This document shows, piece after piece, positions 1 through 64,000 of a stretch of DNA of 64,000 nt. The translations under genes and the position numbers were made by a program. The notes under the pieces are model-generated. The model was not told where the DNA came from, searched no databases, and saw only the letters and a program-made list of their open reading frames with translations. Source of the DNA: Candidatus Desulfofervidaceae bacterium (GTDB lineage Bacteria; Desulfobacterota; Desulfofervidia; Desulfofervidales; Desulfofervidaceae); contig JALWFG010000005.1 in NCBI GenBank assembly GCA_027038965.1, positions 248,001 through 312,000 of the forward strand, in the 5' to 3' direction. Positions within the stretch are counted from its first letter, which is position 1; each line of letters starts with the position of its first letter.

Positions 1-1
1 C

Positions 2-385
2 CATTTTGTTCACAAAGTTTGGCAGGAAAATGAACTTTCTAAAATGGTAGAAGGAGGAGTGCCTTATCCGCTTGTTTCCGATGCCGGGGGGAAAATAGGC
101 ACTTTATATGGAGTGTATGACGAACAAGCAGGCATTAATATACGGGGAAGGTTTATTATAGACCCTGATGGGATTATCCAAGCTATGGAAATTTTATCCC
201 CTCCCGTAGGAAGGAATGTAGATGAACTCATCAGACAGCTTCAGGCCTATCAACATGTGCGTCAAACTGGGGGTAATGAAGTATGTCCCTCAGGATGGCG
301 TCCTGGCAAAACTGTGCTTAAACCCGGACCAGATTTGGTCGGCAATGTTTGGAGGGTATGGAAACCTGCTGAGGCCTTCAAATAA
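2..385 (+). CDS. Peroxiredoxin (AhpC/TSA family), C-terminal part
   Basis: The reading frame is open from the first bases of the window, so the gene begins upstream and only about the last 127 residues are present. The visible part reads HFVHKVWQENELSKM, then a PYPLVSDAGGKIGTLYGV segment, then IRGRFIIDPDGIIQ, which is the core of typical 2-Cys peroxiredoxins. The C-terminal VCPSGWRPG carries the resolving cysteine of that class; the peroxidatic cysteine would lie upstream of the window. The family reduces H2O2 and organic peroxides with thioredoxin-like donors in the cytoplasm. A terminator follows directly, so it is the last gene of its transcript. The family call is firm; the exact subfamily is not. 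Confidence 0.93.
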   Translation, partial: HFVHKVWQENELSKMVEGGVPYPLVSDAGGKIGTLYGVYDEQAGINIRGRFIIDPDGIIQAMEILSPPVGRNVDELIRQLQAYQHVRQTGGNEVCPSGWRPGKTVLKPGPDLVGNVWRVWKPAEAFK

Positions 386-416
386 TCTCAATTGAAAAAG
401 GAAAGTTAATGGTTAG

Positions 417-454
417 AAAGGGCTGTCTTTATAAAAAATGGGCAGCCCTTTTTC
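417..454 (+). terminator. Rho-independent terminator after the peroxiredoxin gene
   Basis: AAAGGGCTG at 417-425 pairs perfectly with CAGCCCTTT at 443-451, and the 3' arm runs into a short T tract. It lies about 30 bases after the stop codon and separates this gene from glnA. Confidence 0.85.
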
Positions 455-539
455 TTGCTTAAGGGCAATTGAGGTTTTTTCCTATTGACATTATCCTTCC
501 TATAAACTATTCTGGTTGGCTAGAATTGGTGTTTTACAG

Positions 540-561
540 AATTGTAAAATATTTTACAATT
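540..561. promoter_or_regulatory. 22-bp perfect palindrome upstream of glnA (candidate operator)
   Basis: ATTGTAAAATATTTTACAAT at 541-560 is a perfect palindrome, and one more pair extends it to 540-561. A further TTTTACA half-site lies just upstream at 532-538. It is roughly 50-70 bases upstream of the sigma-54-type -24/-12 element, where an activator or repressor could act. It does not match the usual NtrC site, so the binding protein is unknown. Confidence 0.5.
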
Positions 562-608
562 TTGTAGAGTGTATTTTGATAAAATGTTGAATTTTAGGAA
601 AGATTCTC

Positions 609-625
609 CTGGCATTTTTTTTGCA
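609..625 (+). promoter_or_regulatory. Sigma-54-type -24/-12 promoter for glnA
   Basis: CTGGCATTTTTTTTGCA has the invariant GG (611-612) and GC (623-624) exactly 10 bases apart, as in the family consensus TGGCAC-N5-TTGCA. The start of transcription would fall near base 636, leaving a 5' leader of about 35 bases before the glnA start. Sigma-54 control of glnA is well established in proteobacteria. No rpoN or enhancer-binding protein gene is present in the window. Confidence 0.65.
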
Positions 626-670
626 GCGTAGCGTAAGGCTTAAAAATAAAAACAACAGAGGAGGTTGGCA

Positions 671-2083
671 ATGACACCAAAAGAAGCGCTAGAGTTTGCT
701 CAAAAAAATGGGGCAAAGATGGTGGATTTGAAATTTTGTGATTTTTTGGGTATCTGGCAGCATTTTTCAGTACCCATTCGTTGTCTTGAAGAAAGTAGTT
801 TCGAAGAGGGGTTTGGCTTTGATGGTTCCAGTATTCGGGGCTGGCAGGCCATTAATGCTAGTGACATGTTGATTATCCCTGATCCCAATACCGCTTTTAT
901 GGATCCCTTTTGTGAAGAGCCTACCATAAGCTTCATTTGCGATGTAGTAGACCCTATTACCAAGGAGCCCTATACAAGAGACCCACGGTATGTAGCCAAG
1001 AAGGCAGAGGCATACTTAAAATCTACAGGAATTGCCGATACTGCTTATTTTGGACCTGAAGCCGAGTTTTTCATTTTTGATGACATTAGATTTGACCAAA
1101 ACGAGCATTGTGGCTATTACTTCATCGATTCTATAGAAGGTCGCTGGAATTCTGGAAGGGAAGAAAACCCCAACTTGGGTTACAAACCAAGATACAAAGA
1201 AGGATATTTCCCTGTACCCCCTACTGATTTTTTCCAAGATTTGAGGACTCAAATGGTGCTTCAATTGGAAAAGCTTGGGGTTCAAATTGAGTGTCAGCAT
1301 CATGAGGTAGCCACAGCCGGACAAGCAGAAATTGATATGCGTTTTGCTCCCCTTCTTCAAATGGGTGATAATTTAATGAAATACAAATATGTAATTAAGA
1401 ACGTGGCCATTGAAAATGGGTTCACAGTTACCTTCATGCCCAAACCTGTCTTTAATGACAATGGTACTGGTATGCACACCCACCAAAGTTTGTGGAAAGA
1501 CGGACAACCTCTTTTTGCCGGGGATAGATATGGTGGTCTGAGCGAGATCGCTCTTTATTACATTGGAGGTATTTTGAAACATGCCCCTGCTCTTTGCGCC
1601 TTCACCAATCCCACCACAAATTCTTACAAGCGTTTGGTGCCGGGCTTTGAGGCTCCTGTAAACTTGGCCTATAGTAGCCGTAATAGAAGTGCAGCGGTGA
1701 GAATTCCTATGTATTCTCCTTCTCCTAAGGCCAAGCGAATTGAGGTCAGGTTCCCCGACCCTTCCTGCAACGGCTATCTTGCCTTTGCGGCCATGTTGAT
1801 GGCTGGACTCGACGGTATTGAAAACAAAATTGACCCTGGTGAACCACTTGATAAAGACATTTATTCCTTAAGCCCTGAAGAATTGGCTGGTGTCCCCTCA
1901 ACACCAGGCTCTTTGGAAGAGGCCTTAAAGGCCCTTGAAGCAGATCATGACTTCTTGCTCAAAGGTAATGTCTTCACCGAAGATGTGATTGAAAAATGGA
2001 TTGAGTGGAAGATGGAAAAAGAAGTAAATGCCGTTAACCTTCGTCCTCATCCTTGGGAATTTGCCCTCTATTTCGATGTTTAA
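671..2083 (+). CDS. glnA: Glutamine synthetase, type I (GSI)
   Basis: The protein makes glutamine from glutamate, ammonia and ATP and is the entry point of nitrogen assimilation. It has 470 residues, the usual GSI length. Visible family motifs are the [10 protein letters not shown] segment near residue 51, the EAEFF metal-site region, the HTHQSLW segment and the [12 protein letters not shown]-site motif near residue 336. Tyr398 in [10 protein letters not shown] aligns with the adenylylated tyrosine of GSI-beta enzymes, so control by adenylylation is possible. An upstream in-frame TTG at 665 abuts the GGAGG ribosome-binding site; ATG 671 leaves a 6-base spacer and is preferred. It is a monocistronic unit between two terminators. 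Confidence 0.97.
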
Positions 2084-2092
2084 AAGGCTTTG

Positions 2093-2120
2093 GGGCAGGG
2101 CGAAAGCCCCTGCCCTTCTT
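2093..2120 (+). terminator. Terminator after glnA
   Basis: GGGCAGGG (2093-2100) pairs with CCCTGCCC (2108-2115) around a GAAA-containing loop and is followed by TTCTT. It sits between the glnA stop and the stop of the convergent radical SAM gene. Confidence 0.75.
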
Positions 2121-3855
2121 ATAAACCTCTGCAAACCCCACATAGGTTACATTCTTTCATGGGGCATATACTGCCAGGTTTGGCAGAAAGGGCCTTTTGG
2201 TACTCTTGATAGAGGAACTCTCTGTTCAAGCCATGAGAGATTACCTCCCAGGGGAAAAATTCGTTGGCATCTCTTGGTCTTAACACAAAGAAATCGGGGT
2301 TTATCACACTCTTTTTTAGCGCCTGCTCCCAACCCATTTTAAAGGCCAAGTAAAGGATCTCTCCTACCCTTCTATCTCCCCTCGCCAATAAAGCCTGAAC
2401 ATAGGCCCATTTGGGGAGGTCAAAGGAAAGGCTAACTCCCCTTTCCCTTTTGAAAACCGTTTTTAGCCACTTCCCTTTTTTCTTAAGAGCAGAAATCTCT
2501 TCCATAGGATGCCATTGGAAGGGGGTAAAGGGCTTGGGGACAAAAGAGGCAACACTCAGATATATTTGGGGACAAAACCGCCCCTGATGCCTATTAAGCA
2601 TGTCTTTTTTTATTTTCTTCACAAGCCCAAAAATGGCCTCTATATCTTTTTGGTTCTCGGTAGGTAAACCAATGATAAAATAAAGCTTTAAGGTCTTAAA
2701 GCCGCATTCGGACACCAGAGAAGCCGCCTTTAGAATTTGGTCTTCAGAAAGACCTTTATTAATTACATTTCTTAGGCGTTGAGAACCTGCTTCAGGGGCA
2801 ATAGTAATTGTTTTATGGCCATTTCTCTTAAAAATCTCAAGGAGTTCAAGACTAAGGGCATCTGCCCTTAAAGAAGAAACCGAAAAGTGGGCATTTTGGA
2901 TCAAAATGAATTCTAAGATTTCTTTTAAATAAGGATAATCGTTAACTGCTGCCCCGATAAGACCAATTTTATCACTTAATTTTATCCCCTCTTTGATATC
3001 CTTTAATATAGAGTCTAAGGGACGCATCCTGGGAGGCCTATATACGTAACCTGCACCACAAAAACGGCACCCACGGGGACAGCCCCTTTCAATTTCAATC
3101 AAAAACATGTTGGAAAATTCAGTTTGAGAAGTTACAATTTGAGAACATGCTCTTATTTCCTCTTTTTTAACCCTCCTTTTTATGATGGGATAAGGCAATT
3201 CTTTAGAAGGTTTCATTTCCCTTAAGGTTCCCTCTGAGGCGTATAAAGGTTGATAGGCCCAAGGAACATAAACCCCGGGTGTGTCCCTAGCAATAAGAAA
3301 AAGACGGTGTCTCCTTTCGGCCTCATACCTTAAAAAATTGGATATAAATTCATCTAAAAATCCCTCTCCCTCCCCAATTAAAAAAAAATCCATAAACAAG
3401 GCTAGGGGTTCAGGATTAAGCCAAGTGGCAATTCCCCCAGCCCCTATAAAGGGGAGAGAATAATCATTTTTTCTTTCTTCGGCCCAGAAAGGAATACCCG
3501 CCATAGAAAGAATTTTTAGCACGTTAAGATAATCGCTTTCAAAGGAAACAGAAAAAAGCACCAAATCGAAGTCCTTCATAGGACGTTGACTCTCAGCAGA
3601 GAGAAGCGGTGCTTGGTATTTTTTTAAAAGGTGTTCTTCTTCAAGGTCTGGTAGAAAAAAACGCTCACATACAACATCGCTTCTTTTATTTAGGATTCCA
3701 TAAACCGTTTGAAATCCCAGATTGGACATGCCCAAGTAATAAGTATTGGGATAGACAAGGGCAATAGAAAGTCTTCCTCCCCAGTTTTTAAGATATACTT
3801 TACCTTTTTCTGTCTTAAGCCGGCGCAGATAGAAGTTTTTAAGTGCCCAGTTCAT
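2119..3855 (-). CDS. Radical SAM protein with N-terminal B12-binding-like domain
   Basis: A 578-residue protein. The N-terminal part (about residues 25-200) resembles cobalamin-binding Rossmann domains that precede radical SAM cores (YPNTYYLGMSNLGFQTVYGIL), but I see no clear DxHxxG cobalamin ligand. Near residue 260, GCPRGCRFCGAG supplies the CX3CX2C [4Fe-4S] ligands that cleave S-adenosylmethionine. The C-terminus is cysteine-rich (CPMKECNLCGVCRGL) and may hold a second cluster. ATG 3855 shares its A with the ftsZ stop (TGATG), so translation is coupled to ftsZ; the TTG one codon earlier is less likely. The substrate is unknown. The fold call is firm and the function open. Confidence 0.88.
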   Translation of the reverse strand: MNWALKNFYLRRLKTEKGKVYLKNWGGRLSIALVYPNTYYLGMSNLGFQTVYGILNKRSDVVCERFFLPDLEEEHLLKKYQAPLLSAESQRPMKDFDLVLFSVSFESDYLNVLKILSMAGIPFWAEERKNDYSLPFIGAGGIATWLNPEPLALFMDFFLIGEGEGFLDEFISNFLRYEAERRHRLFLIARDTPGVYVPWAYQPLYASEGTLREMKPSKELPYPIIKRRVKKEEIRACSQIVTSQTEFSNMFLIEIERGCPRGCRFCGAGYVYRPPRMRPLDSILKDIKEGIKLSDKIGLIGAAVNDYPYLKEILEFILIQNAHFSVSSLRADALSLELLEIFKRNGHKTITIAPEAGSQRLRNVINKGLSEDQILKAASLVSECGFKTLKLYFIIGLPTENQKDIEAIFGLVKKIKKDMLNRHQGRFCPQIYLSVASFVPKPFTPFQWHPMEEISALKKKGKWLKTVFKRERGVSLSFDLPKWAYVQALLARGDRRVGEILYLAFKMGWEQALKKSVINPDFFVLRPRDANEFFPWEVISHGLNREFLYQEYQKALSAKPGSICPMKECNLCGVCRGL

Positions 3856-5000
3856 CAATCCATTCTTTTACGAATAAACGTAGGGATGTCTAAATCATCC
3901 TCCTCTCCTGGTAAGCGAAATATGCGACGCTGTTTATGCATTATATTCTCTTTGTCTTTAGCCTCTTTTCCCTTCATGGCCTTGAACTTTTCTAAAGAAG
4001 GAACTTCATCCTCTGATGGCTGAGACATGCTCTTTTGCACTTCTTCTTTTCTGATGCCAGTAGCAATTACCGTGATCATCATCTTGTCTCCTACATTATC
4101 ATCTATAACCGTACCCCAGATGATATTGGCATCCTCTGCGGCCTCTTTATAGATGAGAGAGGAAGCAGCATCTACTTCTTCTAAAGTCATATCTGAAGAT
4201 GCGGTAATATTCACCAAAACTCCCTTTGCCCCTTTAATCGATATATCCTCAAGTAAAGGACTATTAATAGCCTTTTCTGCTGCTTCTATGGCCCGATTCT
4301 CTCCGCCGGCTGTTCCTGTTCCCATAAGGGCCAATCCCTTTTCCTCCATAATGGTGCGGACATCAGCAAAATCAACATTTACCAAACCCGGGATGGTAAT
4401 CAAATCGGCAATTCCCTTAACGGCATAGAACAGAACTTCATCTGCCTTCTTAAATGCCTGAATAAGCGTAGGAGTCTTTTGAATAGAAGTAAAAAGCCTA
4501 TCGTTAGGAATTGTAATAATCGTATCAACTACGTCTTTTAGTTGTTCAATCCCATTAAGGGCACTTTCTAAGCGTCTTCTTCCTTCAAACTTAAAGGGTT
4601 TAGTCACCACAGCTACCGTAAGTGCCCCCAATTCTCTACTCACTTGGGCTACTACAGGAGCGGCACCAGTTCCAGTCCCCCCTCCCATACCAGCAGTAAT
4701 AAAAACCATATCACTTCCCTCAAGAACCTCTTTTATTTGGTCAACGCTTTCCAAGGCCGCCTCTCGTCCCACTTCAGGCTTGGCCCCTGCCCCTAATCCC
4801 CTAGTTACATTTGGCCCTAGCTGGACCTTTATAGGGGCCAGGTTTGTCTCTAAGGCTTGAAGGTCGGTATTAGCAGCGATAAAGTTCACATTTTTAAGCC
4901 CAGATTCAATCATATTATTAATGGCATTACCTCCGGCTCCACCAAGACCAATTACTTTAATTCTAGCGGTTAAGCCTTCTTCTACCAAATCTATCCGCAT
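3855..5000 (-). CDS. ftsZ: Cell division GTPase FtsZ
   Basis: The tubulin homologue that polymerises into the division ring at midcell. The 381-residue protein shows the N-terminal nucleotide fold ([13 protein letters not shown]), the GTP signature [10 protein letters not shown], and the conserved C-terminal peptide [14 protein letters not shown] that binds FtsA and other tethers. A ribosome-binding site GGAGGG precedes ATG 5000. It is the last cell-division gene of the dcw cluster, 55 bases after ftsA, and its stop overlaps the start of the radical SAM gene by one base. Confidence 0.98.
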
Positions 5001-5055
5001 TTCTTCACCCTCCTAATTTTTTATTCTTGTATTCATTACACAAAGCTAAGCTTAA

Positions 5056-6291
5056 CTAAAAGGCCTCTTTAAACCAAGCCTTAATATTATCAATAAACCT
5101 TTCCCAAGCTCCCCTTTTTCTTCTTGAAACATATTGCTCTGCCCCTCCTTGAAGCTTAAATCCATATTTTACCAATCCTACGGCTGTAGCATACATGGGA
5201 TTGCGAATTACGTCAGATAAACCTCCAATATCTCTGGTGTAACCTATTCTCACAGGCAAACCAAAAATTTGTTCTGCCATTTCTACAAGCCCCGGAAGCA
5301 ATGAAGAGCCCCCGGTAATCACTACCCCTGCTGCTAGGGAATCCTTCAATCCATTTTTGATAAACTCATGGTCTACCAAACCCAAGATTTCTTCTACCCT
5401 AGGTTCAATAATCTGAACTAAGACACTTCTAGAAATCCTTCTCGTCTTTTTATCCCCGACATTTCTTATTTCAATCTCTTCATTCCCCTCCAACAAAGAA
5501 GAGCTGGCCAAACCGTATTTCAATTTTATCTTTTCGGCCTCTGAAATAGGAATGCGCAAGCCAAAGGCAATATCATTGGTAATATTTGTGCCACCTACTC
5601 CTAAAATTGCCGAATGACTTATACTATGCTCTGAAAAAGTAGTAATATCGGTCGTACCCCCTCCCAAATCCATTAATCCCACCCCTAAAGCCTTTTCCTC
5701 ATCTGTCAATACGGCCTCACTGGCCGCTAAGGGTTGAAGCACTACTTCTATCACATCCAAACCTGCCTTTTGAATACACCGAATAAGAGTTTGCACTGCC
5801 GCCACTGAGGCTGTGATAATGTGGACCTTTGTCTCAAGCCTCACTCCAGCCATTCCTCTGGGGTCTCTAATTCCTGTCTGATCATCTACGATAAACTCTT
5901 GAGGTAAAACGTGAATCACCTGTCTCTCTGGCGGTAATGAAACCATTCGAGCGGTTTCAATAACTCGATCAACGTCCTTTTTAGTTACCTCTCGGTGCTT
6001 TAAGGCAATTACCCCTTGGCTATTAATGGATTGAATATGATTGCCGGCAATACCTGTGTAAACGCTGTGAATTTCACACCCAGCCATCATTTCGGCCTCT
6101 TCTATGGCCTTTTTAATGGAATTTATAGTCTCTTCAACATTGACCACCATTCCCTTTCGGAGGCCATAAGATGGACTACATCCCACCCCAATAATATCCA
6201 AAGTTCCCTCTTCGGTAGGCTCAGCCACAACAGCACACACCTTGGTAGTCCCAATATCAAGTCCGACGATTAATTCCCCTTTACGTGCCAT
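5056..6291 (-). CDS. ftsA: Cell division protein FtsA
   Basis: Actin-fold ATPase that tethers FtsZ to the membrane and recruits later divisome proteins. The 411-residue protein begins IVGLDIGTTKVCAVVAE (phosphate 1 motif) and has DLGGGTTDIT (phosphate 2) and the GVVITGGSSLLPG adenosine motif. The C-terminal end, RFIDNIKAWFKEAF, is the expected amphipathic membrane-targeting helix. An AGGAG ribosome-binding site lies 7 bases before ATG 6291. It lies between ftsQ and ftsZ, the canonical order. Confidence 0.98.
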   Translation of the reverse strand: MARKGELIVGLDIGTTKVCAVVAEPTEEGTLDIIGVGCSPSYGLRKGMVVNVEETINSIKKAIEEAEMMAGCEIHSVYTGIAGNHIQSINSQGVIALKHREVTKKDVDRVIETARMVSLPPERQVIHVLPQEFIVDDQTGIRDPRGMAGVRLETKVHIITASVAAVQTLIRCIQKAGLDVIEVVLQPLAASEAVLTDEEKALGVGLMDLGGGTTDITTFSEHSISHSAILGVGGTNITNDIAFGLRIPISEAEKIKLKYGLASSSLLEGNEEIEIRNVGDKKTRRISRSVLVQIIEPRVEEILGLVDHEFIKNGLKDSLAAGVVITGGSSLLPGLVEMAEQIFGLPVRIGYTRDIGGLSDVIRNPMYATAVGLVKYGFKLQGGAEQYVSRRKRGAWERFIDNIKAWFKEAF

Positions 6292-6315
6292 TAGACTCTC
6301 CTTTGTTTTTGGTCC

Positions 6316-7053
6316 TCAATTTCCTAATTTTGCATATACCCGATTAGTATCTGTTAAATCAATTTGGCTTAAAGTAATGCCCTTTTTTTGAATATAAGAC
6401 AAAACTTTTTTTAGGATATTCAATTTGGCTATAAAATTGCCTTTTCCAAAAACAATTTTACGCCCCTTTATTGTAAATACTGTAATCCCCAAATCCTTAT
6501 CTACATGAATTTCAGAAATCGCACTTAGGGTTAAAGGAAATTTATTTTGACTCAAAATTTTTAAAAATGAAATGGCAGGTTTAATTTTGGGGTCGCTGAC
6601 CGAACTAATCCCTGTAATTACAGGGAGATCAAACTTGTTTGCTTTTCCCAAAATACACCTTCCACCTTTATCTACCCACCACCAATGGTCTTTTATGTAG
6701 GCTAGGGCGATAATCTTCCTCTCTTCAATTTTTATTTTGACAGTTTGAGGCCATATCCTAGAAATATTTACTGCCTTTATAAGGGGATGGTGCAAAAGTC
6801 GTTGCCTTATTTTTTGAGTATTCAGACTAATAAGACTTTTATGGCCAATATTGGCCAAATTAAGGACTTCTTCCTTGCTAATTTGTTTATTTCCCACTAC
6901 CATAACCCTAGCAATTCTCAACTGAGGTATTTGACAAAGATATGCATATCCTATCAAACACCCTAAACTTATTACTCCCACGAAAGCAATAACGCCAACA
7001 ATTCCAAAAATGGCCTTCCAGTTTCTCTTTTTGCGATAATAATTTCTTTTCAT
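6316..7053 (-). CDS. ftsQ: Cell division protein FtsQ
   Basis: Bitopic membrane protein that links the cytoplasmic ring to the periplasmic septal synthase through FtsL and FtsB. The 245-residue product has a basic cytoplasmic N-terminus (KRNYYRKKRNWK), one transmembrane segment at about residues 15-40, a POTRA domain beginning LRIARVMVVGNKQISKEEVL, and the beta domain after it. The start ATG 7053 overlaps the murB stop by 4 bases, so the pair is translationally coupled. Confidence 0.93.
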   Translation of the reverse strand: MKRNYYRKKRNWKAIFGIVGVIAFVGVISLGCLIGYAYLCQIPQLRIARVMVVGNKQISKEEVLNLANIGHKSLISLNTQKIRQRLLHHPLIKAVNISRIWPQTVKIKIEERKIIALAYIKDHWWWVDKGGRCILGKANKFDLPVITGISSVSDPKIKPAISFLKILSQNKFPLTLSAISEIHVDKDLGITVFTIKGRKIVFGKGNFIAKLNILKKVLSYIQKKGITLSQIDLTDTNRVYAKLGN

Positions 7054-7934
7054 AGCAAAATTTCTATTTCTGGCTCCAACAGCACCCCTGTTTTCCTTTT
7101 TACTCTCTCCCTTACAAGGTTCATCAAGTCAAGAACATCCTTTGCTCTTGCATTGCCTGTATTCACAATAAAATTGGCATGTTTGGGAGAAACACAGGCT
7201 CCACCAATACATTTCCCTTTTAAGCCAGTCTTTTCTATCAAAAAGCCAGCACTTATACCAGGCAGATTTTTAAAGACGCACCCGGCTGAAGGCATAAATA
7301 AAGGTTGAGTCTGCTTTTTTTGCAAAAAAAACTTTCTGATTTCATTTTGCACCTTGAACGAAGGACTGGACTTAAGTCCAATCTCTGCCTTCAAAATAAT
7401 GTCTGTCCGTGCCAATTTGGTATAACGATAGCCATAAAAATCACTTTCCCAAGAAATCCATCTAACCTCGTTTGGCACAGAAAATATCTTAACCCTTTTT
7501 ATTCTCTCTCCAATTGACATCTGGGCTGTTCCAGCATTGACCTTTACTGCCCCCCCAATAGTACCAGGAATCCCAGCCATAAAGGAAATTCCATCCCAGC
7601 CATACTTTATACAAAGGCCAAGTATATCAGATATTTTCATTCCAGCAGAAACATTTAACAAAACATTGTTAGACTCCCTTTCCCATCGCCATTGATTTAA
7701 TTTTAAAACAATTACCACCCCTGCAAAGCCTTCATCAAGGGGCAACACATTACTTCCTCTACCCAAAATATAGTAAGGGCATTCAATGGCAATTAGGTAA
7801 TCAATCAGCCCCAAAAGTTGTTCTTCAGTTTCTACCCAAACTACGGCCTTGGCCGGGCCTCCGACTTTAAATGTTACCAGATTTGCTAAGGGATAATTAT
7901 ATGCTACCTTTCCAAATTTCCTTAATCTTCGCAT
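7050..7934 (-). CDS. murB: UDP-N-acetylenolpyruvoylglucosamine reductase MurB
   Basis: FAD- and NADPH-dependent enzyme that reduces UDP-GlcNAc-enolpyruvate to UDP-MurNAc in the cytoplasm. The 294-residue length and the absence of the extra E. coli-type insertion fit the short type II enzymes. Visible motifs are the FAD-binding GRGSNVL, GIPGTIGGAVKVNAG, and the C-terminal region with SAGCVFKNL, where the serine is the proton donor. It follows murC by 5 bases, and no ddl gene is present between murB and ftsQ. Confidence 0.96.
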   Translation of the reverse strand: MRRLRKFGKVAYNYPLANLVTFKVGGPAKAVVWVETEEQLLGLIDYLIAIECPYYILGRGSNVLPLDEGFAGVVIVLKLNQWRWERESNNVLLNVSAGMKISDILGLCIKYGWDGISFMAGIPGTIGGAVKVNAGTAQMSIGERIKRVKIFSVPNEVRWISWESDFYGYRYTKLARTDIILKAEIGLKSSPSFKVQNEIRKFFLQKKQTQPLFMPSAGCVFKNLPGISAGFLIEKTGLKGKCIGGACVSPKHANFIVNTGNARAKDVLDLMNLVRERVKRKTGVLLEPEIEILL

Positions 7935-7939
7935 TCTAA

Positions 7940-9295
7940 TTACCTTAACAAAGTTTCTCCTACTCGATAGACATCTCCTGCTCCAAGGGTAAGAACAATA
8001 TCCCCTTGTCTAAGCATAACCTCTAGTCTTTTTAAAATATCATCAAAATTAGGGCAATAATAGACAATCCGATTTCGGGCAATTCCTTCGGCCAGCCATT
8101 TTCCAGTAACACCTTTTATAGGGGCCTCACAAGCACTGTAAATTTCAGTAATGATTAACTCATCCGACATTTCAAAGGCATTGATAAAATCATGGTACAA
8201 GGCCTTAGTGCGGGTATATCTGTGGGGTTGGAAGATGGTAATAAGCCGCCTGTGGGGCCATTTCTGTTTGATGGCTTCAAGGGTCGCCTTAATTTCTGTA
8301 GGATGATGTCCGTAATCGTCTAAAACTAAAATACCGCCTTTTTCTCCTTTTACTTCAAGTCTTCTGCTTACTCCTTGGAATGACTCTAAGACCAAAGTGG
8401 TCTTTTTTAAATCTATTCCTAAGACATCGGCTACGGCTATGGCAGCAAGAGCATTAAGGACGTTATGCCTCCCTGGAACTGAGAGACGAACAGTCCCTCG
8501 GAATTTTTCCCTTAAGTAAAGCTCAAATTGAGTCCCCTGATTGTCTAAAGACAAATTCCGAGCTTCTATATCATACCCCTCTCCAATTCCATAACTAAGC
8601 CAAGGCACAGAATTTTCTTTAACAATAGTACTAAGGACATCATCTCCTCCCCAGAAGATAATCTTACCATAGGGAAAAACTCCTTTTATAAATCTTTTAA
8701 AGGCCGCTATAATTGACTCCTTTGTTTGATAGTAATCAAGGTGGTCAGGTTCTACATTAGTAATCACGGCTATATAGGGGTTAAGCTTCAAGAAACTACC
8801 ATCACTTTCATCTGCTTCGGCTACCAAATATTCTCCCTTTCCCAACCAAGCATTTATCCCTTCTTCATTTATACACCCTCCCACTACAACCGCAGGATCC
8901 CAGCCTGTCTTTTTCAAAACAGTAGCAATCATGGCAGATGTAGTTGTTTTGCCATGCGTTCCCGCTACGGCGATTCCCTTTTTTCTTTGCATAATGATGG
9001 CCAGCAAATCCCCTCTGGAAAGCAAGGGCAAGCCCTTCTGCCGAGCCACATTAAGTTCGGGATTATCTGGTCCTATAGCCGAAGAATACACAACCACTTC
9101 GGCACCATTAACATGCTCTGCCTTATGACCTGTATAGATCTTACCCCCTTTATCCTTCAATCTCTTAACCAAATAATTGACCCCAAGGTCCGAACCTGTA
9201 ACGGTATATCCGGCATCAAGGAGGATATTGGCAAGACCACTCATGCCAATTCCTCCAATGCCCACAAAGTGAAAATTATGCCAAGGCAAATTCAT
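7940..9295 (-). CDS. murC: UDP-N-acetylmuramate--L-alanine ligase MurC
   Basis: First of the four ATP-dependent Mur ligases; it adds L-alanine to UDP-MurNAc. The 451-residue product shows the N-terminal Rossmann motif GIGGIGMSGLA, the P-loop GTHGKTTTSAM, the central EADESDGSFL segment and a YGHHPTEI motif typical of MurC. ATG 9295 overlaps the murG stop by 4 bases, which suggests coupled translation. Confidence 0.98.
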   Translation of the reverse strand: MNLPWHNFHFVGIGGIGMSGLANILLDAGYTVTGSDLGVNYLVKRLKDKGGKIYTGHKAEHVNGAEVVVYSSAIGPDNPELNVARQKGLPLLSRGDLLAIIMQRKKGIAVAGTHGKTTTSAMIATVLKKTGWDPAVVVGGCINEEGINAWLGKGEYLVAEADESDGSFLKLNPYIAVITNVEPDHLDYYQTKESIIAAFKRFIKGVFPYGKIIFWGGDDVLSTIVKENSVPWLSYGIGEGYDIEARNLSLDNQGTQFELYLREKFRGTVRLSVPGRHNVLNALAAIAVADVLGIDLKKTTLVLESFQGVSRRLEVKGEKGGILVLDDYGHHPTEIKATLEAIKQKWPHRRLITIFQPHRYTRTKALYHDFINAFEMSDELIITEIYSACEAPIKGVTGKWLAEGIARNRIVYYCPNFDDILKRLEVMLRQGDIVLTLGAGDVYRVGETLLR

Positions 9296-10359
9296 AACAT
9301 GCTCTCCTCAACAATCTTCATAATTTCCTGAGCGGCATTAGGTTTACCTAGTTTAGAAGCATTCAATGACATCGTTTCCAATAAATCCGTGTGGCAATAA
9401 AGCTCTCGTATCTGTTCAGCCAACAACCTTCCACTAAGTCGGGACTGAGGAATAACCCAGGCCGCTCCTGCCCTCTCTAATACCTGAGCATTATAGAATT
9501 GATGCCCCACCGCACCAGGAAAGGGAATAAGTATGGCTGGTAGACCCATGGCAGTAATTTCAGCAATAGTAGAAGCACCTGCTCGGGCAACAACAAGTTT
9601 TGCCTTAAGATAAACGTCCCCTACATCCTTAATGAAGCTATGAACTTCTCCAGGTATCCTTTCCTGGCTGTAAAACTCTTTTATTCTATTATAATCTAAT
9701 TTGCCAGTTTGATGAATAAAATAAAGCTCATTCTTAAATTTCTTTAAAAACGCCCATGCCTCACAAAAGGCTTCATTTATAACCCTTGCTCCTTGACTTC
9801 CTCCTAAAATAAATATGGTAAATTTTTTTTCTTTGTGTTCTCTTCCCTTTAAAAGAGCTGCCTTAATGATCTCTTCTCTAATAGGATTCCCTGTAAGGAT
9901 ACATTTTCCCCTTAAATACTCTTTAGAACCCTCAAACGAAATGCAGGCTAGCTTTGCCCATCTAGACAAAAATTGGTTTGCCTTACCTGGAATGACATTT
10001 TGTTCGTGGATAATTAAATCAATACCTAAAATGTGAGCCGCAACCGCTACAGGCACAGAGGTATAACTGCCCATCCCTAAAACCAATTTTACTCCTTTCT
10101 TTCTTAAAACTTCTAAGGATTCTTTTAGCCCTAATCCCATTTGAAAAACACCTTTAAATTTCCCCCATGTCGTCTTTCCCACCAATCCAGCACTGTGAAT
10201 ACCATAAAAAGGAATGCCCCTTTCTTGGACAACCTTTTCCTCCATCCCCCCCTTGTTACCTATAAAAACAACTGGTTGGCCCTTCTTAGTTAACGCCTGG
10301 GCCACAGCTATGGCTGGGAAAATATGCCCTCCAGTGCCTCCAGCAGCAATGGCAATCAT
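9292..10359 (-). CDS. murG: UDP-GlcNAc--lipid I N-acetylglucosaminyltransferase MurG
   Basis: Peripheral membrane glycosyltransferase (GT28) that converts lipid I to lipid II. The 355-residue protein begins MIAIAAGGTGGHIFPAIAVA, the glycine-rich lipid-binding loop of MurG, and later has LGGSQGARVINE and the donor-site region ARAGASTIAEI. The reading frame is open for a further 53 codons upstream, but those residues lie in ftsW sequence and do not resemble MurG. ATG 10359 overlaps the ftsW stop by 4 bases and is chosen. Confidence 0.97.
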   Translation of the reverse strand: MIAIAAGGTGGHIFPAIAVAQALTKKGQPVVFIGNKGGMEEKVVQERGIPFYGIHSAGLVGKTTWGKFKGVFQMGLGLKESLEVLRKKGVKLVLGMGSYTSVPVAVAAHILGIDLIIHEQNVIPGKANQFLSRWAKLACISFEGSKEYLRGKCILTGNPIREEIIKAALLKGREHKEKKFTIFILGGSQGARVINEAFCEAWAFLKKFKNELYFIHQTGKLDYNRIKEFYSQERIPGEVHSFIKDVGDVYLKAKLVVARAGASTIAEITAMGLPAILIPFPGAVGHQFYNAQVLERAGAAWVIPQSRLSGRLLAEQIRELYCHTDLLETMSLNASKLGKPNAAQEIMKIVEESML

Positions 10360-11465
10360 TTTTGCCCCTGAACATAGATATTTTCCAAAATTCCAATAGC
10401 AATGAAATCTACCAAAAGGGCACTCCCCCCATAGCTGATAAATGGGAGGGTAATGCCTTTGGGAGGCAAAAGCCCCAAACAAACACCCATATGAATTAAG
10501 GCCTGAAACCCAAGCCAAAATATCAACCCCATGGCCAAATGAAAACCAAATAAATCTCTAGCACTCCGAGCAATATTTACCCCCCGCCAAATCAAAAAGC
10601 CAAAGAGACAAACCGTTAATACAACACCCCAGAAACCTAGTTCTTCTCCCAAAATGGAAAATATATAATCTGTAAAGGGTTCAGGGAGATAAAAAAGCTT
10701 CTGCCTGCTTGCCCCAAGTCCTTGCCCCCAGAGCCCCCCACTGGCAAAGGCCAATTTGGAATGCAAAATGACATACCCTACTCCAAATGGGTCCTTCTCA
10801 GGATGCAAAAAGGCCATAAGCCTCTTAATACGATAAGGAGCCGTAAAGATGAGATATAAAAACAAACAGGCCCCGGGCAAGGATATAAGACCCAGATGGC
10901 GTAACTTAGCCCCTCCTAAGAAAAGGAGGGTAAACATCAAACATCCTAAAAGCACTACTGTGCCCAAATCGGGCTCTGCCAAGAGGAAAATGGCAAACAA
11001 GGAATAAATTATAATGACCGGCAAAATCCCTACCGAAAAGCTTTTAACCTTCTCTTCTCGAGACACGGCCGCTGCTAAGTAAATAATAAAGGCAATTTTG
11101 GCAAATTCCGAAGGCTGAATCGAAATACTTCCTATACCTACCCATCTGGTAGCGTTGTTTATAGTGCGACCTATCCCTGGCACAAAGACAAGAACAAGTC
11201 CTATCAAGGCAAAAAGCAAGAAAAGATAGGTAGTTCGCCTGTAAAACTGATAGGGAATGTATCTCACTACCGTCAGGGTCAATAATATGGCCACAATGGC
11301 ATAGATCAACTGTCGTTCTAAAAAGTAATAAGGATTACCCATTTCTCTTTGGGCAAGAATAAAACTACTGCTAAAGATCATCAAAAGACCAATACTTGTC
11401 AAAATAAACGCCAGGATAAAAAGCCACCAATCCCACTTATACCCACTGTATTTTTTAGAGTGCAT
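10356..11465 (-). CDS. ftsW: Septal peptidoglycan polymerase FtsW (SEDS family)
   Basis: Polytopic membrane glycosyltransferase that polymerises lipid II at the septum with FtsI. The 369-residue product begins MHSKKYSGYKWDWW, then has about ten hydrophobic segments, the RWVGIGSISIQPSEFAK motif and the C-terminal PFISYGGSALL motif of SEDS proteins. A longer frame upstream lies inside murD and is rejected. The start overlaps the murD end by 11 bases. Confidence 0.96.
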   Translation of the reverse strand: MHSKKYSGYKWDWWLFILAFILTSIGLLMIFSSSFILAQREMGNPYYFLERQLIYAIVAILLTLTVVRYIPYQFYRRTTYLFLLFALIGLVLVFVPGIGRTINNATRWVGIGSISIQPSEFAKIAFIIYLAAAVSREEKVKSFSVGILPVIIIYSLFAIFLLAEPDLGTVVLLGCLMFTLLFLGGAKLRHLGLISLPGACLFLYLIFTAPYRIKRLMAFLHPEKDPFGVGYVILHSKLAFASGGLWGQGLGASRQKLFYLPEPFTDYIFSILGEELGFWGVVLTVCLFGFLIWRGVNIARSARDLFGFHLAMGLIFWLGFQALIHMGVCLGLLPPKGITLPFISYGGSALLVDFIAIGILENIYVQGQK

Positions 11466-12795
11466 AAACGGCCCTTTTAAATATTTCTCCTCTTTCTTTA
11501 TAGTCTTTAAACATATCAAAACTGGCACAGGCCGGAGAAAGTAACACATCGGCATCAGGCTTGGCCAATTCAAAGGCCCTTTCTACTGCCTGATCCATAT
11601 CAGAAGCAGTAAATATAGGCAAAATTTGTTTAGCAAGGGCAGCCATTTCAGCGGTTGCTTCTCCTATAAGTACCAACGCCTTGGCCCTTTTCTTCAAATA
11701 AGGTAGCAGTGGCAAAAAATTTTGTCCTTTACTTAATCCCCCGGCAATAAGGACTACTGGCCTTGGAAGACTTTTCAGCGCTGCGATTGTAGCACTTACA
11801 TTCGTAGCCTTGGAATCGTTATAAAACTTAACTCCGTTCAAAGAACGGACTAATTCAAGGCGATGCGGCAAGGGAGATATCTGCTTCAAGGCTGGGAAAA
11901 TTCTTTCAAAATCACAACCTAAAACTTGCATGGTCAACAAGGCTGCCATAATGTTTTTATAATTGTGTTCTCCTATGAGATTCAGATCCTCTATCTTCAC
12001 CTCCCATCTCTCATTAAGACAAACAACAATTTTGCCGTCTTTTAAAAAGGCCTCTTGTCCGCTAGAGGCCACACCATAAGACACCTTTTGACTGGCCACT
12101 TTAATGAGGCCAGGCTTTATATAAGGATTGTCCCTATCATAGATAAACCAATCTTGTTGAGTCTGATTTTGAGCAATTTTTAATTTAGACTCCACATAGG
12201 CGTCTAAATTAGAATGTCTATCCAAATGGTCTTGGTCTATGTTTAAACAAATGGCCACATAGGGATGAAACAAATTGCTTGTTTCAAGCTGAAAACTACT
12301 AACCTCAGCTACGATATAATCAATATTTGTTTTTGTTATGGCCTCAACCAAAGGAGTGCCGATATTACCCCCTATCCATGCCTCTTTGCCTGTTGCCCTT
12401 AAAAGGGTTCCAATGATGGTTGTAGTAGTAGTTTTACCATTGGTTCCTGTAACGGCAATTATTGGCACCGTTAACAACGGCGCAACTAAATCCAATTCTC
12501 CAATAACAGGAATGCCCTTGGATTCACATTTTTTCAAAATCGGCATTTGAGGATTAACACCTGGGCTCATCACTACCAAGTCGGCATTTAAAAATGTTCG
12601 CTCTTTATGCCCTCCTGTTTCAAAGCTAATCCCCAAATTCCTTAAAGTTTTCAATTTATCATTTAATTTATCTTCAGGTAAACAATCAGAAATCACCACT
12701 TCAGCTCCAGTTTTTTTAAAAAATGTGGCCAGGGCCATTCCTGTCTTCCCCATTCCCATAACCACAATCCGTCTATTTCCAAATATCCTGTTCAT
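11455..12795 (-). CDS. murD: UDP-N-acetylmuramoylalanine--D-glutamate ligase MurD
   Basis: Second Mur ligase; it adds D-glutamate to UDP-MurNAc-L-Ala. The 446-residue protein has the nucleotide-like binding motif VMGMGKTGMALA at the N-terminus, the P-loop GTNGKTTTTTIIG and the FYNDSKATNVSAT segment typical of MurD. The frame extends upstream into mraY sequence, but ATG 12795, 2 bases after the mraY stop, gives the standard N-terminus MNRIFGNRRIVV. Confidence 0.97.
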   Translation of the reverse strand: MNRIFGNRRIVVMGMGKTGMALATFFKKTGAEVVISDCLPEDKLNDKLKTLRNLGISFETGGHKERTFLNADLVVMSPGVNPQMPILKKCESKGIPVIGELDLVAPLLTVPIIAVTGTNGKTTTTTIIGTLLRATGKEAWIGGNIGTPLVEAITKTNIDYIVAEVSSFQLETSNLFHPYVAICLNIDQDHLDRHSNLDAYVESKLKIAQNQTQQDWFIYDRDNPYIKPGLIKVASQKVSYGVASSGQEAFLKDGKIVVCLNERWEVKIEDLNLIGEHNYKNIMAALLTMQVLGCDFERIFPALKQISPLPHRLELVRSLNGVKFYNDSKATNVSATIAALKSLPRPVVLIAGGLSKGQNFLPLLPYLKKRAKALVLIGEATAEMAALAKQILPIFTASDMDQAVERAFELAKPDADVLLSPACASFDMFKDYKERGEIFKRAVYAL

Positions 12796-12797
12796 AC

Positions 12798-13877
12798 CTA
12801 CCTTAGTTTTAAAGTACTTAAAGCCGTAAGGGCCAAAATGATACCAATAATCCAAAATCGAACAATAATTTTAGGTTCACTCCATCCTTTGAGTTCAAAG
12901 TGGTGATGCAGGGGACTCATCTTAAAAATTCTTTTACCCCCTGTCATTTTAAAATATGCTACCTGCAAAATTACAGAAAGGGCCTCAATTACAAAAAGCC
13001 CCCCAATGAGAAGAAGAAGAATTTCTTGTTTCACAATGACTGCAATAGCCCCCAACAGGGCCCCTAAAGAAAGCGAACCTACATCCCCCATAAAAATCTC
13101 TGCTGGATAGGCATTGTACCATAAAAAGCCAAGGCATGCCCCTAAGAGGGCCCCGCAAAATACACTGACCTCACCTGCTCCTGGAACCCAAGCGATCTGA
13201 AGATACCTAGCAATCTTAAAGTGACCAGCCATATAAGCAAGCAGTAAATAACTTCCAAAGGAAATGCTAAGTGGGCCTGCGGCCAATCCATCAAGTCCAT
13301 CTGTCAGGTTTACGGCATTAGAAGCGCCCACTACAACTAAAATAATCAAAATGTAATAAAAGCCACCCAGTTCTGGGGTAAAACTTTTCAAAAAAGGAAA
13401 ATAAAACCTAGTGGAATAGCCCGCTATCTTAATAAGCAAAATTGCTATTATGGCTGAAAATAACACCTGAAGCCCGAATTTTTGTTTGGCACTTAGGCCT
13501 TTGCCCCTCCCCCTTTTAATCTTTTGATAATCGTCTAAGAAGCCAATAAACCCGAAAAAAATGGAGGTAAAAACTAAAATCCAGATATAGATATTTTGCA
13601 AATTTGCCCATAAGAATACTGTCACTATTACCGAAATAAGAACAGGAATTCCCCCCATGGTCGGAGTTCCAATCTTGCCATTATGGGTTTGGGGCTCATA
13701 AGGTTTTTCGGTCTTAATCCAATTTTTATTGATTAAAAATTGAATAAAGGACGGAATCAAAATCAGGGAAAGGAAAAGGGCGGTTAAAATGGCATAGGCC
13801 GTTCTAAACGTAATATAGCGAAAGACATTAAACCCAATCCAGTATTTATGTAAGGGATATAAAAGATGATAAATCAT
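12798..13877 (-). CDS. mraY: Phospho-N-acetylmuramoyl-pentapeptide transferase MraY
   Basis: Integral membrane enzyme that transfers phospho-MurNAc-pentapeptide to undecaprenyl phosphate, giving lipid I. The 359-residue product has about ten hydrophobic segments and the catalytic DDYQK, NAVNLTDGLDGLA and HHHFE motifs. Its start overlaps the murF stop by 4 bases. Confidence 0.98.
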   Translation of the reverse strand: MIYHLLYPLHKYWIGFNVFRYITFRTAYAILTALFLSLILIPSFIQFLINKNWIKTEKPYEPQTHNGKIGTPTMGGIPVLISVIVTVFLWANLQNIYIWILVFTSIFFGFIGFLDDYQKIKRGRGKGLSAKQKFGLQVLFSAIIAILLIKIAGYSTRFYFPFLKSFTPELGGFYYILIILVVVGASNAVNLTDGLDGLAAGPLSISFGSYLLLAYMAGHFKIARYLQIAWVPGAGEVSVFCGALLGACLGFLWYNAYPAEIFMGDVGSLSLGALLGAIAVIVKQEILLLLIGGLFVIEALSVILQVAYFKMTGGKRIFKMSPLHHHFELKGWSEPKIIVRFWIIGIILALTALSTLKLR

Positions 13878-15256
13878 AAATTCTCCTTCAACCTTTCTAC
13901 TACTTCCCTAAAGCCAACACTATTAGATGCCTTTAGGAGAATATTGTCCCCTGAAACCGCATTTTCTTCAAGGAAAGAAGCAATATCCTCTTTAGTTTCA
14001 AAAACAAAAATCCTTTTTTGAGGCATTCCTGCCCTTAAGGCCCCATTTGCATAACATGAAGCATACCTTCCATAGAGCACCAAGGCCTTTAATCCCATCC
14101 CTCCGGCTAGTTTTCCTATCTTCTCATGCCAAAATACGGCCTTATCGCCCAATTCAAGCATATCTCCTAAAACGGCTATTTTTGCCCCTTCTTGCTCTGC
14201 CAAAGCCTTTAAGGCCGCTTCCATAGAACCTGGATTGGCATTGTATGTATCATCTAAGATGAACCTTCCCTTTTTGTCTCTAAAATAGGCAAAGCGACCA
14301 GATAAGGGGCGAAATGAAGAAAGGGCTTGGATAATTTCGTCCTTACTCACTCCTAAGTACCAACCTACTGCCGCTGCGGCCAAAAGGGCATAAACTTGAT
14401 GTTTACCAATCAGGTTGGTGGGAATCAAAAGCTCTCCCCAAGGCGTCCTTATATTTAAGACCAACCTAACACCTTGTCTTCTTACTTCATTGACATATAC
14501 ATGGCCAGAATACCATCCAAAACCAACTTTTTCTTTGGGATATTCAGCGGCCAAGGCCGAAAGATAGACATCATCTGTATTATAAACAAAGCATTTCTCC
14601 GTATATTTCAAAATGGCGGCCTTTTCCTTAGCTATTGTCTCTAAGGAATCTAAACCTTTTAAATGAGCTGGCTTAATAGAGGTAATAACCGCAATCTGAG
14701 GCATAGCAATTGAAGAAAGATAGTCTATTTCTCCTACTTTATTTGTTCCAATTTCTACACAAATCAAGTCATGCTCAGGTCTTATTCCCAAAATGGTAAA
14801 GGGAAGACCAATTTGGTTATTCAAATTACCCTCTGTTTTAAGGACAGTAAATCTCTGACTTAATACCGAATAAATGGCCTCTTTAGTAGTAGTCTTACCA
14901 CAACTGCCTGTAATCCCAATTAAAGGAATATTCTTAAAGCGTTTTCTGTAAAATTGGGCCATTCGCCCTAAGGCAAGCAAGGTATCGGAGACTATTAGCC
15001 AACTATATTTTGAATAGTCTTTGTCAAGAAAAGGCATTCTATTTACAATAAATCCCTTCCCCCCCTTCTCTAACGCCTGAAGGATAAAATCATGTCCATC
15101 ATGTCTTTGTCCTCTTAAGGCAATAAAAAGGTCGCCTGGCTGTAAAACCCGAGTATCGTCCGTAATGGCGACGAATCTTTCAATGCATTTTCCCTCCAAT
15201 CTCGCTTGGACAGCCTTTAATATTTCATTTAATTCCCACGGACCAATCTTTCTCAT
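13874..15256 (-). CDS. murF: UDP-MurNAc-tripeptide--D-Ala-D-Ala ligase MurF
   Basis: Last Mur ligase; it adds D-Ala-D-Ala to the UDP-MurNAc-tripeptide. The 460-residue product has the N-terminal domain with DTRVLQPGDLFIALRG, the P-loop GSCGKTTTKEA and the ILDDTYNANPGSMEAAL motif that marks MurF. Its first base overlaps the last base of murE. No ddl gene is seen, so the D-Ala-D-Ala ligase is encoded elsewhere. Confidence 0.97.
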   Translation of the reverse strand: MRKIGPWELNEILKAVQARLEGKCIERFVAITDDTRVLQPGDLFIALRGQRHDGHDFILQALEKGGKGFIVNRMPFLDKDYSKYSWLIVSDTLLALGRMAQFYRKRFKNIPLIGITGSCGKTTTKEAIYSVLSQRFTVLKTEGNLNNQIGLPFTILGIRPEHDLICVEIGTNKVGEIDYLSSIAMPQIAVITSIKPAHLKGLDSLETIAKEKAAILKYTEKCFVYNTDDVYLSALAAEYPKEKVGFGWYSGHVYVNEVRRQGVRLVLNIRTPWGELLIPTNLIGKHQVYALLAAAAVGWYLGVSKDEIIQALSSFRPLSGRFAYFRDKKGRFILDDTYNANPGSMEAALKALAEQEGAKIAVLGDMLELGDKAVFWHEKIGKLAGGMGLKALVLYGRYASCYANGALRAGMPQKRIFVFETKEDIASFLEENAVSGDNILLKASNSVGFREVVERLKENL

Positions 15257-16707
15257 TACATTCTACTCAATACCTTTAATACCTCTTCCTTATCGCTAAA
15301 ATGATATTTTTTATCACCAATAATCTGATAATCTTCATGTCCCTTGCCTGCAATGAGCACAATATCTCCTCTTTGAGCATGTTTAATGGCCCACAGAATG
15401 GCTTGGCGGCGATCTGGGACAATACAATAAGGTTTGTCTTTTTTTATTCCCATTTCAATATCCTGAATAATCTGTCTGGATGGCTCTGTTCTAGGATTAT
15501 CATTGGTAACAATTACAAAATCGCTCAGTTCGCTCGCAATTTGTCCCATAATGGGCCTTTTTCCCTTATCCCTATCCCCTCCACACCCGAAAACGGTAAT
15601 CAAATTGCCTTTACAGAGGGGCCTCAAGGTGCGAAGAACTTGATTTAGGGCATCTGGGGTATGGGCATAATCGATAATAACATCAACCTTCCCCTCTATC
15701 CTTTCCAGACGGCCAGGCACACCTTTAACATCTTCTAAACCCAACTTTATTTGATTAAGAGGAATCCCCAGTCCTATGGCCGCAGCCGCAGCGGCCAATA
15801 TATTGTATAAATTGGGCCTCCCGATCAATTCAGAAGAAATCTCCAATTTCCCCAATGGAGTAATTATTTTAGCCTCTATTCCCTCCAAAGAAAGGCAATA
15901 CCCCTCCACAAAGACATCGGCCTCCGAAGACATGCCATAAGTAATTACCCTTTGCCCATTCAACTCATTGAGTAATCGTTTTCCCCATCTATCATCCAGA
16001 TTAATAATTGCCTTTCCTTCCGGGTCTAAATGATGCTTAAAAAGCACCTTTTTGGCTTCATAATAAGTTTCCATATCTTTATGAAAATCCAAATGGTCTT
16101 GAGAAAGGTTTGTGAAAACAGCAATTTTAAATTCGCATCCTGCTACCCTTTGGCACACCAGGCTATGCGAGGAAACCTCCATCACTACGTCTTTAATCCC
16201 ATTTTCCTTCATCTGCTTAAAAAGCCTTTGAAGCGTGAGACAGTCTGGGGTAGTCAAAGGGGCAGGAATCACCTGGTCTTCTAACCTATAACCAATAGTG
16301 CCCACAATTCCCACCTTGGCACCCTGTTTTTTTAAACATGAGGCCACTAGATAACTAGTAGTCGTTTTCCCATTTGTCCCGGTAATTCCAATCAAATTCA
16401 AACTTTTTGAAGGGTTACCATAGAACTTGGCGGCTATCTGGGCCATGGCCTTTCGGGCATCCTTTACCCTTACTACGGTTATAGACTCTGGGACGCTTAC
16501 CTCCTCTTCAGCAATCACACAAACAGCCCCATTTTTTACGGCTTCCTCTATATATAAAGCCCCATTTGTCCTATGTCCTCTTAAGGCCACAAATATACTG
16601 TCAGGCTTGACTTCTTTGGAATGAGCAGTAATATCAGCAACTTCTATATCAATCCTTCCTGAAATTCTTGATATTTCTATGTTTTGTAAGAGAGAACCAA
16701 GCTGCAT
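15256..16707 (-). CDS. murE: UDP-MurNAc-L-Ala-D-Glu--meso-diaminopimelate ligase MurE
   Basis: Third Mur ligase. The 483-residue protein has the P-loop GITGTNGKTTTSYL and DNPRTEPSRQI; the DNPR motif is the known determinant for meso-diaminopimelate rather than lysine, so the wall is of the A1-gamma type. EVSSHSL and FTNLSQDHLDFH are further family motifs. Its start overlaps the ftsI stop by one base. Confidence 0.97.
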   Translation of the reverse strand: MQLGSLLQNIEISRISGRIDIEVADITAHSKEVKPDSIFVALRGHRTNGALYIEEAVKNGAVCVIAEEEVSVPESITVVRVKDARKAMAQIAAKFYGNPSKSLNLIGITGTNGKTTTSYLVASCLKKQGAKVGIVGTIGYRLEDQVIPAPLTTPDCLTLQRLFKQMKENGIKDVVMEVSSHSLVCQRVAGCEFKIAVFTNLSQDHLDFHKDMETYYEAKKVLFKHHLDPEGKAIINLDDRWGKRLLNELNGQRVITYGMSSEADVFVEGYCLSLEGIEAKIITPLGKLEISSELIGRPNLYNILAAAAAAIGLGIPLNQIKLGLEDVKGVPGRLERIEGKVDVIIDYAHTPDALNQVLRTLRPLCKGNLITVFGCGGDRDKGKRPIMGQIASELSDFVIVTNDNPRTEPSRQIIQDIEMGIKKDKPYCIVPDRRQAILWAIKHAQRGDIVLIAGKGHEDYQIIGDKKYHFSDKEEVLKVLSRM

Positions 16708-18650
16708 TAATTTTCTCCTAGTCTAAGAAAACACTCGGTATTTGCGTCAATCTTAGCCCCTGGAGCAGGGCTCTGTTGAAACACCCTTCCTGTCCCTTCA
16801 ATTTTAACCTGTAACTTCATCTTTTGCAAAATCCGAAGGGCTAACCTCAGGGGAAGTCCTCTTAAATCGGGCATTACACCTTTATTTTGAAGAACTGAAT
16901 GGTCAAAAACAAACTGCTTTTCCTCATCAACAGATTCTAGGGATTTTTGGGAAAGGTAGTTGACCTTAGCCATTTTTATCTTGGTTGGTTCCGTGGGTTC
17001 TAGTTGCCACTGCCAAATAATATGTTGGGCAATCTCCTTAAAGGCCGGGGCCGCCACCACCCCACCATAATGAATTGGATGAGGTTCATCAATCACTATG
17101 GCAATCACCACCCTAGGATGTGAGGCTGGGAAAAATCCAATAAAAGATGCAATGTATTTGTCACGATAATATCTGCCTGTTTTGGGGTTAATCTTTTGAG
17201 AGGTACCTGTTTTACCTGCCACTGCAAATCCAGGAATTTCAGCCAATTCTCCTGTTCCCTTTACTACAACCTTTCGCAAAATCTTTCTTATTTGAAGTGA
17301 GGTCTCGGAGCTGATTACTCTTCTTTTCACTTGAGGCTCAAACTCTCTTTTGACCTTCCCCTTGGCATCAACAATCCTTTTAACCAAAAGGGGCTTCATT
17401 AGAAGCCCCCCGTTGGCAATGGCACTATAAGCCATAGCCAATTGGAGGGCAGTTACTCCAATCCCTTGACCAAAACATACCGTGGCAGCATCAACTGGCG
17501 TCCATTGAGACAAAGGCCTTATCAAACCTGGGGATTCCCCTAGCAGTTCAACACCTGTTTTTTGAGAAAAACCAAACTTTTTGATATATTCATAAATTGT
17601 CTTTGCGCCTACTTTTAAACCCATCTTCACAGCCCCAATGTTAGAAGAATAAACAATCACATTTTCCACCGATAACCAACCATGGGGCTTTACATCATGA
17701 AAGGTGACATCTTCAAAGTGAAAATGACCGTTTTCTGCATATAAAATATCATGAGGTTTCCATATTTTTTCCTCTAAGGCGGCAGCTAATAGAAAGGTTT
17801 TAAAGGTAGAACCAGGTTCAAAGCTATCGGTAATGGCGTGATTGCGCCATAAGGATGGAGTTGCATAACGAAAGCGATTGGGATTAAAAAAGGGGTAATT
17901 GGCCATTGCCAAAATTTCACCTGTCTGAGGCACTACCACAATAGCACAGCCTTTTTTGGCATGCCATTTGGAAACGGCCTTTTTAAGTGCTTGTTCAGCG
18001 GCATACTGAATTCCCACATCTATTGACAAATAAAGGGCATCTCCATCCTGGGCCGGTTGAATTGGCGCCCTAGGGGCAAGAATAATCTTTCCCCGAGCAT
18101 CTCTGATTCCATAATAAAAACCAGGCGTCCCTTGAAGGACATGGTCATATCTTTTTTCTAGCCCTTCAAGTCCTAAACCGTCTATTCCTACAAACCCTAA
18201 AACCTGGCCGGCCAGGGAATTATGAGGATAAGAGCGTTTATTCTCAGGACGAAAATTCAATCCATCTAAATCCATTTTTTCTATTTCGTCTGCCTCCTGG
18301 GGGGTCAACCAACGTTTTATCCAAATAAACTCCCCCCTCCTTTTTAAACAATTGAGCAAAACCCGATATTTTATTCTTAAAATTCTCGCTAAAATTTTGG
18401 CCACCTCTTTTGGTCTTTTAACGGCATCAGGACAGGCATAAAGCGATGGAACTTGGGTTGTAATCGCTAAGGACTCGCCGTGTCGATCGTAGATGAAACC
18501 TCGTTTGCAAGGGATAACAATCCTTCTTAACTCTTTTCCCTTTCCAAAAATATCCAAAACCTGAAGGCGAAAGGCCTGACTCAGGATAAAAACATTTGCT
18601 ATAAATAAAAACGCTGTAATTACAAAAAACTTTTCTCTTACTCCTTTCAT
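16707..18650 (-). CDS. ftsI: Septal transpeptidase FtsI (PBP3) with a PASTA domain
   Basis: Class B penicillin-binding protein that crosslinks septal peptidoglycan with FtsW. The 647-residue protein has an N-terminal transmembrane segment at about residues 8-28, a pedestal domain, and a transpeptidase domain with SxxK in FEPGSTFKTF (near residue 278), the SSN triad and KTGTSQ. After residue 585 a PASTA domain follows (GVMPDLRGLPLRLALRILQ). Many sporulating or deltaproteobacterial-type FtsI/SpoVD proteins carry this domain; the E. coli enzyme does not. It starts 9 bases after ftsL. Confidence 0.97.
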   Translation of the reverse strand: MKGVREKFFVITAFLFIANVFILSQAFRLQVLDIFGKGKELRRIVIPCKRGFIYDRHGESLAITTQVPSLYACPDAVKRPKEVAKILARILRIKYRVLLNCLKRRGEFIWIKRWLTPQEADEIEKMDLDGLNFRPENKRSYPHNSLAGQVLGFVGIDGLGLEGLEKRYDHVLQGTPGFYYGIRDARGKIILAPRAPIQPAQDGDALYLSIDVGIQYAAEQALKKAVSKWHAKKGCAIVVVPQTGEILAMANYPFFNPNRFRYATPSLWRNHAITDSFEPGSTFKTFLLAAALEEKIWKPHDILYAENGHFHFEDVTFHDVKPHGWLSVENVIVYSSNIGAVKMGLKVGAKTIYEYIKKFGFSQKTGVELLGESPGLIRPLSQWTPVDAATVCFGQGIGVTALQLAMAYSAIANGGLLMKPLLVKRIVDAKGKVKREFEPQVKRRVISSETSLQIRKILRKVVVKGTGELAEIPGFAVAGKTGTSQKINPKTGRYYRDKYIASFIGFFPASHPRVVIAIVIDEPHPIHYGGVVAAPAFKEIAQHIIWQWQLEPTEPTKIKMAKVNYLSQKSLESVDEEKQFVFDHSVLQNKGVMPDLRGLPLRLALRILQKMKLQVKIEGTGRVFQQSPAPGAKIDANTECFLRLGEN

Positions 18651-18659
18651 TGCTTAATC

Positions 18660-18962
18660 TTAAGGCAGCTTTATAGATTGTTCGGGCCTCTGAAGTCCCA
18701 ATCTTTCTGCCTGTTTTTGCAAATAATAAGGAGAGGTAATATGAGACCATTCCAGTTGGAGAATCCGATTTTGCTCCTCCAACCTTTTCTGAATTTGGAT
18801 GGCATCGGCAATTCGGTAACCAAGTTCGATGTTTTGTAAACTCAGCCATATATAAACGAAGCCTGTAAGCACAATCACAAGCACACTTGATACAAACCAT
18901 TTAAAGTCTAAGGTATACTGCCTTGCCCTTTTGTTTGCCCTGGCCCAAACTGCAATAGTCAT
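18660..18962 (-). CDS. ftsL: Cell division protein FtsL
   Basis: A 100-residue bitopic protein with a basic N-terminus, one transmembrane segment at about residues 23-43 (FVSSVLVIVLTGFVYIWL) and a periplasmic leucine-zipper-like helix (IQKRLEEQNRILQLEW). FtsL proteins are short and poorly conserved; the position between rsmH and ftsI and the topology make the call. It would form the FtsQ-FtsL-FtsB complex that activates FtsW-FtsI. Confidence 0.88.
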   Translation of the reverse strand: MTIAVWARANKRARQYTLDFKWFVSSVLVIVLTGFVYIWLSLQNIELGYRIADAIQIQKRLEEQNRILQLEWSHITSPYYLQKQAERLGLQRPEQSIKLP

Positions 18963-18974
18963 CTTTCTATCCTC

Positions 18975-19889
18975 CTAACAGATTTTTTCTATAGCCCTCA
19001 ATTTGGCACTTCTAGCCTTGGAATTTTCCTTTATTTCCTGCTCACTAGGGCATATTGGCTTTTTAGTAAGTATTCTCACCTTACCTTCCTTGGCCCAATT
19101 TCTAAAGGTTCTCTTTACCAACCTATCTTCTAAAGAATGAAAAGAAATAATTACCAGTCTTCCTAAACACTCCAAACAATCTAGGGCAGAAGATAAAAAC
19201 GCCTCTAGATTTTCCAATTCTTGATTAACCACAATGCGCAAAGCCTGAAATGTCTTTGTAGCCGGGTGGATATGGCGGGGCCAATTTCTTCTAGGAATGG
19301 CCTGGGCCACAATCTCTGCCAACCTCTGGGTAGAATGTATTTCCTCCTTTGTTCTCACTTGGGCAATCTTTTTGGCAATCTTTCCCGCCCATCTTTCTTC
19401 TCCATACTTTTGAATAATTTCCTTTATCCTTCCTTGAGACCACCGATTCACAATAATCTTTGCAGTCAGGCTGTTCTTCCTATTCATCCTCATATCCAAA
19501 GGTCCATTATGTAAAAAACTAAATCCCCTTTCAGGAACGAGGTGGAGGGAAGAAATCCCCAGATCCAATAAAATTCCTTGGGCCTTTAAGGGCTTAGTCT
19601 CAAAACCAGGAATTTGAATTTCTCTAAGTATTTGCAACATATTTTTATAATTTGCCTCTATTAAACAAAATCTGTTTTTATATGGGGCAAGTGTCAGCCT
19701 TGCCCTTTTAAGGGCCTCTTCATCTAAATCAAGCCCCAACAAAAACCCTGCTGGGGTAGTGGCGTTCAAGATCTCTTTGGCATGTCCACCACAACCCACT
19801 GTGCCGTCTACATATAATCCCCGAGGTTGACAATTTAGATAAAAGATGACTTCTTGTTTTAATACCGGTATGTGTTCGCATGTAGTCAC
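18975..19889 (-). CDS. rsmH: 16S rRNA (cytosine-1402-N4)-methyltransferase RsmH
   Basis: SAM-dependent methyltransferase that modifies C1402 in the ribosomal P site. The 304-residue product begins with HIPVLKQEVI and DGTVGCGGHAKEIL (SAM-binding motif I), then GILLDLGISSLHL, and ends with IISFHSLEDRLVKRTF. It lies 2 bases after mraZ, the usual second gene of the dcw cluster. Confidence 0.98.
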   Translation of the reverse strand: MTTCEHIPVLKQEVIFYLNCQPRGLYVDGTVGCGGHAKEILNATTPAGFLLGLDLDEEALKRARLTLAPYKNRFCLIEANYKNMLQILREIQIPGFETKPLKAQGILLDLGISSLHLVPERGFSFLHNGPLDMRMNRKNSLTAKIIVNRWSQGRIKEIIQKYGEERWAGKIAKKIAQVRTKEEIHSTQRLAEIVAQAIPRRNWPRHIHPATKTFQALRIVVNQELENLEAFLSSALDCLECLGRLVIISFHSLEDRLVKRTFRNWAKEGKVRILTKKPICPSEQEIKENSKARSAKLRAIEKIC

Positions 19890-19891
19890 CT

Positions 19892-20368
19892 TTAAATCCC
19901 TAGGTCAGAAAGCACTTTGGCAATTTCCTCAAAATTTTCAGTTAGAGATTTCATTTCCTCATCCCACCTTTGTTTATCCCAGATTTCAAACCTGTTTAAC
20001 ATGCCAGCAATCACCACTTCTTTTTGCAATCCTGCCTCTTCTCTTAAAGCTGAGGGCACAAGAATGCGTCCTTGTTTATCAAATTCACACTCCACCGCAC
20101 TTGAAATAAACAAAAGTTGAAACTTTCTCACCTCAGGTTTTATTTGAGGTAAGCGACTTACCTTTTCCTCAATAATCAGCCATTCTGGGATAGGATAAGC
20201 TACTAGAGACTTTCCCAAACTCGTAAGCATTAATTTCTCTTCTTCATACCTTCTTCGTAAGACTTCTCTAAAATTGCTTGGGATACTTAAACGTCCCTTT
20301 TGGTCTAAGGTATATAAATACCTGCCTCGAAATACCCTAGAATTATGATTTGGGAAAGTTTGTCCCAT
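19892..20368 (-). CDS. mraZ: Transcriptional regulator MraZ
   Basis: Double AbrB-like (SpoVT/MraZ) DNA-binding protein that autoregulates the dcw cluster in other bacteria. The 158-residue product has two repeats with the DxxGR signature: LDQKGRLSIPSNF near residue 24 and FDKQGRILVPSALR near residue 99. ATG 20368 starts MGQTFPNHNSRVFRGRY; a GTG six codons upstream is in frame but would sit inside the operator. It is the first gene of the cluster and its promoter region carries the expected repeats. Confidence 0.95.
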   Translation of the reverse strand: MGQTFPNHNSRVFRGRYLYTLDQKGRLSIPSNFREVLRRRYEEEKLMLTSLGKSLVAYPIPEWLIIEEKVSRLPQIKPEVRKFQLLFISSAVECEFDKQGRILVPSALREEAGLQKEVVIAGMLNRFEIWDKQRWDEEMKSLTENFEEIAKVLSDLGI

Positions 20369-20371
20369 ATT

Positions 20372-20386
20372 CCCACCTTTACCCAC
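20372..20386 (-). promoter_or_regulatory. MraZ boxes overlapping the mraZ ribosome-binding site
   Basis: On the minus strand GTGGG-TAAAG-GTGGG gives two direct repeats with a 10-base period, matching the TGGGN-N5-TGGGN pattern reported for MraZ operators. The second box (20372-20377) is also the only plausible ribosome-binding site for mraZ, so operator and translation signal coincide. Confidence 0.75.
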
Positions 20387-20391
20387 CTAGT

Positions 20392-20418
20392 ATTATATAA
20401 GCAGGGGGTATTTGTCAA
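20392..20418 (-). promoter_or_regulatory. Sigma-70-type promoter of the dcw cluster
   Basis: On the minus strand TTGACA (20413-20418) and TATAAT (20392-20397) are perfect hexamers with a short 15-base spacer. Transcription would start near 20385, inside the first MraZ box, leaving a leader of only about 17 bases. Confidence 0.7.
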
Positions 20419-20427
20419 GAGAAAATT

Positions 20428-20444
20428 TGTGTCAAATTGACACA
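20428..20444. promoter_or_regulatory. 17-bp perfect palindrome upstream of the dcw promoter
   Basis: TGTGTCAA-A-TTGACACA is a perfect inverted repeat whose near edge lies 10 bases upstream of the mraZ -35 hexamer. The position fits a second regulator of the dcw promoter; the binding protein is unknown. Confidence 0.5.
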
Positions 20445-20756
20445 TTTCATTATTAGTGAATTGTTGATAGTGGATGGGTAATTGACTATCCTATCCTCCT
20501 AGGGGGCAGGACACGCCCTGAAGGTAGAGGTATAATAAAAAAGCACCAGTTAGATGGCTAAAGTAGTGAGTTAGACGCGAGTGATTTAGTGATTTAGTTT
20601 TGGTGCAAAGTGGGCTTATCTGGCTTTTCCTAACTCACTAATTCACTAGTTTCTAGATCACTTCAGGCCTTTAGACCTGCAGTCGCAATTGCTTAATGTA
20701 AAATAAGGCGAAAGGCAAAGGTTGTAGTTGATAGTTGATGGTGGAGTAAAAAACTT
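20445..20756. other. Gene-free region with degenerate short repeats and an inverted repeat
   Basis: No supportable gene. The stretch is rich in units such as GTGATTTA, ATAGTTG and TTCACTA. TAGTGAGTTAG at 20564-20574 is matched by its exact reverse complement at 20630-20640, so a long imperfect hairpin can form. It leads into the heptamer array next door. Confidence 0.6.
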
Positions 20757-20826
20757 CACTTAAAACTAAAAACTTAAAACTTAACAACTAAGCACTAGGG
20801 ACTAAGGACTAGGGACCAAATGCCAA
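20757..20826. repeat. Degenerate heptamer repeat array (about 10 units)
   Basis: The sequence divides without gaps into seven-base units: CACTTAA, AACTAAA, AACTTAA, AACTTAA, CAACTAA, GCACTAG, GGACTAA, GGACTAG, GGACCAA, ATGCCAA. It ends in the same GGACCAA and TGCCAA motifs as the longer array near 54.3 kb. Confidence 0.8.
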
Positions 20827-20840
20827 TTTACAGAAAACTT

Positions 20841-21050
20841 AGCGAGAAAGCCCTGCTTTTTAAAGCAGGGATGAATCGCACGGCGTAAGCTGTTGAAATT
20901 AGCAGTTTAAGGGGTAAAATATAAGTTAATTGGAGAAGGAAAACTCTCTAAAACCCTACCCGTGGACTGCGGGAAAGTAACGCCTGTGGAGTGGGAGTTA
21001 TCTCACTATGAAGCAGGAAGCCCCTCATTTCAATGAGGGGAGGAAGTCAC
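20841..21050 (+). mobile_element. Eroded 3' end of an IS200/IS605-type tnpB element
   Basis: One frame (20911-21036) reads through to a tail containing LPVDCGKVTPVEWE and then EAGSPSFQ before a TGA that lies inside a terminal hairpin; short tails of this kind are typical of TnpB C-termini. The upstream part (20847 onward) is open in another frame (KALLFKAGMNRTA) and then hits stops, so the gene is broken. No TnpA or catalytic TnpB domain (RuvC-like) remains. The right edge GAAGCAGGAAGCCCC-hairpin-GGGGAGGAAGTCAC matches what I recall of IS605 right ends. The IS family call rests on memory of these motifs, not on a search. Confidence 0.6.
20940..21050 (+). ncRNA. Omega-RNA-like structured tail of the tnpB remnant
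   Basis: Perfect 9-bp stem CCCCTCATT/AATGAGGGG (21021-21040) follows a GTGGGAG/TCTCAC stem (about 20991-21006) and the GAAGCAGGAAGC linker. In IS605 elements this 3' region is transcribed as the guide RNA of TnpB, with the guide drawn from the bases just beyond the element, here from about 21051. Another perfect 9-bp stem CCCTGCTTT/AAAGCAGGG is at 20851-20870. Transcription is not shown. Confidence 0.45.
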
Positions 21051-21080
21051 AAGATTTAAAAGTTGAGTTAGTTATAGGTC

Positions 21081-22433
21081 ATGGCTAAAAGGCGTTTTCT
21101 TTTAATCAATCCTTGGATTTACGATTTTGCGGCCCATGATTTTTGGGCTAAGCCGTTAGGGCTTTTATACATTGCTAGCTGGCTTCGCAAAAACGGAGCT
21201 GAAGTATATCTTCTAGACTGCCTTGATATACACCACCCCCAGATGCCATTTGAACCCCATATCAAGCAGGCTTCAAGGCGAGCATACGGAACAGGTAAAT
21301 TTTTTAGACAACCCATTCCCAAACCAGTGTTTTTTCAGGATATCCCGCGTTATTACTACCGTTATGGTCTTACCTACCGAATCTTTAAAGAAGAGCTTGA
21401 CAAGATTCCTATACCTGATGCCATTTTAGTTACCTCTGGAATGACCTATTGGTACCCAGGGGTGTTTGCAGTCATCTATTTTTGTAAACAGAAATGGCCC
21501 CATATTCCTATTATCCTAGGAGGTATTTATGCCACCTTATGCCATTCACATGCCTTAAATTATAGCGGGGCTGATTTTGTCCTGAAAGGACCAGCCGAAA
21601 ATTCATTAATGTCCCTTTTGGAACAAATCTGTAATTTAAAACCAGAATATATCCCCAAAATGGAATATGATCCCTATGCGCCCTACCCTGCCTTTGACCT
21701 ACTCAGAAAACTTGATTATGTGTGTATCCTTACCTCTAGGGGATGCCCTTTTAGGTGTCAATATTGTGCCTCTTCTGCCCTTTTTCCCTTCTTTTATCAA
21801 AGACCACCAGAAACAGTATATCAAGAAATCGTTTACTGGCATAAAAACTACGGAGTAAAGGAATTTGCCTTTTATGACGATGCCTTACTCGTAAATGCCT
21901 CCCAACATGCCATTCCCCTATTTGAGATGATTATCAAGGCCAAGCTTGACATTCACCTCCATACTCCAAATGGCCTTCATGCCCGTTTTATCACGGCCAA
22001 AGTAGCTCAAAAGATGTTTCAAGCCGGGGTCAAAACCGTAAGACTTGGATTGGAAACCATCAGTCCTAACCGCCACGACCAAAAATTAACCAGAGAAGAA
22101 TTCATTAGGGCCATCCGATACCTTCAGGAAGCAGGCTTTACCAGAGAGCAAATTGGGGCCTATATCCTCGTGGGACTTCCGAATCAAACCAAACAGGAAA
22201 TAGAACAAACGGTCTCTTTTGCCCAAAAATTGGGTGTTACCCCTCGTTTGGCAGAATATTCTCCTATTCCTTTTACCAAGCTTTGGAGTGAAGCCATCAA
22301 AATTTGTAGCCATGAAATTGACAAAGAACCCCTCTTTCACAACAACTCCCTCCTCCCTTGTGCCCATAAAAACCTTAGTTTTTCTGAGTTAAAAGAAATA
22401 AAAAGAAAAATTTGGCACACCTCTTGCATCTAA
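21081..22433 (+). CDS. B12-binding-type radical SAM protein
   Basis: A 450-residue protein. The N-terminal part (about residues 5-190: RFLLINPWIYDF, GLLYIASWLRKNGAEVYLLDCLD) is a cobalamin-binding-like Rossmann domain. Cys222, Cys226 and Cys229 in RGCPFRCQYC are the CX3CX2C cluster ligands of the radical SAM core. A motif GLETISPNRHD and GAYILVGLPNQ follow, as in MiaB/BchE-like proteins. The substrate is unknown. The ribosome-binding site is weak. The 3' end of the gene contains the sigma-54-type promoter of the next gene. Confidence 0.88.
   Translation: MAKRRFLLINPWIYDFAAHDFWAKPLGLLYIASWLRKNGAEVYLLDCLDIHHPQMPFEPHIKQASRRAYGTGKFFRQPIPKPVFFQDIPRYYYRYGLTYRIFKEELDKIPIPDAILVTSGMTYWYPGVFAVIYFCKQKWPHIPIILGGIYATLCHSHALNYSGADFVLKGPAENSLMSLLEQICNLKPEYIPKMEYDPYAPYPAFDLLRKLDYVCILTSRGCPFRCQYCASSALFPFFYQRPPETVYQEIVYWHKNYGVKEFAFYDDALLVNASQHAIPLFEMIIKAKLDIHLHTPNGLHARFITAKVAQKMFQAGVKTVRLGLETISPNRHDQKLTREEFIRAIRYLQEAGFTREQIGAYILVGLPNQTKQEIEQTVSFAQKLGVTPRLAEYSPIPFTKLWSEAIKICSHEIDKEPLFHNNSLLPCAHKNLSFSELKEIKRKIWHTSCI
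22412..22429 (+). promoter_or_regulatory. Near-consensus sigma-54 promoter before the composite regulator
   Basis: TTGGCACACCTCTTGCAT holds GG (22414-22415) and GC (22426-22427) exactly 10 bases apart and matches TTGGCAC-N5-TTGCA. It lies in the last codons of the radical SAM gene, about 52 bases before the next start codon, so transcription would begin near 22439. Confidence 0.7.
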
Positions 22434-22481
22434 GCAAAAAGTGTGCTATTTTATATTAAAAAAAGAAAGGGGTGATAAAAG

Positions 22482-23420
22482 ATGAAGTCGGCAGTAAAAG
22501 AAGTTACAACTTTTGGAGACATGGTTAATTTCAAGCGTTTGGAGAAATTTAAGAATTACCCAGTAGAATGCCTAGTTTTAAATGAAAGGGAAGCAAAGCT
22601 TTGCAAGGTTTTGAATATAAACACCCTTGGCAAATTGGCGGCTACACCAGTAAACAAGGCATTGACTATTCGCAACCTGTGGCATCGTTCGGTAAAGAGC
22701 CTAATGCGCAAACTGTGCGATTTTGTCACAAACTGGGAAGAAGTAGAAAGGGAGTTTCTCGATACACCTTTTAAAGAAATTTTGCAAAAAATGGCACGCT
22801 TTGTGCCAGAAAAGGAACGGGTCTTCTTTATCAGACGCTACTTTTATGGGGAAACACTAAATGAAATTGGAAAGGATTATGGGTTTACAAGGGAAGCGGT
22901 AAGACAAAAACTTCTCAAGGCCAAAAGGAGCTTGCAAACGCCCAATTGGGAAAAGCTAATCACATTATACCTTAAGATTCACATTGCACCACTCATCAAA
23001 GATGCAGAAGGGAGGCTTTTACCAAAAGAGGAAGTAAGGACAAGACTTAAAGAGGCCTTTAAGGATTATCTTCCTGTTGCCTGCGCTACCTTCATCTTGT
23101 TGGAGCAACTTTACTTTGAAAACAAACGGACTGAGTGTGCTAAAATTGTCAGACTCGCCCGAAAGATATTAGAAAATGAAGTAAAATGCACCTTTGATTC
23201 TCATTACCGTCGCATCTGTCGTCAAGGAGAAATCGGGAAGAAAATTCGCATGCTACGCAAGCTTCAAGGATGGACCCAAGCCGATTTGGCCAAACAGGTT
23301 GGTTGTGCTAGGATTACTGTAAACATGTGGGAACAGGGCAGATCTATTCCCAAAGGTAAGAATTTAGAACGAATTGCCAAGACCTTTGGGCTTCCTAAAG
23401 AGGCCTTGGTAATGGGTTAA
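22482..23420 (+). CDS. Composite regulator: alpha-CTD-like, sigma region-4-like and XRE domains
   Basis: A 312-residue protein with three recognisable parts. Residues about 27-82 (YPVECLVLNEREAKLCKVLNI, then TIRNLWHRSVKSL) follow the pattern of the RNA polymerase alpha C-terminal domain. Residues about 95-155 (FVPEKERVFFIRRYF, TLNEIGKDYGFTREAVRQKL) match a sigma-70 region 4 helix-turn-helix. Residues about 245-305 (IGKKIRMLRKLQGWTQADLAKQVG) are an XRE/HTH_3 domain. No sigma region 2 is present, so it is unlikely to be a full sigma factor. The ribosome-binding site AAAGGGG is near ATG 22482. Domain calls are from motif patterns; targets are unknown. Confidence 0.82.
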   Translation: MKSAVKEVTTFGDMVNFKRLEKFKNYPVECLVLNEREAKLCKVLNINTLGKLAATPVNKALTIRNLWHRSVKSLMRKLCDFVTNWEEVEREFLDTPFKEILQKMARFVPEKERVFFIRRYFYGETLNEIGKDYGFTREAVRQKLLKAKRSLQTPNWEKLITLYLKIHIAPLIKDAEGRLLPKEEVRTRLKEAFKDYLPVACATFILLEQLYFENKRTECAKIVRLARKILENEVKCTFDSHYRRICRQGEIGKKIRMLRKLQGWTQADLAKQVGCARITVNMWEQGRSIPKGKNLERIAKTFGLPKEALVMG

Positions 23421-23434
23421 TACAATAGCTGGAC

Positions 23435-23476
23435 AGGGCATTGGCCTTTGCAAGGTTAATGCCCTTTAATTGTTTT
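23435..23476 (+). terminator. Terminator between convergent genes
   Basis: AGGGCATT (23435-23442) pairs with AATGCCCT (23458-23465), with an inner CCTT/AAGG stem, and is followed by TTAATTGTTTTT. It ends the composite-regulator transcript and overlaps the last codons of the convergent ATP-grasp gene. Confidence 0.75.
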
Positions 23477-24298
23477 TAGCCATTTCTCCACTTCTTTACC
23501 AAGAAGTTCGTAAAACGAGTCACTTCCGCCTAAGGCCTTGCGGCCAAAATAGTAGTTTATTTCCAAAAGGAGTGGTTGAGTACCTTGAGGGCAAAGGACG
23601 TCAATGGCCGCTAGATTGATCCCCGTTTTTTGGCACAGAGTATCTATATAAGGCCCTACATTTGCCTTTACATCCGAAGATACATTCGGATCTATTTTAC
23701 CCCCTTGGGCCAGGTTACTTTTCCAATCGCTACCATGTTTCATCCTCCAATAAAAAAATCTTTGGGTCCCAATAACAACCACCCTTAAGTCCCTATTTTG
23801 ATGGGCAATAAATTCTTGCAGAATAAAACCATGCCAACCTTGATTTTTTTCCAAAGAAAAAAGGAGGTCTAGAGTTTGCTTTAAATCTCCCTCATCTTTT
23901 ACCAAAAAAACCATATTTCCTTCCCCGCCCCGATCCCCTTTTACTACAAAGGGATAGGTAAAAGGGAGGGCCCTTCCCATTTCAAAATGCAGTTTATAAA
24001 AATGATTCACCTCAGGATAGATTACAGTGCGAGGATGGGGTAGCCTAAGGGATTTCCACAATAGGGCATCTCCTATCTTGCCTTCACCCGGGAAACGATA
24101 ATCATAATTAGGGAAAACATGATGGCAATATTGACGGCAATACCAATAAACGTCGGCCTTACACCCCTGAGGCAAAATTACGGCCTTAGCCTTTTTTATC
24201 AAATCTTTTTGAGAAGACGATAGTGATTTATCACCAAGCAATAAATTAAGGTCTGCCTCAAAACAGGGATGTAAAGAAACTACAGGGAAATTCAACAT
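23456..24298 (-). CDS. RimK-like ATP-grasp ligase
   Basis: A 280-residue protein with the ATP-grasp arrangement: PFVVKGDRGGEGNMVFL (ATP-binding lysine and glycine loop), FILQEFI, DLRVVVIG, NLAQGGKI and the metal-binding LLEINYYFG near the C-terminus. Enzymes of this family join a carboxylate to an amine or thiol with ATP, as in RimK or glutathione synthetase. It overlaps cimA by 7 bases and ends the lysC-cimA transcript, but the substrate cannot be read from the sequence. Confidence 0.85.
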   Translation of the reverse strand: MLNFPVVSLHPCFEADLNLLLGDKSLSSSQKDLIKKAKAVILPQGCKADVYWYCRQYCHHVFPNYDYRFPGEGKIGDALLWKSLRLPHPRTVIYPEVNHFYKLHFEMGRALPFTYPFVVKGDRGGEGNMVFLVKDEGDLKQTLDLLFSLEKNQGWHGFILQEFIAHQNRDLRVVVIGTQRFFYWRMKHGSDWKSNLAQGGKIDPNVSSDVKANVGPYIDTLCQKTGINLAAIDVLCPQGTQPLLLEINYYFGRKALGGSDSFYELLGKEVEKWLKTIKGH

Positions 24299-25881
24299 TC
24301 CCTTTGTTTTAAATCTTCACGAAAAAGTTTATACATAATACTATCCATCAGGGCATTGAGGCTGGCTTCTAAAATATCATGTGAGACGCCTACAGTATGC
24401 CAAACACAGTCTTTATCCTTTGACTCAATGAGCACCCTGATTTTGGCCTCAGTCCCTGAGGTACCAGGCAACACCCGAACACGATAATCCATTAAAGTCA
24501 TCTCTCTAAGATAGGGATAAAATTCTTCCAAGGCCTTACGCAGGGCCTTATCTAAAGCATTCACAGGACCTTGTCCCAAAGAAATGGCATGTCTTTCTGC
24601 TCCTTTAACTTCTACCCAAACTTCGGCCTCGGCTACAGGCCGCCCTTCTAAGGTATTATAATCTTGCACCCGATAAGTAAGAAGTTTAAAAAAGTTATCT
24701 CGTTTCAATCTTCCCTCAGCTTCATACATGCGCAATTTAAAGGATTCTTCAGCTACATCAAATTGGAGGCCTTGACTTTCAAGCTTCTTAAGCTCTTTTA
24801 AAATCTGTTGGACTTTAGGGGCATCGCTCTCTAAATCAATACCCCATTCTTTGGCCTTACTTAAAATGGTGCTTTTCCCAGAAAGGTCTGAAATCAAAAT
24901 TCTCCTTATATTCCCTACCTTTTCTGGAGGAACATGCTCATAGGTCCGAGGGTTTCTTTGCACGGCACTTACATGTACCCCCCCCTTATGGGCAAAGGCA
25001 CTTCTACCCACATAAGGCAAATAAGAAGGATGGGGCAAATTTAAAAGTTCGGTCACATACCGTGATATATAAGTAAGTCTAGCCAATTGGGTGTCAGAGA
25101 TACAACCAAGCCCCATTTTCAACTTTAGGGCTGGGATTACAGAACACAAATTGGCATTACCACAACGCTCCCCCACTCCATTTATAGTACCTTGAACCTG
25201 ACTTGCTCCTAAATGAACAGCCATAAGGCTGTTGGCCACCGCACACTCAGCATCATTATGGGCATGAATACCAAAGTCAATCTCAGGAATTGCCCTTTTT
25301 ACTTGAGTTATGATTTCAGCGAGCTCAAAGGGCAAAGTGCCTCCATTGGTATCACAGAGAACGATGCAGTGGGCTCCAGCATCTCTGGCCTTTTTTAGAG
25401 TAGCTATGGCGTATTGGGGGTTATCTTTAAAACCATCAAAAAAGTGCTCGGCATCATAAAAGAGTTTCTTCACGTGAGGCCGCAAGAAACGAAGCGAGTT
25501 TTCAATAATTTCTAAATTGCGTTCCAAAGAAATCTTGAGGGCATCTTTAACATGCAGGTCCCAGCTTTTACCAAAGATGGTAATCGCCTCAGTTCTGGCC
25601 TCCAAAAGGGCATTGAGATTGGGATCAATCTCAGGGGTATATTTGGGATGGTGAGTGCTTCCAAAGGCCACAATAATTGTGTTTTTCAAGGGATAGCGTT
25701 TAATTTCTTTAAAAAAAAGTGCATCTTTGGGATTGGAACCGGGCCATCCTCCTTCAATATATTGCACTCCAAGTTCATCCAACTTTTGGGCAATCTTCAG
25801 TTTATCCTCAAGCTGAAGACTAAAGTTCTCGGCCTGGGTACCATCTCTTAAAGTGGTGTCATAAATTTCTACTTGCCCCAT
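24292..25881 (-). CDS. cimA: (R)-citramalate synthase CimA
   Basis: Condenses pyruvate and acetyl-CoA to citramalate, the first step of the threonine-independent route to isoleucine. The 529-residue length, the N-terminal IYDTTLRDGTQAENFSL motif (HMGL-like TIM barrel), the FGIHAHNDAECAVANS metal-site motif and the C-terminal LeuA regulatory dimer region fit the CimA family rather than LeuA. LeuA itself is not excluded for all activity, but EGGWPGSNPKD and the C-terminal domain favour CimA. It lies 20 bases after lysC. Confidence 0.92.
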   Translation of the reverse strand: MGQVEIYDTTLRDGTQAENFSLQLEDKLKIAQKLDELGVQYIEGGWPGSNPKDALFFKEIKRYPLKNTIIVAFGSTHHPKYTPEIDPNLNALLEARTEAITIFGKSWDLHVKDALKISLERNLEIIENSLRFLRPHVKKLFYDAEHFFDGFKDNPQYAIATLKKARDAGAHCIVLCDTNGGTLPFELAEIITQVKRAIPEIDFGIHAHNDAECAVANSLMAVHLGASQVQGTINGVGERCGNANLCSVIPALKLKMGLGCISDTQLARLTYISRYVTELLNLPHPSYLPYVGRSAFAHKGGVHVSAVQRNPRTYEHVPPEKVGNIRRILISDLSGKSTILSKAKEWGIDLESDAPKVQQILKELKKLESQGLQFDVAEESFKLRMYEAEGRLKRDNFFKLLTYRVQDYNTLEGRPVAEAEVWVEVKGAERHAISLGQGPVNALDKALRKALEEFYPYLREMTLMDYRVRVLPGTSGTEAKIRVLIESKDKDCVWHTVGVSHDILEASLNALMDSIMYKLFREDLKQREC

Positions 25882-25901
25882 AACATCTACCCTAATAAGA
25901 T

Positions 25902-27113
25902 TTATTCTGATTCAATAAAGGCCTTATGTAATTCCTTAACCGCCCTTTCTACGTCCTTTTCATCTATGACGCAAGAAATCTTTATTTCCGAGGTGCTAAT
26001 CATCAAGATATTTATCCCTGCTTGAGCCAAGGTTTGAAACATTTTGGCCGCTACCCCGGAATGGCTTCTCATTCCCACGCCGACAATAGAAACCTTCCCG
26101 ATATGCTCATCTCCCAAGACCTTCTTGGCCCCTATTTTGTCAGCCGCCTCTTTGGCAAGTTGCATGGCCTTTTTAAAGTCTACCTTAGGGACTGTAAAAG
26201 TCATATCCGTAATGCCATCTTCACTTGTATTTTGAATAATCATATCTACTACAATGCCCGCTTGGCCAAGGGGCTCAAAAATTTGAGCTGCAATTCCAGG
26301 GCGGTCTACTACACCTCTCACTGTAATTCTGGCTTGATTCTTATCATGAGCCACTGCCCTCACTACTATCTTTTCCATCTCGGCATCGGCTTCTACCACC
26401 ATAGTTCCCTCCTTATGATTAAAGGATGAACGCACATGAATAGGCACATTATACTTTTGAGCAAACTCCACAGAGCGAATTTGCAACACCTTCGCTCCTA
26501 AGCTGGCCAATTCCAGCATCTCATCATAAGATATTGCATCTATCTTTTTGGCCTCAGGACATATTCTAGGATCAGCAGTAAAGACACCCTCTACATCGGT
26601 ATATATTTCACATAAATCCGCCTTCAAGGCAGCCGCTAAGGCCACAGCCGTGGTGTCAGACCCTCCTCTGCCAAGGGTAGTAATATTCCCTTCATGATTA
26701 ATCCCTTGAAAACCTGCTACAATAACAATTTTTCCCTGCTTAAGTTCTTTCCTTATCCGCTTGGTATCAATTTCGCTTATTCGAGCCCGCCCGTGGGCAT
26801 CGTCTGTCAGGATTCTGGCTTGAAAGGCCACTAAAGAGGTAGCTGAATACCCCATAGCCTTAATGGCCATGGCCAAAAGGGCAGCCGAAGTTTGCTCTCC
26901 AGTAGCCAATAAGGCATCCATCTCTCTTGGATCAGGATCTTCGCTAATTTCATGAGCCAAAGAAATCAATCTGTCAGTCTGTCCGGCCATAGCCGAAACC
27001 ACCACCACAACCTCATTCCCACTTTTAAAACAATCAACAACTCGTTTGGCCACATTTCTAATTCGCTTTACGTCCCCAACAGAAGTCCCTCCATATTTTT
27101 GCACAATAAGCAT
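25902..27113 (-). CDS. lysC: Aspartate kinase
   Basis: Phosphorylates aspartate, the first step to lysine, diaminopimelate, threonine and methionine; diaminopimelate also feeds MurE. The 403-residue monofunctional enzyme begins [11 protein letters not shown], has [27 protein letters not shown] and two C-terminal ACT domains ([17 protein letters not shown] and [19 protein letters not shown]), so feedback inhibition by amino acids is expected. ATG 27113 has a GGAG 7 bases upstream and is chosen over an in-frame ATG six codons earlier. Confidence 0.97.
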
Positions 27114-27150
27114 AGACCTACTCCATTCCATGGCGTTTTGTGAATGAAAA

Positions 27151-27178
27151 AGTATAGTATTTTAGAGAAGATTGTCAA
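27151..27178 (-). promoter_or_regulatory. Sigma-70-type promoter for lysC-cimA
   Basis: On the minus strand TTGACA (27173-27178) and TATACT (27151-27156) are separated by 16 bases, about 40 bases before the lysC start codon. Confidence 0.75.
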
Positions 27179-27451
27179 CAGCCTTCCGAAACCATTTGAA
27201 AAATTATTCTTAGGTGCATATCCAAAAGAAACGGGTACCGAACATAACAAACAGAATAGCAAGAATGCTCAGGCAATGTGCCAAAACAAACCACCTGTGT
27301 CATTTAAATCCGCACGAATTTTATTTAAGGCCGATAAAAAGTAGAAAAAAAATGATTAAGGGTTGGTATAATTTTTGCTCTAAGTGTTATAAAAGGGTTA
27401 TTGAATTAATTTAAAAAACTTTTCAATTTACATAGTAATGAAGGAGGCAGG
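27179..27451. other. Intergenic region between lysC and the glycan cluster
   Basis: Apart from the sigma-54-type site at 27363-27379 and a strong AAGGAGG ribosome-binding site just before 27452, I see no gene, hairpin or repeat here. Short open frames are AT-rich and lack ribosome-binding sites. Confidence 0.6.
27363..27379 (+). promoter_or_regulatory. Sigma-54-type promoter before the glycan cluster
   Basis: TTGGTATAATTTTTGCT has GG (27365-27366) and GC (27377-27378) exactly 10 bases apart. Positions 3-6 deviate from TGGCAC, so it is weaker than the sites for glnA and the composite regulator. It lies about 70 bases before the first gene of the cluster. Confidence 0.5.
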
Positions 27452-30400
27452 ATGCATCTAAATCAAAATAAAGACCTAAAAACTGTTGTAGTCTTGGGAA
27501 ATCCAAGATCAGGAGCCTCTACTATCGCTGGAATGCTTTCTATTCTTGGAGTGGAAATGTCAGGGAGCAAGATACCATTACCAGTGGCTCCAAAAGGAAG
27601 TTATGAAGATCCAGAATTTTCCCAATTAATCAAAAAGATTTTTATAAAAACTTTGAATTATAAAGGTAATTGGGATGGTTCTATATATTGGGGAAGTTTA
27701 GAAAGATTATATTATCTTCGAAACAAGATTTTGTTCCAAGGAGATAATTTTAACAAGGAAATCAAAAACCTAATTTTAAATAAGGGAAAAAATAAAATAA
27801 CATGGGGGTGGAAATATCCTGCTACTCACTTGGTAATAGAGCTTTTTCTTCCCTATTTAATCAATCCTCATTTTGTCGTATGCTTTAGAGACCCTCTAAA
27901 AGTAGCTCAATCTTCTCAAGAGTTTTTTTCTCTAATGGGGATTCGAAAAGAAATAAGCATTTTTCAAATGCTAAAGGCAATAAATTTCCATAATAGAATT
28001 ATTCTAAACTTTCTAGAAAGGCATCCAGACCTACCAAGAATTTTTGTTGCTTTTGAAGATGTGATAGAGAATCCAATCAAGGAAGCCAAAAGACTGGCCG
28101 ATTTTCTTGGCTTAGAATTAACCGAGGAAAAGAAAAGGGAGATTAACGACTTTGTTATCCCTAAAGACAGGATTAAAAAAGAAAAGGAAAAGCTTGCTGG
28201 TGGTCTTGGATTAAAATTAAATTTTTATGAAAAATTGGCTTCCTTAAAAACCTCTAGGGGTTCAGAGAAGAAAAACAAAGAGGTCTTTATTCTTTCTCCT
28301 CTAAATTATTCTAAAAAATATACCTATTTTGAGTCCCCACGCCCCGAGATCGTTGAACTTATTACTGAAGACACGAAGCACATTTTAGATGTGGGTTGTG
28401 GGACTGGCCGTTATGGAGCCATGATAAAAAGCAAATACCCCCACTGTGAGATAACCGGCATTGAAATCATTCCAGAGATAGCCGAAGAGGCCAGACGAAA
28501 TCTAGATAAAGTAATTGTAGGAAATGTAGAAGATGTAGACCTTGGGGAATTGGGATTTGAAGATGGATATTTTGACTGCATTATCTATGCGGATATTTTA
28601 GAACATCTAAACGACCCCTGGACAGTCGTTTATAGACATAAGAAATTTTTAAAAGATGGCGGTAAAATTATAGCAAGTATTCCCAATATCCGCAATCTCC
28701 AAATTCTTACTCCTCTTTTGAATGAAGGTCGATGGACTTATAAAGATGAAGGAATCCTAGATGCAACCCATCTGCGTTTCTTTACACGTAAGGAAATTGA
28801 AAGAATGTTTTCAAAATTAGGTTTTAGAATTAAGGGCATAAAAGCTAATCCCGATGTCTATAAACCTTCATCAAAAGATGAAAGAACATTTAAGATAGAA
28901 ACAGAAAAAGTTACAATTAAAAATCTATCTCCAGAAGAATTTGAGGAATTTAATGTAATCCAATTTATAATTGAGGCAGAGAAAGTCAAAGGACATAGGC
29001 CACTCTGTTCAATTGTTATGCCTGTCTTTAACAAATTAGAATACACAAAACAGTGTGTAGAGGCCCTTTATGATAGTACATTAAGTTCGCTTTTTGAGCT
29101 TATCATCGTCAATAATGCCTCTAGTGATGGAACAAAGGAATATTTGGATCAACTGGTTGCCCAGGTGAATAATGTAAAAGTCATTCACAATCAGGAAAAC
29201 CTCGGCTTTGCCAAGGCATGTAATCAGGGAGCACGGGTGGCAGAAGGAAAGTATTTAGTATTTTTGAATAATGATACCTTGCCTCTTGAAGGCTGGCTAG
29301 AAGAAATGCTCAAGGTAATAGAAAATGAAGGGCAAGTGGGAGCAGTAGGTAGCAAATTACTATTTCCTGACGATACCATTCAACACGCTGGAGTGGGAAT
29401 TACAGATAGTCCCCTGCCTGTAAGTCCTTTCCATCTTTATTATAAAAAGCCTGCTGATTATCCCAAAGCCAATATCAAAAGAGATTATCAAGTAGTTACT
29501 GGCGCCTGTATGTTAATTGCCAAAGAACTCTTTGATAGATTAGGTGGTTTTGATGAAGGATTTTTAAATGGATATGAGGATGTAGATCTGTGTTTTCGGG
29601 TAAGGGAGGCAGGTTATAGAGTGGTTTATACCCCCAAAAGTGTACTTTATCACTTTGAATCAGTTACCCCCGGTAGATTTAAGGCTGTAAAAGAAAATGA
29701 AGAGCGGCTTCAAAAAAAATGGGCGGGAAAGATTAAACCAGACGTAGAAGTTTATTTCCCTAAGGTTTCTGTCATAATTTTGAATTATAACAACTCTCAG
29801 CATACCACCAAATGCCTAGCATCTATCTACAAAAATATCAAATATGAACGGGTTCAGGTAATTGTTATAGATAATGGTTCTAGGACAGAAGATGTATCAA
29901 CACTTAAAAAGTGGATTAATTCTCAAAATGTAGAGTCTATATTTTGCCATAAAGGGCATTTTTCCTATCAAGACGAACCCTTTAAAAGAGAACTAATTTT
30001 TATAGAAAATCAGGAAAATCTTGGTTTTGCGGGCGGGAACAATGTAGGAATTAAATATGCCCTCAACAGCGGGGCAGATTATATATGGTTGCTAAACAAC
30101 GACACGGTTGTAGAAAGGGAAACCTTGGAAAGTTCTCTTTTATTGGCTGAACGGCTAAAGGCAGAAAAGCAAGAAAAAGTAGGTATCATCTCCTCAAAAA
30201 TCTATTGTTATGACGACAAAAGTAAAGTCCAATACGATGGGGAGAAACCTCTTTATAAGGGTATGCCAGATAAAAAAGATGAATTACCTCGCCAGGTAGA
30301 ATTTGCCCCTGGATGCAGTTTATTGATTGACCGCAGGCTTTTTGAAGAAATTGGGTTGTTAAATGAGGACTATTTTCTTTATTATGAAGATACAGAGTTT

Positions 30401-30916
30401 TGCATGAGGGCCTTAAAGGCGGGTTGGACGATCTGGTATAATCCTTATTCCAAGGTTTATCATAAAGGTGGTGCCTCTGTTGGTCCATGGTTACAATCAC
30501 CACTTAGTGCCTATTATGCCACAAGGAATATTCTATTATGCCAATTTCAGACCAATCCTGTAAAAGTAAGCCAAATCTTTGCCTATTTGAAAAATGGCCA
30601 TTGGGGTGAACTTAAAAAGACGCCAGAATGTATCTTTGCCTTCGTAGAAGGCATAAAAGATTTTCTTAAAGGCAAAAAGGGAAAAAAGGAAATAAGACCT
30701 GAAGTCATAGACAGTTGCTTGAAAGAAATAAAAAATGGCAATGTTCAAGTCCCAGAGAATTTAGAGGAAAGATTGGAGGCCAGTGGAAACTTGCTAATTT
30801 TAAATCCTGAAAAAAGGGAAGTCTTAGAACAGTTTGTTAATATCGCTCAGGGTCTGTTTTTTAAAAACTATGCCAAATTGGCTATGAACACCAAAGTGAA
30901 TCAATGCGTAAGATAA
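27452..30916 (+). CDS. Four-domain fusion: sulfotransferase-like, methyltransferase, two GT2 glycosyltransferases
   Basis: A 1154-residue protein. Residues 1-265 resemble sulfotransferases, with the P-loop GNPRSGASTIAGML near residue 16 and a DPLKVAQSSQ segment. Residues about 300-470 are a class I SAM-dependent methyltransferase (LDVGCGTGRYG near 312, ADILEHLNDP). Residues about 517-760 are a first GT2 domain (CSIVMPVFNKLEYTKQC, NNDT) and residues about 770-1060 a second (SVIILNYNNSQHTTKC, NNDT). The last 90 residues are unassigned. A strong AAGGAGG site precedes ATG 27452. It probably builds and decorates a surface or flagellar glycan; the acceptor is unknown. Confidence 0.88.
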   Translation: MHLNQNKDLKTVVVLGNPRSGASTIAGMLSILGVEMSGSKIPLPVAPKGSYEDPEFSQLIKKIFIKTLNYKGNWDGSIYWGSLERLYYLRNKILFQGDNFNKEIKNLILNKGKNKITWGWKYPATHLVIELFLPYLINPHFVVCFRDPLKVAQSSQEFFSLMGIRKEISIFQMLKAINFHNRIILNFLERHPDLPRIFVAFEDVIENPIKEAKRLADFLGLELTEEKKREINDFVIPKDRIKKEKEKLAGGLGLKLNFYEKLASLKTSRGSEKKNKEVFILSPLNYSKKYTYFESPRPEIVELITEDTKHILDVGCGTGRYGAMIKSKYPHCEITGIEIIPEIAEEARRNLDKVIVGNVEDVDLGELGFEDGYFDCIIYADILEHLNDPWTVVYRHKKFLKDGGKIIASIPNIRNLQILTPLLNEGRWTYKDEGILDATHLRFFTRKEIERMFSKLGFRIKGIKANPDVYKPSSKDERTFKIETEKVTIKNLSPEEFEEFNVIQFIIEAEKVKGHRPLCSIVMPVFNKLEYTKQCVEALYDSTLSSLFELIIVNNASSDGTKEYLDQLVAQVNNVKVIHNQENLGFAKACNQGARVAEGKYLVFLNNDTLPLEGWLEEMLKVIENEGQVGAVGSKLLFPDDTIQHAGVGITDSPLPVSPFHLYYKKPADYPKANIKRDYQVVTGACMLIAKELFDRLGGFDEGFLNGYEDVDLCFRVREAGYRVVYTPKSVLYHFESVTPGRFKAVKENEERLQKKWAGKIKPDVEVYFPKVSVIILNYNNSQHTTKCLASIYKNIKYERVQVIVIDNGSRTEDVSTLKKWINSQNVESIFCHKGHFSYQDEPFKRELIFIENQENLGFAGGNNVGIKYALNSGADYIWLLNNDTVVERETLESSLLLAERLKAEKQEKVGIISSKIYCYDDKSKVQYDGEKPLYKGMPDKKDELPRQVEFAPGCSLLIDRRLFEEIGLLNEDYFLYYEDTEFCMRALKAGWTIWYNPYSKVYHKGGASVGPWLQSPLSAYYATRNILLCQFQTNPVKVSQIFAYLKNGHWGELKKTPECIFAFVEGIKDFLKGKKGKKEIRPEVIDSCLKEIKNGNVQVPENLEERLEASGNLLILNPEKREVLEQFVNIAQGLFFKNYAKLAMNTKVNQCVR

Positions 30917-32244
30917 TTTTTATTGATAGTCAAAGACACCGCTTTGAGGCAGAAATCTCAAAGTTTATGCAGGCACTGACCCAAAGATTTGTTGCCAATT
31001 CAGAGAATATCGTAATTGAATTATTTCCTGAAGAAAAAGTAAAAATTAAAAGGCTTATTCATCCCAAAGAATTAGGTCGCATCGTCATATTTGAAACTAC
31101 TAAATTTCAATATGCACCTGCCCATAACATTTTTTCTTTGATGTGGGCCAAGGCCTTTTATGAATTGGGATACAGTGTCTATTTGTTGGACATCATTTAC
31201 AAAAAGGCCTCGAACTTGCGAGATATTATAAAAGAAATCAATCCTTGCTTCATTTTTGATAACCATAATATTGTTGCCAATCAAAATCAACTTATAGCCG
31301 CGAAAAAAATCCCGTCTGTGAATTTTTTGGAATTAGGATGCCCCATTGTTTTGTTAGTTGGGGAATTACCTCTATGGCAAGAAGGCAGTCTTATATCATT
31401 GGAGACTCTTCAGTTTATAAGAAAACACAACCGTCTGTTTTATGTTTTATGCCATGATAAAAGCTGGTGTTTAATTTTTGAAAAATTTGGTATTAAAAAT
31501 GTGCACTTTCTTTTGCACTATGCTCCCTATGAATTTTCTTATCCTACAAACCATTTAGCAAAAAGCTATCCAATTAGCTTTGTAGGAAATTTCTTTGCCC
31601 CTTCTCATAGCCTATCTGATGAACTTTTGTCTTTAATTGACACTCACTTTGAGTTCAAAAATAAGGATTTGGGATACAAATTTGTTGCCAACCTCACTCA
31701 ACAAATTTTGCAACAATCAAATTTGAGCTCTTGGCAAAAACTGGCATGGGCCTGTGAGCAACTAGGATGTCAATATGAACGCCTCCGATACTTTGTGATA
31801 ACTGAATTGATAAAAGACTTCAAATTAAGCCTCTTTGGCAAATTAGTTCCTTCTGATTTGATTAACCATCCCAATGTTGATTATCAGGGACCAGCCCATT
31901 GGTTAATGCTTCCCATCATTTTTGGAATGACAGCCATTAACTTGAATATTCACCGAGTTGTTTTTGATACAGGAACTCAAGAAAGAAGCTTTATGTTCAT
32001 TTTTTCAAAGGCATTCTTTCTGGCTGATTATAAGGAGATATTCAGTCAGCTCTTTCCTGAAACATATAAGGAATTTACATTTAGAACTGTCAAAGAGCTT
32101 AAAGAAAAGATAACTTATTACCTCAAACATGAAAGCGAAAGAATAGAAATTTCAGAAAAGTTGTATCAAAAGGCCATATCACAATACACAATGAAACAAC
32201 GAGCTCAAGAAATACTGACCATGCTTGGTCTGAGGTATTTATAA
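30904..32244 (+). CDS. CgeB-like glycosyltransferase
   Basis: A 446-residue protein. The C-terminal half resembles GT-B enzymes of the CgeB type: ISFVGNFFAPSHSL, then NVDYQGPAHWLMLPIIFGMTAINLNIHRVVF and an SKAFFLADYKEIFSQLF segment, where CgeB proteins read the nucleotide-sugar end of the site. The N-terminal half is divergent. It overlaps the preceding gene by 13 bases and touches wecB. The sugar transferred is unknown. Confidence 0.65.
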   Translation: MRKIIFIDSQRHRFEAEISKFMQALTQRFVANSENIVIELFPEEKVKIKRLIHPKELGRIVIFETTKFQYAPAHNIFSLMWAKAFYELGYSVYLLDIIYKKASNLRDIIKEINPCFIFDNHNIVANQNQLIAAKKIPSVNFLELGCPIVLLVGELPLWQEGSLISLETLQFIRKHNRLFYVLCHDKSWCLIFEKFGIKNVHFLLHYAPYEFSYPTNHLAKSYPISFVGNFFAPSHSLSDELLSLIDTHFEFKNKDLGYKFVANLTQQILQQSNLSSWQKLAWACEQLGCQYERLRYFVITELIKDFKLSLFGKLVPSDLINHPNVDYQGPAHWLMLPIIFGMTAINLNIHRVVFDTGTQERSFMFIFSKAFFLADYKEIFSQLFPETYKEFTFRTVKELKEKITYYLKHESERIEISEKLYQKAISQYTMKQRAQEILTMLGLRYL

Positions 32245-33393
32245 ATGCGTTTGCTCTTTGTATTTGGCACTCGTCCAGAGGCCATTAAACTAGCACCGCT
32301 TATCAGAAAATTCAAAACCGAAGAGGACTTTTCTATTAGCATTTGTATCACCTCTCAACATAGGGAAATGTTAAGACAGATGCTGGATTTTTTTGAAATA
32401 AAACCTGACTATGACCTTAAAATCATGGTAGAATCTCAAAACCTCCATGATGTTACTTGTAAGGTTTTACAAAAAATTCAATGTGTGTTTTTACAAGTAA
32501 AACCTCATATGGTTTTTGTCCAAGGGGATACCACCTCGGCCTTTGCGACTGCCTTGGCCAGTTTTTATCAAAAAATTCCTATAGCTCACGTAGAGGCAGG
32601 ACTAAGGACATTTGATAAATATGCTCCATTCCCCGAAGAAATAAATCGGGTATTAATATCCCACTTGGCTGAGTACCATTTTTGTCCTACAACCAAGGCA
32701 AAGGAAAATTTATTAAAAGAAGGAGTAAATGAACATAGGATTTATGTAGTTGGCAACACAGTAATTGATGCCCTGATTGAAACCTTAGAAATCATTCAAA
32801 AAAGGGGGTTGGAACAAATTTATCAAAAAAAATTTGAATTCGTTGATTTTTCCAAACAAGTTTTGTTAGTGACAACCCACAGGAGAGAAAGTTTTGGAAG
32901 ACCTTTACAAGAAATATGTCATGCCATAAAGCAACTGGCATTTAATTTTGAGAGAGATATAGAAATCATCCTTCCTGTTCATTTAAATCCCAAAGTCAGA
33001 ACGGTAGTTGAAACAATTCTCACCAAGGTCTCCAATGTGCACTTATTACCACCTCTTTCCTATCCGAAATTGATATGGCTCATGAGCAAGTGCCATTTTA
33101 TTCTAACAGACTCTGGTGGTATTCAAGAAGAGGCCTCATTTTTGGGTAAACCTGTGCTTATAATGAGGGGAGTTACAGAAAGGCCAGAAATAGTAAAAGA
33201 AGGAAAAGGTAAAATAGTAGGCGCAAATAAAGAAAAAATATTTAAAGAGGCAACGGGCTTAATTACTGATAAGGCTGCGTATAAAAAGATGGCTAGAGCC
33301 TGCCATATCTATGGAGATGGACATGCTTCGGAAAGAATTATCAAAACAATAAAAGCTGCTGGAGGCAACCTTGACGGAACTAAATCCCTATGA
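32245..33393 (+). CDS. wecB: UDP-N-acetylglucosamine 2-epimerase (non-hydrolysing)
   Basis: Interconverts UDP-GlcNAc and UDP-ManNAc and so supplies ManNAc for surface polysaccharides. The 382-residue protein starts FVFGTRPEAIKLAPLI and has VQGDTTSAFATALA, HVEAGLRTFD, FPEEINRVLI, TTHRRESFG and the TDSGGIQEEASFLGKPVL substrate motif. It starts directly after the CgeB-like gene and ends inside the next one, so the four genes are one operon. Confidence 0.97.
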   Translation: MRLLFVFGTRPEAIKLAPLIRKFKTEEDFSISICITSQHREMLRQMLDFFEIKPDYDLKIMVESQNLHDVTCKVLQKIQCVFLQVKPHMVFVQGDTTSAFATALASFYQKIPIAHVEAGLRTFDKYAPFPEEINRVLISHLAEYHFCPTTKAKENLLKEGVNEHRIYVVGNTVIDALIETLEIIQKRGLEQIYQKKFEFVDFSKQVLLVTTHRRESFGRPLQEICHAIKQLAFNFERDIEIILPVHLNPKVRTVVETILTKVSNVHLLPPLSYPKLIWLMSKCHFILTDSGGIQEEASFLGKPVLIMRGVTERPEIVKEGKGKIVGANKEKIFKEATGLITDKAAYKKMARACHIYGDGHASERIIKTIKAAGGNLDGTKSL

Positions 33394-35173
33394 TGAAGGA
33401 TTGAAAAACAAAGGCAATCTTCAAAAAATAAAACGGCTTGCTCAAATAGTAGTCAAAAACATCAATTTTCTTTCTGGTCCGATAAGAGATATTTTGGACG
33501 TAGGATGTGCCACAGGTGAAATGTCAAATATACTTTCATTTTACTTACCCTTTATTAAAATCTATGGTTGTGATTTTTCAGAAGCAATCATAAAAAAGGC
33601 CAAGGGGAAATATCCTCACTTAAAAGAAAAATTTTTTGTGGCCGATATATATAATTTGAGCCAAACAGGGAAAAAATTTGATTTGGTTATCTGTTCTAAT
33701 CTGGGGCATTTTGAACATCCTGAAAGGGTCTTAGAGCAGCTTATAGATGTCTCCAAACGCTTTGTAATAGTGCTTACTCCTGCCGAACAAGAGCCTGCCA
33801 GAGAAAATAAGTTTCTTCCTCTTAATGAAAATTTTTTCACCTCCAAAAACTTTTTGGTTCATAAAGATTTCACTTCGCATCCCCATATAGATGGAATTCA
33901 ATTTGTTTGTATTTTGGATAAAAAGGCTCGCCCCAAAAAAATGACAACATATAGGATACTTATTGCCGCTCCTATTAGGCAAGAACCAGAAATTTTAGCA
34001 GAATTCTTAAATTCCCTTTCTGAATTAGACACCAAAGGCTTAGAAATAGCCTATCTATTTATTGATAACAATGATAACAAAACTGCCAAAAAAATTCTTC
34101 AAGAATTTGCCAATGCATATCCTGCCACTACTATTTGGGAAAGCCCGCCGTTAGGGAAACAAGAAAAACAGGAATACCACGAATGGCCAGAGGATATGAT
34201 TCAAAGAGTGGCTGGGTTTAAAAATGCCATCATAGAATACGCCCTAAAGCAGGATTATAACTATCTCTTCCTCATTGATTCCGACTTGGTCATCCACCCT
34301 TTCACATTAAAACATCTATTGAATAAAAATAGAGACATCATTTCAACCATTTTTTGGACGAAGTGGAAAAGGCAAATTTGTGCTTTGCCTCAAGTGTGGT
34401 TTGGAGGCCATTATGAAATGTTTAAAAAATATAGAGGAGAAAAGCTAAACAAAGAAACAAAAGTAAAAAGGTCTGAGCAAACCCTCATGGTTTTAATAAA
34501 ACCTGGGACTTATGAAGTAGGAGGACTTGGAGCCTGCACCTTAATTTCCAGAAAGGCCTTAAAAAAAGGCGTCAGTTTCAAAGAGATTTACAATTTACCT
34601 TATATGGGAGAAGATAGACATTTTTGCCTCAGGGCAGTTTCATTAGGTCTGCAATTGTTTGTAGATACAGCCTATCCTGCCTTTCATATTTACCGCAAAA
34701 GTGACCTGTCAAAGGTAAGAAAATATAAGCAACTTTGTAAAGAAAGCATTAAAAAAGGCATTTTCTTAGATTCTATAGATATTATAAAATTAGTGGAGGA
34801 AGGTTTAAATATGGATCCTCATTCTTATTACCAACAAGGAGAGCGTCTGTATAACGAAGGGAAAACAGAAGAGGCCATTGCTGCCTTTAACAAGGCCCTA
34901 GAACTAGATCCCTCTTTTGCCTTAGCCCACAATGACCTGGCCTTTATTTATTGGCAAAAAGGGAATGTAGAAAGGGCCCTCCATCACATCACTAAGGCAA
35001 TGGAATTGGCTCCGGACGATCGGGATGTCATCTGGAATTGCGGCCAGATTATGCTTGGATTAGGGTATATCAAAGATGCTTATGAAGTATACAATCATTA
35101 CCTTGCCAAACATCCCAATGAAACTGAAATTAAACAGATAATGGAAGATTTAAAGAAAAAGATGTTTGGGTAA
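33371..35173 (+). CDS. Methyltransferase / GT-A glycosyltransferase / TPR fusion
   Basis: A 600-residue protein starting at TTG 33371, which has GGAGG 5 bases upstream and overlaps wecB by 23 bases; no ATG lies near. Residues 1-190 are a SAM-dependent methyltransferase (ILDVGCATGEMS near 43, CDFSEAI). Residues about 195-450 resemble a GT-A glycosyltransferase (RILIAAPIRQEPEIL, and FLIDSDLVIHP near 300 with a DxD-like metal site). Residues about 480-590 are two to three TPR repeats (YYQQGERLYNEGKTEEAIAAF). It would act on the same glycan as its neighbours. Confidence 0.8.
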   Translation: MTELNPYDEGLKNKGNLQKIKRLAQIVVKNINFLSGPIRDILDVGCATGEMSNILSFYLPFIKIYGCDFSEAIIKKAKGKYPHLKEKFFVADIYNLSQTGKKFDLVICSNLGHFEHPERVLEQLIDVSKRFVIVLTPAEQEPARENKFLPLNENFFTSKNFLVHKDFTSHPHIDGIQFVCILDKKARPKKMTTYRILIAAPIRQEPEILAEFLNSLSELDTKGLEIAYLFIDNNDNKTAKKILQEFANAYPATTIWESPPLGKQEKQEYHEWPEDMIQRVAGFKNAIIEYALKQDYNYLFLIDSDLVIHPFTLKHLLNKNRDIISTIFWTKWKRQICALPQVWFGGHYEMFKKYRGEKLNKETKVKRSEQTLMVLIKPGTYEVGGLGACTLISRKALKKGVSFKEIYNLPYMGEDRHFCLRAVSLGLQLFVDTAYPAFHIYRKSDLSKVRKYKQLCKESIKKGIFLDSIDIIKLVEEGLNMDPHSYYQQGERLYNEGKTEEAIAAFNKALELDPSFALAHNDLAFIYWQKGNVERALHHITKAMELAPDDRDVIWNCGQIMLGLGYIKDAYEVYNHYLAKHPNETEIKQIMEDLKKKMFG

Positions 35174-35214
35174 CTTCCTTGTCAATATTCTAAAAATAGT
35201 CTAAAAAAAGGCCT

Positions 35215-35709
35215 ATGAAACGCACAGCGGTGTATGCAGGTTCCTTTGACCCTATTACCAACGGACACCTGAGTCTGGTCAAAAGGGCCTTGCAAATCTT
35301 TGACAAAATTGTAATAGCTATTGCGGTTAATCCTGAAAAAAGTCCCCTTTTTACCTTAGAGGAAAGACTCGAAATGACTCGGATAGCGGTTAGAGAAACC
35401 ATATCCGAAAGCGAACGGGTAGAGGTAGACCATTTTGAAGGTTTACTTGTAGAGTATCTTAAAAAAAGAGGGGCTAATGTTATTTTGCGAGGTTTGAGAG
35501 CAGTTTCGGATTTTGATTATGAGCTTCAGTTGGCCTTGATGAATCGCTATTTAAATCCTGACATTCAGTCGGTATTTCTGATGACAGATTTTAGATGGTT
35601 ATTTTTAAGTTCTACTATTGTTAAACAAGCGGCTAGGTTTGGTGGAGATATTGAAGGGTTAGTGCCTCGCATTGTGGCTGAAAAATTGAAGGAAAAGTTC
35701 AGCCGCTAA
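35215..35709 (+). CDS. coaD: Phosphopantetheine adenylyltransferase
   Basis: Makes dephospho-CoA from phosphopantetheine and ATP. The 164-residue protein starts TAVYAGSFDPITNGHLSLV with the TxGH-type nucleotidyltransferase motif, then RGLRAVSDFDYELQLALMN and the C-terminal ISSTIVK-like SSTIVKQAA segment. It follows the glycan cluster by 41 bases and ends 5 bases before a convergent gene. Confidence 0.97.
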   Translation: MKRTAVYAGSFDPITNGHLSLVKRALQIFDKIVIAIAVNPEKSPLFTLEERLEMTRIAVRETISESERVEVDHFEGLLVEYLKKRGANVILRGLRAVSDFDYELQLALMNRYLNPDIQSVFLMTDFRWLFLSSTIVKQAARFGGDIEGLVPRIVAEKLKEKFSR

Positions 35710-35714
35710 TTGTT

Positions 35715-36947
35715 TTATAAACAGCCAATCAAAGAAGAGACAGTTACAAATTGGACTTCTTTTTTTAACTCGGGCATGGCCTCTTTTAATGCCATAAACG
35801 TGGTTAAGTGAGGATGGCAGATTATCACTACCTCCCCTTTCGCCCTTGCCCATCTCTTAAGCATCTCTATTCTGGACTTAATATCATTTATATTTAAAGT
35901 GGCATCCAAAAAGATATCCCTCTTTAGAGTAGGAACTCCCATCTCTCTGGCCACAAGATAGCCTACAGAACGATTAGTAGTAAGGCTGTCTACAAAAAAT
36001 AAATGCCTTTTTTTGATTTCAGACATGACAATTTTCATATAGGATTTGTTTTGAGTGAATTTAGACCCCATATGATTGTTAACTCCTTTGATAAAGGGAA
36101 CGGCCTCTAAATCCTGTTTCAATCTTGTCTTTAATTCCGATAAAGGCATACTTAAAAGAAGCATACCAGGTTGTTTATTTAATTGGGGATGTCCGTTTGC
36201 CTCTAAAGGAAGATGAAGCATAATATCTACTGTTCGTTTCCCTTTAAGCATTTGGGCTATCCTTCTCCCATATGGAGAATAAGGCAATATGGAAAACGTA
36301 ATCGGGATTTTCAAAGACAAGAATTGGTTGACAGCACTTTCCTTGTAGCCAATATCGTCTACAATAAGGGCAACTAGGGGTCTTTTGAAGACAATAGGCG
36401 GTAAGGGTTTGGGTCTTATGATCAAATGATGGGTAATCAAGCCCTGCCAAGCAAGGTAAATGCCCAAGGCATCCTTGGCAGGCAAAGGTTCAAATTGAAC
36501 GCTAAGGCCTTTATATCTCTGGCCAAGTTTAACCAGGGCCTTTTTAAAAAAGGTCAGATTTACATCTTTGTCCTTTTCAATTAAAAACTCAACCCAAGGA
36601 TAGGTTTCTCCCTGAAGGTAACGGTATTCCACCTTTTCTTGATATTTGCTCCGGTTTATTCCTGCGGCCAATAAGGTTTTTTCCAACTGTTGCGTAATGG
36701 AAAACACCTGATTTTCAAGGCGAGTATGGGAAAAGTCTTCGTATATGAACTTGGAGGGTTTATTTTTTTTCGGAAAATAATGAGGATAAAATAAGAAAAA
36801 GACACCAAGTATGCCTATAAAAACCCCTAGCAAAAATATCCATAGAAAGGAAGACCAGCCTTTTTTAGAGCTGGCCTTTTTTCTGCGTTTTGGTTTAGAG
36901 GAATTTCTCTTCTTATCTTTGTGTTTCTTCTTATTAGAAGAGGTCAT
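35715..36947 (-). CDS. YibQ-type divergent polysaccharide deacetylase
   Basis: A 410-residue protein with a lysine-rich cytoplasmic N-terminus, one transmembrane segment at about residues 30-53 (FLWIFLLGVFIGILGVFFLFY) and a C-terminal periplasmic domain of the DUF610/YibQ class: VALIVDDIGYKES, TFSILPYSPYG, DIMLHLPLEANG, GVNNHMGSKFT. The family sits next to envC and ctpA in many proteobacteria, as here. Its start shares one base with the ctpA stop. The substrate has not been shown; a wall or glycan acetyl group is plausible. Confidence 0.88.
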   Translation of the reverse strand: MTSSNKKKHKDKKRNSSKPKRRKKASSKKGWSSFLWIFLLGVFIGILGVFFLFYPHYFPKKNKPSKFIYEDFSHTRLENQVFSITQQLEKTLLAAGINRSKYQEKVEYRYLQGETYPWVEFLIEKDKDVNLTFFKKALVKLGQRYKGLSVQFEPLPAKDALGIYLAWQGLITHHLIIRPKPLPPIVFKRPLVALIVDDIGYKESAVNQFLSLKIPITFSILPYSPYGRRIAQMLKGKRTVDIMLHLPLEANGHPQLNKQPGMLLLSMPLSELKTRLKQDLEAVPFIKGVNNHMGSKFTQNKSYMKIVMSEIKKRHLFFVDSLTTNRSVGYLVAREMGVPTLKRDIFLDATLNINDIKSRIEMLKRWARAKGEVVIICHPHLTTFMALKEAMPELKKEVQFVTVSSLIGCL

Positions 36948-38218
36948 TAATTATACCTAAGGTGCGTCAAAACATCCCATTTTTTTAAAATTTGCAGGCC
37001 AACATTGACCAAAACGTCCTTAGGTTCTGGCTTGCTTTCTCCCCGTCTTCGTTTTTCAATTCCCTTGAGATGCCTTTCGAGGTCTTTTTCCCTCAGAAAT
37101 GGATGGGATACCTTGGAATTAGACACCTGTCCATCACTTAAGACCAAATCAGGCTCAATTCCTGTAGCCTGAATGCATCTGCCGCTAGGGGTATAATAGA
37201 GGGCAGTAGTCAATCTAAGAGCAGAGCCATCTTCCAGGGGAATGATGGTTTGAACAGAACCCTTTCCGAAAGTAGTTTCCCCAATGAGCAATGAGCGGTG
37301 ATGGTCTTGAAGGGCACCCGCTACAATTTCGGCAGCACTAGCGGTTCCCTCATTTACCAAGGTTACTATAGGATAAGGATGGGGGTGCTTATTGGGGTGG
37401 GCATAGAAGTCCATTCGAGCTGACTCTTTCCTGCCTTTTATATACACAATGAGCCCTTTATTTAAAAACACGTCAGCTACCTTGACGGCCTGATCCAAAA
37501 GCCCTCCAGGATTGTTTCTTAGGTCAAGGATAATACCTTTTAAGGGTTTATTTTGTCTTTCCAGGTTTGATAACGCCTTTTGAAGCTCAGAAGTAGTATT
37601 TTCTTGAAAACTTGTAATCCTCACATATCCATACCCAGGCTCTAAGGTCTTTACCTTGACACTTTTAATAGTAATAATGCTCCGGGTAATTACAAAATCC
37701 TTTGGTTCCTTAAAACCCTTTCTCCAAATACTCAGAGTCACCTTTGTCCCCTTAGGACCTCTAATCATTTTTACTGCTTCATTAAGACTCATATCTCGAG
37801 TGAACTTCCCATCAATTTTTACAATCCTGTCCCCTGCCTTAATTCCTGCCTTATAGGCGGGAGTATCTTCAATAGGGGAGACCACCGTTAGCCACCCATC
37901 CTTTAATGTAATTTCAATGCCTACCCCACCAAATTCCCCTTTGGTCTCTATCTGAAGCTCTTTGAATTCATCTGGAGTTAGGAAAGATGAATGGGGGTCA
38001 AGGGAATTTAACATCCCTTTAATAGCCCCATATATTAACTCTTTTGGTTTGGGTTTTTCCACATAGTTTTTTTGAATGATGTCTAGCACCTCTGTGAAGA
38101 TCTTCAACTCGTCATAAGTGCTGTGGGATGATTTAAAGGTAGTAAAGGCATGAACAAAACTTACTTGCAACAATAAGAACACTAAACAAAAAAGCAAAGC
38201 CAAATTTCTTTTTTTCAT
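36947..38218 (-). CDS. ctpA: C-terminal processing peptidase (S41 family)
   Basis: Periplasmic serine protease with a signal peptide (KKRNLALLFCLVFLLLQVSFVHA). The 423-residue protein has a PDZ domain (GVGIEITLKDGWLTVVSPIEDTPA) and the S41 core with catalytic serine in GTASAAEIVAG and lysine in TTFGKGSVQ. In other bacteria such enzymes trim or degrade peptidoglycan hydrolases and lipoproteins. ATG 38218 has GGAGG 6 bases upstream; an earlier in-frame start would lie inside envC. Confidence 0.95.
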   Translation of the reverse strand: MKKRNLALLFCLVFLLLQVSFVHAFTTFKSSHSTYDELKIFTEVLDIIQKNYVEKPKPKELIYGAIKGMLNSLDPHSSFLTPDEFKELQIETKGEFGGVGIEITLKDGWLTVVSPIEDTPAYKAGIKAGDRIVKIDGKFTRDMSLNEAVKMIRGPKGTKVTLSIWRKGFKEPKDFVITRSIITIKSVKVKTLEPGYGYVRITSFQENTTSELQKALSNLERQNKPLKGIILDLRNNPGGLLDQAVKVADVFLNKGLIVYIKGRKESARMDFYAHPNKHPHPYPIVTLVNEGTASAAEIVAGALQDHHRSLLIGETTFGKGSVQTIIPLEDGSALRLTTALYYTPSGRCIQATGIEPDLVLSDGQVSNSKVSHPFLREKDLERHLKGIEKRRRGESKPEPKDVLVNVGLQILKKWDVLTHLRYN

Positions 38219-38229
38219 TATCAATCCTC

Positions 38230-39363
38230 CTATTGCGGTTTTAGCCATACAAACGGATCAATGGGCTTGCTATGATGCCTCAATTCAAAATATAAAGTCG
38301 TCCCATATACCGAATTTTTCCCGCCTACCCTTCCTAAAATGTCGCCTGCATTCACCCATTGGCCTTCCTTTTTATACAAAGAAATGGCATGGGCGTAAAG
38401 GGTATAATATCCCCTCCCATGGTCAATGATAATAATATTTCCATAACTATAAAGCCAATTGGCGTAAACCACCTTTCCTGCAGCAACGGCCCTAAAAGGG
38501 GTATTAGGAGCTACCTTTATTTCAATTCCATTACTGACCAAAAAACGTCCAGTCAATTTATCTCTATATTGCCCAAAAGGGACAACTACCTTCCCCCTGA
38601 CAGGCCAAGGCATGTGCCCTCTTACAATCTTAACCCTTTTTTTAAGCCGTTGTTTCTTAAGCCTTTTTATGACCCGTTCCAGCCGAAGGGCATTCTTTTT
38701 TAACCTCTTTATCCTTCGGGCATATTTTAACCTAAGCCTTTTAACCTTTTTTAGTAACCTGTCCTTTTCTATTTTTTGATGTGTTATTTGTGTCTTAAGT
38801 CGATTCAACTCTTTTTGTTTTTCTTGAAGCTCTCTCAATTTGCCCTTTAAGGCAATACTTGAAGTTGTTAAATCCTGATTTATAGAAGTATACTTCAGGA
38901 TCAGGGTTCTATCTTTGCTAATAAGTTGCTCTAAATATGCCGATGAAAGCAAATATTGACTTACAGACTGAATCGCAATTAGGTTTAAGGGACCTATTCG
39001 TTCCCATTGATAAATTGCTAATAGTCTTTGCTGGATGCGATTTTGAATCTGATTAAGCTTCTTTTGAAGCCGATTTTTCTCCCGGTTTGTCTTTTGAATT
39101 TCTTTTGAAATTTGAGCAATTTTTGTCTTAAGGGCCTGCTCCTGCTGTTTCAAATGCTCAATTTGAATTTCTATTTTTCTGACTTCCCGCTGCAATTTGG
39201 CTTCTTCTCTCTGCTTTTTTCTGAGTATTATGCCCACGCTTTTTATTTGGGCCTTGATTCTCCTTAACTTGTGCTCTTTTTCTCTAACGCTGGCGCCAAA
39301 AGATGGCAGGCAATAAAGCAAACAAAGGATTATTAAGAATGGAAGTCTTCCGTTTTTAAACAT
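38230..39363 (-). CDS. envC: EnvC-like murein hydrolase activator (M23 domain)
   Basis: A 377-residue secreted protein: signal peptide (FLIILCLLYCLPSFGA), long coiled coil (residues about 25-240, rich in K, Q, E, L) and a C-terminal LytM/M23 domain (VVVPFGQYRDKLTGRFLVSNGIEI, GNIIIIDHGRGYYTLYAH). In E. coli the coiled coil binds FtsX and the LytM domain activates amidases. Immediate linkage to ftsEX (1-base gap) supports that role. The metal-site residues HxxxD are partly changed, as expected for a non-catalytic activator: the leading HxxxD histidine is not evident. Confidence 0.87.
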   Translation of the reverse strand: MFKNGRLPFLIILCLLYCLPSFGASVREKEHKLRRIKAQIKSVGIILRKKQREEAKLQREVRKIEIQIEHLKQQEQALKTKIAQISKEIQKTNREKNRLQKKLNQIQNRIQQRLLAIYQWERIGPLNLIAIQSVSQYLLSSAYLEQLISKDRTLILKYTSINQDLTTSSIALKGKLRELQEKQKELNRLKTQITHQKIEKDRLLKKVKRLRLKYARRIKRLKKNALRLERVIKRLKKQRLKKRVKIVRGHMPWPVRGKVVVPFGQYRDKLTGRFLVSNGIEIKVAPNTPFRAVAAGKVVYANWLYSYGNIIIIDHGRGYYTLYAHAISLYKKEGQWVNAGDILGRVGGKNSVYGTTLYFELRHHSKPIDPFVWLKPQ

Positions 39364-39364
39364 T

Positions 39365-40219
39365 TTATTTCTTGGTTCCCAAAAAGCTTCCTAGGTATCC
39401 CAAAATAGACCCAAATACAATAAAACCCAAGGTCTGTTTTAGATTAAGAAATGATAGTTTAAAATGGAGGGACGCTTCAGCAATTTGCCTATTAAACCAA
39501 TGGGCAAATAACCAAAGTATAAAAACGCTCAAAAGACTTGCTATAAAACCTTGTAGTATCCCTTCTATAAAAAAGGGCATCCGAATAAACCCTTCGGTTG
39601 CCCCTAGCAAACGCATAATGGCAATCTCTTCTTTCTTTTTCTGAAAATGTAAATACACAAAATTGGAAACGATAAATATAGTGGCAATGCTCAAGAATAT
39701 GCCAATTAAAAAGAGCAATATTTGAAAGAATTTCCAACCCTTCACAGCTAGCAAAAAAAGTTGAGACGGATAAACTACTTCCACAACACCAGGCATTTTT
39801 TTTAAAGAATGTGCAAATGTGGTTAAAAAATTCAAATTGTAAAATTCCGTCTTTAACCCTATTTCCAACGAAGGTAATAAAGTGTTGTCATCAATCCCCT
39901 CTAATAGGATTTCTTTATCTTTGAGCCATTTTTTTAATCTTAGCAATGATTGCTTGGGAGAAACATAGTTTACATGGGAAATTTGATTGCGTTTTTCTAT
40001 CTTCTCCTTTGCCAATTGGGCTTGCTCTGCCGTATTGAAAAACACGATAATAGGTATTTTTCTTTGCCACTGCTTGACCTCTTGGACAAAATTGATACCT
40101 AGCAGAATAAACATTCCAAAAGTACCCAAGGCAAGGGTGATGGTCAGAAGACACCCTAACTGAGGGCCTAAATTATTGCGAATATTGTGCCATGTCTTTT
40201 TTAGCCAAAAGGAAAGCAT
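39365..40219 (-). CDS. ftsX: Cell division protein FtsX
   Basis: Membrane subunit of the FtsEX complex. The 284-residue product has an N-terminal transmembrane segment (LLTITLALGTFGMFILLGINFV), a periplasmic extracellular loop (about residues 50-165: IVFFNTAEQAQLAKEKIE) and three further transmembrane segments, with IAIMRLLGATEGFIRMPFFIEG typical of FtsX/MacB-type permeases. It lies 4 bases after ftsE and directly before envC. Confidence 0.93.
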   Translation of the reverse strand: MLSFWLKKTWHNIRNNLGPQLGCLLTITLALGTFGMFILLGINFVQEVKQWQRKIPIIVFFNTAEQAQLAKEKIEKRNQISHVNYVSPKQSLLRLKKWLKDKEILLEGIDDNTLLPSLEIGLKTEFYNLNFLTTFAHSLKKMPGVVEVVYPSQLFLLAVKGWKFFQILLFLIGIFLSIATIFIVSNFVYLHFQKKKEEIAIMRLLGATEGFIRMPFFIEGILQGFIASLLSVFILWLFAHWFNRQIAEASLHFKLSFLNLKQTLGFIVFGSILGYLGSFLGTKK

Positions 40220-40223
40220 GCCT

Positions 40224-40886
40224 TTATTTTCTTTCTTGAATAGCTCCTTCCCTTAATTCCATTATCCGCGCCTTAGGAACTAGATTGGTTAAATCACGAT
40301 TGTGAGTAGCAAAAATAACAACACTTCCCTGAGAATTTAACTCCCTAAACAAGTCAATTACGACAAGACTTCTTCGGGCATCAAGGTTGCTAGTAGGTTC
40401 ATCTGCTAGCAAAATAGGAGGTTGATGGGCCAGGGCTCGAGCAATCACTACCCTTTGCTTCTCCCCAGTTGAAAGGGTTCCGACCTTAGAGTTGAGCTTT
40501 CTTTCTAAATCAAGCTTTTCACTTAATTCACATGTCTTTTGTTTTATATAAGCCACAGGATAACCAAGAATTTGAAGCCCCAAAGCGATATTTTCATATA
40601 CATTTAGTTCCGGTAGGAGTTTGAAATCTTGAAACACAATGCCAATTTTTTGCCTCAAATAGGGCAACTTGGACGCAGGAAGAACCTTCAAATTAAATCC
40701 CGCTACTAGAATCTCTCCTTTATTGGGAAGCTCCTCCCTATAAATCAATTTAAAGAATGTTGTTTTGCCTACTCCACTTGGACCAATCAGAAATACAAAC
40801 TCCCCAGGGTCAATCTGAAGACATAGATCTTGCAAAACATAGTGGGCTGGGGAATAAGCCTTATAAACATGGATAAATTGAATCAT
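40224..40886 (-). CDS. ftsE: Cell division ATP-binding protein FtsE
   Basis: ABC ATPase that powers FtsX to activate septal hydrolysis. The 220-residue protein has Walker A GPSGVGKTTF, signature LSTGEKQRV, Walker B ILLADEPTS and the FKLLPELNVYENIALGL segment seen in FtsE. It follows the transketolase C-terminal gene by 3 bases. Confidence 0.95.
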   Translation of the reverse strand: MIQFIHVYKAYSPAHYVLQDLCLQIDPGEFVFLIGPSGVGKTTFFKLIYREELPNKGEILVAGFNLKVLPASKLPYLRQKIGIVFQDFKLLPELNVYENIALGLQILGYPVAYIKQKTCELSEKLDLERKLNSKVGTLSTGEKQRVVIARALAHQPPILLADEPTSNLDARRSLVVIDLFRELNSQGSVVIFATHNRDLTNLVPKARIMELREGAIQERK

Positions 40887-40889
40887 GCT

Positions 40890-41852
40890 TTAGCCAACAG
40901 CACGCACCAAACGAGGCTTCCTTTGCAAAACCTTCTTTACCTCTTCTACAATGTCTTGTGGAGTTAAGTGAAAATAAGAAAGCAATTTGTCAGGTTTCCC
41001 TGAAATTCCAAAACGATCCTTTATCCCAAGCCTCTTGACAGGCACAGGACATTCCTCACACACTACCTCACATACAGCACTACCTAACCCATTGGTAATG
41101 AGGTGCTCTTCAATAGTTACAATCAACTCTGTTTTTTGGGCAGAGTCAATAATTAAATCCCGGTCAATGGGCTTAATACTGGACATATTTACCACCCGAC
41201 ATTCAATACCTTCCAAAGACAAAATTGAAGCAGCTTCTAAGGCATGATGCACCATTAACCCCATGGCAATAAGGGTTATATCTCTACCCTCTCTTAGAAT
41301 GCTACCTTTGCCAATTTGAAAGTGGTAATCTTTGTCATCGTAGATTACAGGGAAGTCAATTCTTGCCCCCCGCACATATACGGGCCCCTTATATTTAGCA
41401 ATGGTTCTGATTACTTGTTCCATTTCAATGGCATCTGCAGGGACGATTACGGTCATATTGGGTAAAATCCTCATAAGCCCTACGTCTTCTATGGCCTGAT
41501 GCGATCCTCCATCATCTCCAACTGTAATGCCACCGTGACTAGCAACAATCTTCACATTTAACCCGGCATAGGCAATAGATTGCCTTATCTGTTCCCAAGC
41601 CCTTCCAGTCGCAAAAATGGCAAAGGTGCTTGCAAAGGGAATCTTCCCAGCCGCGGCCAATCCTGCTGCGGTCCCCATCATATCTTGCTCAGCAATACCA
41701 ATATTGAAAAAACGTTCTGGAAACTCTTTGGCAAACATTTTTGTCTTGGTAGACCCAGAAAGATCGGCATCCAGGACTACAATGTCTTTATTTTCTTTAC
41801 CGAGTTCCACTAAAGTGCGACCGTATGCCTCACGCAGACTTGCCTTTTTCAT
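40890..41852 (-). CDS. Transketolase, C-terminal subunit
   Basis: The 320-residue protein holds the pyrimidine-binding and C-terminal domains of a split transketolase (VVLDADLSGSTKTKMFA, FNIGIAEQDMMGTAAGLAAAG). In split enzymes it pairs with the thiamin-pyrophosphate-binding N-terminal subunit to interconvert pentose phosphates. The start overlaps the preceding subunit gene by 4 bases. Related dihydroxyacetone or DXP synthases are less likely because of the split and the GIAEQDMMG motif. Confidence 0.92.
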   Translation of the reverse strand: MKKASLREAYGRTLVELGKENKDIVVLDADLSGSTKTKMFAKEFPERFFNIGIAEQDMMGTAAGLAAAGKIPFASTFAIFATGRAWEQIRQSIAYAGLNVKIVASHGGITVGDDGGSHQAIEDVGLMRILPNMTVIVPADAIEMEQVIRTIAKYKGPVYVRGARIDFPVIYDDKDYHFQIGKGSILREGRDITLIAMGLMVHHALEAASILSLEGIECRVVNMSSIKPIDRDLIIDSAQKTELIVTIEEHLITNGLGSAVCEVVCEECPVPVKRLGIKDRFGISGKPDKLLSYFHLTPQDIVEEVKKVLQRKPRLVRAVG

Positions 41853-42688
41853 TTTATCCCCTCTTCCAATTCTTTTAATGCCAGTTCCAATTCATCGTTG
41901 GTTGGAGCCACACCATGATACTTTGCCTTATTTTCAAAAAAGGAAACCCCTTTACCCTTAACGGTATGGGCAATAATAATACTTGGTTTTCCTTTCACAA
42001 GCTCTACTTCGTTTAAGGCCTCTAAAATCTGCCTAAAATCATGTCCGTTAATTTCTTTTACGTTCCATCCAAAGGCCTCCCATTTGGCCGCAAGAGGTTC
42101 TATATTTTTAACCTCTTCAACCCATCCATCGATTTGGAGGCGGTTATTATCAAGGATGGCACAGACATTATCAAGTTTATAATGAGCGGCCGTCATGGCT
42201 GCTTCCCAAACTTGGCCTTCTTGGACCTCTCCATCACCCAAAAGGACATAAACCCGACCAGACAACTCATCTAAACGCAGGGCCATGGCAATTCCATTGG
42301 CCATGGAAAGCCCCTGACCTAGAGACCCTGTAGGAACTTCAATCCCAGGAGTAAGCTTGCAGTCCGGGTGTCCCTGAAGACGGCTACCCAATTGCCGAAG
42401 CTCAAAAAGCTCTTCATGTTTAAAATATCCACATTTGGCTAAAATGGCATATAAAAGAGGAGCGGCATGCCCTTTAGAAAGGATAAAGTGGTCTCTGCCT
42501 TTCCAAGTCAGATTTTTGGGATCGTGTTTCATTTTGGCAAAGAAGAGGGCAGTTAAAAGCTCTACAGCAGAAAGGGATCCTCCGGTGTGTCCAGATCCGG
42601 CCTTGTTAAGCATTAAAAGAATATCTTTTCTAATTTCTTTAGCGATTTTCTTTAATTTTTGGATATCCTTAACACCTTGCTCAAACAC
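41849..42688 (-). CDS. Transketolase, N-terminal subunit
   Basis: The 279-residue protein carries the thiamin-pyrophosphate half: SGHTGGSLSAVELLTALFF, RDHFILSKGHAAPLLYAIL, GSLGQGLSMANGIAMAL and LLGDGEVQEGQVWEA with the GDG-N metal motif. The start is GTG 42688 with a purine-rich GGGGATAGGG upstream. It is the first gene of a unit that runs on through ftsE, ftsX, envC, ctpA and the YibQ-type gene. Confidence 0.93.
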   Translation of the reverse strand: MFEQGVKDIQKLKKIAKEIRKDILLMLNKAGSGHTGGSLSAVELLTALFFAKMKHDPKNLTWKGRDHFILSKGHAAPLLYAILAKCGYFKHEELFELRQLGSRLQGHPDCKLTPGIEVPTGSLGQGLSMANGIAMALRLDELSGRVYVLLGDGEVQEGQVWEAAMTAAHYKLDNVCAILDNNRLQIDGWVEEVKNIEPLAAKWEAFGWNVKEINGHDFRQILEALNEVELVKGKPSIIIAHTVKGKGVSFFENKAKYHGVAPTNDELELALKELEEGIK

Positions 42689-42835
42689 CCTATCCCCCTA
42701 CCATCAAAATCCGCCTAAACCTATCACAAACTTTTTTTTTCTGCAAGAGCAAAACTTAAAGCTATTCAAAATTACCAAATCTATAGTTATTCTGAGAGAA
42801 AACCCTCTCACCTAAGCCAAAACAAATTTTAGATA

Positions 42836-42865
42836 TTGCCACCTTATGTTGTTTTATATTATGAT
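42836..42865 (+). promoter_or_regulatory. Possible sigma-70 promoter for the stress-protein/ATPase pair
   Basis: TTGCCA (42836-42841) and TATGAT (42860-42865) are 18 bases apart. The predicted start would leave a leader of about 20 bases before ATG 42891, which has no clear ribosome-binding site. Confidence 0.45.
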
Positions 42866-42890
42866 AAAATGAAGATGGTTTCTAAATTTA

Positions 42891-43770
42891 ATGTATAAAA
42901 AGATCCTTGTCGGTATTGATAGTTCTTTTAATGCTGAGGCGGCTGCACAGTATGCCTTAGATTTATCTCAGGCCTGCGGGGCCGAATGTCATCTTGTCTC
43001 TGTGCTTGAAAGAAAAGATGAGAAGATGAATGCTGTCTCAGCTTCTTTTCAGCGTTTGATTTATAGAGCAAATCAAAGAGGTATGAAAATTCATACTCAT
43101 TTTCTTTATGGAGAACCGATTTCCCAAATTCAAGGTTTTGTAGAACAGAATAACATTGAGCTTGTTGTTACATCATCGCGCCGCGCCGATTGGGAAAGAC
43201 GCTTTTTTGTCCGGTCTGTGCCTCAAAAACTGATGCTTAATCTCCCCTGCTCAGCAGTCATGGTTCGAGTGGTGGGTTACAGAGGAGGGACAAGGAGTTT
43301 GCTAATCCCCCTTCGGGATTGGCGATATTATTTTAAGGACCGCCTTTATCTCCTTTCCCATTTTGCCCGTACTTTTGGTATAAAAGCGGTAATTTTTCAC
43401 ATAGAAACTGTCTCAAATAGCAGATTTAAATTCCTTACTTGGGAAGAAAAAAATTAGATTAAAACAGATTGGGAAGAAAGCTATCCATCCCTTTACCACA
43501 GCTTTAAGTGAACTAGGAATAAAGACAGAGAGCAAGATAGGAATAAGCACCAATTTGGCCCAAGCTATAATGGCTGAAGCCGCTAGGGGGAGATACGACC
43601 TTATTTTTATGGGGGCATATCAGCGAGATGTAATAAGTAGGGTAGTAGAAGGTAACCTAGTAGAAGAGGTGTTGAGAAACACCCCTTGTGACATCATGGT
43701 CTGGTATCCCCAATCCCGACGTTTACAAAGAAACTGGTGGCAAAGAGTTATGAGGGCCTTTTGGCAATGA
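42891..43770 (+). pseudogene. Tandem universal-stress (UspA) protein, frameshifted at a poly-A run
   Basis: The first UspA domain (residues 1-125: KKILVGIDSSFNAEAAAQYALD, then VVTSSRRADWERRFFVRSVPQKLML) and the start of a second (SLLIPLRDWRYY) are read in one frame that stops at 43457. The second domain continues in the next frame from about 43440 (KKAIHPFTTALSELGIK, then YDLIFMGAYQRDVISRVVEGNLVEEVLRNTPCDIMVW) to a stop at 43770. The frames meet at seven A residues (43447-43453); one A fewer would restore a single protein of about 292 residues. It may be a real mutation, a sequencing error or slippage. The last codon overlaps the ATPase start. Confidence 0.85.
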
Positions 43771-46493
43771 AACGTATCCATTTTTTATCTCCTGCTGAGG
43801 TTTACCATGCGTTAAGAACCACTCCTCAAGGCCTTACTCAAATAGAAGTAAATCAGCGTCTCCGAGATTTTGGACCTAACTTACTTAAGGTCAAAAGGGG
43901 AACCTCTTATCTCAGAAGATTTTTAAATCAATTCACTCACTTTTTTGCTCTCCTTCTATGGATAGCCGCCGGCCTTTCCTTTGTTGGTCATTATTTCAAT
44001 CCTCAAGAGGGAATGGATAGATTAGCATATGCCATTTTAATTGTGATTATAATCAATGCCATATTTAGTTTTATCCAAGAATATAAAGCAGAAAAGGCCA
44101 TAGAGGCCCTCAAACAAATGCTGCCCTATCGGGTAAAGGTCTTAAGGGAAGGAGTATCACAAGAGATATTGGCCGAAAACCTCGTGCCAGGAGATGTCAT
44201 TTTTCTTCAGGAAGGAAACCGGGTTCCGGCAGATGCAAGATTGATAGAAGAAGCTGGATTAAAGGTAAATAATGCACCTCTTACCGGGGAAGCAGAGCCT
44301 CAAAGAAGGACCGCTGAGGGTTTTCAGGGAGAGCGGATTTTGGATAGCCCAAATATTGTTTTCGCCGGCACGGAGGTAGTAGCAGGCAATGGTAAGGCCG
44401 TAGTATTTGCCACTGGACTCAATACAGAATTTGGCAAGATTGCTCAATTGACCGAAACGGTAGAAGTAGAGAGCAATCCCTTACAACGAGAGATTATAAA
44501 GGTTACCCGATTTGTCGCCTTTTTGGCCACAGGCTTGGGGATTTTATTTTTTCTCCTAGGGACCTTAATCGGACGCAGCTTTTGGGAAAATTTTTTATTT
44601 AGCATTGGAATCATTGTTGCTAATGTCCCTGAGGGCCTTTTGCCCACGGTTACCCTAGCCCTAGCCATGGGTAGCAGAAGAATGGCCTATCGCCACGCCT
44701 TGGTGAAAGGTTTAACTGCCATAGAAACTCTAGGTCGAACTACGGTTATCTGCACAGATAAAACTGGCACTTTAACCCAAAACGAAATGACTGTAACTCA
44801 TGTTTATATCCCTGATCTTATTATAGAAGTAACAGGAGTTGGGTATAAGCCAGAAGGCACATTTAAATTAACTGGCCCAGACTCTTCTAACTTAAATAAC
44901 TTAAAGCTGCTTTTAACCACGGCCGCTTTGTGTAACAACGCCCATTTTGAAGGGGAAAAAATAGTAGGAGATCCAACAGAAAAGGCCTTGTTGATTTTAG
45001 CCACTAAAAGCGGGAAATTGGAATCTTTATGCCTAAACTACCAACGGCTCCATGAAATTCCCTTTGAGGCTGAACGTAAAAGGATGAATACCATTTATAA
45101 AACTCATGATGGTCGGTATTTTGCCTTTGTTAAAGGGGCAATAGAAACTATCTTGCCGCTGTGTAAATCTTTATGGAAAGATAATCCATCTCATCCCTTA
45201 ACTGAAAGTTATAAAAAACGCATTGAGGAAGTAAATAAACAATTTGCCCAAAAGGCCCTTCGGGTGCTTGCCTTAGCCTATCGGGAATTGCCAAAAGATT
45301 TTATGCCTAATCAAGCCGATGAAGATTTGGTCTTTTTGGGACTGGTTGGAATAATTGATCCCCCTCGACCCGAGGTAAAAGAGGCTATAAAAAGATGTCA
45401 TCAAGCAGGGATTAAGGTGTTCATGCTTACTGGCGATAACCCTATTACGGCGGCGGCCATTGCCCGTAAGATCAATCTAGTAAAAGAAAAACCTTTGACC
45501 ATTAAGGGGAAACAAATAGATAAAATGAGTGAAGAGGAGCTAAAGGGGCTTTTAAAAAATAAAGAAATCATCTTTGCTCGGGTCAATCCCCAGCACAAGA
45601 TGTTGATTGTTTCAGCCTTGCAAGAGTTGGGAGAAGTAGTAGCCCTTACTGGTGATGGTGTTAACGATGCCCCTGCTCTAAAAAAGGCAGATATTGGGGT
45701 TGCCATGGGTAAAACCGGAACGGATGTGGCTAAAGAAGCAGCAGATATGGTCTTGATAGATGATAATTTTGCTACCATTGTGGCAGCGGTAGAAGAAGGA
45801 CGGGCTGTTTTCGATAATTTACGTAAGTTTATTACTTATATCTTCAGTAGCAATATCCCAGAAATTATCCCATATATCCTTTATGTCCTTTTAGGCATCC
45901 CCTTGCCCTTGACAATTATGCAAATATTAGCCATAGACTTGGGTACAGATTTGCTTCCTGCCCTTGCCCTTGGAACGGAAAACCCTGAACCCGGCATCAT
46001 GAGTAAACCTCCGCGGCCCTTAAAAGAGCGCCTTTTAAACCTGCCTACTTTGGTTCGGGCCTATGGCTTTCTTGGCCCTATAGAAGCCTTAGCAGGCATG
46101 ACAGGATACTTTTGGATTCTTAATCAAGGCGGTTGGCATTGGGAAGAAGTCCTAGGATTTTATCATCCCCTTTACCAAAAGGCTACCACCATGTGTTTGA
46201 TAGCCATTGTCATTACTCAAATCACAAATGGTTTAGAGTGCCGCAGCGACATTCAGTCTGTATTCAAATTAGGCCTATTTACAAATAAACTTTTGCTTTT
46301 AGGAATTGCTACAGAAGTGGTTTTGGCCTTTCTCTTCGTCTATCTTCATCCAGTCCAACAGATATTAAACACACATAGATTAGAAATGAACGACTGGCTT
46401 TTCCTTATCCCCTTTGCCCTATTTTTAATGGGGGCAGAAGAAACCAGAAAATATTTTGTTAGAAAAAGGAAGATTTCTAAGGATATTGGTTGA
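43767..46493 (+). CDS. P-type cation-transporting ATPase (P2, Na+/K+-ATPase-like)
   Basis: A 908-residue P2-type ATPase with the N-terminal cation-ATPase domain, TGEAEPQ actuator motif, phosphorylation site DKTGTLTQNE near residue 331, the TGDGVNDAPALKKADIGVAMG hinge and six C-terminal hydrophobic segments. The fourth transmembrane segment reads NVPEGLL, the form of animal Na+/K+- and H+/K+-ATPases (class IIC), not the PEGLP of SERCA-type pumps. ATG 43767 overlaps the stress-protein stop as ATGA. The ion is not certain; sodium or potassium is the first guess. Confidence 0.9.
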   Translation: MKRIHFLSPAEVYHALRTTPQGLTQIEVNQRLRDFGPNLLKVKRGTSYLRRFLNQFTHFFALLLWIAAGLSFVGHYFNPQEGMDRLAYAILIVIIINAIFSFIQEYKAEKAIEALKQMLPYRVKVLREGVSQEILAENLVPGDVIFLQEGNRVPADARLIEEAGLKVNNAPLTGEAEPQRRTAEGFQGERILDSPNIVFAGTEVVAGNGKAVVFATGLNTEFGKIAQLTETVEVESNPLQREIIKVTRFVAFLATGLGILFFLLGTLIGRSFWENFLFSIGIIVANVPEGLLPTVTLALAMGSRRMAYRHALVKGLTAIETLGRTTVICTDKTGTLTQNEMTVTHVYIPDLIIEVTGVGYKPEGTFKLTGPDSSNLNNLKLLLTTAALCNNAHFEGEKIVGDPTEKALLILATKSGKLESLCLNYQRLHEIPFEAERKRMNTIYKTHDGRYFAFVKGAIETILPLCKSLWKDNPSHPLTESYKKRIEEVNKQFAQKALRVLALAYRELPKDFMPNQADEDLVFLGLVGIIDPPRPEVKEAIKRCHQAGIKVFMLTGDNPITAAAIARKINLVKEKPLTIKGKQIDKMSEEELKGLLKNKEIIFARVNPQHKMLIVSALQELGEVVALTGDGVNDAPALKKADIGVAMGKTGTDVAKEAADMVLIDDNFATIVAAVEEGRAVFDNLRKFITYIFSSNIPEIIPYILYVLLGIPLPLTIMQILAIDLGTDLLPALALGTENPEPGIMSKPPRPLKERLLNLPTLVRAYGFLGPIEALAGMTGYFWILNQGGWHWEEVLGFYHPLYQKATTMCLIAIVITQITNGLECRSDIQSVFKLGLFTNKLLLLGIATEVVLAFLFVYLHPVQQILNTHRLEMNDWLFLIPFALFLMGAEETRKYFVRKRKISKDIG

Positions 46494-46572
46494 TAGCGGT
46501 ATATTCTGAAGAGAATTCTGAAAACTCTGACTGGAAAATAGGTGATAAAAACCCTTCATGAATAACTTTCTT

Positions 46573-48321
46573 CTAAGTAAGCGGAACAGAAGCATGCCTC
46601 TTATCTTTAAATTGCATGTCGTAAAGGCGTCGGTAAAGGCCACCTTTTTCCAAAAGCTCTTTATGGGTGCCTTCTTCAACAATTTGGCCATCATGGACCA
46701 CCGCAATTTTGTCTGCCCGTTTAATGGTAGAAAGGCGATGGGCAATAATCAAGGCCGTCCGATTTTGCATCAAGTTTTCAAGGGCCCTCTGAACCATGGC
46801 CTCGGATTCGGTATCTAAAAATGAGGTAGCCTCATCCAAGATCAAAATAGGGGCATTCTTTAAAATAGCCCTAGCAATGCAAATACGCTGTTGTTCTCCC
46901 CCAGAAAGCCTTATTCCCTTTTCTCCAATCACAGTATCAAACCCCTGGGGCATCTTTTGGATAAAGTCATAGGCGTAAGCCGCTTTGGCAGCGGCAATAA
47001 TTTCTTCATCTGTGGCTTCGGGCTTGCCATAACGAATGTTATTCTTTATTGTGTCATTAAATAAAATTGAGTCTTGGCTCACAATAGCAATTTGAGAACG
47101 AAGAGACCTTAAGTTCACCTCATTCAAATCAATCCCATCAATAAGAACTTTACCTTTTTGAACTTTATAGAAACGCGGTAAAAGATTGGCAATAGTAGTT
47201 TTACCGGCACCACTTGGCCCCACCAAGGCCACTTTTTGTCCCCTTTTAATAATTAAGTTGACGTTTTTTAACACCCAGTCTTCCTCTGGGGTATATTTGA
47301 ACCAAACATTTTGATAAACGATTTCTTTAGAAAAGGTAGAAAGCCTTTTGCCCCCTTCTTCTTTCGGCTCGGCAGGGGTATCCAAAACTTCAAATACCCT
47401 GATGGCCGCCGCTAGTCCCTGTTGAATGGTGTTATTTACATTGCTCAGGCTTTTTATTGGCCGATAAAGCATAAGCACACCCGCAATGAAGGAAAAGAAA
47501 TTTCCTGGAGTAGACACACCTTTAATCACCTGATATCCGCCATACCAAATAACCGCTGCTATCCCAATGCTACCAAAAACCTCCATTAGTGGAGAGGTAA
47601 TTCCCCTCATACTGACAGCATGCATATACCACCGAAAAAGCTGCTCATTTATCCTTTGAAAACGGCCCTTTTCGTAATCTTCCATACAAAAGGCCTTAAC
47701 AATCCGAGCCCCACCAAAGGTTTCGTGCATAAGGGTAGAAAGGCGCCCCATTTCTTCTTGTGAAGAAGTGCTAATTTTGCGAAGCTTACGTCCAATTTTT
47801 ATTACAGGCATAATGGCAAGCGGAAAAACAACCATAGTGATACATGCCAGTTTAAAATCTCGGTAAAATACTACAAACACCAGCCCTATCACCGTAAAGC
47901 TATCACAAAGCAAACTGGTCACGGCCGAAGAAACGGCCGATTGAATGAGACTAACATCGTTGATAATCCGACTCATAAGGACACCGGTATGTTGTTTATG
48001 AAAGAAGGTAAGTGGAAGGTCAAGAATATGCATGTAAAGGTCTTGTCTTAACTCCGTTACAATCCGCTGTCCGACATAATTCATTAAATATGTTTGTCCA
48101 TACCAAAAGGCACCCTTTACCAAATAAAGAAGAAAAATGGCAAAGGGCAATATCTTTAGCATACGGATATTTTTCTCAAAGAAAATTTTATCAAGTACGG
48201 GTTTGACAAGGTAGGCAGTAGCTGAAGTCGCCCCAGCTACTACAAGCATACACACCATTGCCAGAAGCAAATGCCCTAAGTAAGGTTTAATTCTTTCTAA
48301 AAGGCGCCAATAAAGATTCAT
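46573..48321 (-). CDS. msbA: Lipid A export ABC transporter MsbA
   Basis: Half-transporter that flips lipid A-core across the inner membrane. The 582-residue protein has six transmembrane segments, the ATPase Walker A GPSGAGKTTIANLLPRFY, signature LSGGEQQRICIARAIL and Walker B LILDEATSFLD. A general ABC exporter cannot be excluded from sequence alone, but the overlap of 4 bases with lpxB supports MsbA. Confidence 0.92.
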   Translation of the reverse strand: MNLYWRLLERIKPYLGHLLLAMVCMLVVAGATSATAYLVKPVLDKIFFEKNIRMLKILPFAIFLLYLVKGAFWYGQTYLMNYVGQRIVTELRQDLYMHILDLPLTFFHKQHTGVLMSRIINDVSLIQSAVSSAVTSLLCDSFTVIGLVFVVFYRDFKLACITMVVFPLAIMPVIKIGRKLRKISTSSQEEMGRLSTLMHETFGGARIVKAFCMEDYEKGRFQRINEQLFRWYMHAVSMRGITSPLMEVFGSIGIAAVIWYGGYQVIKGVSTPGNFFSFIAGVLMLYRPIKSLSNVNNTIQQGLAAAIRVFEVLDTPAEPKEEGGKRLSTFSKEIVYQNVWFKYTPEEDWVLKNVNLIIKRGQKVALVGPSGAGKTTIANLLPRFYKVQKGKVLIDGIDLNEVNLRSLRSQIAIVSQDSILFNDTIKNNIRYGKPEATDEEIIAAAKAAYAYDFIQKMPQGFDTVIGEKGIRLSGGEQQRICIARAILKNAPILILDEATSFLDTESEAMVQRALENLMQNRTALIIAHRLSTIKRADKIAVVHDGQIVEEGTHKELLEKGGLYRRLYDMQFKDKRHASVPLT

Positions 48322-49517
48322 TGCTCTATAAATTCCATAATCATAGAGGCCACTCTATCGGCCACACCAGATTTCCCCAAACGATGACGAAGGGTACGAA
48401 GCCTTTTTGTAATGTGCTCTATTTTAGTAAAATCCTCCATAGTTGCAAGCACATATTGGGCAATGACCTCGGGCCTAGCCTCACTTTGAATAAACTCAGG
48501 TATAATTTTCTCTCCTGCCACCCAATTCACCAAACCAATGTAGGGGACACTAACCAATATTCTCCCTAAAAAATAACTTAGATTGGAAAGGCGATATATA
48601 ATTACAAAGGGTCTTTCTAAAATGGCCGTCTCCAATGTAGCTGTGCCTGAAGCCACAAGTAAAAAGGCACACTTTTGCATAACCCGATATTGCTCTATAA
48701 GAGAAGAAGGTTTATAGAGCTCAAGAGGTATATCAAAAAAATTAGAACTGGACTGAATAAGTTTGGAGACAAAGCCCTTTAGCCAGTTGAGGCTTAAAGT
48801 AGAAGCTACGGGCAATATAAACTTTAACTCCGGCCTTTTTTGATAAATAATAGAGGCCGTTTTTAGCATAAGGGGCAAAAGATGTTCCACTTCGCTCTTC
48901 CGACTTCCAGGTAAAAGGCCAATTAGTGGAGAGGCAATCTCAGACGTTGTTATTTGTTCTGTTTCTAGGGTTGAAGTCTCAGGAATAACATCAAGCAGGG
49001 GATGTCCCACAAAGGTAACGTCTATACCATAGCGAGCATAAAATTCCTCTTCAAAGGGCAAAATAGCGGCTACTTTGTCCACAAATTGGGCCATTTTCCT
49101 TACCCTTCCCCTGCGCCAAGCCCAAACTTGAGGACTAATATAATAAACCACAGGGATATTCAACTGTTTAGCAAAGGAGGCCAAATGGAAATTGAAATCA
49201 GGATAATCAATCGGGATAAAGACCTTGGGCTGAACCTTTTTTAAAAATGCCTTGGCCCTTTGTCTGGCCAACCAAACATCCTTTAGGTGAAAGACAACCT
49301 CTGTAAGTCCTACCACTGCCATTTTTTCGGCCTTATAAAGACAATAAAGGCCTGCCTCTCGCATCCTTGGTCCCCCAATTCCTGCCACCCTAATCTCAGG
49401 TATCCTTCTCTTGAGGGCCTTAATAAGATTGGCTCCATGAAGGTCTCCTGAGGCCTCACCCGCCACTATAAAAACAGTTTTTTTGTCTTGACTAAAAGAT
49501 GAATTCAAACGAAGCAT
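48318..49517 (-). CDS. lpxB: Lipid-A-disaccharide synthase LpxB
   Basis: Joins UDP-2,3-diacylglucosamine and lipid X to form the tetraacyl disaccharide. The 399-residue product has IVAGEASGDLHGANLI, GIGGPRMREAGL and PQVWAWRRGRVRKM, all LpxB hallmarks, and LLPGSRKSEVEHLLPLML. ATG 49517 is preferred to an upstream in-frame TTG that lacks spacing to any ribosome-binding site; it starts 5 bases beyond the Gfo/Idh stop. Confidence 0.97.
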   Translation of the reverse strand: MLRLNSSFSQDKKTVFIVAGEASGDLHGANLIKALKRRIPEIRVAGIGGPRMREAGLYCLYKAEKMAVVGLTEVVFHLKDVWLARQRAKAFLKKVQPKVFIPIDYPDFNFHLASFAKQLNIPVVYYISPQVWAWRRGRVRKMAQFVDKVAAILPFEEEFYARYGIDVTFVGHPLLDVIPETSTLETEQITTSEIASPLIGLLPGSRKSEVEHLLPLMLKTASIIYQKRPELKFILPVASTLSLNWLKGFVSKLIQSSSNFFDIPLELYKPSSLIEQYRVMQKCAFLLVASGTATLETAILERPFVIIYRLSNLSYFLGRILVSVPYIGLVNWVAGEKIIPEFIQSEARPEVIAQYVLATMEDFTKIEHITKRLRTLRHRLGKSGVADRVASMIMEFIEQ

Positions 49518-49521
49518 AGAT

Positions 49522-50463
49522 TTAACCAGCAAACCTCTTCAGACGCCGTTTGATCCGCTCATTTATTTCAAGGGCTATCTCTAAGGCCCTTTTTCCGTCT
49601 TCACCAGAAACTACAGGGGGTCTTTTTTCTTTGATAGAGTTTAAAAAACTGGCAATTTCTTCTTTAAGGGGATCAGAGCCCTCAAAATCGGCGATATTAT
49701 ATGAAAAAGGCAAAAAACCATTTTTTTCACGTCGCACGATTGTCAATTCCCTTTTGGCATAATCAAGCGAAAAATAGGCATCTTTTTGGAAAAATCTAAT
49801 TTTTCGCATTTTTTTGCCCGTAATTCTACTGGCAGTAAAATTAGCCACACAGCCGTTCTCAAATTCCATCCTTACATTGGCAATATCTATATTTCCAGAA
49901 ACTACTGGCACCCCCACGGCCCTGATTTCGGTCACCTTGAACGGCACTGCTGTTAGAACAATATCTAAATCATGAATCATAAGGTCCAAAATGACATCTA
50001 CATCTGTTCCCCTTTCCAAAGACAGGCCCAAACGGTGGGCCTCAACAAACATGGGTTGGGACAAATGGGCAAAAAGGGCACAAACAGCCGGATTGAAACG
50101 TTCTAAATGTCCCACCTGCAAAATCAGGTCTTTGCTTCGGGCCAAAGAAATAAGTTCGTCTGCTTCTTTTAAATTTGTCGTCATGGGTTTTTCAACCAGG
50201 ACATGCTTACCAGCTTCAAGACATTCCTTAGCTACTTTGTAATGCATCTTGGTAGGCACTACCACGCTAACTGCTTCTACCTCTTCAAGTAATTGAGATA
50301 AGCTTTCAAATGCTTGGCAGTTATATTGATTTGCGATCTCCTTGGCTCGAGCTTTATCTATATCAAAAACTCCCCTTAAGTCTGCCTCAGGCAGTTGGAC
50401 ATACTTTTCGGCATGGAATTTTCCTAGATACCCTACCCCTATAACTCCTACACTTATTGACAT
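49522..50463 (-). CDS. Gfo/Idh/MocA-family oxidoreductase
   Basis: A 313-residue NAD(P)-dependent dehydrogenase with the Rossmann motif GVIGVGYLGKFHAEKY and the central EKPMTTNLKEADEL that holds the conserved lysine of the family. Such genes sit between lpxI and lpxB in many Desulfobacterota and related genomes; the reaction in lipid A or glycan metabolism is not settled. It starts 48 bases after lpxI. Confidence 0.9.
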   Translation of the reverse strand: MSISVGVIGVGYLGKFHAEKYVQLPEADLRGVFDIDKARAKEIANQYNCQAFESLSQLLEEVEAVSVVVPTKMHYKVAKECLEAGKHVLVEKPMTTNLKEADELISLARSKDLILQVGHLERFNPAVCALFAHLSQPMFVEAHRLGLSLERGTDVDVILDLMIHDLDIVLTAVPFKVTEIRAVGVPVVSGNIDIANVRMEFENGCVANFTASRITGKKMRKIRFFQKDAYFSLDYAKRELTIVRREKNGFLPFSYNIADFEGSDPLKEEIASFLNSIKEKRPPVVSGEDGKRALEIALEINERIKRRLKRFAG

Positions 50464-50511
50464 CTTCGCTCCGTTTATCTCTCACCCTTACACATTAAGA
50501 CGCTTCCAAGT

Positions 50512-51324
50512 TCAAATGCCTTTCAGACTTACAATCTTTATCCCCTCTTTGTTGGCCAGGGCAATCATCTCCTCTTTATCAAACATCAAAGTCTTACCTG
50601 CCTCTATCACCAGGACTTTGGCCCGGGCCTCTATCATAGTATAAATTGTCTTGAGCCCCACTGCTGGAACATCAAACCTTAAATCCTGATTGGGCTTACT
50701 CACCTTGACCACCACAGCCCCATCTTTGGCCAGCTCTCCTCCCCTCTTTATGGTTTCATCTGTCCCTTCTACTGCCTCTACCGCTACCACCGTTTGACCT
50801 TTAACTACAACACATTGTCCAATATCCAATTCTCCAATGGCCTTGGCCATACGCCAGCCAAACATAATATCCACCTGCTCTTCCTTAGATGGGCCTTTTT
50901 GGGTCAAACATCCTTCCTGGGCCAAAAGGGAATTCAAAAATAAGGTAGAAGGCCGAACCATAAGCCCTTCTTTCTCCAGTTCTTCTGCCACAGCCCTTAA
51001 GGCCGCATCGTCTGTTTTGTGCTTCAAGCGAGCTAGTAAACTTAAGGCCTTTAGGTCTGGAAATACTTCTTTAAAAAGCCTTTTTCGAGTTATCCCACCT
51101 GCCAAAACCACATCCTTCACCCCAGCCTGTTTAAGGGCCTTGATCAGCTTCCCTAATTGCCCTACCTTAATCCACTCAATCCCAGAGACATATTGCTCTA
51201 GGATGGGGTCTGTCTCCCCTTTATGAGCCACAGCAAAAACCCGATACCCCTGCTCTTGAGCGGCCTGAGCAAAAATAATGGGAAATTTACCATTCCCCGC
51301 AATCAGACCAATATTTCCTCTCAC
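50512..51324 (-). CDS. lpxI: UDP-2,3-diacylglucosamine pyrophosphatase LpxI
   Basis: Hydrolyses UDP-2,3-diacylglucosamine to lipid X. The 270-residue product begins NIGLIAGNGKFPIIFAQAA and has VVVKGQTVVAVEAVEGTDETI and VSKPNQDLRFDVPAVG, the known LpxI (DUF1009) pattern. LpxH and LpxG are unrelated in sequence; this organism uses the LpxI branch. It overlaps lpxA by 4 bases. Confidence 0.97.
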   Translation of the reverse strand: MRGNIGLIAGNGKFPIIFAQAAQEQGYRVFAVAHKGETDPILEQYVSGIEWIKVGQLGKLIKALKQAGVKDVVLAGGITRKRLFKEVFPDLKALSLLARLKHKTDDAALRAVAEELEKEGLMVRPSTLFLNSLLAQEGCLTQKGPSKEEQVDIMFGWRMAKAIGELDIGQCVVVKGQTVVAVEAVEGTDETIKRGGELAKDGAVVVKVSKPNQDLRFDVPAVGLKTIYTMIEARAKVLVIEAGKTLMFDKEEMIALANKEGIKIVSLKGI

Positions 51325-52103
51325 CTTCTAGGCACCCCTCTTTGGGAATGTTCAATAAATTCTACAAAGTGACTTACTTGAGGAACGGCAAAAATGGCAT
51401 TGGCTTTGACCTCGGCCAGGGCTTCTTTAAGGGGCTTTTTAGAGTAAATGATGATTTTATATGCCTTTTTAAGGGCAGAAATCACCTCAGGAGAAAATCC
51501 GTGCCGTTTTAAGCCAATCACATTTAAACCATATAATCGGGCCCTCGCTCCCCACGCAGTGACATAGGGAGGAATATCTTTCACGGTGCTAGAGTCCCCA
51601 CCTAAAATGGCATAGGCCCCAATTTTGACAAATTGGTGAATGGCAGTTAGCCCTCCAATGACGGCGCAGTCTTCTATTACCACATGTCCACCTAGAGTAG
51701 CTGCATTGGCCATAATTACACGATTACCTATCTGGCAATCGTGGGCAACATGAACATAGGCCATAAGCAAATTATGATTACCAATCTTGGTTACTCCTCC
51801 ACCGCCCGCCGTCCCTCGATTAACAGTTACATACTCGCGAATGATATTATTATCTCCAATTTCGACCCAAGTTTCCTCTCCCTTATATTTCAGGTCTTGA
51901 GGCGGACCCCCAATAGAGGCAAAGGAATAAATATGACATCCCTTACCAATCTTGGTATGAGAGTGAATTACTACATGGGCATCAATAGTTGTCCCTTTAT
52001 CAACAAACACATTTGGGCCTACAATGCTATAGGGGCCCACAATTACATCTTCACCCAATTCCGCCTTTTTATCCACAATTGCCGTAGGATGAACATCTAC
52101 CAT
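51321..52103 (-). CDS. lpxA: Acyl-ACP--UDP-N-acetylglucosamine O-acyltransferase LpxA
   Basis: First acylation of lipid A synthesis. The 260-residue protein is a left-handed beta helix of hexapeptide repeats (VHPTAIVDKKAELGEDVIVGP) with the catalytic histidine region MAYVHVAHDCQIGNRVIM and a helical C-terminal domain. It follows fabZ by 3 bases. Confidence 0.97.
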   Translation of the reverse strand: MVDVHPTAIVDKKAELGEDVIVGPYSIVGPNVFVDKGTTIDAHVVIHSHTKIGKGCHIYSFASIGGPPQDLKYKGEETWVEIGDNNIIREYVTVNRGTAGGGGVTKIGNHNLLMAYVHVAHDCQIGNRVIMANAATLGGHVVIEDCAVIGGLTAIHQFVKIGAYAILGGDSSTVKDIPPYVTAWGARARLYGLNVIGLKRHGFSPEVISALKKAYKIIIYSKKPLKEALAEVKANAIFAVPQVSHFVEFIEHSQRGVPRR

Positions 52104-52106
52104 CTC

Positions 52107-52556
52107 TCACTCCGCCAAAACTGCTGTTAAAATTCCCTCTGCTACCACCTGGCCATTTACATAGGCCTTACCTTCCATCTTACAAACCCTTTTTTTATGT
52201 TTAATAATATTCAATTCAAAGATAACCTGATCCCCAGGAACTACAGGTTTACGGAAACGCACTTTATCAATGGCCGCAAAGTAAATCAGCTTCCCCTTAG
52301 TCTCCTCTAGGGTCGATTTATAGGCCAAAACCCCGCCCACTTGAGCCATGGCCTCAATAATTAAAACCCCTGGCATCACTGGTGATTGTGGAAAATGACC
52401 CTGAAAAAAAGGCTCATTAAAAGTCACATTTTTAAGGCCAACAATACGCCTGCCTTCCTCTATTTCTAAAATCCGATCCACCAACAAAAAAGGATACCTG
52501 TGGGGAAGATACTTTTGAATCTCCTTTATATCCATAAGATACTTCTTGCCTTCCAT
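52107..52556 (-). CDS. fabZ: 3-hydroxyacyl-ACP dehydratase FabZ
   Basis: Hot-dog fold dehydratase of fatty acid synthesis. The 149-residue product has [14 protein letters not shown] (catalytic histidine), [23 protein letters not shown] (catalytic glutamate) and a C-terminal QVVAEG. It lies inside the lipid A operon, where hydroxyacyl-ACP supply is needed. Confidence 0.97.
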
Positions 52557-52561
52557 TTCAC

Positions 52562-53608
52562 TTACTCCCTATTATCCTGATTATCTTGCCTTTGTTTGAT
52601 ATCTTCTAATTCCTTTTCTAAATTTCTGATTCTTTGCCACAATTCCGGCAATTTGGGTAAAAGGCTAACGGTGCGCAAATAGGTTTGATAAGGCATTGCC
52701 GGGACCCCTGAAGCCACTCTTGCGCCTTCAGGCAAGGACTTAGGTACCCCTGTTTTGGCACCTACTTGGACATAATTTCCTATCTGAATATGCCCCACCA
52801 CCCCTACTTGACCTGCCAAAACCACATTATTACCTATCTTAGTGCTTCCAGCAATTCCTACTTGGGCTACCAGAATACTGTTTTCGCCTACTTCCACATT
52901 GTGTCCAATTTGAACGAGATTGTCTACCTTCGTTCCTCTTTTAATCCTTGTCTCTCCTAGGGCCGCTCGATCAATGGCTGTATTGGCTCCAATCTCTACT
53001 TCATCCTCAATGACCACCGTGCCCATTTGGGGAATTTTCAGATGCCTTCCTTTATCATCTGTAGCAAAGCCAAAACCATCGCTCCCAATGACCGCTCCAC
53101 TATGAATAATCACCCTTTCTCCAATAACACACCCAGATAGAATAGAAACATTGGCGTAAATAATGCTTTTCTGCCCAATTTTCACCCTAGGCCCCACATA
53201 GACTCCGGGAAAAATGATTGTTTCATCTCCTATCTTTGCCTCTTCGTCAATATAGGCAAAGGGATAAATGGTTACCCCTTTACCAATTGTAGCCGAAGGA
53301 GCTACAAAGGCCTTTTCACTAACCCCTTTAAATGGATAAGGCCACTTATAAAAAAGTTGCGCTAGCCGAGCATAAGCCAGATATGGATTTGTCACTCTAA
53401 TTACAGCAATCTTCAGCCCCTCGATATCTGGGGGCACAATCACGGCACTTGCCTGGGTAGAAGTAAGATATTTTTTATATTTTTTGTTGGCTAGAAAAGA
53501 AATATCCCCTTTCTGGGCCTTATCCAGAGGAGCAAGGCCTGTAATTTCTATATCCTGATTTCCTTCTAAACGACCGCCTAAAAAGGTAGCAATTTCTCCT
53601 AATTTCAT
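52562..53608 (-). CDS. lpxD: UDP-3-O-(3-hydroxyacyl)glucosamine N-acyltransferase LpxD
   Basis: Adds the N-linked acyl chain in lipid A synthesis. The 348-residue protein has the N-terminal uridine-binding domain ([13 protein letters not shown]), a hexapeptide-repeat beta helix and the catalytic [11 protein letters not shown] segment. ATG 53608 gives the standard N-terminus [12 protein letters not shown]; an upstream in-frame start lies in skp. Confidence 0.97.
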
Positions 53609-53609
53609 C

Positions 53610-54155
53610 TTACTTTGCCTTCTTTTGTCTCTTTTTCCACTGCTGGTCATAAAGTTTAACAACTTTGTCTGTAATATCTATTCCATGTTCATAGCAAACA
53701 ATGCCCGCGTTATTTTTTTCAAACACAATTAAATAGCCCTCTTTTTTTCTAATTTGTTCAGCTGCTTGTTGGAGTCCCCTAAGGATAGGCTGAATGGCCT
53801 CATATTCTGCCCTGGTCATTTCCTGCTTATAATCTTGGTATAAATCCTGAAAATCCCTTAACTTTCTTTTATATTCTCTCTCCTTATCCTGTTTGGCATC
53901 AAGGCTTAACATCAAACTTTGTTTTTCCAGCTCCTGCTTTAGCTTCTCCAATTCCTTTTGACGAGCATCCAAATCGGCCTTCATTTTATTGAACTTTTTT
54001 TGGAGTTTTGCCTTAGCAGCCTTACCTGCCTTGGAAAGGTTTAGTGCCTTTTGCATATCTACTATTGCTACTTTATATCCTGCAGCCACACTCCAATTCA
54101 ACATGGTAAAAACACAAAAGATTCCTAATACTAAACCCCAACCTACTCTCCTCAT
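53610..54155 (-). CDS. skp: Periplasmic chaperone Skp/OmpH
   Basis: Secreted chaperone for outer-membrane proteins. The 181-residue product has a signal peptide (RRVGWGLVLGIFCVFTMLNWSVAA), then VAIVDMQKALNLSKAGKAAK and a long coiled coil (LQKKFNKMKADLDARQKELEKL) before the C-terminal strand. ATG 54155 has GGAGG 5 bases upstream. It is the first gene of the lipid A operon; bamA, its usual neighbour, is not seen. Confidence 0.9.
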   Translation of the reverse strand: MRRVGWGLVLGIFCVFTMLNWSVAAGYKVAIVDMQKALNLSKAGKAAKAKLQKKFNKMKADLDARQKELEKLKQELEKQSLMLSLDAKQDKEREYKRKLRDFQDLYQDYKQEMTRAEYEAIQPILRGLQQAAEQIRKKEGYLIVFEKNNAGIVCYEHGIDITDKVVKLYDQQWKKRQKKAK

Positions 54156-54202
54156 CTTTTCCTCCTTCACTCAATTATTTTCCGTTTTTAAATGCGAACC
54201 CA

Positions 54203-54231
54203 TTTATAGCATCTTTTAAATTTAAGCACAA
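54203..54231 (-). promoter_or_regulatory. Sigma-70-type promoter for the lipid A operon
   Basis: On the minus strand TTGTGC (54226-54231) and TATAAA (54203-54208) lie 17 bases apart, about 48 bases before the skp start codon. Confidence 0.6.
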
Positions 54232-54284
54232 CTTCTAAGCCCCAACATATATGATGTCTTTTATTCTTAAACATACCTCAATTT

Positions 54285-54417
54285 TAACACTTAACACTTA
54301 AAACTTAAAAACTAAAGACTAACACCAGGGAATAGGGAATAGGGAATAGGGACTAAGAACTAAGCACTAAGAACTAATCACTAAGAACTAAGAACTAAGA
54401 ACTAAGGACCAAGGACT
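54285..54417. repeat. Array of 19 degenerate heptamer repeats
   Basis: The sequence divides without a gap into 19 seven-base units: two TAACACT, then TAAAACT, TAAAAAC and related forms, three AGGGAAT, one AGGGACT, then AAGAACT repeated with AAGCACT and AATCACT variants, ending AAGGACC and AAGGACT. A similar array is at 20757-20826. No flanking gene is cut and no direct-repeat spacers exist, so it is not a CRISPR. Confidence 0.9.
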
Positions 54418-54517
54418 GCCAAATGTCATGAAGACCTAGTTCCTTTTGACTGTTGACTGACTTGACATTCTTCAAAAGATCAGTATCTTTTAGGTAAAAT
54501 CAAACTTTGGAGTTTTT

Positions 54518-55732
54518 ATGGCTGCAAATATGCCTTCTGTCCCTTTAAAGGAAATAAACTTAAGGATTGAAAGTTTGCGGAGGTATTTAGCAAAGGAATG
54601 GCCTCAAGTTAGTGGAAGCTTCGTTTTTTCACCAGTTAACATCTACTATTTCACAGGACATTTGGGAAACGGGGTTTTATGGATACCAATCCACGGTGAA
54701 CCAGTGCTTCTATGTCGCAAAGGCATAGAACGAGCCCAAATGGAATCCCCCCTAAAACATGTTTTGGAATTTAGGTCCTATCGGGACATCTGTGGCATTT
54801 TAGATAATCTGGGACAAAGGCTTGAAGGGGTAATTGGGATTGAAAAGTCTTTTTTACCATGGAATCTGGCCGAAAATTTTCAAAAACATGTAAAGAATCA
54901 GCTTACAGCCATCGATTTGGCCATTGCCAAAACCAGAGCAGTCAAGTCCAGTTGGGAAATAGAGAAATTGAAAATTGCCGGCGCAAGACACCATAAAAGT
55001 TTAGCCTGTGATTTAAAAGAAGAAATCAGGCCAGGTATGACTGAATGGGAAATTGCGGTCAAGGTATGGGAAGTATTATTTAAAAACGGTCATCAAGGCA
55101 AAATGCGGATGCAGGGCTTTGGACAAGAAATCTTCTTGGGACACATTTCGGCAGGAGATAGCGGCAATTATCCTTCGGTCTTTAATGGACCTTTAGGTCT
55201 CAAAGGGGTTCACCCAGCTAGCCCTGTTATGGGCAGTCTAGATAAGGCTTGGCAGGAGAATGAGGTCTTAAGCATTGATTGTGGATTTGTCTTTGAAGGA
55301 TATCACACAGATAAAACTCAGGTCTATTTCTCCAAAAAGTGGACTCTGCCAGAGATAGTCAAAAAGGCTCAAGACTTTTGTTTGTCCCTCCAAAACTGGT
55401 TAGCCCAACACCTTGTTCCTGGGGCTATCCCTAGCGAACTATATGCTCAAGCCGTCAATATGGCCAAAAAACAAGGTTGGGAAAGTGGGTTCATGGGAAT
55501 TGGTAAAAACAAGGTCCCCTTTATAGGACATGGGGTAGGATTGCTCATTGATGAGTATCCTGTGTTAGCTAAAGGATTTAACGAACCTCTTATAGAAAAC
55601 ATGGTTATCGCCCTAGAGCCCAAGATAGGACTTCCTGGCTATGGAATGGTAGGAGTTGAAAATACCTTTCTGATTACCCCTCAAGGGGGCAAATCTCTGA
55701 CTGGAATGGAATTTGAGCCTATATTTATTTAA
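54518..55732 (+). CDS. M24-family aminopeptidase-like protein (Xaa-Pro type)
   Basis: A 404-residue protein with an N-terminal creatinase-type domain and a C-terminal pita-bread fold. The metal ligands are present: DCGFVFEGYHTD supplies two aspartates, GHGVGL the histidine, and ALEPK and VENTF the glutamates. Such enzymes remove an N-terminal residue before proline, or act on related small substrates. A GGAG site lies 5 bases before ATG 54518. The exact substrate is not known. Confidence 0.9.
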   Translation: MAANMPSVPLKEINLRIESLRRYLAKEWPQVSGSFVFSPVNIYYFTGHLGNGVLWIPIHGEPVLLCRKGIERAQMESPLKHVLEFRSYRDICGILDNLGQRLEGVIGIEKSFLPWNLAENFQKHVKNQLTAIDLAIAKTRAVKSSWEIEKLKIAGARHHKSLACDLKEEIRPGMTEWEIAVKVWEVLFKNGHQGKMRMQGFGQEIFLGHISAGDSGNYPSVFNGPLGLKGVHPASPVMGSLDKAWQENEVLSIDCGFVFEGYHTDKTQVYFSKKWTLPEIVKKAQDFCLSLQNWLAQHLVPGAIPSELYAQAVNMAKKQGWESGFMGIGKNKVPFIGHGVGLLIDEYPVLAKGFNEPLIENMVIALEPKIGLPGYGMVGVENTFLITPQGGKSLTGMEFEPIFI

Positions 55733-55798
55733 AACTTGCAATTTGAAGGATTGCGGAACAAATCCAATTTCATCCCAAGCCCTGCATTTGTTTTAGTC

Positions 55799-55826
55799 TT
55801 GACGCCACCATTCGGTATGTTATAGA
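55799..55826 (+). promoter_or_regulatory. Sigma-70-type promoter for the VWA/AAA+/nrdJ unit
   Basis: TTGACG (55799-55804) and TATAGA (55821-55826) are 16 bases apart, about 60 bases upstream of the VWA gene start. The start codon GTG 55888 has no clear ribosome-binding site. Confidence 0.6.
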
Positions 55827-55887
55827 AATTCCTTAAGGGTAAAAGAAACGAAGGGAAAAATAAGCTTAAAAGTGAATATTTATACAT

Positions 55888-57630
55888 GTGAAGGACAAAC
55901 TTAATTTAACAAATAATTTGGAGATTCTTAATCTCATCGAAATCCTTTCTACTGCCTTAGGGAAAGATGCCAAACTTAAGGTTAAACCTGGTCAAAGTTG
56001 GCACTACGAATATGAAAAAAACACCTTAGAATTTCCTCAAGGGCTTATTTTTAAATATTCCTTAGATGAAATCGCGGGGTTTATCCTTCATGAGATAGGA
56101 CATCGTCATATTACGAGGGTAAACCCTAACCATAAAGTCTTTAAACACCTTTTCGAAAAGGATTATCGCAAATTGCTCTTTTATGTCTTTGAAGATATAA
56201 GATGCAACGAGTGGGTTACTTCCCATTTTTTAGGAGCAAGACCGTATTTAGAACGGGTTTATAATAAACTCATTTCAAAGGACTTATCCCAAACCGATTA
56301 TGTAAATTATCTCCAAAAGAAGCTTTCTCAAGATATCCACCCCTATCTCTTTTATCCTCATCTGGAATTCATTTTTTGTATTTTATACTTCTGGCAGTTT
56401 CAAAAACTGCCACCTTTTATTCTTAATCCAGAGGTTAAAGAAATCTTAGAAAACAATTTAAATCTCTTTAAAGCACTCTTTAACAGCTATCCTAAGGAAT
56501 CCGATGGTGAAAGGGAAAAGTTTACCCTCACCTTAGAAATGGCCAAGCGGATTGTAAACGAAATTCTACCTGCATACGAAAAACTTGTAGATGCATCTCA
56601 ACAAAAACTTAAGACATCTAAGAATACCAAAAATGAAGAAAATATCCAATTTTTGATTGAACAAAATGCCGGAAGGCTGCTTCAGGAATTTTCTCCCAAA
56701 ATAGAGGACCATTTTGACGAAGATCAAACCCAAAGGGCCTCACCTCAGGGTCAGGAACCCTTATCTCCTTATGATACCCTTAAAAAAATGGGCTTGAAAG
56801 GTCTCATAAACCTTCCAAAAATCTCAAGGGAAATAGAACCCATCTCTTTATATCATCGGCTTTATGCCCAAATATCGCCTTTTATTCAGCATTTTGAAGG
56901 AGTTTTAGAAAACTATCTCTATCAAAATACAAAACCCATTTATACAGGTCATTTTGGTTCAGGACAAAGGCCAGACTTAAGAAAGGCTATGCGTTATACT
57001 CGTAAAATTGAGCAAAACATTCCCTTAGAACCCTCTGACACCAAAATTTTTTTGAGACGAAGACTCCCCACCGAAAGGGAACATTACATTGCCTTGGTAT
57101 TAGACGAATCAGGTTCTATGGCAGAGCCCAAACGCACCGCGGCCTTGAAAGGGCTACTTCTCTTTATGGAAACTTTAAGCCATCTAAAGATAAAATACGC
57201 CTTCATTGGTTTTGCAGATACGGTCGTCGTTCACAAGAAATTTGAAGAGCTAAACCAGGCCCAGCGTGAGCGGGTTTTCAATGAAATTGCGGCCTATATC
57301 CCCCATGGACTCACAGCCGATGCCGATGCCATTTCTTACACTACTCATCTTTTAAAAAGGGAATCCAAGCAGGGATTAAAACTCATAATTGTGATTACTG
57401 ACGGAGAGGGCAACGTAAATCATACGGGCAAAGGCCTAATGGAACTTCAACAAGAGGCTCAAAGGGCAGGCATAGAGGTCATTGGAATTGGAATCGGAGG
57501 ATTTATCACTGATGTAAAAAAATATTATCAAAATGCCATTCAAATAAGGTCACTAAAAGAGTTACCCTTGGCCTTGGGCCATATATTGGAAAAAAGAATT
57601 ATGGAGAGCTACCTTGAAAATCCCTTATGA
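55888..57630 (+). CDS. VWA-domain protein with an N-terminal HExxH metalloprotease-like motif
   Basis: A 580-residue protein without a signal peptide. The N-terminal part (about residues 15-260) has HEIGHRH near residue 68, the zinc-binding HExxH form of gluzincins, followed by YVFEDIRCNEW, where an acidic third ligand could lie. A middle region (about 270-400) is less clear. Residues about 400-570 are a VWA domain with a complete MIDAS (DESGSMA near 406, then FADT and ITDGEG). VWA proteins of the CobT/MoxR-partner class look similar. The GTG start at 55888 is the only plausible one. It overlaps the AAA+ gene by 17 bases. Confidence 0.85.
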   Translation: MKDKLNLTNNLEILNLIEILSTALGKDAKLKVKPGQSWHYEYEKNTLEFPQGLIFKYSLDEIAGFILHEIGHRHITRVNPNHKVFKHLFEKDYRKLLFYVFEDIRCNEWVTSHFLGARPYLERVYNKLISKDLSQTDYVNYLQKKLSQDIHPYLFYPHLEFIFCILYFWQFQKLPPFILNPEVKEILENNLNLFKALFNSYPKESDGEREKFTLTLEMAKRIVNEILPAYEKLVDASQQKLKTSKNTKNEENIQFLIEQNAGRLLQEFSPKIEDHFDEDQTQRASPQGQEPLSPYDTLKKMGLKGLINLPKISREIEPISLYHRLYAQISPFIQHFEGVLENYLYQNTKPIYTGHFGSGQRPDLRKAMRYTRKIEQNIPLEPSDTKIFLRRRLPTEREHYIALVLDESGSMAEPKRTAALKGLLLFMETLSHLKIKYAFIGFADTVVVHKKFEELNQAQRERVFNEIAAYIPHGLTADADAISYTTHLLKRESKQGLKLIIVITDGEGNVNHTGKGLMELQQEAQRAGIEVIGIGIGGFITDVKKYYQNAIQIRSLKELPLALGHILEKRIMESYLENPL

Positions 57631-60600
57631 AAGTCTAATAGAAGTCTACCTTGAACTTAAGCAAAAATGGCCTTTTTTAAATCTTCGACACCTCAAACGG
57701 GCCGTTCAAGCCCTTGACTATCTTCAAAAGGTCAAGCATCCCCATGCCTTTAATGAAGCCGTAACCTATGCCTTTGCCCAGGGGCAAGAAAAAGAAAACA
57801 TCCAAAGCCACCTCAACCCAAAATTCCAAAGGCCTAGAGAAACCAATCTTTCATTTATCCCCCAAAATCTAGAAGATTTATTATCATACCTCCAAGGGTT
57901 TGTTAAACAAGAAGTCGTTAACGAGAAAGATTTACGCACCGCCTTTGAAATTCTCTTAAACCTTTTAAACCATCAAAACACCATAGTAAGGGTATGGGCC
58001 TTAAAAACTATCTATTCTCTAATGCCCAATGAATTCATTAGGGAAGTGTGTTTTGAAGAACTAAAGGATTATTTAAACAGTTCCAATTGGCAATTAAAGG
58101 AACAGGCAAGTGCTTGCTTATGTAATATTGCCCTTGAATCGGTGAAACAAAACCAAGAAAAATGCATAAATCTTTTAAAGGAGCTTACAAACCATCCTGA
58201 CTGGCATGTCTTTCAAACCGCGGCCAAGGCCTTGGCCAAGGCCTATGCTATGCTTGCCACAGGTGGAAGCAAAGATTTTCTAAACCAACTTTTTGATCTC
58301 CTTAAGGCCTCCCAAACGGAATTGGTCTTGGCAGGGCTCCAACAAATAAGCTGGCTCTACCCTAGGCTTGAAAAGGACCAAAGGCCAGAGCTTACTCCTA
58401 TTTTAGAACTTCTTGGTGAAAACAATCTTGATATCTGCACCATGGCTATAGAAACCTTGGGAGAGATTTATGCCATTAAGCCTCCCAGTCCTTCAGAACT
58501 CCGTCTCCTTGAAAGGAAGGCTCATAGCCCCTATAGTCGGGTAAGGGAGAAGGCTACCTTTGCTCTAGGAAAGGTTTATTTGAATTTATTTAAAAATAAG
58601 CGCAAGGTTGATTTGAACCTGCTCCATCTCTTGCTTGAAGACGAAGATTGGAGGGTGAGGATTGCAGCCATCAATGCCCTCTATCCCCTATATATAACCA
58701 TGATAAAGGCCCACCAAAACCCTCCCTTAGAAAAAATAGAAAAACGGCTTGGAGACCGCTATAGTCCCGTAATTAATGCTGCTGCTCAAGCCCTAGGGAA
58801 AATATGCGCCGAAAAAACTCTCTTAGGAAACAATTCCTGCCTCAAGGACCTTGAATCGCGGTTTAATCTGAAGGACTGGCACCTCAGCCGTAAAATTTCT
58901 ATTGCCTTGGCTCAGGTTTATACCTTTATGGCCTATCAGGGGGATAAAACAGCTCAAAAAAAATTAGAACAAATGCTAGAAAATAGAGATTTTTACGTCT
59001 CTATCGTGGCCATTGGTTCCTTGACCAGCATTTACAAAGACATCGTTTTAAAGGGGGAAAAACCGCCCCTAGAAAAATTAGAACCTCTTTTAGAACATCC
59101 AAAGATATATGTCCGCATAAGTGTCATTTCTTCATTGGCCGAGATATATGCCACCCTGGCCTTAAAGAAACAAATGGAATACCTAAAGATACTAGAGGAA
59201 TGGCTAGAAGGTAATGACCCTGATATTGTTAAAGCAGCCGCCGATAATCTTATTCAAGTCTATGGCCATTTTTTTCTGGAAGGTAAGCAAGAATATTTGC
59301 CCAAAATCTTGAAAATGCTTTCCATAAATGAACCCGCTGTGGTTCAGGACGCAAGTAGGGTTCTTAATTCATTTGTTTCCAAGGTGTTTCAAATGCCAGA
59401 AAATCAAAGGACGCTAAAAAAGGCCCTTTCCTTTTTTGAAAGGCATCTAAATAAAAGACTTGAATCCCCGCTAAAGGGTAGCCATGCTTCGGCCATTAAA
59501 ATCAAGGACGACTGGATTAAAATAGGCCTTCTGTTCCTTGAAAGGAAGGAGCAATTCCCCATTTTCCCTTGCGTCTTTACGACCTCAAGTTTTCAAATGT
59601 TGAAGGTTATTGCCTTAGCCACCTTACTCAAGCATCCTGTTTTGCTTCTAGGCCCTACCTCTACTGGTAAAAGTTTTCTTATCAAATGGCTAGCTCAGGC
59701 CTTGGGATATCAACACATCTCTTATACCATTAACCCTTACACCTCTAAATTTGAACTAATTGGTGGCATCAAACCAGACAAGCAGGGCCACTTCCGCTGG
59801 CAAGATGGGGTCTGCCTTCAAGCGGCCAAAGAGGGAAAGTGGCTTGTCTTAGAGGAAATTAATCTCGCCTCCTCTGAGGTAATAGAAATTCTAAACGACT
59901 ACCTTACTACAGGCACTTTTATTTATTCCCAAGAAGGCATCCAGAAAAAACTCATTCCTCATCCGAACTTTAGATTATTTGCTACCGCCAATCCAGAAAG
60001 TTATGCCCAGAGGCAAAGATTATCCTCCGTATTTCTCTCCAGATGGCAAGTTTATTACCAAAGCCCCCTTCCAGAGCAAGAAATTGCCGAAATACTAAGC
60101 AGCCTTTTTGAAATTCCAGCCTCGTTTAGTCTCCTGGCTGCCCGTTTTCATAAAACCCTAGAAGACCAGGCTGAGGCCAAAATTATTGGGAGGGATGAAA
60201 AAGACGGCTATATTTTCTCTCTAAGGGACATTATGCAGTTGGGGAAAAGGCTTAGGGAAATCTTTACTTCGTCATCTTCAGAGGAAAAGATGCTTCTGGA
60301 CCTGTTTTTTGCCTTCTATGAAGTTTATTTAACCAGAATCCGAAAAGAAACAGAAAGAAAAGCTTTGCTTACCCTCTTAGATACTTATTTGGGCCTTAAG
60401 GCAAAAGGAATAGATATGGAAACGAGCCTTTCAAACCAATCCCTGCTCTCCCTTACAAAAAGGCTTAAAGTCGCTCAAGGGGATGCCTTTGTCCCTTCAG
60501 AAGCGTCTTTTATTTGCCCTACGCCTGCCCAAAGACTTATCCTTTACCACATTGTTTCTGCCTTAATTCATGAAGAACATATACTTCTAGTAGGCCCTCC

Positions 60601-61066
60601 GGCCTCAGGAAAAACTACCTTGGTGCGCTATTTGGCCAGTCAGAAAAAGGCAAACCTTTTTTACCTAAATCTCTCCTCAGACTCCAGCTTAGAAGAGCTC
60701 TTAGGTGGATACGTTCAAGATGAGCATGGAAAGTGGGTCTATCAGCCTGGCCTTTTGTTTAGGGCTGTTAAAAACGGAGACTGGCTTCTTATAGATGAAG
60801 CCAATCTAAATCCCCTTTCTGAATATCTAAATACCCTCCTTGACTTTGGTTATATTCTTGATGAAAAAGGTTGCTATTATCATGCCCATCCGCATTTTCG
60901 CCTTTTTCTAGCAATTAATCCCCCTAGCGTCCACCGCTCTAGAAACCTCCTTTCTCCAGCCTTACGCACCCGTTTTTGTGAGATATGGGTTGAAGAACCC
61001 CTAGAAAAAGGTGAAATCGAAGAAATAATGATTAACTGGCTAAAGGAGATAAACCATGAAAAATAA
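57614..61066 (+). CDS. HEAT-repeat protein with two midasin/MoxR-like AAA+ domains
   Basis: A 1150-residue protein starting at TTG 57614, with GGAG 7 bases upstream. Residues about 90-620 are helical HEAT/ARM-type repeats, visible as recurring units such as VRVWALKTIYSLMP and VRIAAINALYPLY. AAA+ module 1 has Walker A LLLGPTSTGKS near 680, Walker B LVLEEIN near 746 and sensor ATANP. Module 2 has LLVGPPASGKT near 994, LLIDEAN near 1058 and LAINPP. Both belong to the AAA_5/midasin/MoxR group. Pairing with a VWA protein is the rule for this group (MoxR-VWA, CobS-CobT, midasin MIDAS). Its end overlaps nrdJ by 11 bases. Confidence 0.87.
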   Translation: MKIPYESLIEVYLELKQKWPFLNLRHLKRAVQALDYLQKVKHPHAFNEAVTYAFAQGQEKENIQSHLNPKFQRPRETNLSFIPQNLEDLLSYLQGFVKQEVVNEKDLRTAFEILLNLLNHQNTIVRVWALKTIYSLMPNEFIREVCFEELKDYLNSSNWQLKEQASACLCNIALESVKQNQEKCINLLKELTNHPDWHVFQTAAKALAKAYAMLATGGSKDFLNQLFDLLKASQTELVLAGLQQISWLYPRLEKDQRPELTPILELLGENNLDICTMAIETLGEIYAIKPPSPSELRLLERKAHSPYSRVREKATFALGKVYLNLFKNKRKVDLNLLHLLLEDEDWRVRIAAINALYPLYITMIKAHQNPPLEKIEKRLGDRYSPVINAAAQALGKICAEKTLLGNNSCLKDLESRFNLKDWHLSRKISIALAQVYTFMAYQGDKTAQKKLEQMLENRDFYVSIVAIGSLTSIYKDIVLKGEKPPLEKLEPLLEHPKIYVRISVISSLAEIYATLALKKQMEYLKILEEWLEGNDPDIVKAAADNLIQVYGHFFLEGKQEYLPKILKMLSINEPAVVQDASRVLNSFVSKVFQMPENQRTLKKALSFFERHLNKRLESPLKGSHASAIKIKDDWIKIGLLFLERKEQFPIFPCVFTTSSFQMLKVIALATLLKHPVLLLGPTSTGKSFLIKWLAQALGYQHISYTINPYTSKFELIGGIKPDKQGHFRWQDGVCLQAAKEGKWLVLEEINLASSEVIEILNDYLTTGTFIYSQEGIQKKLIPHPNFRLFATANPESYAQRQRLSSVFLSRWQVYYQSPLPEQEIAEILSSLFEIPASFSLLAARFHKTLEDQAEAKIIGRDEKDGYIFSLRDIMQLGKRLREIFTSSSSEEKMLLDLFFAFYEVYLTRIRKETERKALLTLLDTYLGLKAKGIDMETSLSNQSLLSLTKRLKVAQGDAFVPSEASFICPTPAQRLILYHIVSALIHEEHILLVGPPASGKTTLVRYLASQKKANLFYLNLSSDSSLEELLGGYVQDEHGKWVYQPGLLFRAVKNGDWLLIDEANLNPLSEYLNTLLDFGYILDEKGCYYHAHPHFRLFLAINPPSVHRSRNLLSPALRTRFCEIWVEEPLEKGEIEEIMINWLKEINHEK

Positions 61067-63245
61067 AATTTCAACCAAACTTCCCTTCACACAAAACGCC
61101 CTCTTTGTCCTAGAAAAACGTTATTTAAAAAGAGATGCTTCAGGGAAGGTGACAGAAAGCCCTGAAGAAATGTTTTGGCGGGTAGCCAAGGTTGTGGCGG
61201 CCGTAGATGCCCTTTATGACAAAGGGGCCAATCTTGAAGAAATCGCCCAAAGGTTCTATGAAATAATGGCCAAGCTTGATTTTCTGCCCAACTCTCCTAC
61301 CTTGATGAATGCCGGGCGAGCCCTAGGTCAGCTTTCGGCCTGTTTTGTGCTTCCGGTTAAAGATTCTATAGAAGGCATTTTTGATTCTTTAAAGCATGCT
61401 GCCCTTATCCACAAAAGTGGAGGAGGCACCGGTTTTTCTTTTTCTCGCATTAGGCCTCAAGGAGACCTTGTTAAAACCACCTACGGTGTCGCCAGCGGAC
61501 CGGTATCTTTTATGCGCATCTACGATGTAGCCACTGAAACCATTAAACAAGGTGGCATGAGACGGGGAGCCAATATGGGCATCTTAAGCGTGCACCACCC
61601 TGATATCGAGCAATTTATTGAAAGCAAGGCAAACAATCAGTTGTTTAGAAATTTTAATATTTCTGTAGCAATAACCAATAATTTTATGGAGGCCTTAAAA
61701 AAAGATGGAGACTACAAGCTCATTAACCCTCGCACCAATCAAGTAGTCAAAAGGCTTTCTGCACATTATATCTTTGACAAAATTGCCGAGGCGGCTTGGC
61801 GAAGCGGCGACCCGGGGGTTATTTTCATAGATACCATCAACGCCGCTAATCCTACTCCTACTCTAGGCAAAATAGAGGCCACCAACCCTTGCGGTGAGCA
61901 ACCACTCTTACCCTACGAAAGCTGCAACCTAGGTTCCATTAATCTTTCTCACTTTGTAGAGAACTCAGGCATAAATTATAAGCGGCTGGGAGAGGTAGTA
62001 GATACAGCGGTGCATTTTCTAGACAATGTGATTGATGCCAATAAATATCCCTTGCCTCAAATAGAAAAAATTACTAAGGCCAACCGTAAAATTGGTCTGG
62101 GCGTTATGGGTTTTGCAGATATGCTTATAAAGCTTGGCATTCCTTATGATTCTGAAAGGGCGGAAAAAATTGCTGCAGAAGTGATGGATTTTATTAACAA
62201 ACGTTCCAAAGAGGCCTCAATAAAGCTGGCTGAAAAAAGGGGAAGCTTCCCAAATTTTGAGAAAAGTATATATCCAGAAAAAGGCTTCAAATATCTCCGC
62301 AACGCCACCACTACTACCATTGCCCCTACAGGCAGCTTAAGTATTATTGCCGGTTGTTCAAGTGGCATTGAACCCCTCTTTGCCCTGGCCTATGAAAGAC
62401 ACATTCTAAACGGCAACATCTTGCAGGAAATCCATCCCTTGTTTTTAGAAGTCGTTAAAAAAGAGGATTTTTACGGAGAAGATTTTTTAAAAGCCATCTC
62501 TCGAGTTGGTTCTATTAAAATGCTTCAAGGCTACCAAATTCCAGAAACACTGAAACGGCTCTTTGTCACCGCCCATGACATTGATTACGAGTGGCATTTA
62601 AGAATCCAAGCCGCCTTTCAAAAACATACCGATAATGCCGTGTCTAAAACCATTAATTTACCTCAAACTGCTACGGTAGAAGATATAAAAAAAATTTACT
62701 TGATGGCCTACAAGCTGGGATTAAAAGGGGTAACCATTTATAGGGATAAAAGCAAACCAGAACAGGTCTTGATGGTTCCCTCAAAAGAAGGAAAAAGAAA
62801 AATTGCCCCTAGACCGCGTCCCAAAATCACTCATGGAATAACCGAACGTGTTATGACAGGCTGTGGCAAGTTATATGTTACCGTCAATTTTGATGAACAT
62901 GGCATCTGCGAGGTCTTTGCCCACATGGGCAAAACTGGAGGCTGTGCGGCCTCGCAAATTGAGGCTACCTGCAGGCTTATCTCTCTAGCCCTTCGCTCAG
63001 GTGTAAAGGTAGAAGCCATTGTTAGACAACTAAGAGGGATTCGTTGTCCCAGGCCTACTTGGAGTGAAGGTAAACAAGTGCTCTCTTGTGCCGATGCCAT
63101 TGCCCAAGTATTGGCAGAAATAGGTCGGGTTCAGGCAGAACCTGTTGAAATTGGTGTGCTTGCCTGCCCTGAATGCGGCGACGTTCTCATCCATGAAGGA
63201 GGATGTGTCACCTGCCGCACCTGTGGTTTTTCCAGATGTGATTGA
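61056..63245 (+). CDS. nrdJ: Adenosylcobalamin-dependent (class II) ribonucleotide reductase
   Basis: Makes deoxyribonucleotides from ribonucleotides using coenzyme B12, without oxygen. The 729-residue protein has SACFVLPVKDSIEGIFD, KSGGGTGFSFSRIRP, the catalytic NPCGEQPLLPYESCNLGS (active-site cysteine near residue 279 and a redox cysteine after it) and NRKIGLGVMGFAD. A TSCPD-type domain (VMTGCGKLYVTV) and a C-terminal zinc ribbon (CPECG, then CRTCGFSRC) complete the NrdJ form. GGAG lies 7 bases before ATG 61056 and the start overlaps the AAA+ gene. Confidence 0.96.
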   Translation: MKNKISTKLPFTQNALFVLEKRYLKRDASGKVTESPEEMFWRVAKVVAAVDALYDKGANLEEIAQRFYEIMAKLDFLPNSPTLMNAGRALGQLSACFVLPVKDSIEGIFDSLKHAALIHKSGGGTGFSFSRIRPQGDLVKTTYGVASGPVSFMRIYDVATETIKQGGMRRGANMGILSVHHPDIEQFIESKANNQLFRNFNISVAITNNFMEALKKDGDYKLINPRTNQVVKRLSAHYIFDKIAEAAWRSGDPGVIFIDTINAANPTPTLGKIEATNPCGEQPLLPYESCNLGSINLSHFVENSGINYKRLGEVVDTAVHFLDNVIDANKYPLPQIEKITKANRKIGLGVMGFADMLIKLGIPYDSERAEKIAAEVMDFINKRSKEASIKLAEKRGSFPNFEKSIYPEKGFKYLRNATTTTIAPTGSLSIIAGCSSGIEPLFALAYERHILNGNILQEIHPLFLEVVKKEDFYGEDFLKAISRVGSIKMLQGYQIPETLKRLFVTAHDIDYEWHLRIQAAFQKHTDNAVSKTINLPQTATVEDIKKIYLMAYKLGLKGVTIYRDKSKPEQVLMVPSKEGKRKIAPRPRPKITHGITERVMTGCGKLYVTVNFDEHGICEVFAHMGKTGGCAASQIEATCRLISLALRSGVKVEAIVRQLRGIRCPRPTWSEGKQVLSCADAIAQVLAEIGRVQAEPVEIGVLACPECGDVLIHEGGCVTCRTCGFSRCD

Positions 63246-63257
63246 CATTTAAGCAAA

Positions 63258-64000
63258 TTATCTATCCGTTACGCTTACTCCATCCCATTCAACCTTGGTA
63301 TCTCTGTTAGCCGAGGAACCAAAATCGGCCTGTTCGCAATCTGAAAAAGAAAAGATTTGATTTGTACAAGTATTATTAGAATAGCCATAGGCCCCTTTTT
63401 GAATAAAGGCTTCCTTATTATTACTAATTTTAGTACAACTAGAATAATCTCCGCCTAAAACATAAATATCCTTGCTACTATTATTAAGAAGCCGATAAAA
63501 CTCTTTACCGCATCCAAGTTTATTATACAAAAGGATAAAACCCTCCCATTTTATTAGGTCGTCTGAATTAGGATTTTGAGACTCATAATCTCTATCACCA
63601 TCGCTATTTTCACCTTCGTATTGTTTGTTATTCCCCTTTGCTAGGATAACAAAAGCTACATTGGCAAAGCTTTTTCCACCATCTAGGGTAACCCGCGTGG
63701 TAGCAGTAGTCACACCGTCAATATAGGCCCCTAGTTGGTGACATATGTTTTGTGAAGTGGTATCAGTCAGGCTTCCATTAATTGCAGGACTTCCCTCTAC
63801 ATCATAATCAAACACTTGCCCATAGGCATCAGAGGACTCGGCCTTAGTAAGACCCAAACTAACATATGGCACCTTGCCTACATATTGGCCGCTGTCTTCT
63901 ATTCCATCAGAATTGGCATCGGCATAAGGCAAACGGCTGTGGTTCAACATATAGCCCACTAAGGCATCTCTAACTATCTCCAATCGGTTTTGAGTTTTTT
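63258..64000 (-). CDS. Pseudopilin-like secreted protein, C-terminal part
   Basis: The frame is open to the end of the window, so the N-terminus (prepilin leader and hydrophobic helix) is outside. The first visible residues read KTQNRLEIVRDALVGYMLNHSRLPYADANSDGIED, the form of type II secretion or type IV pilin-like proteins that have a long helix followed by a PYAD-type segment. Four to six cysteines occur in the rest (CHQLGAY, KLGCGKEF, SSCTKI, NTCTN, DCEQ), which may form disulfides. The gene is convergent with nrdJ. The pilin-like call is from motif pattern; the system is not known. Confidence 0.65.
   Translation of the reverse strand, partial: KTQNRLEIVRDALVGYMLNHSRLPYADANSDGIEDSGQYVGKVPYVSLGLTKAESSDAYGQVFDYDVEGSPAINGSLTDTTSQNICHQLGAYIDGVTTATTRVTLDGGKSFANVAFVILAKGNNKQYEGENSDGDRDYESQNPNSDDLIKWEGFILLYNKLGCGKEFYRLLNNSSKDIYVLGGDYSSCTKISNNKEAFIQKGAYGYSNNTCTNQIFSFSDCEQADFGSSANRDTKVEWDGVSVTDR

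Follow-up and report, generated by a model that had tools for sequence, protein, structure and literature searches.

The window analysed here is a 64,000-nucleotide stretch of a genome of about 2.19 Mb. The host is a hot-vent sulfate-reducing bacterium whose named relatives are 'Candidatus Desulfofervidaceae' MAGs, and order-level relatives carry the same regulator. A sequence-only reading of the locus had placed alpha-CTD-like, sigma region-4-like and XRE domains in one 312-residue chain, and all three were recognised in our analysis. The genes and features of the locus are as follows.

21081..22433, plus strand: B12-binding radical SAM protein of 450 aa, directly upstream of the regulator (PF04055, PF02310)
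22482..23420, plus strand: composite regulator P0001, 312 aa (ORF from ATG to stop; orthologs)
22545..22724, plus strand: RNA polymerase alpha-CTD-like domain, residues 22-81 (weak PF03118; hhalign with controls; Foldseek)
22764..22976, plus strand: sigma-70 region 4 with RpoD-like -35 recognition helix (TREAVRQ), residues 95-165 (PF04545, TIGR02937, Foldseek, own RpoD)
22977..23228, plus strand: helical segment joining region 4 to the XRE domain, residues 166-249 (AlphaFold model; per-domain conservation)
23229..23417, plus strand: XRE (Cro/C1-type) DNA-binding domain, residues 250-312 (PF01381; Foldseek)
23435..23465, plus strand: terminator-like stem of 14 pairs just 3' of the regulator, at the convergent end (pattern match only)
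23456..24298, minus strand: RimK-like ATP-grasp protein, convergent with the regulator (PF08443)

Comparison with the nearest ortholog reveals 194 differing codons, 136 of them (136/194) altered by synonymous change only, a pattern that fits a protein-coding gene under purifying selection. Full-length orthologs are present in five of the six Desulfofervidales genomes, query included; the other four are 62-82% identical to the query, and all five are co-linear end to end. The three-domain regulator is therefore a real, conserved combination, and the whole 312-aa protein is modelled by AlphaFold with a pLDDT of 81.9. No full-length ortholog was found elsewhere among 395 sampled genomes of the phylum (profile search, E 1e-5), and a one-genome-per-species scan, which detects close relatives only, returned two loci, both from Desulfofervidaceae. 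So far, the regulator is seen only in this order, which includes partners of methane-oxidising archaea.

Assignment of the N-terminal domain required careful comparison. The PF03118 match over residues 22-81 has an E-value of 0.053 in the query, under threshold, and of 9.5e-4 in ortholog P0005; since a whole-genome scan also gave other proteins from related genomes, LigA-like ones among them, similarly weak PF03118 scores, Pfam alone is insufficient for an alpha-CTD call. In profile-profile comparison (hhalign) with an RpoA-CTD profile built from 17 genomes of the phylum, the N-terminal part of the query gives an ungapped 59-column alignment with a score of 29.5, whereas 200 column shuffles average 11.3 (sd 2.5) and peak at 19.1. 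Among control proteins with weak PF03118 matches no score exceeds 22.6 and no alignment 43 columns, clearly below the query, and a generic HhH in place of an alpha-CTD was rejected on this basis. Foldseek analysis of the N-terminal half retrieves the RpoA-CTDs 9dvt_A (TMt 0.77), 7vpd_S (0.80) and 8hih_G (0.75) at rmsd 1.4-1.7, as well as sigma domain 4 (4g6d_A, 0.74), and no HhH family other than RpoA-CTD among the 50 matches listed. Because the E-values of these fold matches are weak (0.06-0.5) and confidence in the half model is moderate (AlphaFold2, mean pLDDT 67.5), the call rests on the agreement of the three tests. Residues 22-81 thus share the fold and HhH core of RpoA-CTD (PF03118), with about 22% identity to the template and a divergent sequence. 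In contrast to the RNA polymerase alpha subunit, the regulator has no NTD (no alpha-NTD match in Pfam), and a separate, normal rpoA-type gene is present in its genome (G000:C19).

The DNA-contacting surface of this domain is kept in part. In the ortholog alignment it retains the equivalents of R265, N294 and S299 (R36, N65 and S70; E. coli alpha numbering first) and a basic residue at K298 (R/K69). In all five orthologs, N268 is replaced by K, G296 by W and E302 by S, and with these equivalents altered the complete 265 determinant of the alpha CTD is absent. The invariant Trp at the G296 position makes it doubtful that the alpha-CTD-like part binds DNA, and the residues kept and lost also make it a doubtful reader of canonical UP elements.

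The middle domain matches PF04545 over residues 109-152 of the query (Pfam, E 2.2e-13) and TIGR02937 at 49.4 bits, above the curated cut-off of 42.9. It shares with region 4 of RpoD an HTH bearing the -35 recognition helix TRE..RQ. In this helix the equivalents of R584, E585, R588 and Q589 (E. coli sigma70 numbering; R137, E138, R141 and Q142 of the regulator) are kept and are invariant in 5/5 orthologs, the genome's own RpoD also having been compared; the equivalents of R554 and R586 are gone. In fact, region 4 is the best-conserved part of the regulator, with 50/71 residues invariant and a mean pairwise identity of 0.85, while the helical segment that follows it (30/84 invariant) is the least conserved among the folded parts. 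RpoD possesses regions 1.2, 2 and 3, whereas the regulator is without these, and Pfam scans of the five orthologs gave no match to Sigma70_r2 or r3. Consequently, with neither sigma region 2/3 nor an alpha-NTD, one would not expect the regulator to function alone as a sigma or alpha subunit.

Two expectations of the sequence-only reading are borne out by these data: the alpha-CTD likeness of the N-terminal part held up under HMM comparison and fold search, and the middle HTH, far from being unrelated, is specifically a sigma region 4 whose recognition helix resembles that of RpoD. Its further proposal of promoter binding stands for one domain and less well for the other. Promoter binding is plausible because most -35-contacting residues are retained, and region 4 could plausibly perform -35-type reading, but the DNA-contact set of the alpha-CTD is kept only in part.

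The C-terminal XRE domain provides the strongest match of the regulator (PF01381, E 1.6e-14, residues 255-306) and superimposes on the P22 c2 repressor with a TMt of 0.88 and an rmsd of 0.9 (Foldseek). The fold is common to XRE/Cro-C1 repressors; the regulator differs from P22 c2 in that its XRE domain is placed C-terminally, behind two polymerase-like domains. Matches of the regulator in PADLOC run through the XRE domain only, and a BFVD fold search places XRE/CI repressors on top. A phage or plasmid origin was considered and rejected, as phages, plasmids (tblastn) and viral contigs matched the XRE domain only, among the matches listed.

An alpha-CTD-like domain followed by region 4 without region 2/3, the arrangement of 'sigma factor-like HTH' proteins, describes the regulator, and the tandem of alpha-CTD and region 4 recurs in two further proteins. 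A profile of the N-terminal half, searched against the phylum genomes at E 1e-7, added genome G334, from a different family of this phylum, where both domains were matched; almost all of the remaining matches listed correspond to the region 4 part. The G334 protein (1048 aa; L043 82-3228, G334:C2) has two copies of PF03118 (7e-21), then PF04545 (1.5e-12), and is 28% identical to the regulator over both domains (BLAST E 1e-10, with this one sequence as the only subject). While the domain order is shared, the G334 protein has extra N- and C-terminal parts, an internal duplication and no XRE match, whereas the regulator is compact and carries an XRE domain. The duplication is near-identical, bears the two alpha-CTD copies and precedes region 4; it may have arisen recently or be an artefact of assembly. 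The second protein, WP_063612567.1 (437 aa), is encoded on an Aurantiacibacter atlanticus plasmid and named 'sigma factor-like helix-turn-helix DNA-binding protein'; it shows RNA_pol_A_CTD (E 1.3e-10), then Sigma70_r4 (3.8e-11), and no match to sigma region 2/3. It has a longer N-terminal part, no XRE match and defence-like neighbours on its plasmid, in contrast to the chromosomal, XRE-bearing regulator. We note that its gene (L110 4446-5759, NZ_CP015441.1) adjoins a DEAD/DEAH helicase, an AAA ATPase and a 'DNA modification system-associated small protein', possibly an uncharacterised defence cluster.

The pairing of alpha-CTD and region 4 is therefore not unique, since it recurs in both of these proteins, and PglW of BREX also has an alpha-CTD-like domain (PMC12839542). 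As to the MZA anti-phage system, the regulator scores 17.7 bits against the MzaA cut-off of 800, through region 4 only, and does not qualify as a member; the G334 protein gives a partial MzaA match, likewise via region 4 only. In the literature searched, no paper describing a protein with alpha-CTD, sigma region 4 and XRE together was found, and the added XRE domain and the conserved chromosomal setting look like the new part.

That setting was examined in the other Desulfofervidales genomes. The radical SAM gene directly precedes the regulator in four Desulfofervidaceae genomes: in G003 and G004 the genes run rlmB - B12 radical SAM - regulator - lnt - prfB, in G001, which is of the same genus and where the RimK-like gene also adjoins the regulator, they run rlmB - radical SAM - regulator, and there is radical SAM - regulator in the window, whose genome has rlmB and lnt-prfB on other contigs. 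G005 shows regulator - lnt - prfB, on a contig that breaks off shortly before the regulator. The regulator precedes lnt-prfB in three genomes (G003, G004 and G005). The G005 radical SAM gene sits on another contig with other neighbours, and the regulator-radical SAM pairing is thus not universal. Genome G002 (one contig, 99% complete) retains lnt-prfB and, at the limits used, has no match for the regulator, the radical SAM gene or rlmB; the joint lack of all three suggests that they can disappear as one unit. An obligate link between regulator and radical SAM gene was rejected, as the latter occurs widely across the phylum with no regulator next to it.

Of the parts of RNA polymerase that contact promoters, two are touched by many activators: the alpha-CTD and sigma region 4. 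The reading we favour, to which we give an even chance, is that the regulator is a chromosomal one-component transcription regulator of the Desulfofervidales with up to three DNA-contacting modules, occluding or altering polymerase access at selected promoters. The XRE domain would supply operator specificity and probably bind as a dimer, and region 4 would read a -35-like hexamer. The alpha-CTD-like domain would lie beside region 4, as a real alpha-CTD does at many promoters, and might add a weak DNA or protein contact. The protein would most likely occupy or mark the upstream part of selected promoters, either repressing by occlusion or changing polymerase access. The first candidate target would be its own operon, that is, the radical SAM gene and, in relatives, also rlmB and lnt-prfB.

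A bolder reading, which we consider rather improbable, is that the alpha-CTD and region 4 pair reads the -41/-35 part of a promoter as one unit, with the XRE domain adding operator control, and captures or blocks one promoter class in these thermophiles. The fusion would offer a compact system for testing promoter recognition by the pair without the polymerase core.

The regulator might also recruit or mimic polymerase. In the explicit form of this idea, region 4 would dock on the RNAP beta-flap while the XRE domain anchors the protein at operators, recruiting RNAP or replacing sigma region 4 at weak promoters. This activator built from polymerase parts, the idea of the sequence-only reading, agrees with region 4 being the most conserved domain and with the co-occurrence of both domains in otherwise different proteins, a hint that they act as a unit, but the regulator has no region 2 with which to compete for core, and we regard it as unlikely. 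We would similarly place on the unlikely side an ordinary XRE repressor whose alpha-CTD-like and region-4-like parts bind DNA or oligomerise in a purely generic way, unconnected with RNAP or -35 elements. Its strongest match is indeed XRE, several alpha-CTD contact residues are lost, and many proteins use HhH and HTH folds to bind DNA; however, an RpoD-type recognition helix invariant across the order would not be expected of a generic linker.

The alpha-CTD and sigma region 4 are also contact points for activators and anti-sigma factors, and several Foldseek matches of the N-terminal half are activator or anti-sigma complexes. Still, a decoy or anti-activator that titrates such partners, which normally contact RNAP, would have no need to keep the DNA-reading residues of region 4 and is very improbable. 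Descent from a mobile or conflict system, as a domesticated defence-associated 'sigma factor-like HTH' protein still acting against foreign DNA, is favoured by the neighbours of WP_063612567.1, by the PglW domain (PMC12839542) and by the partial MzaA match of the G334 protein, but it is most unlikely, as the gene in relatives stands in conserved order among the housekeeping genes rlmB, lnt and prfB, not in a defence island, and its own PADLOC matches involve the XRE domain alone.

A palindrome search found no conserved operator near the regulator operon. It did reveal the perfect palindrome TGTGTCAAATTGACACA at window positions 20428-20444, about 40 bp upstream of mraZ, which contains two inverted TTGACA hexamers and has one copy in the genome. 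We rejected it as an autoregulatory operator, as it is singular in the genome and is not conserved ahead of the same genes in relatives, where it stands before unrelated ones.

Two further features of the window were observed. Ahead of the radical SAM gene, at the place that rlmB takes in relatives, lie 700 bp of noncoding DNA; at 20983-21050 (plus strand) they contain a weak Rfam RAGATH-18 match (30.7 bits against a gathering score of 44.9; E 0.0073), single-copy in the genome and followed by the strong hairpin GCCCCTCATTTCAATGAGGGG. This site may be one end of an IS605-type element that has decayed, together with its guide RNA. Farther downstream, the 1154-aa protein encoded at 27452-30916 (plus strand) appears by eye to be a single chain of sulfotransferase-like, methyltransferase-like and two glycosyltransferase-like segments.
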